Assembly (NCBI RefSeq): GCF_020532725.1
Contig: NZ_JAJAVC010000011.1
Coordinates: 62,001-126,000, forward strand
From: Methylobacillus arboreus
GTDB lineage: Bacteria > Pseudomonadota > Gammaproteobacteria > Burkholderiales > Methylophilaceae
DNA length: 64,000 bases
Direction: 5' to 3'
Positions 1-64,000 of the stretch are shown one piece after another. The translations under genes were made by a program, and so were the position numbers. Below the pieces are notes generated by a model that saw only the letters and a program-made list of their open reading frames with translations, had not been told where the DNA came from and ran no database searches. Position 1 is the stretch's first letter, and the number at the start of each line of letters is the position of its first letter.

Positions 1-2
1 CT

Positions 3-1307
3 TCTATCCGGGCCGATCTTGATTTCAGCGAGACATCGTTGGTATGGGTGGTGAACGCCTATATGCTCACCTTCGGCGGTTTCCTGCTGCTGGGCGGCAG
101 GCTCGGGGATTTTTTCGGGCAGCGGCGCTTGTTTCTGGTAGGGATTGCATCATTCACCGTCGCATCGCTGGTCTGCGGCATGGCGGTGACCCAGCAGCAG
201 CTGGTGTGGGCGCGTGCATTGCAAGGCCTGGGTGGTGCGGTAGTGTCGGCGGTGGCGCTGTCATTGATCATGAACTTGTTCACCGAGCAGGGCGAGCGTG
301 CCAAGGCCATGGGGGTGTACGGCTTTGTCTGTGCGGGTGGCGGCAGCCTGGGCGTGTTGTTGGGCGGTGTGCTGACCAGCACCTTGAGCTGGCACTGGAT
401 TTTCCTGGTGAACCTGCCGATTGGCGTCGTGGTGTATGTCTTGTGTCTCAAGCTATTGCCTGCGCACGGTGCGGAGGTGCGTCCGCAGAAGCTTGATGTC
501 GGCGGCGCGGTAAGCATTACGGCTTCCATGATATTGGCGGTGTATGCGATTGTGAACGGCAACGAGGCTGGCTGGTTTTCCGTACAGACTTTGGGCTTGT
601 TTGCCGTAGCGGGTTTGCTGTTTGTACTGTTTATTGTCCTGCAATTACGGGTGGCGGTGCCTTTGATGCCGCTAAGTTTGTTCCGGCAGCGCAATGTGGC
701 GGTAGCCAATGTGGTGGCTGTGTTATGGGCGGCAGCGCTGTTTGCCTGGTTTTTCATGGCAGCGCTGTATATGCAGTTTGTGCTGAAGTATGACGCGCTG
801 CATGTGGGGTTTGCATTTTTGCCTGCCAATATCGTGATGGCGCTGTTTTCGCTGGGAATTTCCGCCTGGCTGGTGATGCGTATAGGGATTCGTGCTTCAC
901 TGGCACTGGGGCTTGCGCTTGCTGCATTGGGCCTGGGATGGTTTGCGCGGGCGCCGCTGGATGGCCATTTCTGGGTGGATATTTTTCCTTCCATGGTGTT
1001 GCTCGGGCTGGGTGGCGGTATTGCATTCAATCCCTTGCTGCTTGCGGCGATGAACGACGTGGCGCCTGAGGATTCCGGCCTGGCATCCGGCGTGGTGAAT
1101 ACGGCATTCATGATGGGAGGCGCCGTGGGCCTCGCCGTGCTGGCCAGCCTGGCTGCCCTGGTGAGCCAGCAATTGCTTGCGCAGGGCCAGGCATTGCCTG
1201 CTGCATTATTGTCAGGTTACCAGCTCGCTTTCCTGCTCGGTGCAACGATGGCAGGCATTGGTGCAGGCCTGGCCCTACTTTTGATGCGCGAGCCCAAGCG
1301 CGGCTGA
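3..1307 (+). CDS. DHA2-type MFS drug exporter, 5' end cut by the window
   Basis: Inner-membrane major facilitator protein, probably a proton-driven multidrug exporter of the 14-helix DHA2 group. The reading frame is open from base 3 with no start, and the first visible residues (SIRADLDFSETSLVWVVNAY) match the end of helix 1 in this family, so only a short N-terminus is missing. A motif-A loop is visible (GGRLGDFFGQRR), followed by about a dozen hydrophobic helices. The substrate cannot be told. The last codons of the gene form part of the left arm of an inverted repeat. The next gene is convergent. Confidence 0.85.
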   Translation, partial: SIRADLDFSETSLVWVVNAYMLTFGGFLLLGGRLGDFFGQRRLFLVGIASFTVASLVCGMAVTQQQLVWARALQGLGGAVVSAVALSLIMNLFTEQGERAKAMGVYGFVCAGGGSLGVLLGGVLTSTLSWHWIFLVNLPIGVVVYVLCLKLLPAHGAEVRPQKLDVGGAVSITASMILAVYAIVNGNEAGWFSVQTLGLFAVAGLLFVLFIVLQLRVAVPLMPLSLFRQRNVAVANVVAVLWAAALFAWFFMAALYMQFVLKYDALHVGFAFLPANIVMALFSLGISAWLVMRIGIRASLALGLALAALGLGWFARAPLDGHFWVDIFPSMVLLGLGGGIAFNPLLLAAMNDVAPEDSGLASGVVNTAFMMGGAVGLAVLASLAALVSQQLLAQGQALPAALLSGYQLAFLLGATMAGIGAGLALLLMREPKRG

Positions 1308-1413
1308 CAAAACTCTCCTGGCGTTGTTGCCCTGCCTTGCCGTACTCCTTGTACTGCCTGCGGCCGGGCGCCTAGCCAGGAGCGCTTCGCTGAGTTTTGT
1401 CAGCCGCGCTTGG
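1294..1413. repeat. Long inverted repeat overlapping the MFS stop codon
   Basis: Arms of 22 bases (1294-1315 and 1392-1413) are perfect reverse complements, and inside them TCCTGGC and GCCAGGA can also pair. The left arm contains the last codons and the stop of the MFS gene, so the right arm is an inverted copy of a gene end. The roughly 55-base core begins GGCGTT and ends GGCGCC, and resembles the core of the repeat at 56818-56979. RNA from either strand would fold into a large hairpin between two convergent genes, so it may serve as a bidirectional terminator. No T-run follows. Confidence 0.75.
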
Positions 1414-1446
1414 CAGCAAGCATGCTGGCGGTATGCATTGAATCGG

Positions 1447-3642
1447 TTAGATATCCAGCCGCAAGCCAACTTCAATATTGCGGCCTAGTTCCGGCGTGTA
1501 ATAGCGCAGGAATGAGGTGCTGTTGCGGATGTCTGCATTGGTGATGTTGCGCATGCTGATGAAGAAATCGCCGGTGAGCCAGTTGGATACTTCAATGCTG
1601 CGGCGCAACGCGATATCCACCTTGTTGTAGCTGTCGGTGCCGGGTTCCGGCAACATTTCGTCTCCCACTGGCATGGTGCCGGTGCGATTTTGCGCACGCA
1701 TATGGGTGAAGCGGATGTCGCCGTCCCATTTGCCTATGCCGGCTTGTATCAGCAATCCATGGCGTGCAGGGGCCAGGCGCGGGACATGGGTGTTGTCATC
1801 CAACATGCCCCTCACCTGGTCGGCAAACACACTGGCGCGGAACTTGCGCATGCCGGGGATTTGCAGGGGCAAACCAATTTCAGCTTCATAGCCATGGAAG
1901 CTGGCATCCTGCTGGCGATATTGCATTGTGATTAGACATTGATCTTGCAGCCCGCAAGTACCAATGGCTTGTGGTCTCAAAATAATGGAATTCATTTTGA
2001 TGACGCCTGCATTCTGTTGGTAGATATAATTTTTGGCAGAATATTTGAACAAGTTAAGGTTGGCATCCAGCTTGCCGAGCTTTTGTTGTAGGCGGATATC
2101 CCAGCCATTCAGCGTTTCTATATCAAGGTTTCTTGCGCCGATATCATATGTCCTGGTCGCAAGGTGGGGGCCATATGCGGCAAGTTCCTGAATATCCGGC
2201 GCACGTCTGGCAATCCAGCGGTTTATGGTGATGCTGCCGGTCTTATAAGCGCGTTTTAGTGCCAGCGAATAGCTTTCAGGACTGAAATCCTTTTTTTCTG
2301 CCGGAATAACGTAGGAAACAGGCATAGGAATGTCCCGCGGCGTGATCCAGACAGTCTGGGCGCCAGCATCGGTTCTATTTTTCTCGTGGCGGAAACCAAA
2401 TTCCAGTTGCCAGGGATTGAAGTCTAGGGTTTCAATCAGGTAGATGCCTTTGGAGTTTATCTTCGATTCCGGCACAAATGCCTCCATACCCAAGGCGGAA
2501 AAATCGCGGTTGATGCCATGAAAGCCCAAGGTGCCTGATAGGTTGGGGAATAGCCTATGGTTGAATTCCAGCCGGTGTTCAATGACATCATTGCTGAAAC
2601 GTGTCTGCTGCACGCCATTGCTGAGTTCATCGTGATGGTAGCGGGATTTGCCGATGCGCAACGCGATGCTTTCCAGCCATTCCGATGGCAAAAACAATTC
2701 TCCCTTGAGGTCAATGCGGTCTTGCTGCATGTCGATGCGCACACGTTCTGCTTGCTCGACCGGGCCGCCGCCGTGGCTATGTGATGGCCCCATGGGGATA
2801 CCATAGTTGTTGGCATAGTGGCTGAGCGAAATGCCGATATAGCCCATCTCGCCAAATACACTGGCGCCGACACTGCCGCCTTTGCTGCGGGCATTGGTAT
2901 TGTCGACATATCCACGCGTGTTGGTCGGTAGCTCCCCGCCAAACAACTGGGTAATCGTATCCTGGTCAATCGCCATGCCCGGCACGTGAATATTGTTGCT
3001 TTCCCGTCCATGCACATCGGCATGAAACGCCACCTGGCCAGCCTTGGTGAGCAGTTCCGTCGCCATGATGCGCTCATCATGGTTGGTATTAAAACGTAAC
3101 TGCGTAGTGACCTTGGTCTTGGTCGGCAAACGTTCAGGAATGCGGCCATCAGTGATTTCCACCGCGCCGCCAATGGCGCCACCGCCATTGCGGATGGTGG
3201 CTGGGCCGCGCAACACCTTGATTTCCTTTGCCAACAGGGATTCGACAGTGGTGCCATGGTCCGGGCTCATGGCGGAGGCATCGTGCGTGCCTACGCCATT
3301 GACCATGACGCGGGTGCGCGGGCCATGCTGGCCGCGGATCAGCGGCAGGCCGACATTGGGGCCGAATGTGGCATTGGCCACCCCCAGCTCATCCTGCAGC
3401 GTGGCGCCCAGTGTTGCGGCGCTCTTGAGCATCAGGTCTTTGCCCGACAGCGTGCTGGAAGGGTCAAGCGAGTTGGTCAGTTCTTCTGGCGTGGCCTGTA
3501 CCTCTATGGCATCCAATACGATAGGAGCACCTTCCGCAGATGAGTTTTCTGCTGCGAATGCAGATGAACAGACCCCTGAAAATGCGAGAGCCAGCCGCCA
3601 CAGGTTGTGACTGAATTGGGTTGGTTTGATAGTTGAGCTCAC
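1447..3642 (-). CDS. znuD: TonB-dependent outer-membrane receptor, ZnuD-like (zinc uptake)
   Basis: A 731-residue outer-membrane receptor with signal peptide (cleavage after SSAFA), a plug domain near residues 45-165 (RGQHGPRTRVMVNGVG) and a 22-strand-type barrel. The barrel holds a His-rich loop, SHSHGGG, near residue 285, and the motif YGPHLATRTYDIGARNLDIE, which I associate with ZnuD zinc receptors. It probably imports zinc, powered by TonB. The start is GTG, with no ATG nearby. It diverges from two PEP-CTERM genes across a 43-base palindrome, which suggests shared zinc control. The C-terminus is Ile and not the usual Phe. Another metal or a small chelate is possible. Confidence 0.75.
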   Translation of the reverse strand: MSSTIKPTQFSHNLWRLALAFSGVCSSAFAAENSSAEGAPIVLDAIEVQATPEELTNSLDPSSTLSGKDLMLKSAATLGATLQDELGVANATFGPNVGLPLIRGQHGPRTRVMVNGVGTHDASAMSPDHGTTVESLLAKEIKVLRGPATIRNGGGAIGGAVEITDGRIPERLPTKTKVTTQLRFNTNHDERIMATELLTKAGQVAFHADVHGRESNNIHVPGMAIDQDTITQLFGGELPTNTRGYVDNTNARSKGGSVGASVFGEMGYIGISLSHYANNYGIPMGPSHSHGGGPVEQAERVRIDMQQDRIDLKGELFLPSEWLESIALRIGKSRYHHDELSNGVQQTRFSNDVIEHRLEFNHRLFPNLSGTLGFHGINRDFSALGMEAFVPESKINSKGIYLIETLDFNPWQLEFGFRHEKNRTDAGAQTVWITPRDIPMPVSYVIPAEKKDFSPESYSLALKRAYKTGSITINRWIARRAPDIQELAAYGPHLATRTYDIGARNLDIETLNGWDIRLQQKLGKLDANLNLFKYSAKNYIYQQNAGVIKMNSIILRPQAIGTCGLQDQCLITMQYRQQDASFHGYEAEIGLPLQIPGMRKFRASVFADQVRGMLDDNTHVPRLAPARHGLLIQAGIGKWDGDIRFTHMRAQNRTGTMPVGDEMLPEPGTDSYNKVDIALRRSIEVSNWLTGDFFISMRNITNADIRNSTSFLRYYTPELGRNIEVGLRLDI

Positions 3643-3709
3643 ATCCAGGCCAATAATATTGAGGAATTCAATTCCTTGAACAAGGGGATATTGTAATGCA
3701 ACACTATTT

Positions 3710-3752
3710 CATAATACAACAATGTTGCAACACGCAACATTGTTGTATTATG
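3710..3752. promoter_or_regulatory. 43-base palindrome, candidate Zur operator with divergent promoters
   Basis: Two perfect 19-base arms (CATAATACAACAATGTTGC and its reverse complement) are separated by AACAC. Each outer end carries TATTAT, a good -10 element pointing outward: one toward the ZnuD-like receptor (minus strand), one toward the PEP-CTERM genes (plus strand). A repressor bound here would close both promoters. The A/T-rich dyad with ATGTTGC half sites fits a Fur-family (Zur) operator, and the regulated genes fit zinc limitation. The identity of the protein is inference. Confidence 0.6.
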
Positions 3753-3822
3753 ATCCGTAGGTGTTCAGATAGTGGATCTGAACAGGAATTTATATCTTCT
3801 TGTTTATAAAGGGAGTAATACC

Positions 3823-4581
3823 ATGCGTCATTTGATTGCGACAATGTTTGTAAGCGCCAGCTTATTCAGCGGGGCAGTATTTGCAGAGGATCATCTGCAT
3901 GATGGTGATATTGAAGTTGAATTGCATGATGGAAAATTTGAGGTTCATGGTGCAGGACATAGCCAAGAAGGAACGGGCTATGCCATTTTCGAAGCGGATT
4001 TCCGTGATTTCGCCGCTGGTCCTTATGGTACAAGAGACCCGGGCTTTGATAGCCATGCCAACACTTTCGCATCAGGCGACATCGTCGGCTACCAGGCTGT
4101 TGGTTCATTATGGTCATGGACAGGCGATGTTTGGACCAATGTCGTGAATAATGGTGAAACCATCAGCCTTGCTGGCGCTGCGGGCGAGAGCACCGCTTGG
4201 GGCGTAGATGGCATTAGCGGCGATACTTTTGGTGCAATCGGCCAGGCCGGATCTGCCGGTAACATCCATTCTCATCTGGATTGGGCGATTAATGCTGCTT
4301 CTGGCTTGCCAACAGATGGCGCTTACTTTATCACCCTGCAACTGGTTTCTCTTGAGTTTGATGCCACCGGCAGCCTGGTAATTTCCGACAACGGTTATCT
4401 CAGTTCCGATCCATTCTATCTGGTCTTCAATAGCGGCCTGAGCGACGCTGCTTTCCACACTGCTGTTCATGGTTTGGAAGACAATCTGATTGCTGCTGTT
4501 CCTGAGCCAAGCACCTATGCCATGTTCCTGGCTGGTCTGGGTCTGATGGGATGGCAATTGCGCCGTCGTCAACAGGCTTAA
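3823..4581 (+). CDS. PEP-CTERM secreted protein, His-rich N-terminus (all3515-like)
   Basis: A 252-residue exported protein. The start at 3823 is chosen because GGGAG lies just upstream and a clear signal peptide follows (ending SGAVFA). The mature N-terminus is rich in His and acidic residues (EDHLHDGDIEVELHDGKFEV), a plausible metal-binding tail. The C-terminus has the PEP-CTERM sorting signal: VPEPSTYAMF, a hydrophobic helix and RRR. Such proteins are processed by an exosortase, none of which is in this window. The body shares HSHLDW, FxTLQL and SDPF with the next gene. It resembles the Zur-repressed PEP-CTERM family typified by Anabaena all3515; that link is from memory. Confidence 0.7.
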   Translation: MRHLIATMFVSASLFSGAVFAEDHLHDGDIEVELHDGKFEVHGAGHSQEGTGYAIFEADFRDFAAGPYGTRDPGFDSHANTFASGDIVGYQAVGSLWSWTGDVWTNVVNNGETISLAGAAGESTAWGVDGISGDTFGAIGQAGSAGNIHSHLDWAINAASGLPTDGAYFITLQLVSLEFDATGSLVISDNGYLSSDPFYLVFNSGLSDAAFHTAVHGLEDNLIAAVPEPSTYAMFLAGLGLMGWQLRRRQQA

Positions 4582-4590
4582 GTCTGCAAG

Positions 4591-4617
4591 AAAAGCACCC
4601 TCAGGGGTGTTTTTCTT
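4591..4617 (+). terminator. Hairpin with T-run between the two PEP-CTERM genes
   Basis: AAAAGCACCC pairs with GGGTGTTTTT across a four-base loop. It lies 10 bases after the first gene and 25 bases before the second, so it probably attenuates the second gene and does not fully separate them. Confidence 0.6.
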
Positions 4618-4641
4618 TGAGTTACGATTGAGGAGCAAAAA

Positions 4642-5469
4642 ATGATAAGGTCTTCTATATTGGCATTTGCCATGCTGGGCTATGCCACGTTTGCCCAGGC
4701 CGTGCATTACGATGTGCAGGTTGGCACCAGCAACGGTGCCGTTGCCGGCAGCAAGCTGGAAATCGATTTTTATGGCGATTACGACCTGGCTGGAAAATTG
4801 CCGGTAGACACCCAAACCGGCTACAAGATATTCCCTGGATATTTTGACGACCTGGAAGGCGGACCGCGCATGACTGATGATCCCGGCTTTCAATCTTTCT
4901 CCAATGCATTCCTGTATGGCGAGGAGGTACATTTCAGGGCCGTTGGGGCACTTTCATACTGGGACCCCAATACCGGCGCCTGGGGCGATGCTGCGAGTAG
5001 CGCGACAGTAACCCTCTATGGCGCAATCCCGGCAAATGTCTGGATCAATTACATGTTGAATCCAGGCAATGCGGCCTATGCGGCAGAATACAACTACTAC
5101 GCAGGAGGCACCGTCTATGGTGCTGATGGCATCAGCGGGCCGCAGACAGCTGCGGTTGATGCTGCAAACAGAAATGGCACCTTCCATTCTCACCTGGACT
5201 GGAAACTTTCTGATTCAGCTCCGGCGGGTGCTTATCTTCTGACCTTGCAGCTATGGTCGCCAGCCACCGAAAACGGCGAGCAGAAATATATTGATTCTGA
5301 TCCATTCCATGTGCTGTTCAAGTCGGCTGGCATTACCCAGGCACAGTATGACGAGGCGTTTGACTCGCGCATTGCTGCGGCAGTGCCTGAAGCAGATACC
5401 TGGGCCATGTTGCTGGTGGGGCTGGCAGGCCTTGTAGTATGGAGGCGCCGTCAGGTGTCGGCGGCATAA
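4642..5469 (+). CDS. PEP-CTERM secreted protein, paralogue of the preceding gene
   Basis: A 275-residue secreted protein with RBS GAGGAG before the ATG and a signal peptide ending TFAQA. The C-terminal sorting signal is VPEADTWAM, then a hydrophobic helix and WRRRQ; Ala replaces the second Pro of the usual PEP. The body shares with its upstream paralogue the blocks DDPGFQSFSNAF, YGADGISG, HSHLDWKL, LLTLQLWSP and DSDPFHVLF, with conserved His residues. The His-rich tail of the paralogue is absent. It is probably co-transcribed from the palindromic promoter at 3710-3752 and has a role in zinc handling or surface attachment under zinc limitation. The function is not established by sequence. Confidence 0.7.
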   Translation: MIRSSILAFAMLGYATFAQAVHYDVQVGTSNGAVAGSKLEIDFYGDYDLAGKLPVDTQTGYKIFPGYFDDLEGGPRMTDDPGFQSFSNAFLYGEEVHFRAVGALSYWDPNTGAWGDAASSATVTLYGAIPANVWINYMLNPGNAAYAAEYNYYAGGTVYGADGISGPQTAAVDAANRNGTFHSHLDWKLSDSAPAGAYLLTLQLWSPATENGEQKYIDSDPFHVLFKSAGITQAQYDEAFDSRIAAAVPEADTWAMLLVGLAGLVVWRRRQVSAA

Positions 5470-5500
5470 GCTACGCTGATTCCCTGTTTCGTTTCTCTTT

Positions 5501-5523
5501 GCCCGGCAATGCCGGGCTTTTTT
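5501..5523 (+). terminator. Intrinsic terminator of the PEP-CTERM operon
   Basis: GCCCGGC-AAT-GCCGGGC followed by six T. It abuts the stop codon of the convergent acetyltransferase gene. Confidence 0.85.
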
Positions 5524-6055
5524 ATGTGGGATTCCTGATGGGTGCCAGTGGGCGCACCATGTAACATGCGGCCCTGTCGTAGCTTTGCAGTTTTTCAGCG
5601 CTGACGAGATGGTTGGCATGCTGGAATTGCTGCCGTTGCCAGAAAGCGGATGAGTGGTTGACGGCGATCAGCGAGAGGGTGTTCAAGCCTGCGCATTCAG
5701 CTTGCGTGCATAGTTGCGAGAGTATTTGGCTGGCTGCGTTGGAACCGCGTGCTTCTGGCAGCAGGGCAATATCATGGAGATAATAAGTGCTGGGGTTGCC
5801 GGGCAATGTACACAGCATGCTGTTGAGTGCGGGAGGTTTGCCCAGCAGCCAGGGGTGGCTGATCAGGTAACCGCCAAGACGGTTTCCCCGCTGGCGCACC
5901 CAGCAACCTTGCGGGTATATCTGTTGACGCTCAGCGAAGACATCTGGATCTTCGGGATAGCCTGGATGCACCTGCGCGGCAATCTGCATGATCGCCGGCA
6001 GGTCGCCAGACTGCATTGGCCGCCATGATGCGGTGGCGTGCATGCTTAAGATCAT
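5522..6055 (-). CDS. GNAT-family N-acetyltransferase
   Basis: A 177-residue cytoplasmic protein with the GNAT fold. Near residues 95-115 there is a core strand and acetyl-CoA loop (YLHDIALLPEARGSNAASQIL), where the usual Q/RxxGxG/A is relaxed to ARGSNA. A later strand NTLSLIAVN and the helix SSAFWQRQQF match the usual motif B region. The substrate is unknown. A second possible ATG lies four codons in (MHATAS). It follows the DAHP synthase gene on the same strand by 20 bases, so the two may be co-transcribed, but nothing links the functions. Confidence 0.75.
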   Translation of the reverse strand: MILSMHATASWRPMQSGDLPAIMQIAAQVHPGYPEDPDVFAERQQIYPQGCWVRQRGNRLGGYLISHPWLLGKPPALNSMLCTLPGNPSTYYLHDIALLPEARGSNAASQILSQLCTQAECAGLNTLSLIAVNHSSAFWQRQQFQHANHLVSAEKLQSYDRAACYMVRPLAPIRNPT

Positions 6056-6075
6056 GAACAGGCTCTAAGGGATTG

Positions 6076-7158
6076 CTACTCGGCTTCCTCTTGGTGCTTG
6101 CGCCGCAGGCGCACACTTTCGGCCAGGGTATCGAGCAATGTAATGGAGTCTTCCCAACCCAGGCAGCCATCGGTGATGGATTTGCCGTATTCCAGTTGAC
6201 ATCCCGGAATCAAGTCCTGCCTGCCTTCATGCAAATGTGACTCTATCATGACCCCGACAATGCGGTCGTCGCCACTGGCGATCTGGCTGGTCACGTCCGC
6301 TACCACATCAATCTGGCGCTTGAATTGCTTGAGGCTGTTGGCATGGGAACAGTCGATCATGACCTTGGCGGCCAATCCGGCATTGGCAAGTTCGCGCGTG
6401 GCATCTTCCACGCTGGCGGCATCGTAATTAGGCGTTTTGCCGCCACGCAGGATCACATGGCAATCTTCATTGCCGCTGGTGGAGATGATCGCTGAGCGGC
6501 CTTCCTTGGTGACTGACAAAAAATGGTGAGGGCTGGCTGCCGCCTTGATGGCATCCACGGCAATACGGATATTGCCGTCGGTGCCATTCTTGAACCCGAC
6601 TGGGCAGGAGAGGCCGGAGGCAAGCTCGCGGTGAATCTGCGATTCCGTCGTGCGTGCGCCGATGGCTCCCCAACTGACGAGGTCGGCCGTGTACTGCGGT
6701 GTGATCACGTCAAGGAACTCGGTGCCGGCAGGCATGCCGAGATCATTGACATCCAGCAGGAAGCGGCGGGCCAGTTCCAGGCCCTCGTTGATGCGGTAGC
6801 TGCCATCCAAGTATGGGTCGTTGATCAGGCCCTTCCAGCCCACGGTGGTACGCGGTTTCTCGAAATACACCCGCATCACAAGCAGCAGTTCGTGCTCGAA
6901 GCGCGCGCGCAGTTCAACCAGGCGGCGGGCATATTCCAGCCCGGCATCGTAATCGTGAATGGAGCAGGGGCCGATGATGACCAGCAGCCTGTCGTCGGCA
7001 CTGTGCAGGATTTTGTGAATGGCGCTGCGGGTGACCACAATATTATCGGTCGTGGCGGTACTTGCCGGCAGCTCCTCAAGCAGCTCTGACGGTAATCTCA
7101 GCTCCTTGATTTCCTTGATGCGAACATCGTCAGTCGCAATTTTCTGGTATGGGCTCAT
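6076..7158 (-). CDS. aroG: 3-deoxy-7-phosphoheptulonate synthase (DAHP synthase, class I)
   Basis: Condenses phosphoenolpyruvate and erythrose 4-phosphate, the first step of the shikimate pathway. About 360 residues, close to E. coli AroG/F/H. The N-terminus DDVRIKEIKEL is the conserved arm of feedback-regulated class I enzymes. Also seen are IIGPCSIHD, RVYFEKPRTTVGWKGLIND, SWGAIGARTTESQIHRELASG, FKNGTDGN and DCSHANS, which carry the metal and substrate ligands. I start at 7158 (MSPYQKIATDD), where AGAAG precedes the ATG; an ATG 17 codons upstream is also open. Which aromatic amino acid inhibits it cannot be told. Confidence 0.93.
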   Translation of the reverse strand: MSPYQKIATDDVRIKEIKELRLPSELLEELPASTATTDNIVVTRSAIHKILHSADDRLLVIIGPCSIHDYDAGLEYARRLVELRARFEHELLLVMRVYFEKPRTTVGWKGLINDPYLDGSYRINEGLELARRFLLDVNDLGMPAGTEFLDVITPQYTADLVSWGAIGARTTESQIHRELASGLSCPVGFKNGTDGNIRIAVDAIKAAASPHHFLSVTKEGRSAIISTSGNEDCHVILRGGKTPNYDAASVEDATRELANAGLAAKVMIDCSHANSLKQFKRQIDVVADVTSQIASGDDRIVGVMIESHLHEGRQDLIPGCQLEYGKSITDGCLGWEDSITLLDTLAESVRLRRKHQEEAE

Positions 7159-7295
7159 TCTTCTATTGCCGTCGCCTAGTGGGTAACCAGGCTTGGCACG
7201 GCGTTTCATCTTTAAAAAAGTTGATTATTATATCTTTATGCAGGTATTCATGCCTGAGTTTGTATCAGGATTGAGCATGATGCCGGTTGCGGATG

Positions 7296-7721
7296 TCAAG
7301 GTGATGGCAATGTATTGGCAGTTTTGCATACCAAGGTATGAAAGCCTGGCTTTGCCCCATCGATATGGTCAAAATAGCCGTCTGCGGCAGCCTGCACAGT
7401 GCCCTGCGGACAGGTGAACATGGTGGAGGCGGATTCCGCAAGCGGTACATAACCCGCAATGCGGCCGTTGGCATCGTGACTGGAAATCAGTTTGTAGAAA
7501 ATACGGCGGTTGCCTTCTTCGGCGATCTCGGAGGCAGTCCAACACATTTCGCCATAAAAATACGCATCTATCTTGTCCTGCTTATAGTCGGCAAATACCA
7601 CACCGCCGACTACCGGATTACCACTTTCCGGCTTGAAGTTGCCATAGTCCTTGCATACTGCAAAAGCAGTGGCGCCATGGAACATGAGTGTGGCAAACAT
7701 CAGGGAGATAAGATTTTTCAT
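7296..7721 (-). CDS. Small exported protein with four cysteines, unknown function
   Basis: A 141-residue protein with a clear signal peptide (MKNLISLMF ... GATAFA) and four Cys in the mature part (VCKDY, EMCWT, FTCPQ, LVCKT), enough for two disulfides, so it is probably periplasmic or surface-exposed. I chose the ATG at 7721 over one seven codons upstream because the signal peptide begins there and GGATAA precedes it. I recognise no family. It stands alone, convergent to nothing, with aroG downstream on the same strand. Confidence 0.6.
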   Translation of the reverse strand: MKNLISLMFATLMFHGATAFAVCKDYGNFKPESGNPVVGGVVFADYKQDKIDAYFYGEMCWTASEIAEEGNRRIFYKLISSHDANGRIAGYVPLAESASTMFTCPQGTVQAAADGYFDHIDGAKPGFHTLVCKTANTLPSP

Positions 7722-8155
7722 GCGGATTATCCTAAATAACACGTGTTGTTTTGCCGGCTATTCTCGCACAACTCATGATTGTGCTCGTAGGGAGGATGTA
7801 CCTTTGAACTCTTTTAAGGCGCTTTGCTCTTAACTTCTATTGGTTTGCCCTGGGCCAGGGTTGAATAATAAAATAATCACGATTACGGGCATCAGGTCTT
7901 TATACGTATGAAGGCAAAACCGTATTAATGTATTTCATCCTCCCTATCAGGCTGTCTGATGGGCGAGTCTATTCGGGGAAATTATCAGGGAAAATCCTGC
8001 GAGCCGGGAAATTGAACATTTGCTAAAGGCGTGTTGCAGTAAACTGGGCACGATTTTTGAATGTGTGGCTTATCTCCGTATCTGAACTTTATTAATAGAA
8101 ATGTGCTGAACTGCAGGCCAGATTCCTTTGGGAATATGGCCGGAAAGGATAAATC
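7722..8155. other. Intergenic region between divergent genes
   Basis: About 430 bases without a gene. It contains a perfect palindrome AACACGTGTT (7738-7747) directly upstream of the small exported protein, and an inverted repeat GCACAA-N7-TTGTGC (7766-7784). Both may be operators for that gene. The rest is A/T-rich, and I see nothing that I can name. Confidence 0.4.
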
Positions 8156-9229
8156 TTGTATCGCACTGTGTTTAAAAATCTAACCGTTGCCAGTTTATTG
8201 GCGACAGGTTTTGGCATGTTGTCCTTATCTGCGGGTGCCGATGAGATACGCCTGAAGAATGGGGATGTGATTACCGGCAAGGTGGTGAGAAAATTTAATG
8301 ACAAGGTTGTGTTCAACACCTCTTATGCCGGCGATATCCAGGTGACCTGGTCTCAGATTGAAACCATCAAGACAGATGAGGCGCTTGCGGTCACATTGAC
8401 CGACCGTACCAATCTCAAGACGCCATTGGAAAGCTACGATAGCGGCAAGGCGACGGTCAAGCTGGCAAAGCTCGAGGATGACGATAGTGATGAAGAGAAG
8501 CAGTATCAGGAGAAAGAAATTCCCCTGTCTGATTTGCTTTACATCAACCCGACACCAGAGCTTTCCGGGGTAGGCGTCAATTGGAGCGGTCGTGTCAATC
8601 TCGGTGGCTCAGTGACGCAGGGGAACACTGATACCACTACCATCCGTCTGGATGGCGAATCGATTGCACGTACGCTCAATCATCGTCTGACTGTGGCAGC
8701 CGTGGTGAACCGTGCCACCAACAATGGGGAAAATACCCAGTTCAATAATCGCTCATCCATCAAGCTGGATCGCTTTATCAGCAACAAGTGGTATGTATAT
8801 GCCAATAACACGCTGGAGAACGATCGCTTTCGTGATATCAAGCTGCGTACGACAACAGGTCTTGGTAGTGGTTATCAGGTGTATGAGCAGCCAGACCATA
8901 ACCTCTTTATCGAAGGCGGTTTGAACTATGTCACGGTTAATTATTATGATGCCGAGAATGAAAGCTATCCAGGCGCACGCTGGGCGGTGAAATATGACCG
9001 TCGCCTTTTCGGTGGCGGTACCCAGTTTTTCCATGAGCACGAAGTATTGCTGGGCCTGGACAATGCGAGCAATGCGCTGGCCTTTACCAAAACCGGCTTG
9101 CGCTTCCCTATCATCAACAACTTCAATGCTTCTATCCAGTACAACCTGGATTGGGCAGGTGAGCCGGCAGACGGGCGCAAGAGCACGGATAGCGCGCTGA
9201 TTTTCAACCTCGGCTATGTCTGGCAGTAA
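8156..9229 (+). CDS. DUF481 outer-membrane protein with N-terminal propeptide-like domain
   Basis: A 357-residue exported protein. The TTG start at 8156 is supported by AAAGGA six bases upstream and by the signal peptide that follows (ending LSAGA). Residues 30-75 (DEIRLKNGDVITGKVVRK and later TWSQIETIKTD) form the small beta domain common before DUF481. From about residue 140 (WSGRVNLGGSVTQGNTDTTTI) the alternating pattern of a beta-barrel runs to the end (FNLGYVWQ). DUF481 members are called salt-inducible outer-membrane proteins; the function is unknown. It is monocistronic, with a hairpin at 9267-9299 after it. Confidence 0.75.
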   Translation: MYRTVFKNLTVASLLATGFGMLSLSAGADEIRLKNGDVITGKVVRKFNDKVVFNTSYAGDIQVTWSQIETIKTDEALAVTLTDRTNLKTPLESYDSGKATVKLAKLEDDDSDEEKQYQEKEIPLSDLLYINPTPELSGVGVNWSGRVNLGGSVTQGNTDTTTIRLDGESIARTLNHRLTVAAVVNRATNNGENTQFNNRSSIKLDRFISNKWYVYANNTLENDRFRDIKLRTTTGLGSGYQVYEQPDHNLFIEGGLNYVTVNYYDAENESYPGARWAVKYDRRLFGGGTQFFHEHEVLLGLDNASNALAFTKTGLRFPIINNFNASIQYNLDWAGEPADGRKSTDSALIFNLGYVWQ

Positions 9230-9266
9230 TAGTTCGACCAATCAATATCATCGCGTAACCGCTTTG

Positions 9267-9299
9267 TATGCCAGCAGTTGATTATCAATTGCTGGCATA
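9267..9299 (+). terminator. Hairpin downstream of the DUF481 gene
   Basis: TATGCCAGCAGTTGA pairs with TCAATTGCTGGCATA (one G-T pair) around a three-base loop. No T-run follows, so it could be an mRNA-stabilising 3' hairpin and not a terminator. Confidence 0.4.
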
Positions 9300-9432
9300 G
9301 CAGGGCGGGCAAACATGGTGATCTATCTATGGCTGATAATGTTTTAGTGTAGGCATGGATTGAGCTCATCAAAAAGTTTTCAATATTTCCAAGATAAAGC
9401 CGTTAATTAATCAAGGCTATTTGATTCCCAAC

Positions 9433-9471
9433 TGTCTTGTCGGTTAAGCAATGCGGCAAGACAAGCCATTT
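9433..9471 (+). promoter_or_regulatory. Leader hairpin with T-run before the GGDEF/EAL gene
   Basis: TGTCTTGTCG pairs with CGGCAAGACA across an 11-base loop and is followed by ATTTTT, 37 bases before the start codon. It looks like an attenuator or a terminator of an upstream transcript. It does not match the known c-di-GMP riboswitch classes. Confidence 0.35.
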
Positions 9472-9508
9472 TTAGCTGTCATCTCCAGTAAATTATCTAA
9501 GAAATTCC

Positions 9509-12082
9509 ATGTTCTCTGACAAGGGTGGTCAATTCAGTATTGCGCAAAGGGGCTGGCAACTGCACTCCCCCTTGGTCATTGCGCTATTGATTGGCGTTTC
9601 CTTGCTTGGCGTGGCGTTTTATATCCAAGCCATCGATCATGAAGCCAATGCGCAGGAAGAGCAGCATTATGTGACGACGCTCGCGGCAGGTGTGCGTGCA
9701 CGCATCGAAGGCGAGTTGAACAGCTCGATACATCTTGGATTGGGCTTGTCGACCTATGTCGCGGCCAATCCACAATTCAATGCCCAGAGTTTCAACCGGG
9801 TAGTGGCAACCCTGGTACATTACGGCCGCCATCTCAAGACGATTGCGATAGCACCAGGCAATGTGGTGCGCTATGTGTATCCGTTGGCGGGGAATGAAAA
9901 ATTGATTGGCTTGCGCTACCAGGACCAGCCCTTCGATCAGGAAATTTCATTGGAAGAGTCTCGCCACCCAGAGCTGATCGGGCCGATTGACCTGGTGCAG
10001 GGCGGGCGCGGGATGGTGCATCGTTTGCCGATTTTCGCATTTGATAATGCCGGTAAAGAATATTATTGGGGTGCTGCGGCTGTCACGCTGGATATTGAGT
10101 CTCTGTTGCAGGCTACGGGCTTGCAAGTACATGGCCCTGTCATGAGTTACGCCTTGCGGCGCCTGGATCATCATGGCAAAGCAGAAATGATTGCCGGGGA
10201 TAGTGCCTTGTTCAGCCGCAACCCGGTCTTGCTTGATATCAGCCTTGATGGACATTCCTATTGGCAACTGGCTAGCGTGCCTACCAAGGGTTGGGGATAC
10301 CTTGCCCAGCCTGCTAACTGGATTTTCTGGATTGGCGCGCTATTGGCCCTGACGTTGGCAGTGCTTGCCTATGTCTGGTTGCGGACGATCCAGCAATTGC
10401 GTCGACGCGATGCGGAGACACGCCTTGCAAGCAGTGTGTTCACGTCCTCCAGCGAAGGGATGTTGATTGCAAGCCCGAATGATGAAGTGATCGGCATAAA
10501 CCCCGCTGTGACGGCATTGACCGGCTATTCGCCGCAGGAGTTATTGGGGATGCCGGTCAGTTTTCTGGCTGCCGAGCATGTGGTGCCGGAGAGCAGGCAG
10601 CAGGCCTATTTTTCCGTCAACAAGAAAGGCGTCTGGCAAGGCGAAACCATGATGCGGCACAAGCAAGGGCATGTGTTCCCTGTGGCCCTGACAATCACCA
10701 CGGTCAGCGGCCAGGATGGCCGGGCTGATTGCTATATCAATACCTTTAGCGATATCAGCGAACGCAAGGCCAATGAGGCGCGCATTCATGACTTGGCGCG
10801 CACGGATACCTTGACCGGGCTGCCCAACCGGATGAGCTTGTACAGCAGGCTGGACGAAACGCTTTCCAGAGGGTTGCAACTGGGGGTGATGATTCTGGAT
10901 CTTGATAATTTCAAGATTATCAACGATACGCTGGGACACCATGTGGGCGACCAGTTGCTGGTGGAGGTGGCCAGGCGCCTGGTCTCCTGTGTCGCCCAGG
11001 AAGGCATTGTCGCGCGGCTGGGCGGGGATGAGTTCGTCATTGTGCTGGATAATGCACAGGCATCGCAGTCGGCTGGCCGCCTGGCAGAGCAGGTGTTGCA
11101 GCGATTGGCCCAGCCCTATCTGATTGAAGGATATGAGCTGCATTCATCCTCAAGCATTGGGGTTGGTATTTCTCCGCGGGATGGTGATGATGCCCATAGC
11201 TTGTTGAAGAATGTAGACACTGCCATGTATGAAGCCAAGTCGCACGGCAAGAATAACTACAAGTTCTTTACCGAAAAGATGCGCGAGGAAATCAACGAGC
11301 GCCTGTATATGGAAAACCACTTGAGGCAGGCATTGTTGCGTCAGGAGTTCGAGCTGCATTACCAGCCACAGGTGGAGCTCGCGAGTGGGCGTATCATCGG
11401 CATGGAGGCCCTTGTGCGTTGGAATCATCCGGAATGGGGCATGGTGTATCCGGACAAATTCATTAAGGTTGCCGAAGAGTGCAACCTGGTGATTCCCCTA
11501 GGAGAGTGGGTGTTGCAGGAGGCCTGCCGGCAAATGACCCAATGGCGTGATCAAGGGCTGGAGGATATTTGTATTTCTGTGAATATTTCTGCACGTCAAT
11601 TAAAATCACGGCATTTGTTCCGCCTGATTGATGAATTGATTTCGGCGCATAATATCAAGCCGGGGATGCTTGAGCTTGAAATCACGGAAAGCGTGGCGAT
11701 GGATGACCCTGAACAAACCATCCCCCGCATGAAAAAACTCAAGAATAAAGGCGTGGCGTTGGCGATTGATGACTTTGGCACAGGGTATTCCTCCCTGAGT
11801 TATCTCAAGCTGTTGCCGTTGACCCGCCTGAAGATAGACCGGTCCTTTGTCAAGGATATTGAAACTGACCCGAATGATGCGGCGATTTGTGCCGCTACTA
11901 TCGCGCTGGCGCGTATTCTGGGTTTGGGCCTGGTCGCGGAGGGCGTGGAAACCGAAGCGCAATTGGAATATCTTCATGCCCAGGGGTGCGATAGTGCTCA
12001 AGGCTATTATTTCAGTAAACCCCTGCCGGCAGACAAAGTCATGGAGTTTGTTTCCCGTTACCAGGAGGTATTGTCGTCGTGA
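9509..12082 (+). CDS. Membrane c-di-GMP enzyme: CHASE-PAS-GGDEF-EAL
   Basis: An 857-residue inner-membrane signalling protein. An N-terminal helix (residues 20-42) and a second near 272-292 flank a periplasmic CHASE sensor domain. A PAS domain (about 300-420), GGDEF (about 435-595) and EAL (about 605-850) follow. GGDEF is intact (RLGGDEF), so cyclase activity is possible, but the inhibitory RxxD site is VAQE. The EAL domain has EALVRW, ENH-type and DDFGTGYSS motifs and looks catalytically complete. It therefore could make or break c-di-GMP, with direction set by the sensors. It is followed after 15 bases by another GGDEF gene, presumably in one operon. Confidence 0.9.
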   Translation: MFSDKGGQFSIAQRGWQLHSPLVIALLIGVSLLGVAFYIQAIDHEANAQEEQHYVTTLAAGVRARIEGELNSSIHLGLGLSTYVAANPQFNAQSFNRVVATLVHYGRHLKTIAIAPGNVVRYVYPLAGNEKLIGLRYQDQPFDQEISLEESRHPELIGPIDLVQGGRGMVHRLPIFAFDNAGKEYYWGAAAVTLDIESLLQATGLQVHGPVMSYALRRLDHHGKAEMIAGDSALFSRNPVLLDISLDGHSYWQLASVPTKGWGYLAQPANWIFWIGALLALTLAVLAYVWLRTIQQLRRRDAETRLASSVFTSSSEGMLIASPNDEVIGINPAVTALTGYSPQELLGMPVSFLAAEHVVPESRQQAYFSVNKKGVWQGETMMRHKQGHVFPVALTITTVSGQDGRADCYINTFSDISERKANEARIHDLARTDTLTGLPNRMSLYSRLDETLSRGLQLGVMILDLDNFKIINDTLGHHVGDQLLVEVARRLVSCVAQEGIVARLGGDEFVIVLDNAQASQSAGRLAEQVLQRLAQPYLIEGYELHSSSSIGVGISPRDGDDAHSLLKNVDTAMYEAKSHGKNNYKFFTEKMREEINERLYMENHLRQALLRQEFELHYQPQVELASGRIIGMEALVRWNHPEWGMVYPDKFIKVAEECNLVIPLGEWVLQEACRQMTQWRDQGLEDICISVNISARQLKSRHLFRLIDELISAHNIKPGMLELEITESVAMDDPEQTIPRMKKLKNKGVALAIDDFGTGYSSLSYLKLLPLTRLKIDRSFVKDIETDPNDAAICAATIALARILGLGLVAEGVETEAQLEYLHAQGCDSAQGYYFSKPLPADKVMEFVSRYQEVLSS

Positions 12083-12097
12083 TGGTATAGAATCATC

Positions 12098-13975
12098 ATG
12101 CTAAAAAAGGGAGGGGGTTTGCTCAAGCTAATCGTTCTGGTTCTGCTTTTAAGCTGCCATGTCGAAGCATGGGCGCAACCAACAGCATTGCGCCTGGATG
12201 CCAGTCATGCAGTGGTTCATGCTGCCCCTTTCCTGCAGTATCTTGAAGACCCGGCGCATCAGCTTGCCCTGGCAGATTTGCCGCCGTTACAGCCGGATAG
12301 CCGCGGTCCATGGAAACCTGCGCTTAATGACAGGGGCAATGTCAACCTGGGGTATTCAAGCTCGACTTATTGGCTTGCCCTGCCGGTTTCTGTGGCACAG
12401 CATAGGGAAGATCGACTGCTGGAGATTGCATTTTCTTCACTGGATCATGTCGAGGTCTATAGTCCGGGCGATGATGGGCAGTACCAGCGGCAATTCTCCG
12501 GCGATTTATATCCATTCAATCAACGCCCTTACCCGCATCGCAACCTGGTGTTCCCGCTACAGCTGCCTGCCGGGGATTACCCCATTTATATCAAGGTGCG
12601 TTCGCAGGGAACGCTGACCGTGCCGATCAATCTTTGGCAGGTTGAAGCGATGCATGAGCATGACCAGTATGCTTACTCATTGCTCAGTCTTTATTATGGT
12701 GCCTTGCTGGCACTGTTTTTCTATAATTTCCTGATCTATATTTCCACGCGCGAGACAGTATTCCTGTTTTATGTCGCCTTTGTTGGCAGCATGGTGGTTG
12801 CACAGGCATCGTTGAACGGCGTGGGTAACCAATTTTTATGGCCCTCCTGGCCCGTCTGGGGAAATGTCGCCTTGCCTTGCGGCATGGCGGCGACGGGTTT
12901 CTTCGGGGTATTTTTTAGCCGTATTTTCCTCAATACGCGGATTAACTTCCCGCGCCTTGACCGCTTCATGCTGGCTTTTGCCGGGCTGTTTCTCTTTATT
13001 TTTGTATCTCCATTGTTCATCCCGTATCAAGCTTCGGCGCTGCTGGTGTCCGTGGCTGGGATTGTGTTTTCGCTATTTGTCACCTCAGTGGCTGTCAGCT
13101 CCTACTTGCACAAGAACCCGGGAGCATTCTACTTTCTGCTTGCATGGAGCGCGGTGTTGGCCGGTGTCGTGATTCTCGGGTTGCGCAATCTTGGCTGGGT
13201 GCCCACCAATGCTTTCACCATCTATTCCATGCAGATCGGTTCGGCCATTGAAATGTTGATGCTGTCTTTTGCCCTGGCGGATCGCATTACGATCATGCGC
13301 AAGGAAAAGGAACAGGCGCAGCGCGATACCCTGAATGCCAAGCAGGAGCTGGTGGATGCATTGATCAAGACGGAGCAGGAGCTGGAGGAGCGGGTAGCAT
13401 TGCGCACCAAGGAGATTGAAGCGGTCAACACCCAGTTGCGGCACAAGGAGCGCGAACTGCGGTACATGGCGCTGCATGATGCCTTGACGGGGCTGGCCAA
13501 CCGCACGCTCATGAATGACAGCCTCAAGCGCGCGCTCGCGCGTGCCGGGCGCGACAATAGCCTGGTTGCCGTACTGCTGATCGACCTGGACGGGTTCAAG
13601 GAGGTCAATGACTCTTATGGCCATGCGGCCGGCGACCTGGTATTGCAAGTGGTGGCGGCACGGTTACGTAAAGTGACGCGTGTCAGCGATGTGACTGCCC
13701 GCTTGGGAGGCGACGAGTTTGTCGTGGTGCTGGAAGATACCCATGGCACCGAAGATGCGGTACGGATTGCGGAGAAGTTGGTGGTTGAGCTTTCCCGCCC
13801 GGTTGAAGGTGGTTTGCATATTTCCGCGAGTATCGGCATTGCCTTGAGTCCAGGTGGGCAGATGAGTGAAGATGCTTTACTTAGGCTGGCTGACCAGGCT
13901 ATGTATGAGGCAAAATTGGCAGGTCGCAACCGCTGGCATGTTGCCAGCTTAGATGAATATGACAGTGCAACTTGA
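12098..13975 (+). CDS. Membrane diguanylate cyclase: 7TMR-DISM sensor plus GGDEF
   Basis: A 625-residue protein with a signal sequence (cleavage near VEAWA), a periplasmic 7TMR-DISM extracellular domain (about residues 45-175), seven helices (about 185-380), a charged coiled coil (about 400-450, KEKEQAQRDTLNAKQEL) and a C-terminal GGDEF domain. RLGGDEF is intact and preceded by RVSD, a classical product-inhibition I-site, so this should be an active, feedback-controlled cyclase. The 7TMR-DISMED2 fold binds carbohydrate-like ligands in some relatives. The gene starts 15 bases after the CHASE-GGDEF-EAL gene and is probably co-transcribed with it. Confidence 0.88.
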   Translation: MLKKGGGLLKLIVLVLLLSCHVEAWAQPTALRLDASHAVVHAAPFLQYLEDPAHQLALADLPPLQPDSRGPWKPALNDRGNVNLGYSSSTYWLALPVSVAQHREDRLLEIAFSSLDHVEVYSPGDDGQYQRQFSGDLYPFNQRPYPHRNLVFPLQLPAGDYPIYIKVRSQGTLTVPINLWQVEAMHEHDQYAYSLLSLYYGALLALFFYNFLIYISTRETVFLFYVAFVGSMVVAQASLNGVGNQFLWPSWPVWGNVALPCGMAATGFFGVFFSRIFLNTRINFPRLDRFMLAFAGLFLFIFVSPLFIPYQASALLVSVAGIVFSLFVTSVAVSSYLHKNPGAFYFLLAWSAVLAGVVILGLRNLGWVPTNAFTIYSMQIGSAIEMLMLSFALADRITIMRKEKEQAQRDTLNAKQELVDALIKTEQELEERVALRTKEIEAVNTQLRHKERELRYMALHDALTGLANRTLMNDSLKRALARAGRDNSLVAVLLIDLDGFKEVNDSYGHAAGDLVLQVVAARLRKVTRVSDVTARLGGDEFVVVLEDTHGTEDAVRIAEKLVVELSRPVEGGLHISASIGIALSPGGQMSEDALLRLADQAMYEAKLAGRNRWHVASLDEYDSAT

Positions 13976-14070
13976 GGTATCAGCAACTTTTTATTGATGC
14001 GCTTGTCATTTTAGAGGGAGTTCTGCTGCAGAAAATTCCTATATAAATCAATATCAATAAGGCAGCGTAC

Positions 14071-15336
14071 ATGAGTATTTTTAAAAGGTATAAGAAGTTT
14101 TCTCTGGCATTACTGATTATTTTTGCCGGTATCATTTTATTTTTTGCCGGCGCCAATCAATACCATATGCAATGGTGGCCATTCGGCGAAGGCTATTTCG
14201 CCAATGTTGATGTGGATGAGATTGTTCCTGAACCGCGGCAAGCCAAGATTTCCTCGATTTTTGGCACGGAAGATCTTGAAGTGCGCGAGTTGCCGTTCAG
14301 CGATCAATATCCGACCGGTCCATTCGAGATGCTGGGCAATAAGCAATTCTTGTTCATCACCAAGTGTGGGGAAGTCTATTTCACCCGCATTAATGAATCC
14401 AGCGAGATCGAGATCACCAAGCATGCTGACCCCCTGACCAAACCAGGGCTAGAGCAGCGCGAGGAAAGCAAGGGCGAGGATTACGACGGGCTGGTTTATT
14501 GCAAGGAGCTTGCGGGCGTCAAGGATTCATTGCTGGTTGGCAATACCCTGTATGTGGCCTATACCACCTGGGATCATGAAGCCAATGGCGCAAGGCTGGC
14601 GGTGTCGGCTTTTGAACTTGACCAGGATAACGCCGAGCTGGCTTTCCGACGGGATGTCTTTCTGACCTATCCTGCGATCAAGGAGCCTTTCCTTGGTCAC
14701 CAGGTCGGAGGAAAGCTGGTGCTGGGGGCCGATGACGACACCATGTTCCTGAGTGTTGGTGATTTCTCCAAGCCGGATGGCGTGCAGGACCCATCTACCG
14801 CACTGGGCAAGATGATCAAGATTAACCTGAGGGATTTCAGTGCCGAGATATACGCCTCAGGATTGCGTTCTCCTTCCGGCGGCTTGTATTTTGACCGTGA
14901 AAGCAATGAGCTGTGGGAAACCGAGCATGGCCCCAAGGGCGGCGATGAAATCAACCTCATCAAGCAAGGCAGGAATTATGGCTGGCCTGTGGTGAGCTAT
15001 GGCACCTTGTATGAGCGCGAGGGGATGGGCAACTATTACGGCAACAAGTACAACTCGCACGAAAACTTTGAGAAGCCGGCATTTGTGTTCACTCCATCGC
15101 CGGGTGTGGGGGCGATTGCCAAATATCCCAAGACTGGCAAGAACGAATATTGGGAAGAAGGCTTTTTTGTCGCAGGCATGGCGGCCAACAGCCTGCTTTA
15201 TATGCGTAAGGAAGGTGAGCGCCTGGTGTATGCCGAGCCGGTATTACATGAGTATCGCATCCGCGTACTCAAGATAGACAAGAACGGCCGGTTCTTCATG
15301 AAAACCGATAGCGACCAGTTCCTCTGGATGGAGTAG
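14071..15336 (+). CDS. PQQ-type soluble glucose dehydrogenase-like protein
   Basis: A 421-residue protein with an N-terminal membrane helix (residues 10-28) as a likely anchor, followed by a six-bladed propeller of the GSDH/sorbosone dehydrogenase family. The signature near residues 285-310 (WETEHGPKGGDEINLI, GRNYGWPVVSYG) matches YliI-type aldose dehydrogenases that use PQQ and calcium in the periplasm. Its substrate is unknown and could be a sugar or other aldehyde. Transcription is separate from the upstream c-di-GMP genes by 95 bases. A methylotroph makes PQQ for methanol dehydrogenase, so cofactor supply is plausible. Confidence 0.75.
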   Translation: MSIFKRYKKFSLALLIIFAGIILFFAGANQYHMQWWPFGEGYFANVDVDEIVPEPRQAKISSIFGTEDLEVRELPFSDQYPTGPFEMLGNKQFLFITKCGEVYFTRINESSEIEITKHADPLTKPGLEQREESKGEDYDGLVYCKELAGVKDSLLVGNTLYVAYTTWDHEANGARLAVSAFELDQDNAELAFRRDVFLTYPAIKEPFLGHQVGGKLVLGADDDTMFLSVGDFSKPDGVQDPSTALGKMIKINLRDFSAEIYASGLRSPSGGLYFDRESNELWETEHGPKGGDEINLIKQGRNYGWPVVSYGTLYEREGMGNYYGNKYNSHENFEKPAFVFTPSPGVGAIAKYPKTGKNEYWEEGFFVAGMAANSLLYMRKEGERLVYAEPVLHEYRIRVLKIDKNGRFFMKTDSDQFLWME

Positions 15337-15343
15337 GCTGGCC

Positions 15344-15369
15344 GGCAACCGGGGATTTCCCTGGTTGCC
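15344..15369. terminator. Hairpin between convergent genes
   Basis: GGCAACCGGG pairs with CCCTGGTTGCC (one bulged T) between the PQQ-type dehydrogenase and the convergent regulator gene. No strong T-run is present on either side. Confidence 0.45.
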
Positions 15370-15381
15370 TTGAGTCATCCA

Positions 15382-16029
15382 TTATCCTGGGAAATGTTGT
15401 GGCTGGTTGCCAGGCAACGTCAGCAAGTGGTGTTGCAACGCATAAAAAATAAAATCTGCATTGCTTTTAAAGTTGAGTTTTTTCAGTACCCTGCTACGGA
15501 AAACGCTGACAGCGCTTGTGGTCACGTTAAGCTCGCGGGCGACAGTGGAAATTGGTTTCCGTTGGATAAATTTCAGGAATACCTGGAATTCACGCCTGGA
15601 TAGCTGTTCATGCGGGAGTGGCGCGTGCTGTGCCTTGAGCCTGTCTGGCAGGTAATGCCGTCCCGCGCAAACTTCCTCAATTGCATCAAGCAAATCTTCC
15701 GCGCTCGCATGCTTGTCCAGATAGCCTCTACAACCGCAACGAATAAAATTGAGCAGAAAATCCTCATCCTCGTTATTGCTGAGCAACAGCACTGGTATGC
15801 GTGGCGCAATGCTGCGCAAATTCGACAGCAGCTCCAGCCCGTCTGTCTTACACGGCGACACGCTGATAATCACCAGGTGGTACTGGCGTCTCGCTAGCAA
15901 TTTTCTCACCACTCCCTCATCAATCCCTGCAAAGACATGCTTGATCTGCAATGCTTTGTGTTGAGAAATCAGGTGGCTGAGCGAGTAATTGACCAGGCTG
16001 TCTTGGCCGATTAATGCAATTTTTTTCAT
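15382..16029 (-). CDS. Orphan LuxR-type response regulator lacking the phosphoacceptor Asp
   Basis: A 215-residue DNA-binding protein with an N-terminal receiver-like domain (1-120) and a C-terminal NarL/FixJ/RcsB helix-turn-helix (about 145-205; LSRREFQVF, STVARELNVTTSAVS). At the phosphorylation position the usual LLDL is IISV, so Ser56 replaces Asp. The acidic pair near the N-terminus is Gln9-Asp10, while the conserved Lys survives (GYLDK). It is therefore probably controlled by something other than phosphotransfer. No histidine kinase is adjacent. It diverges from a small-protein cluster whose upstream regions carry RcsB-box-like palindromes, its likely targets. Confidence 0.85.
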   Translation of the reverse strand: MKKIALIGQDSLVNYSLSHLISQHKALQIKHVFAGIDEGVVRKLLARRQYHLVIISVSPCKTDGLELLSNLRSIAPRIPVLLLSNNEDEDFLLNFIRCGCRGYLDKHASAEDLLDAIEEVCAGRHYLPDRLKAQHAPLPHEQLSRREFQVFLKFIQRKPISTVARELNVTTSAVSVFRSRVLKKLNFKSNADFIFYALQHHLLTLPGNQPQHFPG

Positions 16030-16086
16030 GGCGCGCTAAGGGCAATGAATAGAAGAAATATGCTACCCTCGATGTGGAATTGGTAA

Positions 16087-16166
16087 TGTAGGACTACACA
16101 GTAGATTCCTGTAGGAAAAGCTGAGCGTTTTTTGGTTCTGCTTTTGTTCGTAGGAGCGTTCTTACA
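16087..16166. promoter_or_regulatory. Regulatory region with repeated TGTAGGA half sites
   Basis: Between the divergent regulator and membrane-protein genes are TGTAGGA at 16087 and 16110 (the latter within the palindrome TTCCTGTAGGAA) and the dyad CGTAGGAGCGTTCTTACA at 16149-16166. The dyad matches sites at 18863 and 21386. These are candidate binding sites for the adjacent LuxR-type regulator. No protein-DNA evidence exists in the sequence itself. Confidence 0.45.
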
Positions 16167-16276
16167 TCGATTCCAGCACTTTGCCTATGCCGATACTGTT
16201 CTGCTTTCTCCTAATCTGCATGCAAGTCTATTTCAGGCTTAGCAAAACCACTAACACTAAATATTAGGAGGCGGAA

Positions 16277-17188
16277 ATGGCAACTGTGCATAATGAAGTA
16301 AGAGGTAGGGAGGGAGATTGGCTTGTGTTGCCGATCTCATGGCGGGCTATCTTGGCCGGGCTTGCAGTGGCAATCGCCATTCAACTGATATTGAGCCTGC
16401 TGGGTACAGGGGTCGGGTTCAGTTTTGTAGAGCCTACCGAAGCTGGGGCTACTCCATCGGCCAAAGCATTCGGCATCGGAGCGTCTTTATGGTGGATTGT
16501 TTCATGGATATTATCCTTGACCGCCGGCACTATAGTGGCGGTATATGCCTCCGCTGAAATCACCCGTTGCCGTGGCGCCTTGCTAGGTATTGTCATTTGG
16601 GCGCTTGCAACCATTGCCGGTGCTTTAGTATTCACCAACTTGGCTGGCGGCGCGTTCAAGACCACAGCCAGCGCAATCGGCCTGGCCGGCAGCGGTGCCG
16701 TTGCAGGTGGCGCGTTGCTTGCGACTAACGATGGTCCGGATATCGGCGGCGAGCTCAAGCAAAGCATTGATGAGTTTTTCCGCAACGCACGGGCCAGCGT
16801 CGATCAACAAGTGCAGGAGGAAGGCCAGCAGGGCCAGGGCCGTCGCGGACAAGGCCATGGTGGCGCATACTGGAACGCATTGACCCGCTATCTGACCAAT
16901 ACCGATGATGCGAGCCGGGCAATTGACCGTGAGCGTGTAGTGGCTACCTTGGCAGACGCAGCCGGCGTTTCCAGAGAGCAGGCAGATGAAGAGATCCGCA
17001 AGCTTGAGGATGCTTATGCCGCAGGCAAGGAAAAAGCCAAGCAGGCAGCTGACCAAGCTGCCGAAGCTGCAGCGCATTTCTCGCTGTGGGCGACATTGGG
17101 CTTCTTGTTGAGCCTGGTTGCAGCAGTCGTAGCCGGCTCAGGTACTGCGCGAAACCTTGCAAATTCCGCAGTCAAGAACCCATATTAA
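16277..17188 (+). CDS. Four-helix membrane protein of unknown function with a cytoplasmic Gln/Gly linker
   Basis: A 303-residue inner-membrane protein with RBS AGGAGG before the ATG. Hydrophobic helices lie near residues 24-48, 72-95, 102-122 and 277-297. The third helix is followed by a Gly/Ala-rich stretch. A soluble region (about 160-270) holds a Gln/Gly-rich linker (QQGQGRRGQGHGG) and a helical segment rich in Ala, Glu and Lys (AAGKEKAKQAADQAAEAAA). I recognise similar proteins near stress-type genes in betaproteobacteria but no defined function. It is followed after 12 bases by a 23-residue membrane peptide gene and then a terminator, so the two form an operon. The dyad at 16149 lies upstream. 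Confidence 0.7.
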   Translation: MATVHNEVRGREGDWLVLPISWRAILAGLAVAIAIQLILSLLGTGVGFSFVEPTEAGATPSAKAFGIGASLWWIVSWILSLTAGTIVAVYASAEITRCRGALLGIVIWALATIAGALVFTNLAGGAFKTTASAIGLAGSGAVAGGALLATNDGPDIGGELKQSIDEFFRNARASVDQQVQEEGQQGQGRRGQGHGGAYWNALTRYLTNTDDASRAIDRERVVATLADAAGVSREQADEEIRKLEDAYAAGKEKAKQAADQAAEAAAHFSLWATLGFLLSLVAAVVAGSGTARNLANSAVKNPY

Positions 17189-17200
17189 TAGGAGAGAGAA

Positions 17201-17272
17201 ATGCCTTATATCATTGCCTGGTTGCTCGGTGTACCCATTACGGTCCTGGTGCTGATCTGGCTGCTTTTCTAA
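17201..17272 (+). CDS. 23-residue single-helix membrane peptide
   Basis: ATG preceded by a strong RBS (GGAGAGAG, seven bases upstream). It encodes a peptide made almost entirely of one hydrophobic helix (YIIAWLLGVPITVLVLIWLL), ending directly before an intrinsic terminator. It is 12 bases after the four-helix membrane protein gene and probably translated from the same message. The excellent RBS, the helix and the terminator placement argue that it is real. It may be a subunit or modulator of its neighbour; this is inference. Confidence 0.6.
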   Translation: MPYIIAWLLGVPITVLVLIWLLF

Positions 17273-17294
17273 GTAGCTGACAATGTGAAAACGG

Positions 17295-17325
17295 AAAAGC
17301 CTCATGCTTACGCATGAGGCTTTTT
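17295..17325 (+). terminator. Intrinsic terminator
   Basis: GCCTCATGC-TTAC-GCATGAGGC preceded by AAAA and followed by TTTTT, 22 bases after the 23-residue peptide gene. It would also work on the minus strand. Confidence 0.9.
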
Positions 17326-17357
17326 CATTGCCTGCTATTTCGTATGGCTGATAGGTG

Positions 17358-17375
17358 TGTCAGTTTTTTCTGACA
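17358..17375. promoter_or_regulatory. 18-base dyad TGTCAG-T6-CTGACA
   Basis: A perfect six-base inverted repeat around six T, 170 bases upstream of the small secreted protein at 17545. It has the same length and 14 of 18 bases in common with TGTAGGATTTTTCTTACA at 21386, so it may be a variant site for the same regulator. The tract lacks a reason to be a terminator here, since one lies 33 bases before it. Confidence 0.35.
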
Positions 17376-17544
17376 AAAAGTGTCTTGGCTGTCCTATGGG
17401 GAGTGACTGCCGCGTTAGCTATGATGGAGACATATTACCTATGGCAACGTCCGGCAAGTTAAGTTGCGTTTGGGAAACGAATCATTTGCCCGGAATACCC
17501 CAATCAAACAGTGTCACGGCAATGACTGTTAAGGAGAGACGAGG

Positions 17545-17847
17545 ATGAACAAAAAATCCCGCATGATAATAATTGTATTAGCTATCTTGCTAAGCAATAC
17601 GACAGGGAGCGCCGTCTGGGCAGCAGAATTGTGTTCTAGCGAATCGCAGCAGGCCCTTCCCATTCAGATGAGTAAGATGGGCATGCTGAGAATCAAGGGT
17701 CAGCCAGGCATGGAGCGTGCTGAAGCCAAATCGCTGCAAGCTGCCAAATCCAAGGGGTTTGAGCGTTATCAGAAACCTATTCTTATTGATAAGGGCGCTT
17801 GCCATTACAAGGCGAGTGGCTTCAATCAAAGCACCGTCAAAATGTAA
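17545..17847 (+). CDS. Small secreted protein, unknown function
   Basis: A 100-residue protein with RBS AAGGAGAGA before the ATG and a signal peptide ending SAVWAAE. The mature part of about 70 residues is basic and has two Cys (ELCSSES near its start, GACHYKASG near its end), which could form one disulfide. It includes a conserved-looking GMLRIKGQPGMERAEAKSLQ segment. I recognise no family. The neighbour 95 bases downstream is another short exported protein with two Cys, and both end at the terminator at 18305-18330, so they may be one operon. Confidence 0.55.
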   Translation: MNKKSRMIIIVLAILLSNTTGSAVWAAELCSSESQQALPIQMSKMGMLRIKGQPGMERAEAKSLQAAKSKGFERYQKPILIDKGACHYKASGFNQSTVKM

Positions 17848-17942
17848 TGGTTGTTTGCGGTCCGTCATTGCTGGATTCCACGGCAAGCTCCTGCCTCATC
17901 TGTTGCACGCTATTACTACTTTCAGCATAAAAGGAAAAAAAT

Positions 17943-18287
17943 ATGAATATAGCCAAGTCGAAATTGTTTATTGCCGTAGTAGTAGTGGTTCTGGCATGGG
18001 TCGTATTTACACAGGTACGCATGTTGGATGGCAAGGCAATTGATACTGCAAAATCAGTTGCCTTGAAAGAGATTCCCAACCCCGAAACCGCGAAGTTGGA
18101 GAACTTGGAGGAAATCCAGCATGGTGGGAAAACGTTTGTCTGTGGGCAATATAGCACTAAGGATGAAGAGGGAAATTACGGTGAACTTGTGAATTTTGTT
18201 GTAGAGGTGGAGGAGAGTGAAGCATCGAGATTCAGCGACTCTCCAGATGAAATTGCACAATATTGCAATTTGCCTGGCAAGCGTTAA
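17943..18287 (+). CDS. Small membrane-anchored or secreted protein, unknown function
   Basis: A 114-residue protein with an N-terminal hydrophobic helix (residues 7-24, LFIAVVVVVLAWVVFTQV) without a clean signal-peptidase site, so it is probably membrane-anchored with the C-terminal domain in the periplasm. Two Cys are in that domain (FVCGQYS, QYCNLPG). It is acidic, with EVEESEASRFSD near the end. I know no family. A perfect terminator follows 20 bases later. Confidence 0.55.
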   Translation: MNIAKSKLFIAVVVVVLAWVVFTQVRMLDGKAIDTAKSVALKEIPNPETAKLENLEEIQHGGKTFVCGQYSTKDEEGNYGELVNFVVEVEESEASRFSDSPDEIAQYCNLPGKR

Positions 18288-18304
18288 GTGCACTAGAGAT
18301 ATTA

Positions 18305-18330
18305 AAAAGCCCTGCTATGCAGGGCTTTTT
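18305..18330. terminator. Bidirectional intrinsic terminator
   Basis: AAAAAGCCCTGC-TAT-GCAGGGCTTTTT between the small exported protein gene and the convergent gene at 18348. It serves both strands. Confidence 0.9.
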
Positions 18331-18347
18331 AATATTCCAGGAGCTAA

Positions 18348-18773
18348 TTAATTGGCCGCCGGAGCAATCAAGGGCCAGCGGTCATTCATCCAGGCATACT
18401 CCTCTGGAGGTTCGGTAGTGATGACATAAACCCTGCGCTCATCGTGGTGTGTGGCAATAATTCCCTTGATGGCATGGCCTGCTGGAATATCGATCCAATG
18501 GGCCTTGCGCTCGAGATCACGGCTTAAAAACTCATCTGCGAGCAAGTCTACAGGTTCAGGCTTGAGCTTGTCCCACTTGCCTTGTTCCAAGGATGCCTGA
18601 CGCGCCCAGCCGCCAATAAAGAACCCGCCTTCCTTTTCTTCCAGGTTGTTGCCCCAGCGCAGCCACTTGGTCTTGCCTTCAGCACTCTTGATCGGTAGGG
18701 CTGCATGGGGATGGGGAAACTCGATGCGTTTTTCAATACCGCTATGGTCAGTTAATTTGATGCCTCTGCACAT
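18348..18773 (-). CDS. Short, divergent SRAP (YedK/HMCES)-like protein
   Basis: A 141-residue protein beginning MCRGIKL. The order of blocks (N-terminal Cys2, ALPI ... LRWG, a GWARQASLE segment, IDIPAGHAIKG, then VITTEPP and MNDRWPLI) follows that of SOS-response-associated peptidases (MCGRY, LRWGL, NARAET, VPADGFYEW, LTTEA, HDRMP). It is much shorter, and the Glu and His expected near the last two blocks are absent. SRAP proteins shield abasic sites in single-stranded DNA through Cys2. This may be a reduced or altered relative, or a chance similarity. It stands alone between two terminator or box regions. Confidence 0.4.
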   Translation of the reverse strand: MCRGIKLTDHSGIEKRIEFPHPHAALPIKSAEGKTKWLRWGNNLEEKEGGFFIGGWARQASLEQGKWDKLKPEPVDLLADEFLSRDLERKAHWIDIPAGHAIKGIIATHHDERRVYVITTEPPEEYAWMNDRWPLIAPAAN

Positions 18774-19075
18774 GATGTCGTCCTCAATCTAATTGAAATT
18801 ATTCTAGGGCAATCGTATTAAGAATTGATGAAGGTGCATAAGCCTGATTTCTCTTATCCTAGTGTAGGAATTTTCCTAGACTGCCTGAATGCCAAAAGTG
18901 AGTGATGATATCTATGATATGACAGGTACAGCATAGGCTACTGATTGATTGCATTTGGAAAAAATAAGGCACTCGTTGTTCCTGAATATGGAATTGTGTA
19001 GTCGATATATTTCTATATATTGAAATCAATGCTTTTGGCATACTGTTTAGATTATTTTAATAAGGAACCAACACC
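18774..19075. other. Intergenic region between divergent genes
   Basis: About 300 bases, A/T-rich, holding the dyad at 18863-18880 and otherwise no feature I can name. It should contain the promoters for the SRAP-like gene (minus) and the PQQ-type protein (plus). Confidence 0.4.
18863..18880. promoter_or_regulatory. RcsB-box-like dyad TGTAGGAATTTTCCTAGA
   Basis: The inner 14 bases TAGGAATTTTCCTA form a perfect palindrome (seven bases on each side) and match 12 of 14 bases of the enterobacterial RcsAB box TAAGAATATTCCTA. It aligns with the dyads at 16149 and 21386. It lies 90 bases upstream of the SRAP-like gene start and 195 bases upstream of the PQQ-type gene. Confidence 0.45.
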
Positions 19076-21004
19076 ATGATGAAAACAGCAAAAAATGTGA
19101 TGAGCATAATGATAGGGCTTGGCTGGATGGGGCTTGCGCATGCAGATGCAGCCGATGTAGAAGCCAATCTCAGCCGGCTCAAGGTTCCGGAAGGATTCAA
19201 GGTGGAGGTGTATGCAGAAGTGCCGGGTGCGCGGCAAATGACGCTGGGGACTTCCGGCACAGTCTATGTCGGCACGCGCGGCAACAAGGTTTATGCTGTG
19301 GTTGATAAGAACAAGGATTACAAGGCAGACCAGGTGATTACCATCCTGGATGATCTTTCTGTTGGCAACGGCGTCGCCATGATTGACGGTAACCTTTATG
19401 TCGCCGAGCAGCACCGTATCACGCGCTATGCGGCACCGGACTTTGACCTTAACCTGCCATTCAAGCAGATGCGCGAAGTGATTTATGACAAGCTGCCCAA
19501 TAAGGCGCACCACGGCTGGCGCTATCTTGCCTATGGCCCGGACAAGAAGCTCTATGTGACGGTAGGCGCGCCTTGCAACGTGTGCGATCCGCAAGGCGTC
19601 GAGGCTTCTATCTTGCGGTTGGATGCAGATGGCAAAAATGTGGAAGTGTTTGCCAAGGGAGTGAGAAACTCGGTCGGCCTGGATTTCCAGCCTGGCACCG
19701 GCGTGGTGCATTTCACTGATAACGGCGTCGACATGATGGGTGACGATGTACCGCCAGATGAACTCAACGCCGCGCCACAGGCGGGCCTGCATTTCGGCTT
19801 TCCCTATGTGATCGGCCGCGATGCGCGCCCCAAGGATTGGCAAAACAAGAAGCCGCCGCAGGCATTGACGCCACCGGTGGTGGAGTTCCAGGCACATAGT
19901 GCCAACCTCGGCTTCAAGTTCTATACCGGCAAGCAGTTCCCGAGCGAATATCAGGGCAATGCTATTGTCGCGCAGCATGGATCATGGAATCGCAGTTCGC
20001 CGGTAGGTTATCAACTGGTGCGCGTGGTGTTTGATGAGAACCACAAGGTGAAGTCCACCGAAGTCTTTATCGATGGCTGGCTCAACGATGGCGCAGCCTG
20101 GGGCCGTCCTACCGATGTCCTGCAGCTCAACGATGGTTCCTTGTTGGTTTCGGACGATTACAGCGGCGTGATTTACCGCATCAGCTATGGTGAAACATCT
20201 GCGGCTGCCGGCGGCAAGGGCGCCAATCTCAAGGTCACTGGCCTGCAGATGCCCGAATCTGTCGTTGCGCATCCTGACGGCCGCGTATTTGTCAGCGAGA
20301 TCGGCGAGTTTGGCAAAAACGGCGATGGCAAGATTACCGTGATCAACAAGGATGGCAGCCGCCAGACCCTGGCCGACGGCCTGAACGATCCTAAGGGCAT
20401 CGACCTCTTCAATAATCAGCTCTACGTGGCCGACGTTGACCATGTGGTGAAGATCGGCCTTGATGGCAGCAAGGCCGTCATTGCAAAACCGTCAGACTTC
20501 CAGGAAAAGCCGGTCTTCCTCAATGACATTGAGATTGACGGCCTGGGCAATGTCTATGTTTCGGACAGTGGCGACGACAATGGCAAGCATGGCGCGATCT
20601 ATCAGATCTCGCCGGAAGGCAAGGTGAGTCAGCTTATCAATGACAAGGCAGGCATCAAGCGCCCGAATGGATTATTGCTGGACGGCCCCGGCAAACTGCT
20701 GGTGGCAGATTTTGGCAACGGCAAATTATTTCAGGTGAATTACGCTGGCAAGAAATCCACAGTCACCTTGCTCAACCAGGGTTTCGGTGGTGCAGATGGC
20801 TTGGTGCGGGATACGGATGGCGTGCTTTATATCAGTGACTGGGCAGGCGGCAAGGTCTGGCAATTGGCAGAGCCACGCGCCACGCCGCAATTGGTCAGCG
20901 AGGGACATCAATCTGCTGCCGATATTGCCTTGTCGGCGGATGGGCGCTCTATCCTCATCCCCGACATGAAGGCGGGCGAATTGGTATCATTGCCAATCAG
21001 GTAA
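19076..21004 (+). CDS. PQQ-type sorbosone dehydrogenase-like propeller fused to an NHL/SMP-30-like propeller
   Basis: A 642-residue periplasmic protein with a signal peptide (ending LAHA). Residues about 35-375 are a sorbosone dehydrogenase-like PQQ propeller (AYGPDKKLYVTVGAPCNVC, TDNGVDMMGDDVPPDELN, GLHFGFPYVIGRD, GRPTDVLQLNDGSLLVSDDYSG). Residues about 385-640 form a second beta-propeller of repeated NHL/SMP-30 type (VYVSDSGDDNGKHGAIY, RPNGLLLDGPGKLLVADFGNG, GVLYISDWAGGKVWQL). The two-propeller layout is about 640 residues against about 400 for the single-domain enzyme. The second propeller may bind a sugar lactone or partner protein. The substrate is unknown. Confidence 0.75.
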   Translation: MMKTAKNVMSIMIGLGWMGLAHADAADVEANLSRLKVPEGFKVEVYAEVPGARQMTLGTSGTVYVGTRGNKVYAVVDKNKDYKADQVITILDDLSVGNGVAMIDGNLYVAEQHRITRYAAPDFDLNLPFKQMREVIYDKLPNKAHHGWRYLAYGPDKKLYVTVGAPCNVCDPQGVEASILRLDADGKNVEVFAKGVRNSVGLDFQPGTGVVHFTDNGVDMMGDDVPPDELNAAPQAGLHFGFPYVIGRDARPKDWQNKKPPQALTPPVVEFQAHSANLGFKFYTGKQFPSEYQGNAIVAQHGSWNRSSPVGYQLVRVVFDENHKVKSTEVFIDGWLNDGAAWGRPTDVLQLNDGSLLVSDDYSGVIYRISYGETSAAAGGKGANLKVTGLQMPESVVAHPDGRVFVSEIGEFGKNGDGKITVINKDGSRQTLADGLNDPKGIDLFNNQLYVADVDHVVKIGLDGSKAVIAKPSDFQEKPVFLNDIEIDGLGNVYVSDSGDDNGKHGAIYQISPEGKVSQLINDKAGIKRPNGLLLDGPGKLLVADFGNGKLFQVNYAGKKSTVTLLNQGFGGADGLVRDTDGVLYISDWAGGKVWQLAEPRATPQLVSEGHQSAADIALSADGRSILIPDMKAGELVSLPIR

Positions 21005-21021
21005 GCGATATGTGATGCAAT

Positions 21022-21047
21022 AAAAAGCCGGCATTTGCCGGCTTTTT
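21022..21047. terminator. Bidirectional intrinsic terminator
   Basis: AAAAAGCCGGC-ATTT-GCCGGCTTTTT, 18 bases after the PQQ-type gene and just before the convergent gene at 21064. Confidence 0.9.
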
Positions 21048-21063
21048 ATTGGGATGAGTAGCT

Positions 21064-21300
21064 CTAGGTGTTGATTAATGCAGCTCTCGCAGTATCGGGC
21101 AGGTGCAAGTCCAGCTTTTTGGCAAGCATGAAGGAGCGTTGCTTCTGGTTGGCGGCCCTGATCTGCTGCTCTATCAGGTCCAGCACATCTTCTACCGTCA
21201 ACGCATGTGCATAGGTTTCAATATCTCCCTTAAGCGTTTTCAATATATGAATGCTTTGCTGGGTATCGTAGATGGATTGTTCGATGTTCTGACCAAACAT
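21064..21300 (-). CDS. Small cytoplasmic helical protein, unknown function
   Basis: A 78-residue protein with a good RBS (AGGAGCTGCA before ATG). It has no signal peptide and is predicted mostly helical, with a coiled-coil-like centre (VLDLIEQQIRAANQKQRSFML) and amphipathic N-terminus (NIEQSIYDTQQSIHILKTL). I recognise no family. The dyad TGTAGGATTTTTCTTACA lies 86 bases upstream, so it may belong to the same regulon as the neighbouring small proteins. Confidence 0.55.
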   Translation of the reverse strand: MFGQNIEQSIYDTQQSIHILKTLKGDIETYAHALTVEDVLDLIEQQIRAANQKQRSFMLAKKLDLHLPDTARAALINT

Positions 21301-21385
21301 TGCAGCTCCTGATAACGGAATGGATAGATAGCCTGGATTTTAGGGATCAACGGCATGATTGCTTATAGGGCAGTGCTGATGTTGA

Positions 21386-21403
21386 TGTAGGATTTTTCTT
21401 ACA
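21386..21403 (-). promoter_or_regulatory. Candidate operator TGTAGGATTTTTCTTACA
   Basis: An imperfect dyad upstream of the 78-residue protein gene. It shares 15 of 18 bases with the site at 18863 and 14 of 18 with the one at 16149. All lie within 5.4 kb of the orphan LuxR-type regulator gene. Confidence 0.45.
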
Positions 21404-21481
21404 GGCTATCTCTCCATGTCAATTCGCTGGCGATGCAAAAATTCTCCATCGCATGCATGCATGATGCAAGTTGATGTTTCA

Positions 21482-23695
21482 TCAGAAACGGATATGCAAG
21501 GCGACCTCAAGGCTGCGTGGTTCACCCACGTAATACTGTGCGTTGCTCTGGTGGATGAAGCGCGCATAAGTTTGATCGGTCAGGTTGCGGATACGGGCGG
21601 TCAAGTCTGCATTCTTGCCCACGCGGTATTTCGTATGCATATCAAACAAGGTGTATGAGGGAATCCACATGGTATTGGCATTGTTGGCGTAGACGGAAGA
21701 TACGTAACGTGCGCCAATCCCTGCCTGCCAGTCTGGCGTGATGTCATAGTTGAACCGCAGGTTTGCGACCTGGTCGGGGACATTGACCGGGGTTTTGCCC
21801 TTGCGGGAGGCCACAGCGGTGCCTACGGTTTCATTGAAATCATCAAACTCGGCGTCAATCCAGGCGATATTACCTTCCGCACGCAGCCTGGGCGTGATCT
21901 GCAAGGATGAGGCCAGCTCTATGCCATTGGAGGTTTGCTGGCCTGCGAGGATGGTATTCAGGCGGTTTTGCGGATCGGTGACCGGAAAATCCCTGCGGAC
22001 GATATGGTATGCCGCAATGGTGGCTGTGCCACGGCCATCCAGATAATTGAACTTGCTTCCCACTTCAAACTGGTAGCCAGTGGATAGCTTGAAGTCGTTA
22101 TTCACCTGGCCGGCGCTGGCACTGGTCAGGGTGCCGCCCGGCGGTTCTGCCGAGGTGCTGTATTGCGCATAAATATTGGCTTCGTCCGTGATGTCAAACA
22201 CCATCCCCGCACGGCCAGTCAATGTATCCCAGCGACGGTTGACGGTGCTTGGCGTTGCGCTTCCGTTATCGAGATGGAAGTCGATATGGTCGTAACGCAG
22301 ACCAGTCACTAGGGACAGGCGTCGGCTTAAATACTGACGGTTTTCAATAAATGCCGCGAGTGTCTTGACCTCCGTACTGCGGCCTTTTTGCAGGCCGTTG
22401 TTCATGCCGGGAATATCAGCAAAGTAATCAGGCTCGAAGTTGCCCGGCGTGACGACATCAAGGAAAAGCCCTTGGCTTCTGGCTAAGCCGGAGGTCGGGT
22501 ACACCGTCTGTTGGTTAACGCTGTAGTCCGCGCCAAATGACCAGTCACTTCTCAAGTCAAACAACTCGCCATTGTGTCGTAATTCAATACGGTTTCCATT
22601 CAATTCCTGGTTGTGGCGCTGCATGTAGGCATCCGAGCGGGTAACCAGGGTATTGCTGGCGTTATAGCCATATACCTCCAGATTGCGGAAGTCACGTTGT
22701 CCGCGGTAATGGTAGAACGTATTGCGCAGAGAAGTCTGGTCGCTGATCTTGTAATCGGTGATCGAGCGGGCCCATGTCACCCGCTGTTCGTATCTGCCGT
22801 CCCTGACGTTGTAATTCTTAAAACGGTTGGACTTGTCGATTTTCAGTGTGCCGCTTTGGGGTTGCAGCGTAGGCGTTCCCCAGTAAGGGCTATCCTCGCG
22901 CTCAACATGATGTTCCAGTGCCAGCGTGTGCGACAGGCGCGGGGTGAGGTCGGCCAGCCATGACACTGCCAGGCTACTGGCCTGCCGTTCCTGGCGGTCG
23001 ATATAGCCATTGCTGGTGTTGCGGCTGAAATCCAGGCGCACCCAGTTGGTTTCATTCAAGGCGTGGTTGATGCCGACGGCAGTTTCCATGGTGTCGTATC
23101 TGGCATGGCTGACGTGGGCTTCCCTGATTTCCTCATCGCGCGTGGCGAGTTTGGTGACATAGTTAAGGCTGCCGCCGATGGAGCCGCTGCCATATAAAAA
23201 CGACGATGGGCCGCCCACCAGCTCTACATGGTCATATACCCAGGCATCGACAGGCCGGTTGGCACTGTTGTATTGCAGGCTGATGCCGTTGAACAATTGA
23301 TTGACCTGGGCCCCGGTGAAGCCGCGATAAGCAACAAAACCACCATGGCCAGGAGGCGCGGAAGCATTGACCCCAGGCAGGCTGTTGGCGGCATCCTGGA
23401 AATTGCGCGCGCCGATTTCCTCCATCTTCTGCCGGTCAGCCACAGCCACTGAGGCAGGGTTTTCCCGGATTGTCAGGCCCAGCCTGGAACCGGCTTCAGA
23501 AGGCGTGTCGATGTTCAGGCCTTTTTGGTCCTTGATGGAGCTTGTCTTGACGAGCAGGGTTTCCAGTTGGTGGATGTCGTCCTGCTTGTCCGCTGATCGA
23601 CTGGTTTCCTTCGCGTAGGAAACCGGGCTACCGATAGTCGCGGAAAAAACACCAGCGACCAAAGTCTTGATTATGTGTGATTGTTGTTTTGTCAT
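21482..23695 (-). CDS. TonB-dependent ferric siderophore receptor
   Basis: A 737-residue outer-membrane receptor with a signal peptide ending PVSYA, a TonB box near residues 44-52 (LETLLVKTS), a plug domain (about 65-190; IRENPASVAVADRQKMEEIGARN, GFVAYRGFTGAQVNQLFNG) and a barrel ending in Phe (EVALHIRF). It lacks an N-terminal STN signalling domain. The plug motifs match FhuE/FpvA-type receptors for hydroxamate or mixed siderophores. No siderophore biosynthesis, esterase or ABC transporter genes are adjacent, so it probably scavenges foreign siderophores. I see no convincing Fur box in the 266 bases upstream. Confidence 0.85.
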   Translation of the reverse strand: MTKQQSHIIKTLVAGVFSATIGSPVSYAKETSRSADKQDDIHQLETLLVKTSSIKDQKGLNIDTPSEAGSRLGLTIRENPASVAVADRQKMEEIGARNFQDAANSLPGVNASAPPGHGGFVAYRGFTGAQVNQLFNGISLQYNSANRPVDAWVYDHVELVGGPSSFLYGSGSIGGSLNYVTKLATRDEEIREAHVSHARYDTMETAVGINHALNETNWVRLDFSRNTSNGYIDRQERQASSLAVSWLADLTPRLSHTLALEHHVEREDSPYWGTPTLQPQSGTLKIDKSNRFKNYNVRDGRYEQRVTWARSITDYKISDQTSLRNTFYHYRGQRDFRNLEVYGYNASNTLVTRSDAYMQRHNQELNGNRIELRHNGELFDLRSDWSFGADYSVNQQTVYPTSGLARSQGLFLDVVTPGNFEPDYFADIPGMNNGLQKGRSTEVKTLAAFIENRQYLSRRLSLVTGLRYDHIDFHLDNGSATPSTVNRRWDTLTGRAGMVFDITDEANIYAQYSTSAEPPGGTLTSASAGQVNNDFKLSTGYQFEVGSKFNYLDGRGTATIAAYHIVRRDFPVTDPQNRLNTILAGQQTSNGIELASSLQITPRLRAEGNIAWIDAEFDDFNETVGTAVASRKGKTPVNVPDQVANLRFNYDITPDWQAGIGARYVSSVYANNANTMWIPSYTLFDMHTKYRVGKNADLTARIRNLTDQTYARFIHQSNAQYYVGEPRSLEVALHIRF

Positions 23696-23961
23696 GAGAA
23701 TGCTGTCGCTTAAAACGATTAACTAGCCATGCTGCATTCATCATCCGCAATTGCATGAAAAGCGGATTACTAGGAGTTGGCTGGTAGAAAGTGAGGCACT
23801 ATAGCAACATCGAATGCGCACGATAATGTGACAAATTGCCGCAGGCTTGCTGTTTTACGTCTGCCTAAATGCGGGAAGTAGTAAGCACGGAAGATAGGAT
23901 TGGAGCAACGCCACCAAGCGTCGTGAACCATAAGGCCGGTGTTTAGCCCTATGGCGAATGT
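23696..23961. other. Intergenic region upstream of the TonB receptor and downstream of the azoreductase gene
   Basis: 266 bases with no gene. I looked for a Fur box (GATAATGATAATCATTATC) and found no good match. It must hold the promoter of the receptor gene. Nothing else is recognisable. Confidence 0.35.
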
Positions 23962-24588
23962 TCAATTTCCGGTTACAGCAAGCAGGGCGCTATAGGCTGC
24001 CACGGTCTCATCGTTTGTCTGATTCAGGGCATACTGAACCGAGTCTTGACCATATGCGAGGCCTTGAAGATAGACATATTGAATCGACTGAATGCCGATA
24101 GTATTCAGCGCGAAACTTAGGTATGGGCTGAGGAAATCGGGCTGGTTTGCACGAGGGCCGTGATGGAACCCACCGGAGGCAACGACGACCAGCGTCGGAA
24201 TATCGCGCAGTTTCCCCACCTTGCCTGCAGGGGTTGGGGTGAATGTTCTGTGAATTCTTAACACATAATCCATCCAGATCTTCAGGCAGGCAGGGATTGT
24301 GAAGTTATGCATGGGCGTTGCAATGATGAGCATGTCGCTTTCTTCAAGCTCCCGGATTAATGTTCCCGACAGGTCAAATGCCGGGTCATCCATGGGTGAC
24401 CCGGCCATGATGGCGTTGGCATAGGCGGCTGACGGAAGCGGAAGGCCAGGCGCGGACAATGTTCTGTAGCGTATCTCGATGCCTGGATTATCAAGTTCGA
24501 GTTGTGCCAGGCATGATGCAACCACTGGCCAGCCGGAACTGGCTTTTGCATGGGGGCTGCACAGCAGGACAAGAGCGTTGCGCATCAT
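23962..24588 (-). CDS. azoR: FMN-dependent NADH azoreductase-like flavodoxin-fold protein
   Basis: A 208-residue flavodoxin-fold oxidoreductase. The motif near residues 93-110 (ATPMHNFTIPACLKIWMDYV) and the following RIHRTFTPTPAG match AzoR/NQO-type quinone and azo reductases, as does GGFHHGP. It would use NAD(P)H and FMN to reduce quinones in two-electron steps. The start codon ATG at 24588 overlaps the stop of the upstream AhpD-like gene by four bases (ATGA), so translation is coupled. A divergent MocR regulator probably controls both. The precise substrate is unknown; quinone or electrophile detoxification is the likely role. Confidence 0.75.
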   Translation of the reverse strand: MMRNALVLLCSPHAKASSGWPVVASCLAQLELDNPGIEIRYRTLSAPGLPLPSAAYANAIMAGSPMDDPAFDLSGTLIRELEESDMLIIATPMHNFTIPACLKIWMDYVLRIHRTFTPTPAGKVGKLRDIPTLVVVASGGFHHGPRANQPDFLSPYLSFALNTIGIQSIQYVYLQGLAYGQDSVQYALNQTNDETVAAYSALLAVTGN

Positions 24589-25034
24589 GACGCGTCTTGC
24601 TTGATTGCCGGAGGCGTCCTGGAAGCGACCATGAGCCGGTTCCATGCATTGATTTCAACCACGGCGAATGTCAGATCGGAAAGCTCCTGGTCGGTAAAGT
24701 GCTGCTTGACAGATTGATATGCCGCATCCGGTACATCGGCATCACGCAGCCATGTCACTGCCTCTGCCCATGCAATGGCGGCACGCTCTTGCTCGGAAAA
24801 GACGCTGCCAGCCTCTTTCCACACGGCAACCAGATGAATCTTGTCATCACTGATACCGCCCTGCTTGGCCAGCGGCACATGCATATTGATGCAGAATGCG
24901 CAGCCATTGATCTGGGATACCCTGAGCCGGATAAGCTCCAACAATCCGTGGTCCAGACCACAGTCCTGAATATATTGATTTACGCCTAACATGGCCTTAT
25001 AGCCAACAGAGTTATAGTCAAACCGCTTGGTCAT
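24585..25034 (-). CDS. Carboxymuconolactone decarboxylase / AhpD-like protein
   Basis: A 149-residue protein of the AhpD-like fold. The redox motif NGCAFCINMHVPLAK (residues about 51-65) has CxxC followed by His four residues later, as in AhpD alkylhydroperoxidases, and indicates a thiol peroxidase or disulfide reductase role in place of lactone decarboxylation. Other marks are SEQERAAIAWAEAVTWL and LTDQELSDLTF-like helices. The next gene, an azoreductase-like protein, overlaps it by four bases. Together with the divergent MocR regulator the pair looks like a small redox-stress module. Confidence 0.85.
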   Translation of the reverse strand: MTKRFDYNSVGYKAMLGVNQYIQDCGLDHGLLELIRLRVSQINGCAFCINMHVPLAKQGGISDDKIHLVAVWKEAGSVFSEQERAAIAWAEAVTWLRDADVPDAAYQSVKQHFTDQELSDLTFAVVEINAWNRLMVASRTPPAIKQDAS

Positions 25035-25102
25035 GCTGATTTCCTTGTCGAGTAATAAATAACGGTAAGGCTATTTTTCATCATTAAATGGATTAACAAA
25101 AT

Positions 25103-25132
25103 TACCAATAAGTGAAAAAATGGCTAGACCAA
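25103..25132. promoter_or_regulatory. Divergent intergenic region with ACCAAT direct repeats
   Basis: ACCAAT occurs at 25103 and 25127, 24 bases apart, and TGGCTAGACCA (25120-25130) is nearly palindromic. MocR-type regulators often bind direct repeats between their own gene and a divergent target. The assignment is tentative. Confidence 0.3.
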
Positions 25133-25149
25133 TTTGAGCGGGAAACATC

Positions 25150-26619
25150 ATGAGGCAGGCCGAGCATATAGAACTTGCGATCCATCCCAAGCCGGACCAC
25201 CTGACGATACATGACTGGATTTATTCCGAGATTCGCGCCGCCATTCTGAGTGGCAGGCTCAAGCCTGATGTCCGCCTGCCAACGACGCGCGACTTCGCCT
25301 TGCAGAATCAGGTCTCCAGGGGGTCGGTGGTAACAGCGTATGAGCAACTCATCGCAGAGGGTTATTTGTGTTCGTACACTGGCCGGGGCACATTTGTGAG
25401 CAAAACACTGCCGCATGACCTTGCCGTCAGGCCAGCATCGAGGCCATCGCTATCACCGAAGCATGGCACTTTATCGCGGCGTGGAGCGATGTTGGCGCAG
25501 AGCCCGTTTTACCAGGAGTCAAGGCAAACAGACCCTATTCCGTTCAGGCCCAACCAGCCTGATGTTGAGCATTTCCCGTTTAATATCTGGAACCGCATCG
25601 CCTCCAAGCGGGCGAATGCGCTCAGGGATAGGAATATGGGGGATCTGGACCCTGGCGGATATTTGCCGCTGCGCGAATCAATCGCTGAACACCTCAAATA
25701 CGCACAACGTATCCAATGTACCCTGGAGCAGGTCGTGATCCTGGGCAGCGCACAGCAGGCGCTGGATCTGTGCACGCGATTGCTTCTGGATGTGGGCGAT
25801 CAAGTATGGATGGAAGATCCGGGCTATCCGGGAGCCAACCGTATTTTTGCCGGCAATGAGGCCCATGTTATTCCTGTTGCCGTGGATAAGGCGGGGATGA
25901 ACGTTGAGCGGGCCATTGAGATGGCGCCGCATGCCAAAATGGCCTACATCACGGCCGCGCATCAGTCTCCCTTGGGGGTGACCTTGTCACTGGAGCGCCG
26001 GCTGGCATTATTGGCATGGGCCGAACAAAACCAGGCGACCATTCTGGAAGATGACTACGACAGTGAATACCGTTTTGACGGCATCCCCCTTGCCCCGATC
26101 AAAAGCCTGGATTCTTCAGGCCGCGTAATCTACATGGGCACGTTCAGCAAGCTACTCTACCCGGGCATCAGGCTCGCCTATGTCGTGTTGCCTGACTGGT
26201 TGACCGATCCGTTCCTGTCAGCCGTGAGCCTGACTTGCCGCTACCTGGGCCTTCATCCGCAAATGATCTTGAGTGAATTCATGGCAGGCGGCCATTACGC
26301 ACGGCATCTAAGACGCATGAAAATGATCTATCAAGAGCGTGCCCAGGCATTTGAGTATGCATGCCGTGAAAAGCTGGGTGGCGAATTCCACGTCAACCCA
26401 ATCACCACAGGCCTGGACGCCTGTGTGTTTTTGCCAGGAGAGCTTGATGATGCCGATGTCGCCCGTCAATTGAGCGCGAGCGGAATCGAAGCGCGTCCTT
26501 TGTCTTTCTACGGCATTGCGAAAAAGCCTGCGAGTGGTTTGGTGATGGGGTTTGCAGCTTTTACGCCAACAGCCATTGCTGGTGGTTGGGAAAAGATCGC
26601 GCGGATATTGCGGCAATAA
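25150..26619 (+). CDS. MocR/PdxR-family transcriptional regulator (GntR helix-turn-helix plus aminotransferase domain)
   Basis: A 489-residue regulator. Residues 15-85 are a GntR winged helix (RLKPDVRLPTTRDFALQNQVSRGSVVTAYEQL). Residues about 120-489 are a fold-type I aminotransferase-like domain with a likely PLP-binding Lys in GTFSKLLYPGIRLAY (about residue 333) and DDYDSEYR before it. Such proteins sense PLP or amino compounds. It diverges from the AhpD-like/azoreductase pair, which it probably regulates. The two ATG-proximal choices are the same; no upstream start is better. A hairpin follows at 26672-26693. Confidence 0.88.
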   Translation: MRQAEHIELAIHPKPDHLTIHDWIYSEIRAAILSGRLKPDVRLPTTRDFALQNQVSRGSVVTAYEQLIAEGYLCSYTGRGTFVSKTLPHDLAVRPASRPSLSPKHGTLSRRGAMLAQSPFYQESRQTDPIPFRPNQPDVEHFPFNIWNRIASKRANALRDRNMGDLDPGGYLPLRESIAEHLKYAQRIQCTLEQVVILGSAQQALDLCTRLLLDVGDQVWMEDPGYPGANRIFAGNEAHVIPVAVDKAGMNVERAIEMAPHAKMAYITAAHQSPLGVTLSLERRLALLAWAEQNQATILEDDYDSEYRFDGIPLAPIKSLDSSGRVIYMGTFSKLLYPGIRLAYVVLPDWLTDPFLSAVSLTCRYLGLHPQMILSEFMAGGHYARHLRRMKMIYQERAQAFEYACREKLGGEFHVNPITTGLDACVFLPGELDDADVARQLSASGIEARPLSFYGIAKKPASGLVMGFAAFTPTAIAGGWEKIARILRQ

Positions 26620-26671
26620 AATACATGTGAGTGTGCGATGAGGACTGATGAGTCAATGACTAAAAATGAGA

Positions 26672-26693
26672 ACGGCTTCCTTGTGGAAGCCGT
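26672..26693 (-). terminator. Hairpin next to the tRNA-Arg fragment
   Basis: ACGGCTTCC-TTGT-GGAAGCCGT. Read on the minus strand, it lies seven bases after the 3' end of the tRNA fragment and runs into CTCATTTTTAG, like a tRNA terminator. On the plus strand it could also end the MocR transcript. Confidence 0.6.
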
Positions 26694-26699
26694 CGTATT

Positions 26700-26736
26700 T
26701 GGTGCGCCTGAAATGATTCGAACTCCTGACCCCTTT
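26700..26736 (-). repeat. Partial copy of the tRNA-Arg(ACG) 3' end, attachment-site remnant
   Basis: From the encoded CCA through the T-loop, 37 bases match 33547-33583 with three or four mismatches, then the similarity stops. The orientation is the same as the intact tRNA gene 6.8 kb away, giving a direct repeat. The end of the tRNA that is copied faces the sequence between the two. This is the pattern left when an element integrates into a tRNA 3' end. The mismatches suggest an old event. Confidence 0.6.
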
Positions 26737-26929
26737 TCGTGGTTTTCTGGGGCAGCAGTGGCATTATTAATAATCAATAAGTTAGGGGCATTCCTTGCAA
26801 TCAACCAGCCTATAGGGAAGACTAAGTCGCGCAGATGTATCAAGTGCCGGGGCTGGCATGGCCGCTGGGGGGCAACAACATCGAATGTCTTTTTGCTATG
26901 AGCCTCCCACATTCCAGCGATAGATCCGT

Positions 26930-27595
26930 TCATGCTGAAGCTGTTACCGGCCAGACGCATTGACCGTCTGTTACGCAAATAAAGGTATCGTGCTCATTTT
27001 CCATCACAAAGCCGCCAGTAAAATCGCCGAAAGAAGGCAGCAAGGTCATGTCAGCCTGGTGATAAAAACATGGCAAGATTAGGCGTTGCCGGCCTTTGCC
27101 CAGCAAGCGGAAAACAGGGTGGATATGCCCGGCGAGGACGTGATGGGTGGCATGCGGTGCGGGAATGTGTTGCAAGGCGAAATCCCCAATGAGGTAAGGC
27201 TCATCCACCGATTCAATATTCAAATCTGCTGGCGGATCGCCCGCATGCTTATCATGATTACCGCGAACCAGAATGCATTTCATGGAGGTATGTTGCGCGC
27301 GCCAGTGGCGTAAAGCTGCCAATGTGGCCGGTGCATGGGACTTGGGCGCATGCAGGAAATCGCCCAGGAAAATCAGTTGTTCGGTCGGATATCCGGATAG
27401 CAAAACGTTCAGGCGCTGCAGGTTATGGCTGGTGGTCCCCTGCGGTACAGGCTGGCCCGAAGCGCGATAGGCCGCTGCCTTGCCGAAATGCGCATCTGCG
27501 ATCAACAGTGCCTTTTGTTGCGGCCAGTAGATGGCTTTGTCGGCAAGTAACAGCAAAGTGTTAGCGCCGATGTTTAAAGGGTATTCATGTCTCAT
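26930..27595 (-). CDS. pdeM: Ligase-associated DNA damage response endonuclease/phosphoesterase
   Basis: A 221-residue metallophosphoesterase of the PdeM type. Metal-binding motifs are visible: DAHFGK near residue 34, GDFLHAPKSHAP near 79, RGNHDKH near 115 and GHIHPVF near 160. It acts on nucleic acid or nucleotides; the role in repair is inferred from its constant association with the three upstream genes. It is the last gene of a four-gene operon, starting 54 bases after the helicase stop. Confidence 0.9.
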   Translation of the reverse strand: MRHEYPLNIGANTLLLLADKAIYWPQQKALLIADAHFGKAAAYRASGQPVPQGTTSHNLQRLNVLLSGYPTEQLIFLGDFLHAPKSHAPATLAALRHWRAQHTSMKCILVRGNHDKHAGDPPADLNIESVDEPYLIGDFALQHIPAPHATHHVLAGHIHPVFRLLGKGRQRLILPCFYHQADMTLLPSFGDFTGGFVMENEHDTFICVTDGQCVWPVTASA

Positions 27596-27648
27596 TGGAA
27601 ATTATTTTAGTGACGCTTTATATAACCCGCTTTTTATCATGTTCTTCC

Positions 27649-30402
27649 TCAAAACCCGTGGCGCGGTTTAGGCGAAATAATCCTGCTACGTCGCCGTTTA
27701 GCATTGGTTGTGTTTTCATTTGATGTATCACTAGGTAAGCCGGTTTTACGTTTGCGTTCACGGTTTTTATACACTTTTTCCTGCACATTGAACTTTGCCT
27801 GCGCGTTTGCGGTGTCTTGCGGTATATAAGCGCCGGCGCCGGCGGCTTTTTCCAGGTCGGCCACCATGCGTGCGATGCGGTCGGCCAGTTTTTCCGAACT
27901 GCTGCTTTCGCGGAAACGTTCGACCAGCAAAGGAAATGCAAACGGCGTCGGCCTTTTGATGTGCATTAATTGTATTTGCTTGGTTTGCAGATGTTGCAAT
28001 GTGGCGGACAGGCGCGCGATTTCCAGTTCTTGTTGCAGCACCTCTTCCTGCGCTTGCGTCAGCAATAAATTATTGGGATCGTATTTACGGAATACGTCAT
28101 AAAACAGGCTGGATGAAGCCTGCACTTGCCTAGCGCTTTTATGCGCACTGGGAAAGCCAGCAAACACCAGCCCGGAAATACGCGCGATTTCGCGAAAACG
28201 CCTTTGCGCCAGCTCGCCCGCATTCAGGCTGCCGATCACGTCGACCAGCAGGTTTTCGGTGCTGAAAACATCCTGTTCAAAGATCGTTGCCCAATCCACC
28301 GGCGTGGCGGAAAGCAGTTCCAGGCCGTAATCATTGACGGCGATGGAAAACGTGTTCGGCAGGTGCTTGCCGGCGCGCCAAGCCAATAAACTGGCCAAAC
28401 CCAGGTGTACGCTGCGCCCGGCATAAGGGTAAAGGAACAGATGCCAGCCTTCGCGCGAGTGCAACGATTCGGCCAGCAAGTTGGCATTGGTTGGCAGCGC
28501 AGACCAGTCGCTTTGCACTTGTAGTAAAGGTTTGATCATTTGCATTTCCGGGCCGTCAAAATGGCCGTGCGCCGCCGCATCCATGCGTGCCACCATGGCA
28601 TTGGCAAGTTCGGTGGAAAGCGGCAGGCGCCCGCCATTCCAGCGCGGCACTGCGGCTTTTTTGCCGGTCGCTTTGCGCACAAAAGCGGTCATTTCATGCA
28701 CGCGCACCAGCTCCAGCAGGCGTCCGCCAAACAGGAAATGGTCACCGGGTTTGAGCCTGGCGATAAAGTTTTCCTCCACCGAACCTAAACTCTTGCCCGA
28801 TGCCCCTTTACTCCAGAATTTAACCACCATGCTGGAATCGCTGACGATGGTGCCGATGCTCATGCGGTGCCGCCGGGCCAGGTGTGCATCCGGGACATGC
28901 CAAACACCCTGTTCATCGGGAATGGCGCGGCGGTAATCCGGGTAGGCGGTCAGGGATTCGCCACCGTGCCGCACAAACGTCAGGGCCCAGTGCCATTCTT
29001 CATCGGTTAAATGCCGGTAGGCATAACAGCTGCGCACTTCCGCCAGTAAGTCGTCCGCGATAAATCCGCCGCCAAGCGCAATCGTCACCAGGTGCTGCAC
29101 CAATACGTCCAACGGTTTTTGCGGTGATTCGCGCGGCTCGACATTGCGTGCGGCAATCGCATCTTGTGCGGCCACCGATTCGATCAGCTCCAGGCTATGC
29201 GTAGGCACCACGGTCAGGCGCGAAGCGCGGCCAGGCGCATGGCCGGAACGTCCGGCGCGTTGCATTAACCGCGCTACGCCCTTGGGCGAGCCGATCTGCA
29301 ATACGCGTTCCACCGGCAAGAAGTCCACGCCGAGGTCCAGGCTGGATGTGCAGACCACCGCCTTGAGAGTGCCTTCTTTCAGGCCGGTTTCTACCCATTC
29401 GCGTACATTCCTATCCAATGAGCCGTGATGCAGCGCGATCAAACCCGCCCAGTCAGGACGCGCTTCCAGCAAGGCCTGGTACCAGATCTCGCATTGCGAG
29501 CGGGTGTTGGTAAATATGAGGCTATTGGGACTGGATTCGATCTGCTCAACCACCTGCGGCAGCATGCGCAAACCCAGGTGACCGGCCCAGGGGAAACGTT
29601 CAATGCCAGGCGGTAACAGGGTGTCGATCAACAGGTGTTTCTCCAGCTTGCCTTGCACCAGTACCGGCTTAGATGCAGTTGGAATCAACACCTCCATGGC
29701 ATGCTGCAAATTACCCAGCGTAGCCGATAAACCCCAGGTAATCAGTTGCGGTCGCCAGCGGCGTAGCCGCGCCAAGGCCAGCTGTAGTTGGACGCCGCGC
29801 TTGTTGCCTATCAGTTCGTGCCATTCATCCACCACCACCATCTGCAGGCTGGCAAAGGTGTCGGCGGCGTCCGGCCGCGTCAGCAACAGCGTCAGGCTTT
29901 CCGGTGTGGTAATCAGCGCGGTCGGCAGGCGTTTGGACTGCCGCGAACGCTCCGCACTATTGGTATCGCCCGTACGTAAAGCGATGCTCCAATCCAGGTT
30001 TAATTCATTGACCGGTGCGATTAATGCGCGTTCGGTATCTGCAGCCAGGGCGCGCATGGGCGTGATCCACAACACCGTCAACGGCTGCGTCACGGCTTTG
30101 CGCTTGGCAGGTTTTTCAGCAATAGCGATGCCTGATTTTTTCGCGGATGCTGCGGTCGGCTTTTTTAAGGCAAAACGCTCGATCGCCGCCATCCACACCG
30201 CATAGGTTTTGCCGGCGCCGGTAGTCGCGTGCAGCATGCCGGATTGACCGCTAGCCACCGCTTGCCATACCTGCTGCTGGAACGGAAAAGGCTGCCATTG
30301 GTGAGCGGAAAACCAGTTGCGGCTTAACTGGAAGTCGTTGCGGTCTGGCGTTTCAGCCGCATCAGGCGACAACGGCAACTTTGGGACAGTTTGCAAGGTC
30401 AT
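27649..30402 (-). CDS. lhr: Ligase-associated Lhr-type DEXH-box DNA helicase
   Basis: A 917-residue superfamily 2 helicase. Motif [14 protein letters not shown] (about residue 55), [21 protein letters not shown] (motif II, DEVH-like variant), [31 protein letters not shown] and [19 protein letters not shown] (motif VI) are present, followed by the Lhr core winged-helix domain. The C-terminus is basic and low in complexity ([22 protein letters not shown]). Lhr proteins unwind and translocate 3' to 5' on DNA. The gene starts two bases after the ligase stop, so the two are tightly coupled. Confidence 0.9.
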
Positions 30403-30404
30403 GG

Positions 30405-32111
30405 CTAAGCCACATCCTTATTGGCAGGGCGCGAAGCCTGCGGCAACAATGCCTGCAAAGTCTGCAGCGTGTCGGCTTCGGCCACCGGTTTATCCTGCCG
30501 CCAGCGCAGCATGCGGGGGAAGCGCACGGCGATACCGCTTTTGTGGCGTGAGCTTAAAGCTATGCCTTCAAAACCCAATTCAAACACCATGGTCGGCGTC
30601 ACGCTGCGCACCGGGCCGAATTTTTCGACTGTGGTTTTACGGATAATGGCATCGACCTCGCGCATTTCGGCATCGGTCAAGCCTGAGTAAGCCTTGGCAA
30701 ATGGCACCAGTTTGCGATTAGGGTTGTCCTCAGGACTGTCCCACACCGCGAAGGTATAGTCGGTATACAGGCTGGCGCGGCGGCCATGGCCGGTCTGCGC
30801 GTAAATAAGCACCGCATCCGCTGTATAGGGATCAATCTTCCATTTCCACCATACGCCGACATCCTTGGTGCGGCCGACGCCGTAGCGCGCATCCTTGCGT
30901 TTGAGCATAAACCCTTCCACCCCCAGGCTGCGCGATGCTTCACGCTGGCGATCCAGGTCTTGCCAACTCTCGCCGGTGATCAAGGGCGATATTTGCAGTT
31001 GCGGCTGCTTGCAGGCGAGAACAATTTTTTCCAGTTGTTCGCGCCGGGCGGATTGCGGTTGCTCGCGCCAGTCTTCACCCTGCCATTCCAGCAGGTCGTA
31101 AGCCAGTATCACCACCGGCAGGTTTCCCAGGATTTTGCTGTTTAAGGTTTTGCGGCCTATGCGTTGTTGCAGCAAGGCATAGGGTTGCACCTGTTTTAAC
31201 TCTTCTTGCCCGGTGGCATTAACAGCGCCGTGATTCCATACCACCAGTTCGCCGTCGATTACCATGCCATCCGCTAAACAATCCGTCAGCACATTGAGTT
31301 CGGGAAAATGGTCGGTCACCAACTCCTCGCCGCGCGACCACACCCATAGCTGGCCGTCGCGCTTGACCAGTTGCGCGCGGATGCCATCCCATTTCCATTC
31401 CACCTGCCATTGCTCGGGACTGCCAATAGCCGCTGCAAACTGGTCGGTAGATAGCTGTAAGGGATGTGCCAGAAAAAACGGGTAGGGCTGGCCTTCGCTA
31501 CGCTCGTCACCCTCTTCATTCACCGGCGCAATCAGTTTCAGGTAATGCGCTGCAGTCGGGCGGGCGGAAAGGTCGGTATAGCCGACCAGGCGCTGGGCAA
31601 CACGCTTTGCGTCTATGCCTGCCACGGCAGCCAGGGCGCGCGTGACCAGCAGGCGCGAAACGCCGACGCGGAAACTGCCGGTAATGAGCTTGATGCAAAC
31701 CAGCTTGCTCCGCTTATCCAGTTGCTGTAATAACGGTATTAATTGAAGCGTTAAAATTTCGGGTGCCAGGCCGCGTAGTGGCAACAATTTGGTTTCCACC
31801 CACGCGGCCAGCCCTTCTTCTGAAGTATGGATGGATTCAGGCAACAGCAAGGCCATGGTTTCTGCCAGATCACCCACTGCATGATAGCTTTCTTCAAAGA
31901 GCCATTCCGGCAGAATGGCGACCGTGAGTGTTAGTTCACGTAGTAATTTTGTGGGTACTAATTGGCGCGGCCGCCCACCCGCCAGGAAATACACGGCCCA
32001 TGCGGCGTCTTCAGGAGAGACTGCAAAAAAATAATCGCGCAATGCGGCCAGTTTGGCATTGCTACTGGTAGTGGCGTCCAGCCTGTTATAAAGATCGGCA
32101 AACGCTTTCAA
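30405..32111 (-). CDS. Ligase-associated ATP-dependent DNA ligase
   Basis: A 568-residue ATP-dependent DNA ligase, from the TTG at 32111 (AAAGG seven bases upstream; 20 bases after the exonuclease stop). A longer frame to 32333 exists but would overlap the exonuclease by 200 bases and lacks family sequence. The adenylation motif is WKWDGIRAQ (Lys nucleophile, near residue 228), with WSRGEEL, DGELVVW and [11 protein letters not shown] as further motifs, and an OB-fold C-terminus ([16 protein letters not shown]). It seals nicks using ATP, unlike the NAD-dependent LigA. It is the second gene of the repair operon. Confidence 0.88.
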
Positions 32112-32130
32112 ACGGTCGCCTTTGCCATTG

Positions 32131-33165
32131 TCATATGGGGCTGCCTTCAGTTTCAGCTGACAAGTTCGCTTCCGCCTCAGCTGCCTCTTCACCGTACTCG
32201 GTGACAAATGCCTGTGCATCCAGGCCTTGTTCGCACAACCAACGCACCATGGGGTGTATTTGTCCGTGCGTGACAAACACGCGTTCTGCGCCGGTGGCCT
32301 GGATAGCCTTCTGCAAGCCGGGCCAATCGGCATGGTCGGACATGATAAAGCCGCGGTCTACGCCCCGGCGCCTACGTGTGCCGCGTAACTGCATCCAGCC
32401 GCTGGCAAATGCATCTGAGTAATCGCCGAAGCGTTTCATCCACGGCGTGCCTTGCGCCGAAGGCGGCGCCAGCACCAGGCTTTTGCCTATCTGTGATTTA
32501 TCCTGCATTCCGCTGACATATTGCGTGGCAGGCAAATTGACGCCAGCTTCGCGATAAACTTGGTTTAAGGGCTCTACCGCGCCATGGACCAGAATCGGGC
32601 CAATATGCGGGTTTAACCCCGACAGTACCCGTTGCGCTTTACCAAAGGCATAGCAAAACAGCACGCTGGCGCGATTGTTATCGGCATTGCTTTGCCACCA
32701 CTGGTTGATGTCGGCAAAAATTTCGTTCTGCGGCTGCCACTGGTAAATTGGCAGGCCAAAGGTGGATTCGGTAATAAAAGTGTGGCAGCGCACGCTTTCA
32801 AAGGGCGCGCAGGTGCCGTCAGCCTCCACTTTATAATCGCCTGAAGCCACCCACACTTCGCCTTTGTATTCCAAGCGCACCTGGGCCGAGCCCAGAACAT
32901 GGCCGGCGGGATGCAAGCTCAGGTTGACGCCATGATGGTTGATGCTTTCGCCATATTCCAGCGAAAGCAGATCAATATCTGCACCTAGGCGCTTGCGTAA
33001 TATACCTTCCCCGGCTGCTGCTGACAGGTAGTGCTGGTGACCGGTGCGTGCGTGATCGCCATGTCCGTGCGTGATCACGGCGCGCTCTACTTGGCGCCAG
33101 GGGTCGATATAAAAATCCCCGGGGGGGCAATATAAGCCTTCCGGTCGCGCTATGACTAAATCCAT
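32131..33165 (-). CDS. Ligase-associated DNA exonuclease, metallo-beta-lactamase fold
   Basis: A 344-residue protein of the beta-CASP/metallo-beta-lactamase type related to SNM1/CPSF73. The metal motif THGHGDHARTGH lies near residues 33-44, and further ligands are in LHPAGHVLGSAQ (about 83), TESTFGLP (about 132) and SDHADWPGL (about 278). It degrades or trims DNA ends. It opens the operon exonuclease-ligase-helicase-phosphoesterase known as the ligase-associated DNA damage response cluster. I see no LexA-type box in the 380 bases upstream. Confidence 0.88.
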   Translation of the reverse strand: MDLVIARPEGLYCPPGDFYIDPWRQVERAVITHGHGDHARTGHQHYLSAAAGEGILRKRLGADIDLLSLEYGESINHHGVNLSLHPAGHVLGSAQVRLEYKGEVWVASGDYKVEADGTCAPFESVRCHTFITESTFGLPIYQWQPQNEIFADINQWWQSNADNNRASVLFCYAFGKAQRVLSGLNPHIGPILVHGAVEPLNQVYREAGVNLPATQYVSGMQDKSQIGKSLVLAPPSAQGTPWMKRFGDYSDAFASGWMQLRGTRRRRGVDRGFIMSDHADWPGLQKAIQATGAERVFVTHGQIHPMVRWLCEQGLDAQAFVTEYGEEAAEAEANLSAETEGSPI

Positions 33166-33497
33166 GATCTAGTTTTGTTGATTGCACATGCATGATTCGA
33201 CACCAAAAATGCAATTTCATTCTGCATGTCTTAACAATAGTCAAGGTGAATGCCAGAGGGTAAGACCATGTCTGATCGAAGAAATGTCGGTAGCAGCAGT
33301 GTGAAATACATATTTGAAACATTCAGGAATGGGCATGGGGAAATTCACAAGCTGGAGCGGACTTTCTTTGCTTAGACATTTATTGGTGAGCGACAAAATA
33401 CAGCCTTGGGCCAGGTGCTGGAATGCAATATGGCCGAACTAGAACGTTGTTGAGGGTAGTGAATGGTGAAGTCGTGCAGGGCATTCTGAAAAAGAAA
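33166..33497. other. Intergenic region upstream of the repair operon
   Basis: About 330 bases between the repair operon and the tRNA-Arg terminator. It is A/T-rich, with no credible gene and no recognisable operator. It must hold the operon promoter. Any lost mobility gene would probably have been here. Confidence 0.4.
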
Positions 33498-33528
33498 AGC
33501 CGGTTAGCTAAATATAGCGTAACCGGCT
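33498..33528 (-). terminator. Intrinsic terminator of tRNA-Arg
   Basis: AGCCGGTTA pairs with TAACCGGCT, with GCTA/TAGC pairing inside. On the minus strand it is followed by TTTTCTTTTT, 19 bases after the tRNA 3' end. Confidence 0.8.
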
Positions 33529-33546
33529 GATCTTAGTACTAAAATT

Positions 33547-33623
33547 TGGTGCGCCCGAAGAGATTCGAACTCCTGACCCCTTGGTTCGTAGCCAAGTACT
33601 CTATCCAGCTGAGCTACGGGCGC
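33547..33623 (-). tRNA. tRNA-Arg (anticodon ACG)
   Basis: A 77-base cloverleaf with encoded CCA. The acceptor GCGCCCG pairs with CGGGCGC; the D arm is GCTCAGCTGGATAGAGT; the anticodon stem CTTGG/CCAAG holds the loop CTACGAA (ACG, read as ICG); the T arm holds GTTCGAATC. Its 3' end faces the repair island. Confidence 0.97.
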
Positions 33624-33696
33624 GTGAGGCGTGCATTATACGTGAAGATGATTTTTATGCCAGCAAAAATTCATTTCGTTTTGCACACTATCAAGG

Positions 33697-33790
33697 TGGC
33701 GGAGAGCGAGGGATTCGAACCCTCGATACAGGTTTAAGCCCGTATGCTTCCTTAGCAGGGAAGTGCCTTCGACCACTCGGCCAGCTCTCC
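33697..33790 (-). tRNA. tRNA-Ser (anticodon GCU)
   Basis: A 94-base class II tRNA with encoded CCA. The acceptor is GGAGAGC/GCTCTCC, the anticodon stem CTTCC/GGAAG has the loop CTGCTAA (GCT), a long variable arm follows (ATACGGGCTTAAACCTGTAT), and the T loop is GTTCGAATC. It lies 73 bases upstream of tRNA-Arg, probably in one transcript. Confidence 0.97.
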
Positions 33791-33852
33791 GCACGAGGGC
33801 GTAACAATACTTGAATACGCCGTAAAAATCAACGCTGAACCGGCTTATTCTT

Positions 33853-35079
33853 TTAAACTTCTTCTAGCCCGAATGCCTTGTGCAGAACGCGCACCGCGAG
33901 CTCCATATATTTCTCGTCGATGACGACGGAAATCTTGATCTCGGAGGTGGAAATCATCTGGATGTTGATCCCTTCTTCCGCCAGGGTGCGGAACATCTGG
34001 CTGGCGATGCCGACGTGTGAGCGCATGCCGACGCCAACGACTGAAACCTTGGCGGTCTTGTCGTCACCGATGATCTCGCGCGCGCCGATATGGCCCTGTA
34101 CTTTGTCGCGCAGGATTTCAAGGGCCTTTTGCAGGTCGTTCTTGTGGACGGTGAAGGTGAAGTCGGTGGTGCCGTCTGCGCCTACGTTTTGGATGATGAT
34201 GTCGACATCGATGTTGGCATCGGCGACCGGCCCCAATATCTGATAGGCAATGCCTGGGCGGTCTGGTGCGCCCAGCACGGTGATTTTGGCTTCGTCGCGG
34301 TTGAAGGCGATACCGGAGATGATGGGTTGTTCCATGTTGTTGTCGTCCTCAAAAGTAATCAGCGTGCCTTCGCCTTCTTCCTCGAAGCTGGAAAGCACGC
34401 GCAGTTTGACCTTGTATTTCCCTGCAAACTCGACCGAGCGGATTTGCAGCACCTTGGAGCCCAGGCTGGCCATTTCCAGCATTTCCTCGAAAGTGACGGA
34501 TTTCAGGCGGCGTGCTTCCGGCACGACGCGCGGGTCTGTGGTATAGACGCCGTCTACATCGGTGTATATCTGGCATTCGTCAGCCTTCAGGGCAGCTGCC
34601 AGCGCGACGCCGGTGGTGTCTGAACCGCCACGGCCGAGCGTGGTGATGTTGCCTTCTTCATCGACGCCCTGGAAACCGGCAACGACGACTACATAGCCAT
34701 TGTCCAGGTCCTCCCGCATGCGTTTTTCATCAATCTTGAGGATGCGGGCTTTGGTGTGCGCGTTGTCTGTCAGGATGCTTACCTGGCCGCCGGTATAGCT
34801 TTTTGCCTTTACGCCCAGTTCCTGTAATGCCATGGAAAGCAGGGCAATGGTGACTTGCTCTCCGGTGGAAACCAGCACGTCCAGTTCACGCGGGTTCGGG
34901 TTGGGCATGACTTCCCTGGCCAGTCCGATTAGGCGGTTGGTTTCGCCGGACATGGCGGAAACTACTACCACGACCTGCTGGCCCAGTGCCTTGTGCCTGG
35001 CGACGCGGCGTGCCACGTTACCGATGCGTTCCGGATTGGCGACAGAGGTGCCGCCGTATTTTTGTACGATGAGTGCCAT
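33853..35079 (-). CDS. lysC: Aspartate kinase
   Basis: Phosphorylates aspartate, the first step to lysine, threonine, methionine and diaminopimelate. 408 residues, the usual length of the single-function alpha/beta-type enzyme. It has the N-terminal KYGGTSVANPERI, the kinase core TTLGRGGSDTTGVALAAAL and YTDVDGVYTTDPR, and two C-terminal ACT domains (about residues 265-400; ITVLGAPDRPG, VSVVGVGMRSH, ISTSEIKISV) that bind lysine or threonine. An internal start for a separate beta subunit is typical of this family but I cannot confirm it. It lies downstream of alaS on the same strand, 73 bases away. Confidence 0.95.
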   Translation of the reverse strand: MALIVQKYGGTSVANPERIGNVARRVARHKALGQQVVVVVSAMSGETNRLIGLAREVMPNPNPRELDVLVSTGEQVTIALLSMALQELGVKAKSYTGGQVSILTDNAHTKARILKIDEKRMREDLDNGYVVVVAGFQGVDEEGNITTLGRGGSDTTGVALAAALKADECQIYTDVDGVYTTDPRVVPEARRLKSVTFEEMLEMASLGSKVLQIRSVEFAGKYKVKLRVLSSFEEEGEGTLITFEDDNNMEQPIISGIAFNRDEAKITVLGAPDRPGIAYQILGPVADANIDVDIIIQNVGADGTTDFTFTVHKNDLQKALEILRDKVQGHIGAREIIGDDKTAKVSVVGVGMRSHVGIASQMFRTLAEEGINIQMISTSEIKISVVIDEKYMELAVRVLHKAFGLEEV

Positions 35080-35152
35080 ATTTATATCTGTATCAAGTGT
35101 GAAGCATCAATGAACACGAATAGAGGATGAGGAATGTGCCTCTATTGGCGGC

Positions 35153-37777
<2,625 letters not shown>

Positions 37778-37844
37778 GTACCTGTTTTCTTGCTCAATGT
37801 TGTTATCAAAATGCTTGCCAAAACGGGTTTGGCGCTATTCAAAT

Positions 37845-38312
37845 TTAATCTTCATCTGGGTTGTGGCGCAGCACTTGCCGGATAATCTCAAAACCAAATC
37901 CGCGACCTTGGAGGAACCTGGCCTGTTTTGCCCATTCCTCCCGATTTTGCGGCGGGCTGGTGAATTTCTTGCGATAAACCGTAAGTGCTGTTTCCAGTTC
38001 TCCGGCTTGCACTTCAGCCACGGCCTTGCCGATCAGTTCATCCGCTATGCCATGTTCCCTGAGCTCATGGGCTATGCGCAAGCTGCCAAAGCGGCCTTTG
38101 CGCGCATGCACGATCTGCTCGGTATACCTTGTATCGGATAGCCAGCCGCGATTCTTGAAGTCATTCAGCAATGCTGGCACGTCGTCATCTTCGCCGGCAT
38201 AGGCGCGCAGTTTCTGCTGTAGTTCCTGGTAAGAATATTCCCGCCGTGTCAGATAAGCCAAAGCCCGCTCGCGCAGGCTGATGGCAGGTTTAGTCTTCTT
38301 CGTCGTCTTCAT
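37845..38312 (-). CDS. recX: RecA regulator RecX
   Basis: A 155-residue protein with the tandem three-helix repeats of RecX ([62 protein letters not shown]). It binds RecA filaments and limits their extension. I start at the ATG at 38312, which overlaps the 3' end of recA by 23 bases; a longer frame upstream is the antisense-like shadow of recA and is rejected. It is probably translated by coupling to recA. Confidence 0.93.
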
Positions 38313-39327
38313 CCGGCGCCGTGGTGATGCGGGCGTTGGCCAGGTTTGATTGGGCGCGTATCTTGGCGTCGATTTCATTGGCGATTTGCGGATGCTCGCG
38401 CAGGAATTCGCGGGCATTGTCCTTGCCCTGGCCGATTTTCTCGCCGTTGTAGCTGTACCAGGCGCCGGCTTTTTCCACCAGCTTGAGGTTGACGCCAAGC
38501 TCGATGATCTCGCCCTCGCGGGAGATGCCCTCGCCATAGAGGATGTCGAACTCAGCCTGCTTGAACGGAGGGGATACCTTGTTCTTGACGACCTTGACGC
38601 GGGTTTCGGAACCGGTGACTTCGTCGCCTTTCTTGATCGCGCCGGTACGGCGGATATCCAGGCGTACGGAAGCGTAGAACTTGAGTGCATTGCCGCCGGT
38701 GGTGGTTTCCGGGTTGCCGAACATCACGCCGATCTTCATGCGGATCTGGTTGATGAAGATCACTAGCGTATTGGTGCGCTTGATGTTGGCAGTCAACTTG
38801 CGCAACGCCTGGGACATGAGGCGGGCTTGCAGGCCCATATGGGAGTCGCCCATCTCGCCTTCGATTTCGGCTTTCGGTGTCAGCGCTGCCACAGAGTCAA
38901 CGACTACGATGTCGACAGAGCCCGAACGTACCAGCATGTCGGCGATTTCCAGCGCCTGTTCGCCGGTATCTGGCTGGGAGATCAGCAGCTCTGAGACATT
39001 AACGCCCAGTTTTTGCGCATACTGCGGGTCCAGCGCGTGCTCTGCATCGATAAAGGCCGCGGTGCCGCCGATCTTTTGCATTTGTGCGATCACGGATAAT
39101 GTCAGCGTGGTTTTGCCTGAAGATTCAGGGCCGTAGATTTCCACGATACGGCCGCGAGGGAGGCCGCCTATGCCCAGGGCAATGTCGAGGCCCAGGGAGC
39201 CGGTAGAGACTGCCTGGATGTCAGCGGCAACATCGGTGTCGCCCATGCGCATGATGGAACCTTTGCCGAACTGTTTCTCGATTTGCGAGAGTGCCGCGGC
39301 CAGCGCTTTGCTTCTATTTTCATCCAT
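38290..39327 (-). CDS. recA: RecA recombinase
   Basis: A 345-residue homologous recombination ATPase. The Walker A motif [10 protein letters not shown] is near residues 67-76, the Walker [12 protein letters not shown] near 141-151, L1/L2 loops carry [15 protein letters not shown] and [30 protein letters not shown], and the acidic C-terminal tail ends DEDDEED. It forms filaments on single-stranded DNA and triggers LexA cleavage. It is preceded 45 bases upstream by pncC on the same strand. I could not find a clear LexA box in this short gap. Confidence 0.97.
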
Positions 39328-39372
39328 CAGTTGAGTACCTTTTCGAGTTGCCTGCTAAAGCCTGCAATTATT

Positions 39373-39876
39373 TCATAAATCAGTGCCTAAGGTAAGTTTT
39401 AACAAGCCCGTTAAAGCGGTTTTCACAGACTGTTTGCGTACGGCTTCACGATCTCCTGAAAACACCTCCCGGTGCGTCAAGATATGGCCATCCTTGCTGC
39501 TCCAGCCGAAGCAGACGGTACCCACTGGTTTTTCCCGGCTGCCGCCGTCCGGCCCGGCAATGCCGGTAATGGCGGCGCTGATGTCTGCCGTGCTGTAGGC
39601 GAGCGCGCCCAGCGCCATTTCCTGCGCGGTTTCCTCGCTGACGGCACCATATTGCTGCAGCGTTTCGGCACCCACGCCGAGCATCTGTTGCTTGGCAATA
39701 TTGCTGTAAGTGACGAAGCCACGGTCAAACCAGGTTGAACTGCCTGCTATCGCGGTAATGGATTGCGCTGCCCAGCCGCCGGTGCAGGATTCGGCCAGCG
39801 CCAGCACCCAGCCTTTGGCTTGCAATGATTCGCCCAAACGCTGCGCCAGTGTCAGGAGCTCTGCATCATCCACCAT
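39373..39876 (-). CDS. pncC: Nicotinamide-nucleotide amidase (CinA C-terminal domain)
   Basis: A 167-residue enzyme that deamidates NMN to nicotinic acid mononucleotide in pyridine nucleotide recycling. Motifs: ALAESCTGGWAAQSITAIAGSSTWFDRGFVTYSN (catalytic Ser in SCTGG, residue about 30), GAVSEETAQEMALGA and AITGIAGPDGGS. The length matches stand-alone PncC, not the two-domain CinA. The 5' end overlaps the 3' end of pgpA by 25 bases. Together with recA downstream this is the usual cinA-recA linkage. Confidence 0.92.
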   Translation of the reverse strand: MVDDAELLTLAQRLGESLQAKGWVLALAESCTGGWAAQSITAIAGSSTWFDRGFVTYSNIAKQQMLGVGAETLQQYGAVSEETAQEMALGALAYSTADISAAITGIAGPDGGSREKPVGTVCFGWSSKDGHILTHREVFSGDREAVRKQSVKTALTGLLKLTLGTDL

Positions 39877-40349
39877 TGCAATCCTTTCAATGCGGCGATG
39901 GCATATACCGCCGCGAGCAGGTCATCCAGCATGACGCCAAAACCGCCATGCACTTTGCGGTCCAGCGTGCGGATAGGGAAGGGTTTCCAGATATCGAACA
40001 GGCGGAATAGCAGAAAGGCATATAGCCACCATTCCCAAGCCTTGGGCGTGAACTCCAGCACCAGCATGAAGGCGACGATCTCGTCCCAGACAATGCCGCC
40101 GTGATCGTCGACACCGAGGTTGCGCCCTGTAATGCCGCAAAGCGGGATGCCGATCACGAACAATAGGGCCAGAATGACAAGATGGATGGATTCCGGCAGC
40201 AATAGCAGCAGGCCAAACAGGGGAATGGCGACGAGGGTGCCACTGGTACCTGGTCCTTTGGGTACCAGGCCGCTACCAAAGCCGAGCGCGAAAAAATGCG
40301 CTGGGTGGCTGAGTAAAAAGCGTTTGTCAGGCAAAGTGGTCAAAACCAT
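39852..40349 (-). CDS. pgpA: Phosphatidylglycerophosphatase A
   Basis: Removes the terminal phosphate from phosphatidylglycerophosphate to make phosphatidylglycerol in the inner membrane. About 165 residues with the family motifs [20 protein letters not shown] near the N-terminus, [15 protein letters not shown] and [12 protein letters not shown], and hydrophobic segments in between. I start at 40349; a TTG two codons later is better spaced from AAGGAG. A start at 40421 would overlap thiL by 95 bases and is less likely. It overlaps the thiL 3' end by 23 bases. Confidence 0.92.
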
Positions 40350-41283
40350 GCTCCTTGAGTGTAAGAGGCTTGTTGTCCATGCCTCTGACGATGAGTTGCT
40401 GTTCCTGGGTGATGTTGCCAATCACCGCGGCATTCAAGCCCAGCCCACGGGTGATGTGTGTAATACGGTCCCGGTGATTGGCCGACGCGGTAAAACATAG
40501 CTCGTAATCATCTCCGCCGGTCAGGATGAGCTTTTGGACTAGAGGTTCATGAGAGTAGGCGCTTACAGTTTCTGAGGTGGGGATTTGCTGGAGCCATATT
40601 TCTGCCCCTACCGTGGAACGTTCCAGAATATGCCCGAGATCAGCCAGCAGGCCATCCGAGATATCTAGCGCACTGTGTGCGAGTCCCCGCAACGCAAGGC
40701 CCAAGTGCACCCTGGGCTGGGGTTGGTGCAGGGCCTTGCTGCAGTCGGCGAGTTCGTCATGGGTGAGCCGATAATGTCCCTGGATGGCAGCCAAGGCCAG
40801 GGCGGCATCTCCTAGCGGGCCGGATACCCAGATGTTATCCCCGGGTTGCGCATTGCTGCGTAGTAGCGAAGCGCCAGGCGGTGTTTCACCCATGATCTGC
40901 ACGCTGATGGCCAGCGGGCCGCGCGTGGTGTCGCCGCCGATAAGGGCGACACCAAATCGGTCGGCGCAGGCAAAGAAGCCTTCCGCAAATTTTGCCACCC
41001 AGTTTTCATCTGACCTTGGCAGGGCAATCGCCAGGGTTGCCCAGCGTGGCTGTGCGCCCATTGCTGCCATATCGGATATATTCACTGCCAGCGATTTCCA
41101 GCCGATTAGCCATGGAGAGGTATCTGGGTAAAAGTGAGTGTTTGCTATCATCATGTCGGCAGAGATGGCAAGTTCCATCCCTGCCGATACTTTTATCAAG
41201 GCCGCATCATCGCCTACACCCAGGATGGCAGCTTCGTGGGGGCGATTGAAGTAACGCTTGATCAGGTCAAATTCCGAGGCCAT
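40327..41283 (-). CDS. thiL: Thiamine-monophosphate kinase
   Basis: Makes thiamine pyrophosphate from thiamine monophosphate and ATP, the last step of cofactor synthesis. 318 residues of the AIR synthase-like (PurM) fold: GVGDDAALI near residue 21, [13 protein letters not shown] near 39, [23 protein letters not shown] near 70, [12 protein letters not shown]-like [10 protein letters not shown] near 120, [13 protein letters not shown] near 212 and [12 protein letters not shown] near 260. It starts three bases after the mog stop and is followed by overlapping pgpA, so mog-thiL-pgpA-pncC-recA-recX may form one transcript. Confidence 0.95.
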
Positions 41284-41286
41284 GGT

Positions 41287-41874
41287 TCAGGCCGGTTTTG
41301 GTGCCGACTTTGGACGGAAGGCCTGCACGATCTCTGCATTGGTTTCAATATAGGGGGCCTCGATCAGATCCAGGCAGTAGGGCACTGCGGCAAAAATACC
41401 GGGCACAATAGTTTTGCCGGTTTCATCCTTCAGGCCTTCCAGGGTTTGTGCAATAGCCTTGGGTTGCCCAGGCAGGTTGATAATGAGGCAACGCTTGCGA
41501 ATCACGGCCACCTGGCGCGAAAGGATGGCGGTGGGGACGAAATTCAGGCTGATCTGGCGCATCTGTTCACCAAAGCCAGGCATTATCTTGTCTGCAACCG
41601 CGAGGGTGGCTTCAGGCGTGACATCCCGTATGGCCGGGCCGGTGCCGCCGGTTGTCAGCACCAGGTTGCAGCCGTCAAAATCCACCAGGTCGCACAGGGT
41701 GGATTCGATCTCTGGCTGTTCATCGGGAATCACGCGCAGCGTGCTTTCCCAGGAAGTGGTGAGTGCGCGGTCAAGCCATTCCTGCAAGGACGGGATGCCC
41801 TTGTCTTCGTATACACCGGTAAATGCGCGGTCGCTGATGGAAACCAGCCCGATGCGGAGAATGTCTGTTGCCAT
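41287..41874 (-). CDS. mog: Molybdopterin adenylyltransferase
   Basis: Adenylylates molybdopterin before molybdate insertion into the cofactor. 195 residues: IGLVSISDRAFTGVYEDKG near the N-terminus, VLTTGGTGPAIRDVTPEATL (the MPT-binding GGTG motif, about residue 74) and IINLPGQPKAIAQTLEGL are diagnostic of MogA. It is the first gene of the operon leading to thiL and diverges from a lipoprotein gene at 41991. Molybdenum cofactor enzymes such as formate dehydrogenase would be its clients in a methylotroph; none is in this window. Confidence 0.92.
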   Translation of the reverse strand: MATDILRIGLVSISDRAFTGVYEDKGIPSLQEWLDRALTTSWESTLRVIPDEQPEIESTLCDLVDFDGCNLVLTTGGTGPAIRDVTPEATLAVADKIMPGFGEQMRQISLNFVPTAILSRQVAVIRKRCLIINLPGQPKAIAQTLEGLKDETGKTIVPGIFAAVPYCLDLIEAPYIETNAEIVQAFRPKSAPKPA

Positions 41875-41990
41875 AAGGTAAAGATTCTGGGTTTAAGTAA
41901 AAGTGATGCCGGCGCATTATTGTACGCAGGCAATGAAAAAAAACTGGTTTCATCATACCATTGTCGTCAGTAAAAACGAGTGGAGGGGAC

Positions 41991-42749
41991 ATGCGCCCAT
42001 ATTTAATACTGCTGTTGCTTGCAATGGTGGCAGCCTGTAGCAAACCGGTAGTCAGGGAACCCGTGCCGGAAAGGCCGGTTGTGGCAGAGCCGAAAGTGGA
42101 GTTGCCCGCGGAGGATAACCCCTATGCCCTGCATTATGTCGCGCGCCGGTTGCATGGCGTTAAACTCAGCCCGGGAGCGGGCGAGCCAAAAATATATACA
42201 GGGGTAACAGAAACGGACGATTACCAGCGCATGCTCAATGATGGCTATGAAATGCTTGGTTACTCGAATTTTGAGGCAACAGATGTGCCGCCTTCCCGTG
42301 CTGTCGCTCAGGCAGCCAAAGTCAAGGCAGATGCTGTCGTGCTTTACACAAAATTGCTTGCCGGGCCTGGCGCTGCGATGAAAATCCAGCGCATCAAGGC
42401 GCAGTCCAGCGATTCAGGGGCCGCAGCCGGCACGGGAGAGGTCTATAGTTATTTTGCAACCTACTGGGCCAAGCTGGCGCCGCCATTCTTGGGTGTGCAT
42501 GTGATGCAGCGCAGGGAGGATGATCCTGAACCGGGGTTGACGGTGCTGGCTGTGATCACCGGGTCTCCTGCCGCGCAGGCAGGCTTGGTGGTTGGGGATG
42601 TCTTGCTGAGTTTGGCAGGGGAGAGGCTATCTTCGGCTCAAGAGTTGCAGGCTGTCAGTCATCAGCACGCGGGACAAGAAGTCGAGCTTTTGTTTCGCCG
42701 CGTCAACGCCGAAAAGCGCGTGCGCCTGACACTGGGCGCTGCGTTGTAG
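41991..42749 (+). CDS. PDZ-domain lipoprotein
   Basis: A 252-residue predicted lipoprotein. The start at 41991 follows GTGGAGGGG and gives a short signal peptide ending LAMVAAC, a lipobox with Cys17. A proline-rich linker (VREPVPERPVVAEPKVELP) leads to a domain of unknown type containing a GYSNFEATDV stretch. A PDZ domain occupies about residues 172-248 (FLGVHVMQRREDDPEPGLTV, SPAAQAGLVVGDVLLSLAGE), which binds protein C-termini. No protease domain is present. It may be a scaffold in envelope quality control. The following gene is 105 bases away. Confidence 0.75.
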   Translation: MRPYLILLLLAMVAACSKPVVREPVPERPVVAEPKVELPAEDNPYALHYVARRLHGVKLSPGAGEPKIYTGVTETDDYQRMLNDGYEMLGYSNFEATDVPPSRAVAQAAKVKADAVVLYTKLLAGPGAAMKIQRIKAQSSDSGAAAGTGEVYSYFATYWAKLAPPFLGVHVMQRREDDPEPGLTVLAVITGSPAAQAGLVVGDVLLSLAGERLSSAQELQAVSHQHAGQEVELLFRRVNAEKRVRLTLGAAL

Positions 42750-42854
42750 CCAGATGTGCCCGGAACTTGCAGTAGTCACTTCGAAAGACGGTATGCTTAA
42801 GGAAGTTGGATTTGTCGTGATCTGGCTGGGATTCAGTAAACACTAGAAATAGAA

Positions 42855-44891
42855 ATGATGATGATGGAAGATGCCCTGCGCGATTACGCACAACACAATA
42901 CCGATGCTGCACGGTTGATTACTGACCTGGTGGCGCAAATTCGTCCGCGCCAGGCGGGGGATACCGACCATGCTGTTTATGCAATCCAGGCGCTGTGCCA
43001 TGTGCTGACTAGCGACCCAGATAAGGCGGGATTGTTGCGTGATGCCATAGTGAGCATGCTGGGAGGCCGCAAGCCAATTTCGCTGTATGTCGATTCTGGA
43101 ATCCAGCCCAATAGCGGGTTTTTTACCGAGTTATGGCGGCGCATTGGCCATAAATTGCTGCCTGATGCGATCAACCCGGCCTATCTCAAGGATTTGTTTG
43201 TCCAGATTTTCTCCAAGCATGGCGACGAGAACTGGATTGCTGCGGTTCCGGACGAAATCTGGCTGCAACTTGTGCATGCCTTGCGATTTCATGAGGTGCC
43301 TCCCGGACAAGTTGCCGAGTGCCAGAAAAGCCTGCTGGACTCGGCCCAGGTGCTCTCGTATCGGCTTGCGGCCTCCGGGCTGGAGCCGGAACTCATCCGC
43401 AACCACCCCGAGATCGAATATCACGACTCGCCGTTTATTACCCAGAGTGTCGAATTGCAAGCCTTGCTGGCAATGCCGCTGGAGAAGCAGCACGATGTCG
43501 GCCACATTCTGGTGATGCTGGACCAGTGTCGCGAAGTGATCGCCAAGATCCGGCGCAACAGCTCGCAAACCGGCACTAGTGTGCGCCTCACTTTTTTGTT
43601 GCAGCGTATGAGCCAGCAAGCTCGCCGCCTGGAGCACCTGCTGGGCATCATCAAGCTGGTGCGTAGCGAATCTGATGCGGGTGCGGCGATGGTGCAGTTG
43701 TTCAAGACACTGGTTTCTTCAGAGCGACACAAGAACGATGTCAGGCAGCATTTTCGCGAGAATGTGGAGCTGATGGCGCTGCGCGTGACAGAGAATGCCA
43801 GCCGTACTGGCGAGCATTACATCACTGAAACGCGCAGCGAGTATTTCCGTTTGATGCGTTCGGCCATGGGAGCGGGCGTGATCATTGCGCTCATGACCAT
43901 GCTGAAGATTATTGCAGGCAAGCATCATTACGCGCCGCTGACAGAAGCCATTCTGTTCAGCCTGAACTATGGCCTTGGTTTTGCCCTGATTCATATCCTG
44001 CACTTCACGGTCGCTACCAAGCAGCCGGCCATGACGGCGGCGGCGATTGCGGCCAGTATCGATGCCGGCGACCGCAAGAACAAGAATCTCGACAAGCTGG
44101 TGATGATTGTTGCGCAGACCTTCAGAAGCCAGACCATCGCGATTCTTGGCAATGTGATGATGGCCGTCCCCGTGGCGATGTTGGTAGGATGGTTGATCCT
44201 GACGATGACCGGCGCGCATTTCATCACGCCGGAAAAAGCCCACCAGTTGCTGGATGCCAATGATCCTTTCCATAGCGGTGCGGTGTTTTATGCTGCCATT
44301 GCCGGGGTATGCCTGTTCCTTGCCGGCCTGATTGCCGGATACCACGATAACCTTGCGGTTTATAACAAGATTCCGCAGCGCTTGCGAGCGCTGGGCTGGC
44401 TGGAGTGGTTGATTGGTCCCGCCCGCCTGGACCGGGTAGCACGGTATGTTGAAAATAACCTGGGTGCCCTGGCGGGCAACTTTTACTTTGGCTGTATGCT
44501 GGGCGGGATGTCAGGACTGGGCGTGTTGCTCGGCGCGCCGATTGATATCCGGCATATCGCTTTTGCTTCGGCCTTCACAGGCTACTCGTTCGTCGCGCTG
44601 GATTTCATGTTTTCCTGGCAGGTATTGGTGACGGCTGTTCTGGGAATATGGCTGATCGGAACGACCAACCTGGTCGTGAGTTTCAGCCTGGCGCTCTATG
44701 TGGCGATGAAATCACGCAAGGTGACTTTTGCCCAGTGGCGCTTATTGCTCAGGACACTGGCCAAGCGCTTTATCCAGAATCCGGCCTTGTTCCTGCTGCC
44801 GCCCAAACGTGAAGTACCGGCGGCTGAACCTTTGCAAGCAGAGGCCATCGTTGATGATCCCGCCAGGACTGACAAGCCGCAGGCGCATTGA
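42855..44891 (+). CDS. SpecificRecomb-family membrane protein (gonococcal Gcr-like)
   Basis: A 678-residue protein of the family annotated as site-specific recombinase after gonococcal Gcr (PF10136). The N-terminal 320 residues are soluble and helical (VSSERHKNDVRQHFREN), and the C-terminal half has about seven membrane helices (about residues 335-625), which does not fit a cytoplasmic recombinase. No catalytic Ser or Tyr motif of known recombinases is visible. I therefore report the family name but not the function. The start has four ATG in a row (42855-42866), so the exact start is ambiguous. Confidence 0.7.
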   Translation: MMMMEDALRDYAQHNTDAARLITDLVAQIRPRQAGDTDHAVYAIQALCHVLTSDPDKAGLLRDAIVSMLGGRKPISLYVDSGIQPNSGFFTELWRRIGHKLLPDAINPAYLKDLFVQIFSKHGDENWIAAVPDEIWLQLVHALRFHEVPPGQVAECQKSLLDSAQVLSYRLAASGLEPELIRNHPEIEYHDSPFITQSVELQALLAMPLEKQHDVGHILVMLDQCREVIAKIRRNSSQTGTSVRLTFLLQRMSQQARRLEHLLGIIKLVRSESDAGAAMVQLFKTLVSSERHKNDVRQHFRENVELMALRVTENASRTGEHYITETRSEYFRLMRSAMGAGVIIALMTMLKIIAGKHHYAPLTEAILFSLNYGLGFALIHILHFTVATKQPAMTAAAIAASIDAGDRKNKNLDKLVMIVAQTFRSQTIAILGNVMMAVPVAMLVGWLILTMTGAHFITPEKAHQLLDANDPFHSGAVFYAAIAGVCLFLAGLIAGYHDNLAVYNKIPQRLRALGWLEWLIGPARLDRVARYVENNLGALAGNFYFGCMLGGMSGLGVLLGAPIDIRHIAFASAFTGYSFVALDFMFSWQVLVTAVLGIWLIGTTNLVVSFSLALYVAMKSRKVTFAQWRLLLRTLAKRFIQNPALFLLPPKREVPAAEPLQAEAIVDDPARTDKPQAH

Positions 44892-44898
44892 GTGAAGC

Positions 44899-45267
44899 CT
44901 AGTCCAGGGTCTGGTAAGGCTTGTGCTGGCTGTTCTTGCGGGCAATGGCCTCGTCTGGCAAGGGTACCAGCGACTCCACCTTGAGGTGCAATGCGGACTT
45001 TGCCAGCAGGTGGGCGCTGATCGGCGCGGTGATGAAGAGGAACAACGTAATCAGCACTTCATGCAGACTCAGCCCATCACCCTGAGAGCTGAAGAAAATG
45101 GACGAGGCAATCAGCAGGCAGCCGACGCCCAGGGTAGTGCCTTTGGTCGGGCCGTGCAGGCGCGTGTAAAAATCCCGTAGGCGTGCAAGGCCGAGCGAGC
45201 CGATGAAAGTGAACAGGGCGCCGGTGACAATCAGCACCGACAGCAGGACTTCGAGCACGATGTTCAT
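44899..45267 (-). CDS. mrpG: Mrp antiporter subunit MrpG
   Basis: Subunit G of the Mrp (Mnh/Pha) multi-subunit Na+/H+ antiporter of the inner membrane. About 122 residues with three membrane helices, starting at 45267 where ATGA overlaps the mrpF stop. Family motifs are GSLGLARLRDFYTRLHGPTKGTTLG and ITLFLFITAPISAHLLAKSA. It is the last gene of the operon mrpA-C-D-E-F-G. It has a charged cytoplasmic tail. Confidence 0.92.
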   Translation of the reverse strand: MNIVLEVLLSVLIVTGALFTFIGSLGLARLRDFYTRLHGPTKGTTLGVGCLLIASSIFFSSQGDGLSLHEVLITLFLFITAPISAHLLAKSALHLKVESLVPLPDEAIARKNSQHKPYQTLD

Positions 45268-45533
45268 TCGATGATGTCTCCCCGTAACAGGTATTTGCAC
45301 ATGGCGACCGTGCCGACAAACCCCATGAGCGCAATCAGCAGCGCAGCCTCAAAATAAACGCCGTTCTGGATGTGGATGCCGAATAAAACCAGCAGCGCAA
45401 TCGTGTTGATATAGAGGGTGTCCAGCGCCAGGATGCGGTCCGGCGCACTCGGGCCCTTGAGCAGGCGCCAGGCATTGAGTGCAAGTGCCGCTGAGACCAG
45501 GACAAAGGCAATATGAATGGCAACTTCTATCAT
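45264..45533 (-). CDS. mrpF: Mrp antiporter subunit MrpF
   Basis: An 89-residue subunit with three membrane helices. Motifs RLLKGPSAPDRILALDTLYIN and GFVGTVAMCKYLLRG are typical of MrpF. It overlaps mrpE upstream and mrpG downstream by four bases each (ATGA), so translation is coupled. MrpF is required for assembly of the antiporter. Confidence 0.93.
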   Translation of the reverse strand: MIEVAIHIAFVLVSAALALNAWRLLKGPSAPDRILALDTLYINTIALLVLFGIHIQNGVYFEAALLIALMGFVGTVAMCKYLLRGDIIE

Positions 45534-46018
45534 TCTTCAAAAATCTCCTTGAGAGGCTTTTCGTAGCGCGTCTTGACGGTATGGATGAAGGCATCCACAT
45601 CCTCTACATCCATGGCGTGCATGAGAATGCTCTTGCGGTCCGGTGCAAGCAGGGCTGAGAGTGAACCGGGCGTCAGGCAGGATGTGTTGGCGAGGATGCT
45701 CATCCCAAAGTCGGAATTCAGGTCGATAGGGACAACGATAAACGCCGGGCGCAGCTTCTCCGGCTTGCCGAGAATGCGCAAGGCAACAATGAAATTGGCT
45801 TCCACAATGTCATGCAGCAGGATATAGCTGAATTTCAGCAATGTCAGCGGCTTATGGACCTTCAGCTTGTCCGGCCAGAACTGCAGGGCAAAAAACGGGA
45901 TGGCCCAGCCCAAAAGCAGGCCGAGGGCGGCCTGGCCAAGCGCAATGCTATTGCTGAGCAGCAACCAGATGATGGCGAGGATGATGGTGAGCAGTGGGTG
46001 GGGCAGTAATCGTTGCAT
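45530..46018 (-). CDS. mrpE: Mrp antiporter subunit MrpE
   Basis: A 162-residue subunit with two or three N-terminal helices (LLTIILAIIWLLLSNSIALGQ) and a soluble C-terminal region. The motifs SDFGMSILANTSCLTPGSLSA and HAMDVEDVDAFI are typical. I start at 46018, where TAATG couples it to mrpD; a longer frame upstream would lie inside mrpD and is rejected. It overlaps mrpF by four bases. Confidence 0.92.
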   Translation of the reverse strand: MQRLLPHPLLTIILAIIWLLLSNSIALGQAALGLLLGWAIPFFALQFWPDKLKVHKPLTLLKFSYILLHDIVEANFIVALRILGKPEKLRPAFIVVPIDLNSDFGMSILANTSCLTPGSLSALLAPDRKSILMHAMDVEDVDAFIHTVKTRYEKPLKEIFEE

Positions 46019-47550
46019 TACTGGGCTCCTTGGCCGAGCACGGCATTGATATAGGCGGGCGTATCCAGCAACTGGCTGGCAGCTTCCAGGCTGAAGTTGT
46101 TGATTGGGCCTGCCCAGAAGGTCATGACGATGCACAGGCCCAATAGTGAAAGAATTGGCAACAGTTCACGAACACGCAAAGGTTCGGCAGGGCCTTGTTT
46201 GGTATAGGTATTGGTTGACCTGTCCACCGCGTGTGCCTCGTAGAAGAACAGGCTGCCTGAGCGGGCCATGGCAATCACGGTCAGCAGGCCATTGGTCAGT
46301 ACAATCAGCATGATGTAAGGCACGGCAGGATGCTCAAGCGCGGCGCGCAGCACCATGAACTTGCCGAGGAAGCCTGACAGCGGAGGCAAGCCCGATGCGA
46401 GGATCGCCAGCGCAAAAAATATCGCCCCCAGGAGTTTTTGCTGGGTAATCACGAAGCCGGCTTCGAGCCGGTCCTCCATTTGTTCACGGCGCTTGATGAT
46501 CAGGTCCGCAAGCAGGAACAGCGCGGCTGTGGCAAAAGTGGTGTGCGGCAAATAATAAAGTCCGGCAGCAATGCCCGCCACGGAATTCAGGCTGAAGCTG
46601 GTGAGCAGGGTACCTGCAGAAATTACCACCAGGTAAGCCACCTGCTGGCGCAGGCGTATGCTGCCCAGCAATCCAAAGCTGCCGATGATGATAGTGGTCA
46701 ATGCCATAGGCAATAGCCAGCCATCAAGCAGGTTGGCGAGCGGGCCTGCTTCATTGCCGAAAATCAAGGTATAGACGCGCAGGATGCTGTAGGCCCCTAC
46801 CTTGGTCATGATGGCAAACAGCGCTGCTGCAGGCGCGCTGGTTTGCGAATAGGCCGATGGCAGCCAGAGATAGAGCGGCAGCAAGGCGGCCTTGAGGGCG
46901 AATACGACAAACAGCAGCAAGCCCGCGGTTTTCACCAGGCCGATGTTCTCAGGGCTGACATTGGCGACCTTGACGGCAAGGTCTGCCATATTGAGCGTGC
47001 CCAGTACGCCGTACAGGGTGCCGGCGGCAAACAGGAAAAGCGATGAACCGACTACGTTGATGACGACAAAGTGCAGTCCGGAGCGGACGCGCTTGCGCCC
47101 GCCACCGTGCAGCAGCAGGCTGTATGAAGCAAGCAACAGCACCTCAAAAAATACGAACAGGTTGAACAGGTCCCCGGTCAGGAACGCGCCATTGAGGCCG
47201 AACAGTTGCAGCTGGAACAGGATGTGGAACTGGCGTCCTTGCCTGTCGGTACCACCCATGGCGTATATCAGCGCAAACAGTGCCAGCAGCGATGTCGTGA
47301 GCACAAGCAAGGCTGCCAGCCTGTCTGCCATGAGGACAATGCCGAAAGGCGCAGGCCAGTCGCTGAGCGCATAGACCGTGATGGTGCCATCGCTGACAGT
47401 ACACAGTAGCTTCGCTGCAACAGCGATGAGCGCCAGGCTGCTGATGCCGGAAATGGTGCGTTTGACGTAGATGCGCTGCTCGCGCAACAGCAGCAGGAAA
47501 ATGCCGGTAAACAGCGGCAACAACAGGGGAATGATGGCAAGGTGGCTCAA
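46018..47550 (-). CDS. mrpD: Mrp antiporter subunit MrpD
   Basis: A 510-residue proton-translocating subunit, homologous to NuoN/NuoM of complex I, with about 14 membrane helices. Motifs include LTGDLFNLFVFFEVLLLASYSLLL with the conserved Glu in helix 5, LPSAYSQTSAPAAALFAIMTKVGAYSILR with a conserved Lys, and SGFLGKFMVLRAAL. It overlaps mrpC by four bases and mrpE by one. It forms the pump with MrpA. Confidence 0.94.
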   Translation of the reverse strand: MSHLAIIPLLLPLFTGIFLLLLREQRIYVKRTISGISSLALIAVAAKLLCTVSDGTITVYALSDWPAPFGIVLMADRLAALLVLTTSLLALFALIYAMGGTDRQGRQFHILFQLQLFGLNGAFLTGDLFNLFVFFEVLLLASYSLLLHGGGRKRVRSGLHFVVINVVGSSLFLFAAGTLYGVLGTLNMADLAVKVANVSPENIGLVKTAGLLLFVVFALKAALLPLYLWLPSAYSQTSAPAAALFAIMTKVGAYSILRVYTLIFGNEAGPLANLLDGWLLPMALTTIIIGSFGLLGSIRLRQQVAYLVVISAGTLLTSFSLNSVAGIAAGLYYLPHTTFATAALFLLADLIIKRREQMEDRLEAGFVITQQKLLGAIFFALAILASGLPPLSGFLGKFMVLRAALEHPAVPYIMLIVLTNGLLTVIAMARSGSLFFYEAHAVDRSTNTYTKQGPAEPLRVRELLPILSLLGLCIVMTFWAGPINNFSLEAASQLLDTPAYINAVLGQGAQ

Positions 47551-47876
47551 CGTACTTCCTTTCCATCGACATGGTCGTTGCCCATTTCCGTGCGGGCTTT
47601 TAGTGCCAGCACGATGATGTAGGCCGTCATGGCGAAGCTGATCACGATCGCGGTGAGTACCAGTGCCTGCGGCAGCGGGTCTGCATATGTGCTTGCCTGG
47701 TCGCTGATGATGGGCGGTTTGCCGATCACCAGGCGCCCCATCATGAACAGGAACAAATTGACGGCATAGGACAGCAGGGTCAGGCCAAGAACCACGGGGA
47801 AAGTATGGCTACGCAGGCAGAGGTAGACACCTCCTGCAGTGAGTATGCCGATCAGGATGGAGATCAACGCTTCCAT
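47547..47876 (-). CDS. mrpC: Mrp antiporter subunit MrpC
   Basis: A 109-residue subunit homologous to NuoK, with three helices. Motifs LRSHTFPVVLGLTLLSYAVNLFLF, DPLPQALVLTAIVISFAMTAY are typical. Its start overlaps the end of mrpA by 13 bases and its end overlaps mrpD by four, so it is translated as part of a tight operon. Confidence 0.93.
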   Translation of the reverse strand: MEALISILIGILTAGGVYLCLRSHTFPVVLGLTLLSYAVNLFLFMMGRLVIGKPPIISDQASTYADPLPQALVLTAIVISFAMTAYIIVLALKARTEMGNDHVDGKEVR

Positions 47877-50785
47877 GACGTACCTTGTTCGATTGTGCTT
47901 GTTTTAAGTTTTCCAGCCTCATTGATGGCTTGTGACCCGCTGGTGTCGGGCGCTGCACGCCCCGGTTTTGCATCCTTGCTGCCGGGGTTCTTATTGGCGC
48001 GCGGCAGGTAGCTCACCTGATGAATCATGCCCAGGTTGATGAGGATCAACAAGGAAGTGCCTACCACTACCAGGTATACGCCAAGGTCAAAGGCCATGGC
48101 GGAAGCCAGTTCCAGTTCGCCCAGTATAGGAATATGCAGGTGGTCAAAGGTCGAGGTGAGGAACGGGTAACCAAAATACCAGCTGGCGATGCCGGTGCTG
48201 GCGGCAATCAGCAGGCCATAACCGATAAGCGGATGGGTGTTGGCGGGCAGTTTGCTGCGCGTCCATTCCACGCCATTGGCGAGATACTGCACGATCAGGG
48301 CTGCCGAGGTGATGAGGCCGGCAATGAAGCCTCCGCCAGGCAGGTTATGCCCACGCAACAGGATGAATATCGCCACCAGCAATGCGAGCGGCAGCAGGAT
48401 GCGGCTGAATGTCGCGAGAATGAGCGGATGCGTATCCGGGTTCCACGGACGGCCTTCGGCATCCTGCTTGGGGCTTAACAGCTTGAGCTGGTCCAGCATG
48501 GCGTATATCCCCAGTCCGGCCAGGGCCAGCACGGTGATTTCACCCATGGTGTCGAAGCCGCGGAAGTCTACCAGCAGCACATTCACCACATTGGCGCCAC
48601 CGCCACCGCTGACGCTGTTGGCGATGAAGTAATCGGCAATACTGTGGTAATCACGCGTGAGTACGGCATAACTCAGTGCGGCAATGCCGATGCCGGCGAA
48701 TAGCGCGATCACAATATCGCGGCCTTGGCGCAGGCGGTCCTGTTCATCTGGTGTGCTCTGCGGCAGGAAGAACAAGGCCAGTAGCAGCAGGACGGCAGTG
48801 ATGAATTCGACTGCGAGTTGTGTCAGCGCCAGATCAGGTGCGGAGAATTTCACGAATGTCAGTGCCACGCCCAGGCCAACCGCGCTCACCAGGACGAGTG
48901 CAGTGAATCGTTGCTGGTGCATGATGACGGTTGCAGTTGCTGCCGCGATCATGATGATGGCAACCATGGCACTCATGGGGTCTACCGGCAGCAGCGGGCG
49001 GTTGCCTGCGAGGCTGCTGCCGCCAGAGATGAAACCATAGCCACCCAACACAATCGCCGTGACGAACAACACCCACAGCATGCGTTTTTGTGAGAGGTTG
49101 TCCGCGTTCATGGTGATGGCGTTGGACAATGCAAACAGTCTGCGCATTGCACCGTTATAGAGAATCTTGGCGTCGATCCTGCCATCGACGCGGGTCTGCA
49201 GCGAGAAAAATGATTCCCGTTTTCTATAGACCAGAATGCCACCGGCAAGCGCGATTGCGCTCATGAGCAGTTCAGGCGTGAAGCCATGCCAGATGGCGAG
49301 ATGGAACTCAGGTATTGCCCCTTGCAGAGTACTGCCGACAACCAATGCCACCAGTGGTTGGGCGATATGGGGGAACAGGCCGACGACAATGCAGGCGATG
49401 ACCAGGATGGCTACTGGAATCTGCATGCCACGCGAAGGTTCATGCGGCGTCTTGGGTAAGTCGGCTGGTTCGCCGCCAAAGAATACGTTGTGCGCGATAC
49501 GGATAGAATAAGCCGCAGAAAAAACTGCGCCAGCCGTGACGATAGCTGGCAGCAGCCAGTGCGGGCTGAGTGCATTGCCATGGCTTACGATTTCGGCAAG
49601 GAACATTTCCTTGGAAATAAAGCCGTTGAGGCCGGGAATGCCTGCCATTGCAGCGGCGGCAATCACCATGAGCGTGGCGCTGTAAGGCATGTAGCGCCTG
49701 AGGCCACGTAACTGGCGCATGTCGCGGGTGCCGGTTTCATGGTCGACAATCCCCGCCAGCATGAAGAGGGATGCCTTGAACGTGGCGTGGTTGATGATAT
49801 GGAATACGCCGGCGACCACAGCCAGAGGCGTTCCTATGCCAAACAGCGTGACAATGAGGCCGAGATGGCTGATGGTTGAATAGGCAAGCAAAGCCTTCAT
49901 GTCGTGCTTGAACAGGGCGATATAGCTGCCGGTAATGAACGTGGTAATGCCGATGCCGGAAACGATCCAGGTCCATTCAGGCGTGCCGGACAGCGCAGGG
50001 AAGAAGCGTGCCAGTATGAAAATGCCTGCCTTTACCATGGTGGCGGAATGCAGATAGGCGGAGACCGGGGTAGGTGCTGCCATGGCATTGGGTAGCCAGA
50101 AGTGGAACGGGAATTGCGCGGACTTGGTGAATACGCCCAGCAGGATCAGCACCAGCATGAAAGGGTAGAGCGCGTGGCTGCGGATGATATCGCCTGCCAG
50201 CAGGATATCGCTCAGCTCATAACTGCCCGCGATTTTGCCGAGCAGGAGAAAGCCGCCCAGCATTGCCAGCCCGCCGCCGCCCGTGATCGTGAGCGCCATG
50301 CGTGCGCCGCGGCTGGCTTCTTCCCGTTGTTGCCAATAGCTGATGAGCAGGAAGGAGGAGAGGCTGGTGAGCTCCCAGAACATCAGGAGCTGGATAATAT
50401 TTTCCGAGAGCACGACGCCCAGCATCGAGCCCATGAACAGCAGGAGATAGGCGTAGAAACGTCCCATGCTGTCGCGGGGTGAAAGGTAGTAACGGGCATA
50501 GATGATCACGATCAGGCCGACCAGCAGGATCATCAAGCTGAATAGCAGCGATAGTCCGTCCAGCCGAAATGATAAGCTGATGCCAAGCTCCGGCATCCAG
50601 GGGGTAACGCGCTGGATGACCGTTTCTCCTCGCCAGACCTGCTGCGCCAGCGGCCAGAGCAGGCTGATTGAAAGCAGCGCAGAAAGAATGGCAACCCAGG
50701 CGGAAGAGTACCGCCCCAGCCTGGTGCTGAGTTTGGTAAAAATCGCCCCGATAAAAGGTATCAGTGTTAAAAACGCTAAGCCCAT
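47864..50785 (-). CDS. mrpA: Mrp antiporter subunit MrpA with fused MrpB domain
   Basis: A 973-residue inner-membrane protein homologous to NuoL/ND5 (about residues 1-600; MFWELTSLSSFLLISYW, HSATMVKAGIFILARFFP with conserved Lys, ISHLGLIVTLFGIG) plus a C-terminal extension. Near residues 680-770 there is a MbhD-like region, and the last about 140 residues match MrpB (PLALLVAIFILLRGHNLPGGGFIAGL). This fusion explains why no separate mrpB is present. The complex exports Na+ (or K+) in exchange for protons and supports pH and salt tolerance. First gene of the operon; the promoter should be in 50786-50936. Confidence 0.93.
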   Translation of the reverse strand: MGLAFLTLIPFIGAIFTKLSTRLGRYSSAWVAILSALLSISLLWPLAQQVWRGETVIQRVTPWMPELGISLSFRLDGLSLLFSLMILLVGLIVIIYARYYLSPRDSMGRFYAYLLLFMGSMLGVVLSENIIQLLMFWELTSLSSFLLISYWQQREEASRGARMALTITGGGGLAMLGGFLLLGKIAGSYELSDILLAGDIIRSHALYPFMLVLILLGVFTKSAQFPFHFWLPNAMAAPTPVSAYLHSATMVKAGIFILARFFPALSGTPEWTWIVSGIGITTFITGSYIALFKHDMKALLAYSTISHLGLIVTLFGIGTPLAVVAGVFHIINHATFKASLFMLAGIVDHETGTRDMRQLRGLRRYMPYSATLMVIAAAAMAGIPGLNGFISKEMFLAEIVSHGNALSPHWLLPAIVTAGAVFSAAYSIRIAHNVFFGGEPADLPKTPHEPSRGMQIPVAILVIACIVVGLFPHIAQPLVALVVGSTLQGAIPEFHLAIWHGFTPELLMSAIALAGGILVYRKRESFFSLQTRVDGRIDAKILYNGAMRRLFALSNAITMNADNLSQKRMLWVLFVTAIVLGGYGFISGGSSLAGNRPLLPVDPMSAMVAIIMIAAATATVIMHQQRFTALVLVSAVGLGVALTFVKFSAPDLALTQLAVEFITAVLLLLALFFLPQSTPDEQDRLRQGRDIVIALFAGIGIAALSYAVLTRDYHSIADYFIANSVSGGGGANVVNVLLVDFRGFDTMGEITVLALAGLGIYAMLDQLKLLSPKQDAEGRPWNPDTHPLILATFSRILLPLALLVAIFILLRGHNLPGGGFIAGLITSAALIVQYLANGVEWTRSKLPANTHPLIGYGLLIAASTGIASWYFGYPFLTSTFDHLHIPILGELELASAMAFDLGVYLVVVGTSLLILINLGMIHQVSYLPRANKNPGSKDAKPGRAAPDTSGSQAINEAGKLKTSTIEQGTSWKR

Positions 50786-50936
50786 GTAGTATTAATTTAG
50801 TCGTTAAAGTTTGTGTTATCCCGGCCAGTCTTGCTGGCGGGTAGCATGTGCACCTGGTCATTCGGCACAGCCGGAAACTTCCGGAGGGCTTTATTGGCGG
50901 GCAATGTCTATCACCTGTCGTTACGACACTGATAGT

Positions 50937-51479
50937 TTAATCAGTGTCGAGTTCAGTCTCTGCCGTAATATTTTCCGTAATGCTGCGTAGCAACTTGAAC
51001 AGTTCACGGCTGCTCTTGGGCGGTTTGCCTGCGGCCTGTTCACGGCGTGCATTACGGATCAGGTTACGGACCTGTTGTGCCTCGGTTTGCGGATATTCGG
51101 TAATGAATTCCGCCAATGAAGACTCATCGTCAATCAGGCGGCTGCGCCATTGCTCCAGCCTGTGGAAGCGTGCGTTTTCTTCATTGTGGGAGCCTTCCCA
51201 GCGTTGCAGTTGTTCAACGATTGGTGCGGTATCGACATCCCGCATCAGACGGCCAAGGTATTGCATCTGGCGACGCAGTGCACCATTGGATGTGATGCGC
51301 TTGGCTTCGTTGACGGCGTCCAGCAAGGCTTCAGGTAGTTCCAGCTTGGTGAGCTTGTCCTTGGGTAGCCCGACGAGGATGACGCCGATGTCTTGTAGTG
51401 CATCAGCTTCGGCCTTGCGTTTGGTTTTGCTGACAGGCTCAATGCTGTGTTCGGTGTTTTCTGTCTTGTTCGGTTTCAT
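50937..51479 (-). CDS. darP: Ribosome-associated protein DarP (DUF615/YjgA family)
   Basis: A 180-residue cytoplasmic protein that in E. coli assists late 50S subunit maturation. The start at 51479 precedes MKPNKTE; the longer frame is not supported. The core has two helical halves (SKTKRKAEADALQDIGVILVGL; LEQWRSRLIDDESSLAEFITEYPQTEAQQVRNLIRNARRE). It diverges from pmbA by 38 bases, the usual darP/pmbA arrangement in betaproteobacteria. Confidence 0.92.
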   Translation of the reverse strand: MKPNKTENTEHSIEPVSKTKRKAEADALQDIGVILVGLPKDKLTKLELPEALLDAVNEAKRITSNGALRRQMQYLGRLMRDVDTAPIVEQLQRWEGSHNEENARFHRLEQWRSRLIDDESSLAEFITEYPQTEAQQVRNLIRNARREQAAGKPPKSSRELFKLLRSITENITAETELDTD

Positions 51480-51517
51480 GCTGATGTATGATAACAGTTT
51501 TTTGCAAAGAGACTCCT

Positions 51518-52879
51518 GTGAATGACCTGACAGAGCGTGGTTCGCGCTTTTCATACACGCTAGATGAGCTGAAGGGCTTGAGCGAGGAAGTATTGAGCCT
51601 GGCTAAGGCCGCGGGGGCAAGCTCAGCCGAAGCCGAGGTCAGTCTGGGTATCGGCCAGAACGTCTCAGTGCGCATGGGCGAAACCGAAACTATAGAGTAC
51701 AACCGTGACAAGGGTATGTCGGTGACGGTTTATTTCGGGCAGCAGAAAGGCCATGCCAGCACTTCAGACCTCAGCTTGCAGGCGCTGAAAGATACGGTAG
51801 CCGCCGCCTGCAATATCGCACGCTATACCGCACAGGATGAATTCTGCGGCCTTGCCGACCCTGCCTTGCTGGCGCGGGATATTCCTGATCTTGACTTGTA
51901 CCACCCGTGGGATATCAGTGTGGATGACGCCTTGGCGTTGGCTGTGGAATGTGAACAGGCCGCGCGGGGTGCCGACCCCAGGATTGCCAATTCTGAAGGC
52001 GCTTCAGTTTCTACCTATGAGGGCCTGTTCTCCTACGCCAACAGCAATGGCTTCAATGCGGGCTATCCCAGTTCCCGTCATGGTTTGAGCTGCTCGGTGA
52101 TTGCCGAAGCCGGCGAGAGCATGCAGCGCGACTATTGGTACACCAGCGCGCGTCATGCCGGTGAACTGGATTCTGCACGCGCGGTTGGGCTACGCGCTGG
52201 CGAGCGGGCAGCGCGACGTTTGAACCCCGGCAGGGTCAAGACTTGCCAGGTGCCGGTGCTGTTCGAGGCACCGCTGGCCTCCGGCCTGGTTTCCCACCTG
52301 ATTTCGGCGATTTCGGGAGGCAGTCTGTACCGCAAATCATCCTTCCTGCTCGATAGCCTTGGCAAGCAAGTGATGTCCCCCCTGATGAATATTGAGGAAC
52401 TGCCTCATGTGCCACGCGGACTTGCCAGTTCGCCATTTGACAATGAAGGCGTGGCAACCCACAGCCGTACACTGGTTAAGAACGGCGTGCTTGAAGGCTA
52501 TATGCTCGGCAGTTATTCCGCACGCAAGCTCGGCATGCAGAGCACTGGCAATGCAGGTGGCAACCATAACCTGGTCATCCAGCATGGCGAGCTGGACCAG
52601 GCTGGCCTGCTCAAGACCATGGGCACGGGGTTGTTGGTGACTGAGCTGCTGGGGCATGGTATCAACCTGGTGACAGGCGATTATTCGCGTGGCGCAGCGG
52701 GTTTCTGGGTAGAGAACGGCGTGATTGCCTATCCAGTGGAAGAAATCACCATTGCGGGCAACCTAGCGGAGATGTTCATGAATATTGTCGCTGTCGGCAG
52801 TGATGTGCTGGTGCAAGGCTCAAAACAGACGGGATCCATTCTGATTGAGCGCATGACAGTCGCTAGTGGCGAGGAGTAG
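51518..52879 (+). CDS. pmbA: Metalloprotease PmbA (TldE)
   Basis: TldE subunit of the TldD/TldE zinc protease, which processes small peptides. About 453 residues. The start is either the ATG at 51488 or the GTG at 51518; I chose GTG because AAAGAGA precedes it and it avoids crowding the divergent darP start. Motifs: MGETETIEYNRDKGMSVTVYFG near the N-terminus, GFNAGYPSSRHGLSCSVIAE, and GLLVTELLGHGINLVTGDYSRGAAGFWVENG at the end. The TldD partner is not in the window. A terminator follows. Confidence 0.93.
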   Translation: MNDLTERGSRFSYTLDELKGLSEEVLSLAKAAGASSAEAEVSLGIGQNVSVRMGETETIEYNRDKGMSVTVYFGQQKGHASTSDLSLQALKDTVAAACNIARYTAQDEFCGLADPALLARDIPDLDLYHPWDISVDDALALAVECEQAARGADPRIANSEGASVSTYEGLFSYANSNGFNAGYPSSRHGLSCSVIAEAGESMQRDYWYTSARHAGELDSARAVGLRAGERAARRLNPGRVKTCQVPVLFEAPLASGLVSHLISAISGGSLYRKSSFLLDSLGKQVMSPLMNIEELPHVPRGLASSPFDNEGVATHSRTLVKNGVLEGYMLGSYSARKLGMQSTGNAGGNHNLVIQHGELDQAGLLKTMGTGLLVTELLGHGINLVTGDYSRGAAGFWVENGVIAYPVEEITIAGNLAEMFMNIVAVGSDVLVQGSKQTGSILIERMTVASGEE

Positions 52880-52920
52880 TCGTTTTTTCCGTGCTTGAAT
52901 AGCAAAACCGTATGAATAAA

Positions 52921-52946
52921 AAAAGCCACGCAATGCGTGGCTTTTT
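52921..52946. terminator. Bidirectional intrinsic terminator between pmbA and mlaA
   Basis: AAAAGCCACGC-AAT-GCGTGGCTTTTT. It ends pmbA (plus) and mlaA (minus). Confidence 0.9.
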
Positions 52947-52966
52947 GTTTGGTTTGATCCTGGGGA

Positions 52967-53701
52967 TTACTTGACTTCTTCTTCGTCGTCTTCGTCCAGG
53001 TCGTCATAGTATGCATCGCTGGCTACCTTGCCGGTCACGAATTGTTCACGGCGTTGCAGGTAGGCATCACGTGTGAAGCTGTAGGGATCAAGGGCCGCTT
53101 CGTCAATCAGGTCGCTGGCGGGCAGGTATTGCGAACGCAAGTCGACAAACTGGAGCAGGCGCAACTGGTTACGCGTACGTATCTCGTTGGTGTACTGGAT
53201 AGGATCAAAGTACAAAGTGTCCACAGTCAGGCCAGCCGTATCACGGAATGTGCTTGGGCCGAGGAATGGCAATACCAGATAGGCGCCGCTGCCCACGCCC
53301 CATTTGCCCAATGTCTGGCCAAAGTCGGCCCTGTGCCTGGGTACTCCATCCATGGAGGCGACATCCACCAGGCCGCCGATACCGATGGTGGAGTTGATGA
53401 CCAGGCGGCCGGCATTATCCATGGCCTTGCCCAGTTCGAGCTGCAGGATGTTGTTGACCAGCGAAGTGAATGTGCCCAGGTTGGTGAAGAAGTTGTTGAC
53501 CCCGGTGCGGATTGGGCTGGGCAGGACTGCCTTGTATGCGCCTGCGATTGGTTTGATGACAGCCTTATCAGCAGTATCATTGAATTTGTAAATCCCGCGG
53601 TTCATACTTTCCAGCGGGTCTTTGTTGGCTTGGGTTGCACAGCCGGTCAGGGAGACTGCAAGGGCAATACTGATCGCAATCCCGGAAATGTTAACGCGCA
53701 T
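52967..53701 (-). CDS. mlaA: Outer-membrane lipoprotein MlaA (VacJ)
   Basis: A 244-residue lipoprotein with lipobox LTGC (Cys21) that removes phospholipids from the outer leaflet of the outer membrane and hands them to the Mla ABC system. Motifs: DPLESMNRGIYKFNDTADK, RLVINSTIGIGGLVDVA, DFGQTLGKWGVGSGAYLVLPFLGPST are diagnostic. The C-terminus is strongly acidic (DDLDEDDEEEVK), which is longer than in E. coli. mlaFEDCB is not visible here, so the system is split. Confidence 0.94.
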   Translation of the reverse strand: MRVNISGIAISIALAVSLTGCATQANKDPLESMNRGIYKFNDTADKAVIKPIAGAYKAVLPSPIRTGVNNFFTNLGTFTSLVNNILQLELGKAMDNAGRLVINSTIGIGGLVDVASMDGVPRHRADFGQTLGKWGVGSGAYLVLPFLGPSTFRDTAGLTVDTLYFDPIQYTNEIRTRNQLRLLQFVDLRSQYLPASDLIDEAALDPYSFTRDAYLQRREQFVTGKVASDAYYDDLDEDDEEEVK

Positions 53702-53906
53702 ACATCTATCCTAATTATTATTGAGTGTCTCTAATTTGACACAAACGGAATCCACTTTAACCGAGCAGTTTTTAGTTGTCCATCGAATTCAGCGGATGTG
53801 AAATCTGCCTGGAGAGTATAGTTGTAAAAATGAAACACCTTGTCATCGGCGGACATGATGGATTCGCAGTTGGTGGCATCGTTCTTTCACGATTGAAGGG
53901 AAGTCT

Positions 53907-54908
53907 ATGTCTATTTTGAATCTTGCACACTTTCTTGCTGAGCAGGGAAGAAAGTTTGGTCTGGCTAACAGTTTGTTGTCGCTTGTCGATGATCTTGCGC
54001 ATACCTGCAGGCAGGTGGCGCGGGAAGTCAGCCATGGCGCATTGCGTGGCAACATGGGGGATGCGGGTAGCGAGAATATCCAGGGCGAGCAGCAAAAGAC
54101 GCTGGACCTGGTCAGCAACGATATTTTCCTCCGCATGGCAACGCAAAACCCCCATGTCGCCGGGGTTGCTTCCGAGGAAATGGAGCATGCGCAGGTGTTT
54201 GCCGGAAAAAATGCGGAGTATCTGCTTGTATTTGATCCCCTGGATGGCTCGTCCAACGTCAACCTCAATCTTTCTGTGGGCAGCATCTTCTCCATACTTT
54301 CAGCACCGCCGGGTGAGGTTGAGGAGCAATCCTTTCTGCAAGCGGGTGCCCGGCAAATTGCCGCAGGCTATGCGCTTTATGGCACATCCACCATGCTGGT
54401 GCTGACCCTGGGGCATGGGGTACATGGATTTACCCTTGATCCTGAGAGCGGCGAATTCCATCTGACGCATCCTGACCTGAGAATTGCGCCCAGCACGCAG
54501 GAATTTGCCATCAACATGTCGAATCAGCGATTCTGGCAGCCGCCAGTGCAACGCTATATTGATGAATGCCTGGCTGGCAGCAGTGGCCCTCGCGGCAAGG
54601 ATTTCAACATGCGCTGGGTTGCTACCCTGGTGGCGGAAGTGCATAGATTGCTGATTCGCGGAGGTATTTTTCTTTATCCGCTGGATAATCGCACTGTTGG
54701 CCGCGGCGGGCGCTTGCGCCTGTTATACGAGGCCAATCCCATGGGCTGGCTGGTGGAGCAGGCTGGCGGGCTGACTAGCACCGGGCACAGGAATATTCTT
54801 GAGATTGAGCCGACAAGCCTGCATCAGCGCATTGCCGTGATTCTTGGCGCACGCGAAGAAGTAGAACGCTTGCAGCAATATCACTCCTTCACTGATCCAA
54901 CCGCCTGA
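53907..54908 (+). CDS. fbp: Fructose-1,6-bisphosphatase class 1
   Basis: A 333-residue enzyme that dephosphorylates fructose 1,6-bisphosphate to fructose 6-phosphate, used in gluconeogenesis and in regeneration steps of formaldehyde assimilation cycles. Motifs DPLDGSSNVNLNLSVGSIFSI (metal and substrate site, near residues 112-132), EEMEHAQVF-type loop and RGGIFLYPLD are present. RBS GAAGGG lies before the ATG. Its 3' end overlaps the convergent phrB by 28 bases. A signal-rich upstream region separates it from mlaA on the other strand. Confidence 0.95.
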   Translation: MSILNLAHFLAEQGRKFGLANSLLSLVDDLAHTCRQVAREVSHGALRGNMGDAGSENIQGEQQKTLDLVSNDIFLRMATQNPHVAGVASEEMEHAQVFAGKNAEYLLVFDPLDGSSNVNLNLSVGSIFSILSAPPGEVEEQSFLQAGARQIAAGYALYGTSTMLVLTLGHGVHGFTLDPESGEFHLTHPDLRIAPSTQEFAINMSNQRFWQPPVQRYIDECLAGSSGPRGKDFNMRWVATLVAEVHRLLIRGGIFLYPLDNRTVGRGGRLRLLYEANPMGWLVEQAGGLTSTGHRNILEIEPTSLHQRIAVILGAREEVERLQQYHSFTDPTA

Positions 54909-56338
54909 CCTGTTGCCGGTGTTGCGCCGGCCTGTTTATAAAGCGCCAGCACTTGCTCACGGCGCATGGCGTGATTGACCACGGGGGCAGGGTAATCCTT
55001 GCCGATGACCAGGCCAAGCGTCTGCTGGCGTAATGGCGGAATCAGCCATGGCGTGTGGATTTCCTTGTTGTCGCAGCTATTCAATTCGGGCACATACTTG
55101 CGGATGAACCTGCCTTCAGGATCGAATCTCTCCGACTGTGTCACCGGGTTGAAGATGCGAAACCAAGGCTGGGCGTCGCAGCCGGTAGAGGCTGCCCACT
55201 GCCAGCCGCCGTTGTTGGCGGCGAGGTCGAAATCTAGGAGTTTCTCGGCAAAGTAGCGCTCGCCCCAGCGCCAGTCAATCAGCAAGTCCTTGACCAGGAA
55301 ACTGGCCGCAACCATGCGCAAGCGGTTGTGCATGTAGCCGGTCTGGTTGATCTGGCGCATGGCAGCGTCGACCAGCGGGTAGCCCGTGCGACCTTCGCAC
55401 CACGCCTTGAACAGGCTGTCATCATTCGGGAACGGGATATGCTCGAATTCAGGCTTGAAACTTTTCCCTGCGGCCACCTGCGGGTGATGGTGCAGTACCT
55501 GAAAATAGAAATCGCGCCACAAGAGTTCATTGAACCAGGTTTCCGCACCTGCCCCGCCTTGCTGCCAGGCGGTTCTTGCCAGGTGACGGATCGAGACGGT
55601 GCCGAATCGCAGGTGCACGGATAGGTAGGATGGGCCTTTGACTGCAGGAAAGTCACGCGCATCCCGGTAATGTGGTATGCGCGAACAGAAATCCTCGAAT
55701 AATGCGCGGCCTCCCGACATGCCGGTCGGCAGCTTGAGTTGCTGCAGGTTACTGCGTTCAAACCCTATGCTTTCCAGGGATGGCATGGGCGTGGGCGAGC
55801 GTTGTGCCAAATGTGCTATGTAGCGGTCGACCGGATAGGCCTTGAGGTAGAAGTCATTCAAGGCCTTAAGGCAAGCGTTCTTGTAGGGAGTGAACACGCT
55901 GAATGATGTTCCGGACTTGGTCAGGATCTCGTCACGCTCGAAAATGACCTGGTCCTTGAAGCTCCTGAATGCGATGTCATGGCTTGCCAGGGTTTGCTCG
56001 ACGGATTGATCGCGTGCGATGGCGGCTGGCTCGTAGTCGCGATTGCAATAGACGTATTCCACCTTGAGTGATGCGGCCAGCCGGGGGATTTCTGCAATGG
56101 CTTTGCCATGCAGCACCAACAGGTCGCTGCCGCGTTGTTGCAGTGCCAGCTTGAGCTCATGCACGCTTTCCCAGATGAACTCGACCCTGCGGTCTTGCCG
56201 GTCGGGGAGGGTATCCAGGATGTCGGTATCGAAAACGAATACGCACACAACTTGGTCAGATTCTTTAAGGGCGTGGTACAGCGCTGCATGGTCATAGTCG
56301 CGCAGGTCGCGGCGGAACCACACCAGGGATTGGGTCAT
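54881..56338 (-). CDS. phrB: Deoxyribodipyrimidine photolyase (class I CPD photolyase)
   Basis: A 485-residue flavoprotein that repairs UV-induced cyclobutane dimers with blue light. The N-terminal antenna-binding domain (1-130; LVWFRRDLRDYDHAALYHAL) and C-terminal FAD domain are complete; marks are LLWRDFYFQVLHHHPQ, LVDAAMRQINQTGYMHNRLRMVAASFLVKDL, ANNGGWQWAASTGCDAQPWFRIFNPVTQSERFDPEG. It follows rlmH by three bases on the same strand and its tail overlaps fbp on the other. Whether the antenna is folate or deazaflavin cannot be told. Confidence 0.93.
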   Translation of the reverse strand: MTQSLVWFRRDLRDYDHAALYHALKESDQVVCVFVFDTDILDTLPDRQDRRVEFIWESVHELKLALQQRGSDLLVLHGKAIAEIPRLAASLKVEYVYCNRDYEPAAIARDQSVEQTLASHDIAFRSFKDQVIFERDEILTKSGTSFSVFTPYKNACLKALNDFYLKAYPVDRYIAHLAQRSPTPMPSLESIGFERSNLQQLKLPTGMSGGRALFEDFCSRIPHYRDARDFPAVKGPSYLSVHLRFGTVSIRHLARTAWQQGGAGAETWFNELLWRDFYFQVLHHHPQVAAGKSFKPEFEHIPFPNDDSLFKAWCEGRTGYPLVDAAMRQINQTGYMHNRLRMVAASFLVKDLLIDWRWGERYFAEKLLDFDLAANNGGWQWAASTGCDAQPWFRIFNPVTQSERFDPEGRFIRKYVPELNSCDNKEIHTPWLIPPLRQQTLGLVIGKDYPAPVVNHAMRREQVLALYKQAGATPATGQAVGSVKE

Positions 56339-56341
56339 GAG

Positions 56342-56809
56342 TTATTCGCGGTGATAAGGATGATTGTTGATGACACTCAATCCGCGATAGAGTTGCTCGC
56401 TCAACATCACGCGCACCATGCCATGCGGCATGGTGAGGCGCGACAGGCTCCAGAGCCAGTCCGCCTTTTGTTTCAGGCTTTCATGCAAGCCATCCGCCCC
56501 CCCGACGACCAGGCTGACATCGCGGCCACTCTCCATCCATTGCCGCATTTTATCCGCCAATTGCAGGGTCGTGACCTCCTGGCCCCGCTCATCAAGCGCA
56601 ATCAAGTAATCGCGGCCTGTCGCTTCGAGGATGCGCTTGGCTTCGGCTTCCTGCACAACTTCGGCATTCTTGCCGGAGGCGCGCTTGTCGGGCTTGATTT
56701 CGACGATTTCCACGCTCATCTCGCGCGGCATGCGCTTAATGTATTCGGTGCATGCGGATTGCACCCAGTCCGGCATTTTATGACCGACAGAAATAATCCG
56801 CAGTTTCAA
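56342..56809 (-). CDS. rlmH: 23S rRNA pseudouridine-1915 N3-methyltransferase RlmH
   Basis: A 155-residue SPOUT methyltransferase acting on Psi1915 in helix 69 of 23S rRNA. The N-terminus MKLRIISVGHKMPDWVQ and the C-terminal knot LVVGGADGL plus LSEQLYRGLSVINNHPYHRE match the family. The start codon is TTG at 56809, and the 12 bases upstream have no Shine-Dalgarno sequence because the arm of the inverted repeat begins only eight bases away. Translation may depend on ribosomes from rsfS or on the hairpin. It precedes phrB by three bases. Confidence 0.93.
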   Translation of the reverse strand: MKLRIISVGHKMPDWVQSACTEYIKRMPREMSVEIVEIKPDKRASGKNAEVVQEAEAKRILEATGRDYLIALDERGQEVTTLQLADKMRQWMESGRDVSLVVGGADGLHESLKQKADWLWSLSRLTMPHGMVRVMLSEQLYRGLSVINNHPYHRE

Positions 56810-56817
56810 GGAGGATT

Positions 56818-56979
56818 AGGGCCTGTTAATACTAATCAAGGGGATCGCGTTGGAGCGAGAAAAGGCCGTCCGCGGCGTTACCAATGCTCGCAAGGCACCC
56901 AGCCTTGCTGTGCTTGGCGTCTTGCGCCCAACCTTTTCTCGCTCCAACGCGATCCCCTTGATTAGTATTAACAGGCCCT
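56818..56979. repeat. Perfect 48-base-arm inverted repeat between rlmH and rsfS
   Basis: The arms at 56818-56865 and 56932-56979 are perfect reverse complements; the outer end reads AGGGCCTGTTAATACTAATC. A 66-base loop has a core (GGCGTT ... GCGCCC) with the order of blocks seen in the repeat at 1294-1413. It begins two bases after the rsfS stop and ends eight bases before the rlmH start, so the shared transcript would carry a very stable hairpin between the two coding regions. No target duplication or open frame is visible. A MITE-like element or recent palindromic duplication is possible. Confidence 0.85.
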
Positions 56980-56981
56980 GG

Positions 56982-57341
56982 CTACTCCGTGGCTTTGATG
57001 TGGCCTCGGCGGCTTTCAGCCTCACCCCAGAGTTGCTCCAGGTTATAGTAGGCGCGGGTGGCAGGCACCATGACGTGAACGACGATGTCTCCGAGGTCGA
57101 CCAGCACCCATTCGCCTTCTTTCTCGCCTTCTGTGCCTTGAATGTTGGCACCTTTTTCCTTGAGCTTTTCGCGCACATTGTCGGCAACCGCCTTGGCCTG
57201 GCGCGTGGAATTGGCGCTGGCAACAATCATGTAATTGGTCATGGAGGTGAGCTTGCGCACATCCATGACGGTAATATCAAAGGCTTTGATATCTTCCAGC
57301 GCGTCGACGACGGCCAGTTTCATTTCTTCTAGATCTAGCAT
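56982..57341 (-). CDS. rsfS: Ribosomal silencing factor RsfS
   Basis: A 119-residue protein that binds ribosomal protein L14 and blocks subunit joining in slow growth. Motifs DITVMDVRKLTSMTNYMIVASANSTRQAKAVADNV and WVLVDLGDIVVHVMVPATRAYYNLEQLWGEA are diagnostic. Its ATG overlaps the panD stop by one base (TAATG). Usually nadD precedes rsfS and rlmH follows; here panD is upstream and a long inverted repeat separates it from rlmH. Confidence 0.94.
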   Translation of the reverse strand: MLDLEEMKLAVVDALEDIKAFDITVMDVRKLTSMTNYMIVASANSTRQAKAVADNVREKLKEKGANIQGTEGEKEGEWVLVDLGDIVVHVMVPATRAYYNLEQLWGEAESRRGHIKATE

Positions 57342-57721
57342 TAGGCGGCTTGTACCGGGATGTGCTGGCGTTGGTCCTTGATGCGGTTTTCAGCATCGAC
57401 ATACACCAGTTGGGGTTTGAATTGGGCGAGTTCGACTTCGCTATAGCCAGCGTAGGTCGCAATAATCAACAGGTCGCCAGGGCTTGCCTTACGCGCAGCA
57501 GCCCCATTGACCGAAATTGTGCCGGAATTGCGCTGGGCGCGGATGGCGTAGGTCGTGAAACGTTCACCGTTATTGATATTGTAGATGTCGATTTGCTGGT
57601 ATTCGCGGATGTCCGCTGCTTCCAGCAATGCTTCATCAATGGCGCAGGATCCCTCATAGTCCAGCTCCGAGTGCGTTACACGCACGCGATGTAGCTTGGA
57701 TTTGAGCATAGTTCTTTGCAT
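57341..57721 (-). CDS. panD: Aspartate 1-decarboxylase proenzyme
   Basis: A 126-residue pyruvoyl enzyme that makes beta-alanine for pantothenate and coenzyme A. The chain self-cleaves at Gly24-Ser25, visible in [18 protein letters not shown]. Further motifs [38 protein letters not shown] complete the family. The ATG at 57721 gives exactly the canonical numbering. rsfS follows with a one-base overlap, an unusual partner. Confidence 0.95.
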
Positions 57722-57817
57722 GGCCTACCAATTGTAATGTAAAAATAAGACCGGCTATTATAGTGTAAACAATACGCTGAATAAATGAAGTTTTACTGCC
57801 GGGAGCGAGATAAGGTC

Positions 57818-59560
57818 ATGAATAGACAGGAGCGAAGCTGGATTATTGCCTGGGCAACCCTGCAAGGGGTCGGCTTGTGGCTGCTGCACGAGTGGCTCCT
57901 GAGACTCGCGGCGCCGGGGCAGTATTTCAGCCTGATCTGGCCTTTGTATGTATTGATTCTCACCTTGCCGCTCAGCCAGATGGTGCTCTCCGGCTATCGT
58001 CAGCAGAAGCGCTTGTGGTGGATGGCGTCTGGATTTTCTCTGCTGATGGCTGGTGCCGCGGCTTATGTCGGCCACCAGGCATGGGTTGCGGATTTGCCCT
58101 TCAGCAAAACCGGGGAGCTTGGTTTTACGCTGGGCGTCATTACTGCGGCAAGCTGGTTCGTCTTGCTCCCGTTTGCCGAACACAGGTTGAGACTGAATAG
58201 CTGGTTCAGCGATTACTCACTGCTGTTTTCCGCCGCTTGGCGCAATCTGGTCAAGCTGCTGCTGGCCGCCGTGTTTGCCGGCTTGTTCTGGGCATTGTTG
58301 TTCCTGCTCGCGGGCCTGTTCAAGGTGCTCAATGTCAATTTCCTCATGGGCCTGTTCACCAGCAGGATATTTGCCTATCCAGTCACCGCCATTGCCTTCG
58401 GGATAGGGCTCTCCCTTTACGCGGCAAAGGAGGAGGCATTGGTGGGGATTTACCGTGCTAGCCTGAATATCCTGGGCTGGTTGCTGCCTGTCGTGAGCTT
58501 TATCCTCATCTTGTTCCTGCTGGCTTTGCCATTTCAGGGCCTGGCCTTGCTCTGGAAAACGGGCTATGCCACCAGCCTGATGCTGTGCTTGTTGGCATGG
58601 ACAGTGTTCCTGTTCAATGCCGCCTGGCAGGATGCTTCGGGAGAGCAGCGTTTCCCCAAGTGGCTGTTGCGGTTTATCGGTGTCGGCCTGCTGGCAATGC
58701 CGGTTTATACCGGCCTGTGCGCCTACTCCCTCGCCTTGCGGGTCGCGCAATATGGTTGGACGATAGATCGCATCTGGGCCGCTTTGGCGATTATGACCAT
58801 GGCTATTTATGCGCTGGGTTACGCTTTTGTCGTGATCAGGCGGCAGGCCATATGGATGGCAGGCGCAAGACAGGTCAATATTGCAGCCGCCCTGTTCACG
58901 GTGGCGTTGCTGATACTGACCGTGACGCCAGTGCTTGATCCCGCCAGGATTGCTGTTGGCAGCCAGGTTGCCAGGTTAATGGATGGACTCACACCAGTCA
59001 GCGATTTCGATTTTGAATATCTACGCCTTCAAGGTGGACGATATGGGAATCAGGTATTGCAGGACCTGAGTAAAAACAACGACCATGCCAATGCCGATCT
59101 GGTCAGGCAAAAAGCCGAAGCTGCGTTGAGGGTGAAATACCGTACTTTCCATGACAAGGGGCGTGGGCTGTTAACGCGTGAGCAGCTGTCCGGCCATCTG
59201 GCCCCATATCCTCACGGGGTTGAGCTTGATGCCGAATTTGTTGATTTACTGCTGGAGCAACGCAATGCCGGGAGCATTTATCTCAACTGCAGTGCCAAGA
59301 AACCCTGTCCGGTATTGTCGGTTGATTTGAATGCTGATGGTGAAAATGAACTGGTATTGCTGGATGGTTACCAGAGCCGGATATTCAGTCTTGATAATGG
59401 GAAATGGCGTGTTGCTGGGCGGCTGCAAGGTCAGCGCTCAAACTGGCTGACGCAAAAAGACGTAACGGGAGCGCTTGATCAGTTAGGCTTTTCCATCAAG
59501 CCTTCGCAGTGGCAGGATCTGTGGATTGGTGATATGAAGTACGAAGTATTGGAGGAGTAG
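57818..59560 (+). CDS. DUF4153 membrane protein
   Basis: A 580-residue inner-membrane protein with about twelve hydrophobic helices (residues 10 to about 380), followed by a soluble periplasmic or cytoplasmic C-terminal domain of about 190 residues (YLRLQGGRYGNQVLQDLSKN, CPVLSVDLNADGENELVLLDG). The repeated polar pattern in the helical part matches DUF4153. I start at 57818 (MNRQERSW) over 57785, since AAGG precedes it. The function is unknown. It diverges from panD by about 100 bases. A proline-poor C-terminal VCBS-like element (DLNADGENE) may bind calcium. Confidence 0.65.
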   Translation: MNRQERSWIIAWATLQGVGLWLLHEWLLRLAAPGQYFSLIWPLYVLILTLPLSQMVLSGYRQQKRLWWMASGFSLLMAGAAAYVGHQAWVADLPFSKTGELGFTLGVITAASWFVLLPFAEHRLRLNSWFSDYSLLFSAAWRNLVKLLLAAVFAGLFWALLFLLAGLFKVLNVNFLMGLFTSRIFAYPVTAIAFGIGLSLYAAKEEALVGIYRASLNILGWLLPVVSFILILFLLALPFQGLALLWKTGYATSLMLCLLAWTVFLFNAAWQDASGEQRFPKWLLRFIGVGLLAMPVYTGLCAYSLALRVAQYGWTIDRIWAALAIMTMAIYALGYAFVVIRRQAIWMAGARQVNIAAALFTVALLILTVTPVLDPARIAVGSQVARLMDGLTPVSDFDFEYLRLQGGRYGNQVLQDLSKNNDHANADLVRQKAEAALRVKYRTFHDKGRGLLTREQLSGHLAPYPHGVELDAEFVDLLLEQRNAGSIYLNCSAKKPCPVLSVDLNADGENELVLLDGYQSRIFSLDNGKWRVAGRLQGQRSNWLTQKDVTGALDQLGFSIKPSQWQDLWIGDMKYEVLEE

Positions 59561-59628
59561 GTAACAGTCTTAAGGGCCTGTTCAACATCTTTTTGTGTTG
59601 GGGGTGAGTATTCAGGGAGAAATCGATC

Positions 59629-60474
59629 ATGAAATGGGATGGATTAAGGCGTTCGGGCAACGTGGAAGACAGGCGCGGGCGCGGCGGCAAGGGCGGCCTC
59701 GGCCTGGGCGCCGTGCTTGTGGCGCTGGTGGCTAGCTGGATATTCGGCGTGAATCCGCTGACTATCCTCGGCTTGCTCGACCGCGCCAATGCGCCGGCAA
59801 CGCAACAGGGCACGGCGCCGCCCGCAGACGATAGGCAAGCCATGTTTGTGTCCGCGGTGCTGGCGAACACCGAGGACGTGTGGGGCAAGCTGTTCAGCGA
59901 AGCGGACCGGACCTACCAGGAACCCAGGCTGGTGCTGTTCGGCGGCGGCACCAACACCACGCAGACCGGTTGCGGCGTAGGGCAGAGCGCCATGGGGCCG
60001 TTCTATTGCTCCCTGGACAATACCGTCTATATCGACCTCGGCTTCTATGAAACGCTGGAAAGGCAGCTCGGCGCGCCGGGTGAGTTCGCGCGGGCCTACG
60101 TGATCGCGCACGAGGTGGGGCACCACGTGCAGAACCTGCTTGGCGTGCTTCCCAAGGTGGATCAATTGCGCGCCCGCGCCAGCGAAGCGGAGGCCAACCG
60201 GCTTTCCGTATTGCAGGAGCTGCAGGCCGATTGCCTGGCGGGCGTATGGGCGCACCATGCCGACGCACAGTACCGCATCATGGAAACCGGGGATATCGAA
60301 TCCGCGTTGAACGCGGCCGCGCAGATTGGCGATGACAATCTGCAAAAGCGCGGGCAGGGTTACGTGGTGCCGGAAAGCTTCACCCATGGCAGCAGTGCGC
60401 AGCGTATGCAATGGTTTAATACAGGTTATAAAGGCGGGAAGGTGGAAGCCTGCGATACTTTCAGCAAGGGATAA
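59629..60474 (+). CDS. ypfJ: Neutral zinc metallopeptidase, YpfJ family
   Basis: A 281-residue membrane-anchored protein. RBS CAGGGAG precedes the ATG. After a basic N-terminus and one membrane helix (about residues 25-47, LGLGAVLVALVASWIFG), the catalytic domain carries the zinc motif AHEVGHHVQNLLG near residue 161 and GQSAMGPFYC, QELQADCLAGVWAHHA downstream. Family members are putative peptidases of unknown substrate. Base composition is visibly richer in GC, with many GGC and CGC codons, than the neighbouring A/T-leaning small genes, hinting at a different origin. Confidence 0.8.
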   Translation: MKWDGLRRSGNVEDRRGRGGKGGLGLGAVLVALVASWIFGVNPLTILGLLDRANAPATQQGTAPPADDRQAMFVSAVLANTEDVWGKLFSEADRTYQEPRLVLFGGGTNTTQTGCGVGQSAMGPFYCSLDNTVYIDLGFYETLERQLGAPGEFARAYVIAHEVGHHVQNLLGVLPKVDQLRARASEAEANRLSVLQELQADCLAGVWAHHADAQYRIMETGDIESALNAAAQIGDDNLQKRGQGYVVPESFTHGSSAQRMQWFNTGYKGGKVEACDTFSKG

Positions 60475-60572
60475 TGACGAGTGTCAGGATTTTGCTGGCT
60501 TTGATAGAGCCGGGTAGCCTTTATAAATTGCTCATGTTATGATGCATCGCAATTGCAACGCAAAGGGCTGGA

Positions 60573-60848
60573 ATGAAAACCGCATCTTTTCCCTCTCTGC
60601 GGGTTGACCCGCAATTGCGCCAGGAAACCGAAAGTGTCCTGCTCGAAGGCGAAACCTTGTCGCAATTCATGGAAAACGCCGTGCGCAGCCAGGTTGCCCT
60701 GCGCAAGGCCAATATCGAATTTCTGGCTCGAGGCCTCGCATCCCGTGACAATGCCCGCCAGGCTGGCCGTTATGTGGATGCTGACACTGTGCTTGGCAAA
60801 CTGCAGGCACGTTTGCAGTCCGCAAAGGACCAGCACGGCGGGAAATGA
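60573..60848 (+). CDS. ParD-like antitoxin (ribbon-helix-helix, YlcI-type)
   Basis: A 91-residue small acidic-to-neutral protein. The N-terminal TASFPSLRVDPQLRQETESVL has the strand-plus-helix pattern of a ribbon-helix-helix DNA-binding fold, and the rest is helical. It is followed by a RelE/ParE-family toxin with a four-base ATGA overlap, the hallmark of a type II toxin-antitoxin pair. It would bind its own promoter and neutralise the toxin. The exact subfamily is inferred by position. Confidence 0.75.
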   Translation: MKTASFPSLRVDPQLRQETESVLLEGETLSQFMENAVRSQVALRKANIEFLARGLASRDNARQAGRYVDADTVLGKLQARLQSAKDQHGGK

Positions 60849-61153
60849 GTTATAGCGTCCGTTTTACTGAAGAGGCTGAGATCGACCTATTGCGCCTATA
60901 TGACCACCTCATCGAGTGCAGTCCACATGACATTGGTCCCGCAGAGCGTGCGTTGGAAAGTATTGCGCTGGCAGTTGAATCGCTGAAGCGGTTTCCATTC
61001 AACTGTCGTAAGGTAACTGCCGAAAATCCTTACTTGCGTGAATTGATCATCTCTTTCGGTTCATCCGGCTACGTGGCGCTATTCGAGATTGAGCCCGGTG
61101 AAATCGTGACTATCCTTGCCGTGCGACATCAGAGGGAATCGGATTACCATTAA
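60845..61153 (+). CDS. parE: RelE/ParE-family toxin
   Basis: A 102-residue small toxin-like protein. Residues MSYSVRFTEEAEIDLLRLYDHL and FSSGYVALFEIEPGEIVTILAVRHQRESDYH-like C-terminal strands (RHQRESDYH) match ParE/RelE toxins: the N-terminal strand-helix hairpin and the terminal basic-acidic motif. It acts on gyrase (ParE) or the ribosome (RelE); ParE-type is more likely from the RHQRESDYH tail. The start overlaps the antitoxin stop. A terminator follows at 61185. Confidence 0.8.
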   Translation: MSYSVRFTEEAEIDLLRLYDHLIECSPHDIGPAERALESIALAVESLKRFPFNCRKVTAENPYLRELIISFGSSGYVALFEIEPGEIVTILAVRHQRESDYH

Positions 61154-61184
61154 TTGCAACAAAACTCTACTGAATAACCAATGG

Positions 61185-61212
61185 GAAAAAGCCGGCAACT
61201 GCCGGCTTTTTC
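61185..61212. terminator. Bidirectional intrinsic terminator
   Basis: GAAAAAGCCGGC-AACT-GCCGGCTTTTTC. It ends the toxin-antitoxin transcript and the small lipoprotein gene on the other strand. Confidence 0.9.
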
Positions 61213-61227
61213 TTTGTGACTAGTCGC

Positions 61228-61374
61228 TCAACGTCCAGGCGCCGGTCTGTCGCCGCCCTGTCCTCGCTCGGAGTTACCCGGGCCTCCGCCAGGGCCGCCA
61301 TGCGGGCCGAAGCCACAGCAGCCGCCAAGCAGCATGGCGGAAATGACGATTAACAGAAAGCTTTTGCGTAACAT
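61228..61374 (-). CDS. 48-residue glycine-rich lipoprotein
   Basis: A 48-residue gene with a strong RBS (AAAGGAACCAGC before ATG) and a complete lipobox signal (MLRKSFLLIVISAMLLGGC; Cys19). The remaining 30 residues are Gly/Pro-rich (GFGPHGGPGGGPGNSERG) and probably disordered, anchored in a membrane. It ends 16 bases before the terminator at 61185-61212. It lies just downstream of the STN-type TonB receptor on the same strand, but a link is not evident. I recognise no family; such short lipoproteins are often missed by gene finders. Confidence 0.6.
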   Translation of the reverse strand: MLRKSFLLIVISAMLLGGCCGFGPHGGPGGGPGNSERGQGGDRPAPGR

Positions 61375-61455
61375 GCTGGTTCCTTTAATGCGATTGCGGT
61401 ACGCCAGATTGTAGAGGCTTGGGCACGTCTTGGTTGTTAATCGAGGTAAATTGCT

Positions 61456-63960
61456 CTAGAAAGTCCCACGCAGTGTCAGCATCATGCTGCGTGGCACACC
61501 ATAAAAGTTATTGCCATTCGTGTCATATACCGTTTGGTGATAGCGTTTGTCGAAAGCGTTGTTAATATTTAATGCTGCAGCCCAATGTTCATCGAACTTA
61601 TACTCAGCAAATGCATTCCAGATGGCTCTGCCTGATGCCATGAAGTCATAGGGTACTGTTGGCCCATCAAAGGCACCTGTGCCTGATAATCCGCCTGTAG
61701 GATTCCACGTATTGACTGAGCCACTACGATACGAACTAGATTGCGCTTGGACGCCACCTCCCACTCGAAGTGAGGACAGGGAGCCACTCAGTTGATAGCT
61801 GCTCCACAATTTCAACATGTGTTTCGGTGTGTAGCTGGCATATCGATTGCCAGCATCAGTTCCATATTCTGTTGTATTGTCATCGTAGGTATAGCCAGCA
61901 TTGATCTGCCAGTTATGAGTCAATGCCCCGCTTATCTCAAGTTCTAGGCCTTGAGATAAAAACTTGCCATCTCCGGCATAGCAACAGTTGCGGCCTGGTA
62001 GAGAAAAGCTGGGATCGCCATTAAGATAGACTGCGTAGTTCTTTCTAAGGCTGCGATAGATAGCAACACTGGAATTCAAGTGTCCATTAAAGTGTTCCCC
62101 CTTGAGTCCAATTTCCCAACTACGTCCAGTGGTAGGATTCAGCGCCTGTTGTGATGCATTGAAATATCGACTTTGATCTTCATAGCTCTCTGTCATTGAA
62201 ATGTAACTAGTCCACTCCGTTGTTAGATTCCACATCAGTGCGTAATAAGGTGTGAAAATCCCACTAGTGTCCTGAACCTTGTCATAAGCAGCTCGATGAG
62301 TTAGATCATAATTAAAGCCATTACTCCAAGCTTTAAAGCTAGCATAGCGGCCACCCAATATAAGTTTTATATCTTTAATGAGTTCAAATTGTCCGTATGC
62401 ATACAACCCAGATTGCTGGTATTTGCTTGCGTTTTCCCACGAAGGTACATAGTTATAAGACACTATATTGTCTTCATCAAAATCTGAATAACTGATATCT
62501 CGAGTGACAGCAATTCCTGTAGGGGCTGTATAAACCAAGCTGTGTTGTTTCGCTTTGCTTTGATCAAAACCAATGGCAAGTTTATGTTGACGTTCAAAGA
62601 GTGAGAATATGCCAGTCAGGTTTATATCAAATGCCTGAACCTCGCTTTTCCAGGAAACATGACCTGATGAGGCTTTGCTCAGTAGTGTGCTGGGGTCGAC
62701 TGCTCCATTGTAATAAGGAACCCAGCTCTCCCCATCGTTCTTAGTATCAGAAATGCCTGTTTTCAATTTCCAGTTATCTCCTAATTTTTGTTCTAACGTG
62801 GCGAAATAGTTTTCAGTATCTAGATCGCGTTTTGCCCAGCTGGGATAGCCTGTGCTGCGGCTGATCTTCAATGCCTCACCGGTGGTGTAGCGTGGAAATC
62901 CAGGAGGTAAATCTGGAGCGCCATGTGAAGTATCCTTGCTAGCGCCAACGCTGAGCAAAGTGTTGGGGGTTAAATCGGCATCGACAATGCCGTAGACCAT
63001 AGTTTTGCGACTATTGGCGCTCTCATAGAAATGATCACTTGTGTTGCGTGCTGCTACGAGGCGTCCGCGAATATTTCCTGTTTCGGTCAACGGACTACTC
63101 AGGTCGAATTCGCCCGCATAGTTATTCCAGGAGCCGCCCGATAGTGCGGTCTTAATCTGCAGTTCATTTGTAGGGTGCTTACGAACCAGATTGATGCTGC
63201 CGGAAGGTTGTCCATTGCCGGAGAACAATGCATCTGGGCCTCTCAGCAACTGCACACTGTCAAATTTGGCCATCCCAGTGTTGGTGCCACCCCCTCGCGC
63301 ATCCCCGTCGGTCATGCTGCGCGTAGAAATGCTCAGTCCATCAGCCATAATGTTATCCAAGCGGTTGCCGCGTGAGAAGAACTGATTTTCCTCTCGATTT
63401 AATGTGCCGACTGAGCTGGTGACTCCGGGTAATTGGATGATAGCGTCATAGAAATTCAGCATACGCTGGTCATCCAACTGCTGCCGAGTGATCACTGAAA
63501 TTGATCGCGGAGTTTCCCTGAGCGACTCTCCCATTTTGCCACCTACTGTGGCCTGTTGCACGGTATATAAGCCGGTGTTTTCTGTCAGGTTATTATTAGT
63601 ATTATCTTTGCTTACTGTTACATTGACCTCGGGTAAGCGTGAGTCTTTCTGTGGCTCGGCCGTGATGATGAAGCTGTTGTCTCCCTTGTCCTGGATGGTC
63701 AGGCCAGAGCCTGCCAGCAGTTTCTCCAGCGCTTCGCGGGCGGTGTATTCGCCCTTGAGGACTGGGCTGGTCTTGCCGTTAACCAGGCGGCTGGCAAGCA
63801 GTACTTGCACATTTGCTTGCTTGGCGATGCGGTTAACGGCTTGTTCCAGCGGTTCTGCCGGGATGTCGAATGACAGCTTGCCTGTATCTGCATGGACGTA
63901 TGTGGCCAATAGCAGGCCGACGGCGATGGCAGCCTGCTTGAGTGAGTGGTGATGTGACAC
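61456..63960 (-). CDS. TonB-dependent siderophore receptor with STN signalling domain
   Basis: An 834-residue outer-membrane receptor of the FpvA/FecA transducer type. The start is GTG at 63960 with GGGGAG upstream and a signal peptide ending YVHA. Residues about 27-80 are the STN domain (LSFDIPAEPLEQAVNRIAKQ, AREALEKLLAGSGL), which talks to a FecR anti-sigma factor. A plug (ETPRSISVITRQQLDDQRM, RGPDALFSGNGQPSGSINLVRK) and barrel ending in Phe follow. The genes for FecI/FecR are expected just past the right edge. It probably takes up a ferric siderophore and triggers its own expression. Confidence 0.88.
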   Translation of the reverse strand: MSHHHSLKQAAIAVGLLLATYVHADTGKLSFDIPAEPLEQAVNRIAKQANVQVLLASRLVNGKTSPVLKGEYTAREALEKLLAGSGLTIQDKGDNSFIITAEPQKDSRLPEVNVTVSKDNTNNNLTENTGLYTVQQATVGGKMGESLRETPRSISVITRQQLDDQRMLNFYDAIIQLPGVTSSVGTLNREENQFFSRGNRLDNIMADGLSISTRSMTDGDARGGGTNTGMAKFDSVQLLRGPDALFSGNGQPSGSINLVRKHPTNELQIKTALSGGSWNNYAGEFDLSSPLTETGNIRGRLVAARNTSDHFYESANSRKTMVYGIVDADLTPNTLLSVGASKDTSHGAPDLPPGFPRYTTGEALKISRSTGYPSWAKRDLDTENYFATLEQKLGDNWKLKTGISDTKNDGESWVPYYNGAVDPSTLLSKASSGHVSWKSEVQAFDINLTGIFSLFERQHKLAIGFDQSKAKQHSLVYTAPTGIAVTRDISYSDFDEDNIVSYNYVPSWENASKYQQSGLYAYGQFELIKDIKLILGGRYASFKAWSNGFNYDLTHRAAYDKVQDTSGIFTPYYALMWNLTTEWTSYISMTESYEDQSRYFNASQQALNPTTGRSWEIGLKGEHFNGHLNSSVAIYRSLRKNYAVYLNGDPSFSLPGRNCCYAGDGKFLSQGLELEISGALTHNWQINAGYTYDDNTTEYGTDAGNRYASYTPKHMLKLWSSYQLSGSLSSLRVGGGVQAQSSSYRSGSVNTWNPTGGLSGTGAFDGPTVPYDFMASGRAIWNAFAEYKFDEHWAAALNINNAFDKRYHQTVYDTNGNNFYGVPRSMMLTLRGTF

Positions 63961-64000
63961 GGTAAAACTCCCCTTCTGTAAAACGATTTTAATGACCTAC

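Follow-up and report, generated by a model that had tools for sequence, protein, structure and literature searches.

ZnuD-type receptors and Zur regulons have been described before, as has a single PEP-CTERM zinc protein under Zur control. The zinc site of the Neisseria receptor ZnuD is composed of D99, H100, E340 and H499 (PMC4557270; the simulation section prints D90, read here as D99 from the alignment). The standard targets of Zur include L36 paralogs, dksA, COG0523, ZIP and zrg genes (review PMC6103462). Haas 2009, whose alignment included M. flagellatus, described dksA paralogs downstream of predicted Zur sites and the loss of zinc-finger cysteines in the Zur-controlled paralogs (PMC2770081). 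ZepA, a Zur-repressed PEP-CTERM protein of the all3515 family, has been tested for zinc binding and binds it; the same paper mentions, without defining them, TonB receptors and further PEP-CTERM proteins in the neighbourhood of zepA, and leaves the receptor open (PMC10957091). Among open-licence papers, the literature connecting exosortase with zinc uptake and TonB, or PEP-CTERM proteins with Zur, consists essentially of the ZepA paper only; an earlier description is possible.

The locus considered here (Table 1) lies in a 64,000-nucleotide stretch of DNA, referred to as the window. A ZnuD-type receptor gene is divergent from a pair of genes for PEP-CTERM proteins, P1 and P2, with a three-box operator in the intergenic region. 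The Methylobacillus genome containing the window has 3.05 Mb in 17 contigs, and its near relatives are M. gramineus, M. caricis and M. glycogenes; the source bacterium is methanol-eating. The locus probably serves zinc acquisition as a divergent module repressed by Zur, its exosortase-sorted HxH proteins cooperating with the receptor. The exosortase is encoded in the genome by a single copy at C11:104525.

Table 1. Features of the divergent receptor–P1–P2 locus (coordinates of the window)
Feature	Position	Strand	Description
ZnuD-type TonB-dependent receptor, 731 aa	1447..3642	minus	Pfam plug and barrel; ZnuD ligands aligned
Proposed receptor promoter, TTGTAT-N18-TACAAT	3690..3719	-	By inspection; comparable elements in sister species
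Zur-type box 1, TGCAACACTATTTCA, 2 mismatches	3697..3711		Between proposed receptor -35 and -10
Dyad	3709..3753		Boxes 2 and 3 plus flanks; perfect in this species only
Zur-type box 2, TACAACAATGTTGCA	3715..3729		Overlaps -35 elements of both divergent promoters
Sigma-70-like P1–P2 promoter, TTGCAA-N18-TATGAT	3725..3754	+	Promoter scan; equivalents in sister species
Zur-type box 3, CGCAACATTGTTGTA, one mismatch	3733..3747		Between -35 and -10 of the PEP-CTERM promoter
P1, secreted PEP-CTERM protein, 252 aa	3823..4581	+	Signal peptide, His-rich mature start, beta-sandwich, H149-x-H151, VPEP
P2, paralogous PEP-CTERM protein, 275 aa	4642..5469	+	H182-x-H184; weaker VPEA sorting signal

The product of the leftmost gene had been taken, in an earlier note made from the sequence, for a ZnuD-like TonB receptor with a His loop, and both parts of that claim are confirmed. 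The plug and barrel are accompanied by the loop SHSHGGG, which begins at residue 287, and all four zinc ligands of ZnuD are kept: D128, H129, E339 and H493 align with D99, H100, E340 and H499, respectively. The sole match in a PDB sequence search was ZnuD (4rdr, 6e-41). The NCBIfam ZnuD model, an ‘exception’ model with a cut-off of 950 bits, matched the receptor at 9e-85 and 285.6 bits; since this score is far under the cut-off, the protein is labelled ‘ZnuD-type’ and not ZnuD. The receptor thus resembles Neisseria ZnuD in its domains, its four ligands, its His-bearing loop and its Zur-type control, but overall similarity is low, and it is accompanied by two exosortase-sorted proteins. The four ligands are conserved in 18 of 19 module receptors, the exception being that of locus L130.

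The intergenic region had been described as a single palindromic operator consisting of a 43-base perfect dyad with outward TATTAT elements at both ends. These elements are present, and the arms of the dyad are real, each being perfect over 20 nt (3709–3728 and 3734–3753); however, 5 nt separate the arms, so the dyad spans 45 bases and its centre is non-palindromic. The divergent operator does contain a box, but as three 15-bp copies rather than one dyad. The box has the form TRCAAC-N3-GTTGYA (TGCAAC-N3-GTTGCA type), and the box centres are 18 bp apart. A three-box array at this pitch is found in four Methylobacillus species (G000, G001, G003 and G004), with the box 1 position and the pitch identical in three sister species; the fourth module-bearing sister species (G002) has a single box. 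The long perfect dyad is not conserved among the sister species, and because they keep three boxes and not the dyad, the box is the conserved unit. None of 1000 dinucleotide shuffles of the intergenic region yielded a match as good as the 15-bp box within the dyad, and for the intergenic regions of five species the best box match was attained in 0–2 of 1000 such shuffles. Box 3 sits in the spacer of the P1–P2 promoter and box 1 in that of the receptor promoter, in a mirror-image layout. The promoters were assigned because this layout is conserved and not because of the scan score, the promoter scan alone being no better than shuffles. A mazEF-type palindrome at C15:147630, probably an antitoxin operator, was set aside.

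The distribution of the box points to its regulator. The sequence TGCAACNNNGTTGCA has 19 exact copies in six Methylobacillus genomes, and a reversed control pattern has none in the same genomes. Eleven of the 19 sites, found in all six genomes, adjoin a FUR-family gene that has dksA2, a COG0523 GTPase gene or both after it (tblastn); in five of the six, this zur-dksA2-COG0523 locus has two boxes 38 bp apart. Five sites are upstream of the gene for type-B ribosomal protein L36 (NF002021, above cut-off) and one, in G000, precedes a ZIP transporter gene accompanied by ZrgA and an ABC transporter; the other two adjoin ABC-type ATPases, which are not recognised zinc genes. Pfam identities at the box sites comprise ZIP (PF02535), ZrgA (PF10986), MerC (PF03203), DksA and CobW, and the DksA copy has most of its zinc-finger cysteines missing. 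Near-matching boxes in the window's genome also precede a MerC-like gene and, as a pair, a gene for a siderophore-type TonB receptor.

The earlier note had proposed searching the genome for Zur and for znuABC with the same dyad; the locus withstood those of its refuting conditions that sequence can address. A Zur candidate is present: a second FUR-family gene, at about C11:989388–989831, adjoins dksA2-COG0523, a locus bearing 2 exact copies of the operator's box. Its product receives no Zur name from NCBIfam at cut-off and is identified as Zur by gene context rather than by model name. The shared element recurs at zur-dksA2-COG0523; no ZnuA was found in the window's genome. ZnuA is rare family-wide (12 of 187 genomes of the whole family), so the proposal that loss of znuABC in the genus explains the module is unsupported. 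The 15-bp box is very probably a Zur box, and Zur control of the locus is strongly supported by these sequence comparisons, with Zur itself presumably binding there. The targets are those of the proteobacterial Zur regulon (dksA2, COG0523, type-B L36, ZIP and zrgABC), and they have the 15-bp box in common; the difference is that here, where ZnuA is absent from the genome, two PEP-CTERM proteins are covered as well, via a divergent operator of three boxes.

The two paralogous PEP-CTERM proteins seen in the earlier note, one of them with a His-rich N-terminus, were confirmed. P1 and P2 each score above the Pfam cut-off for PEP-CTERM, with 36–38% identity between the mature domains; P2, in which VPEA replaces VPEP, is under the TIGR02595 cut-off. 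Mature P1, after the signal peptide, opens with the His-rich EDHLHDGDIEVELHDGKFEVHGAGH. In 22 P1/P2 domains (those of the window and ten loci), the HxH pair (H149/H151 in P1, H182/H184 in P2) provides the only invariant histidines, and D41 (alignment numbering) is the sole invariant acidic residue. The pair is strictly conserved in both subfamilies and is far better conserved among relatives than the His-rich tail. By itself, HxH represents a partial zinc site only. Some relatives (the P2 of L087 and L089, and L130) have no PEP-CTERM tail.

No Pfam or NCBIfam domain model covers the P1/P2 family. Its likeness to TIGR03769 (choice-of-anchor M) is weak only: one of the 22 members matched at E 0.038, which is not significant, and the others had no match. 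A search of PDB sequences with the P1/P2 profile gave only a chance match (E 1.2), and no relatives were found in viral contigs. The AlphaFold2 model of P1 is a confident beta-sandwich (pLDDT 93.7, pTM 0.90). A Foldseek search with this model gave no PDB neighbour below E 0.001 (TM-scores 0.13–0.34), and the fold is for this reason assigned no further than beta-sandwich.

P1 and P2 had been connected with the all3515 family, to which ZepA belongs, and this connection failed. Neither protein matches the ZepA model NF040463, even at E up to 10; the motif H-x2-9-H-[FY]-H is found in ZepA genes only and is absent from P1/P2, which have a single HxH; and a profile comparison of P1/P2 with ZepA gave 18% probability over 44 columns, in the last strands only. 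These results rule out P1/P2 as ZepA/all3515 proteins. The predicted structure of ZepA, built from just four sequences, has a pLDDT of 39. ZepA and P1/P2 are nevertheless alike in being secreted PEP-CTERM proteins with a histidine-based site, a His-rich mature start, a Zur-type box and a location near zur and COG0523; they differ in motif, and Methylobacillus has no ZepA.

Relatives of P1/P2 occur in Nitrosospira, Nitrosovibrio, Rubrivivax-like and other Burkholderiales genomes, as well as in one Gammaproteobacteria MAG and one further genome of the class. Within the sampled family, the module is present in 5 of 187 genomes, all of them Methylobacillus. The receptor gene adjoins or separates P1 and P2 in nearly every locus (tblastn; G690 included), except in L124 and L127. 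Neighbours of the module include zur-like genes, COG0523, ZIP/zrg genes and zepA, the last verified with NF040463 at 264–290 bits, and tonB-exbB-exbD lies beside it in four loci (L083, L120, L125 and L128). In Nitrosospira-type bacteria, zepA is encoded beside the trio of receptor, P1 and P2. The view of the locus as one of zinc starvation, put forward in the earlier note, is supported in Methylobacillus by the box shared with zur/dksA2/COG0523, type-B L36 and ZIP-ZrgA-ABC and by the ZnuD ligands, and elsewhere by clustering of the trio with zur, zepA, COG0523, ZIP/zrg and tonB-exbBD.

Of 399 genomes drawn evenly from the order, 13 have the P1/P2 domain and 11 have ZepA; 10 of the 11 ZepA genomes also encode P1/P2 (hypergeometric P about 1e-16, shared descent ignored). 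One genome (G202) has ZepA but no module, whereas in Methylobacillus the module is present and ZepA absent. Between P1 and the receptor, Nitrosospira and Nitrosovibrio carry a TGATAACGAGTTCTCA-type site that is similar to the one at zepA, TGATAACTTATTATCA. Matches of this type were reached in 0 of 1000 shuffles for L084, 3 for L088 and 29 for L085; the L121 site, reached in 166 of 1000, is not above chance, and L120 has no such match in this region. The likeness of the two sites, drawn from a comparison of selected pairs, is supporting rather than proving. The genes, box array, shared regulon, ZnuD ligands, conserved trio and co-occurrence with ZepA are all read directly from sequence.

According to the proposed mechanism, with ample zinc Zn-Zur would occupy the three boxes, covering both promoters and keeping the receptor gene and the P1–P2 operon off. 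Under zinc scarcity, the ZnuD-type receptor would be made and placed in the outer membrane, and P1 and P2 would be exported, processed by exosortase and brought to the cell surface or exterior. There, zinc may be bound by the HxH sites, and by the His-rich stretch that opens mature P1, and then transferred to the receptor, which would import it with the help of TonB; the Zur-boxed ZIP carrier and the ZrgA/ABC system would then carry zinc inward, standing in for the missing ZnuABC. Binding of Zur, zinc binding by P1/P2, their surface location and hand-over to the receptor are the presumed steps, and the role of P1/P2 is the weakest of them. It can tentatively be suggested that P1/P2 form a new family of exosortase-sorted zinc relays docking on the adjacent ZnuD-type receptor and that, where ZepA is present, the receptor and P1/P2 together supply the outer-membrane partner so far missing for it, zinc being handed over from protein to receptor at the surface.

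It is also conceivable, if rather unlikely, that the receptor imports zinc under Zur and that P1/P2 are not deliverers but co-expressed surface or matrix proteins, such as adhesin-like beta-sandwiches, or a passive zinc reserve. The fold predicted for P1 is indeed a beta-sandwich, and fimbrial lectins and adhesins come closest to it in the PDB, though not significantly; HxH alone is an incomplete zinc site, and other PEP-CTERM proteins are numerous in the window's genome. The strict retention of HxH in both subfamilies, the near-constant pairing of P1/P2 with a ZnuD-type receptor and the co-occurrence with ZepA, a tested zinc binder (PMC10957091), argue for zinc delivery instead.

The intact D99/H100/E340/H499 zinc site, together with ZnuD as the nearest solved structure, makes it improbable that what the receptor imports is a zinc–zincophore complex or some other metal and not zinc delivered by P1/P2, even though Zur-controlled TonB receptors can import metallophores (review PMC6103462) and the genome has elsewhere the siderophore-type receptor with two near-matching boxes. 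It is very improbable that an unrelated regulator binds the dyad and that the connection with zinc is coincidental. A long perfect dyad also fits other dimeric repressors, and a related palindrome, TACAACATTGTTGTA, is found at a mazEF-type promoter; the conserved element, however, is the 15-bp box and not the dyad, and copies of this box accompany zur, dksA2, type-B L36, COG0523 and ZIP, with zero control matches.

For the proposed Zur-repressed module with cooperating HxH proteins and receptor, the new elements are the P1/P2 family, the ZnuD-type receptor that nearly always accompanies it, the extent to which it overlaps with ZepA, and the divergent operator with its three boxes. The recurrence of the trio in other bacteria almost wherever ZepA occurs suggests that it is the missing receptor side of the ZepA system. 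It offers a specific candidate for the outer-membrane partner of ZepA, which makes that question testable. The P1/P2 family gains a testable function, and exosortase sorting would gain a clear physiological job. In Methylobacillus the module, provided that it functions, does so with neither ZepA nor ZnuABC.

Three P2-type proteins, encoded in module loci of relatives, lack a PEP-CTERM tail, which suggests alternative modes of surface attachment. The receptor of one of these loci, L130 (2983–5190), has lost the equivalent of ZnuD His100 (SDL vs PDH), and is the sole module receptor of the set without it. The P2 reading frame is broken in Methylobacillus genome G002 (locus L064, 6044–6861) and in M. 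glycogenes (locus L065, 5883–6790), where the receptor (2521–4602) also lies in several separate frames; these disruptions reflect either decay or draft errors.

Variant P2-type proteins and predicted Zur-type boxes
Feature	Locus	Position	Remark
P2-type protein without PEP-CTERM tail	L087	2814–5024	long cysteine-containing repeats in place of tail
P2-type protein without PEP-CTERM tail	L089	3647–5860	long cysteine-containing repeats in place of tail
P2-type protein without PEP-CTERM tail	L130	5247–6296	different C-terminal domain in place of tail
Zur-type box, one mismatch	L061 (G000:C14:564000-571000)	3455–3469	just 5′ of MerC-family gene
MerC-family membrane protein gene	L061	3550–3930	
Two near-matching Zur-type boxes	L062 (G000:C14:311000-317000)	3196–3210, 3209–3223	over likely promoter of TonB receptor

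The MerC-family protein is a candidate Zur target worth checking, and the TonB receptor in L062, which is of the siderophore type (TIGR01783), is possibly a zincophore receptor. Exact Zur-type boxes adjoin ABC-type ATPase genes at G003:C15:43664 (L138) and G005:C12:72705 (L145). A palindrome similar in look to the Zur box, GTACAACATTGTTGTAC, is located at 4631–4645 of L060 (G000:C15:143000-153000); a MazE-like antitoxin gene starts immediately after it, and the palindrome is probably the operator of this antitoxin itself.

In G002, the receptor is directly adjoined by a ZIP-ZrgA-ABC operon (L064, 1–5125), an arrangement that physically links zinc uptake at the outer membrane with that at the inner membrane.
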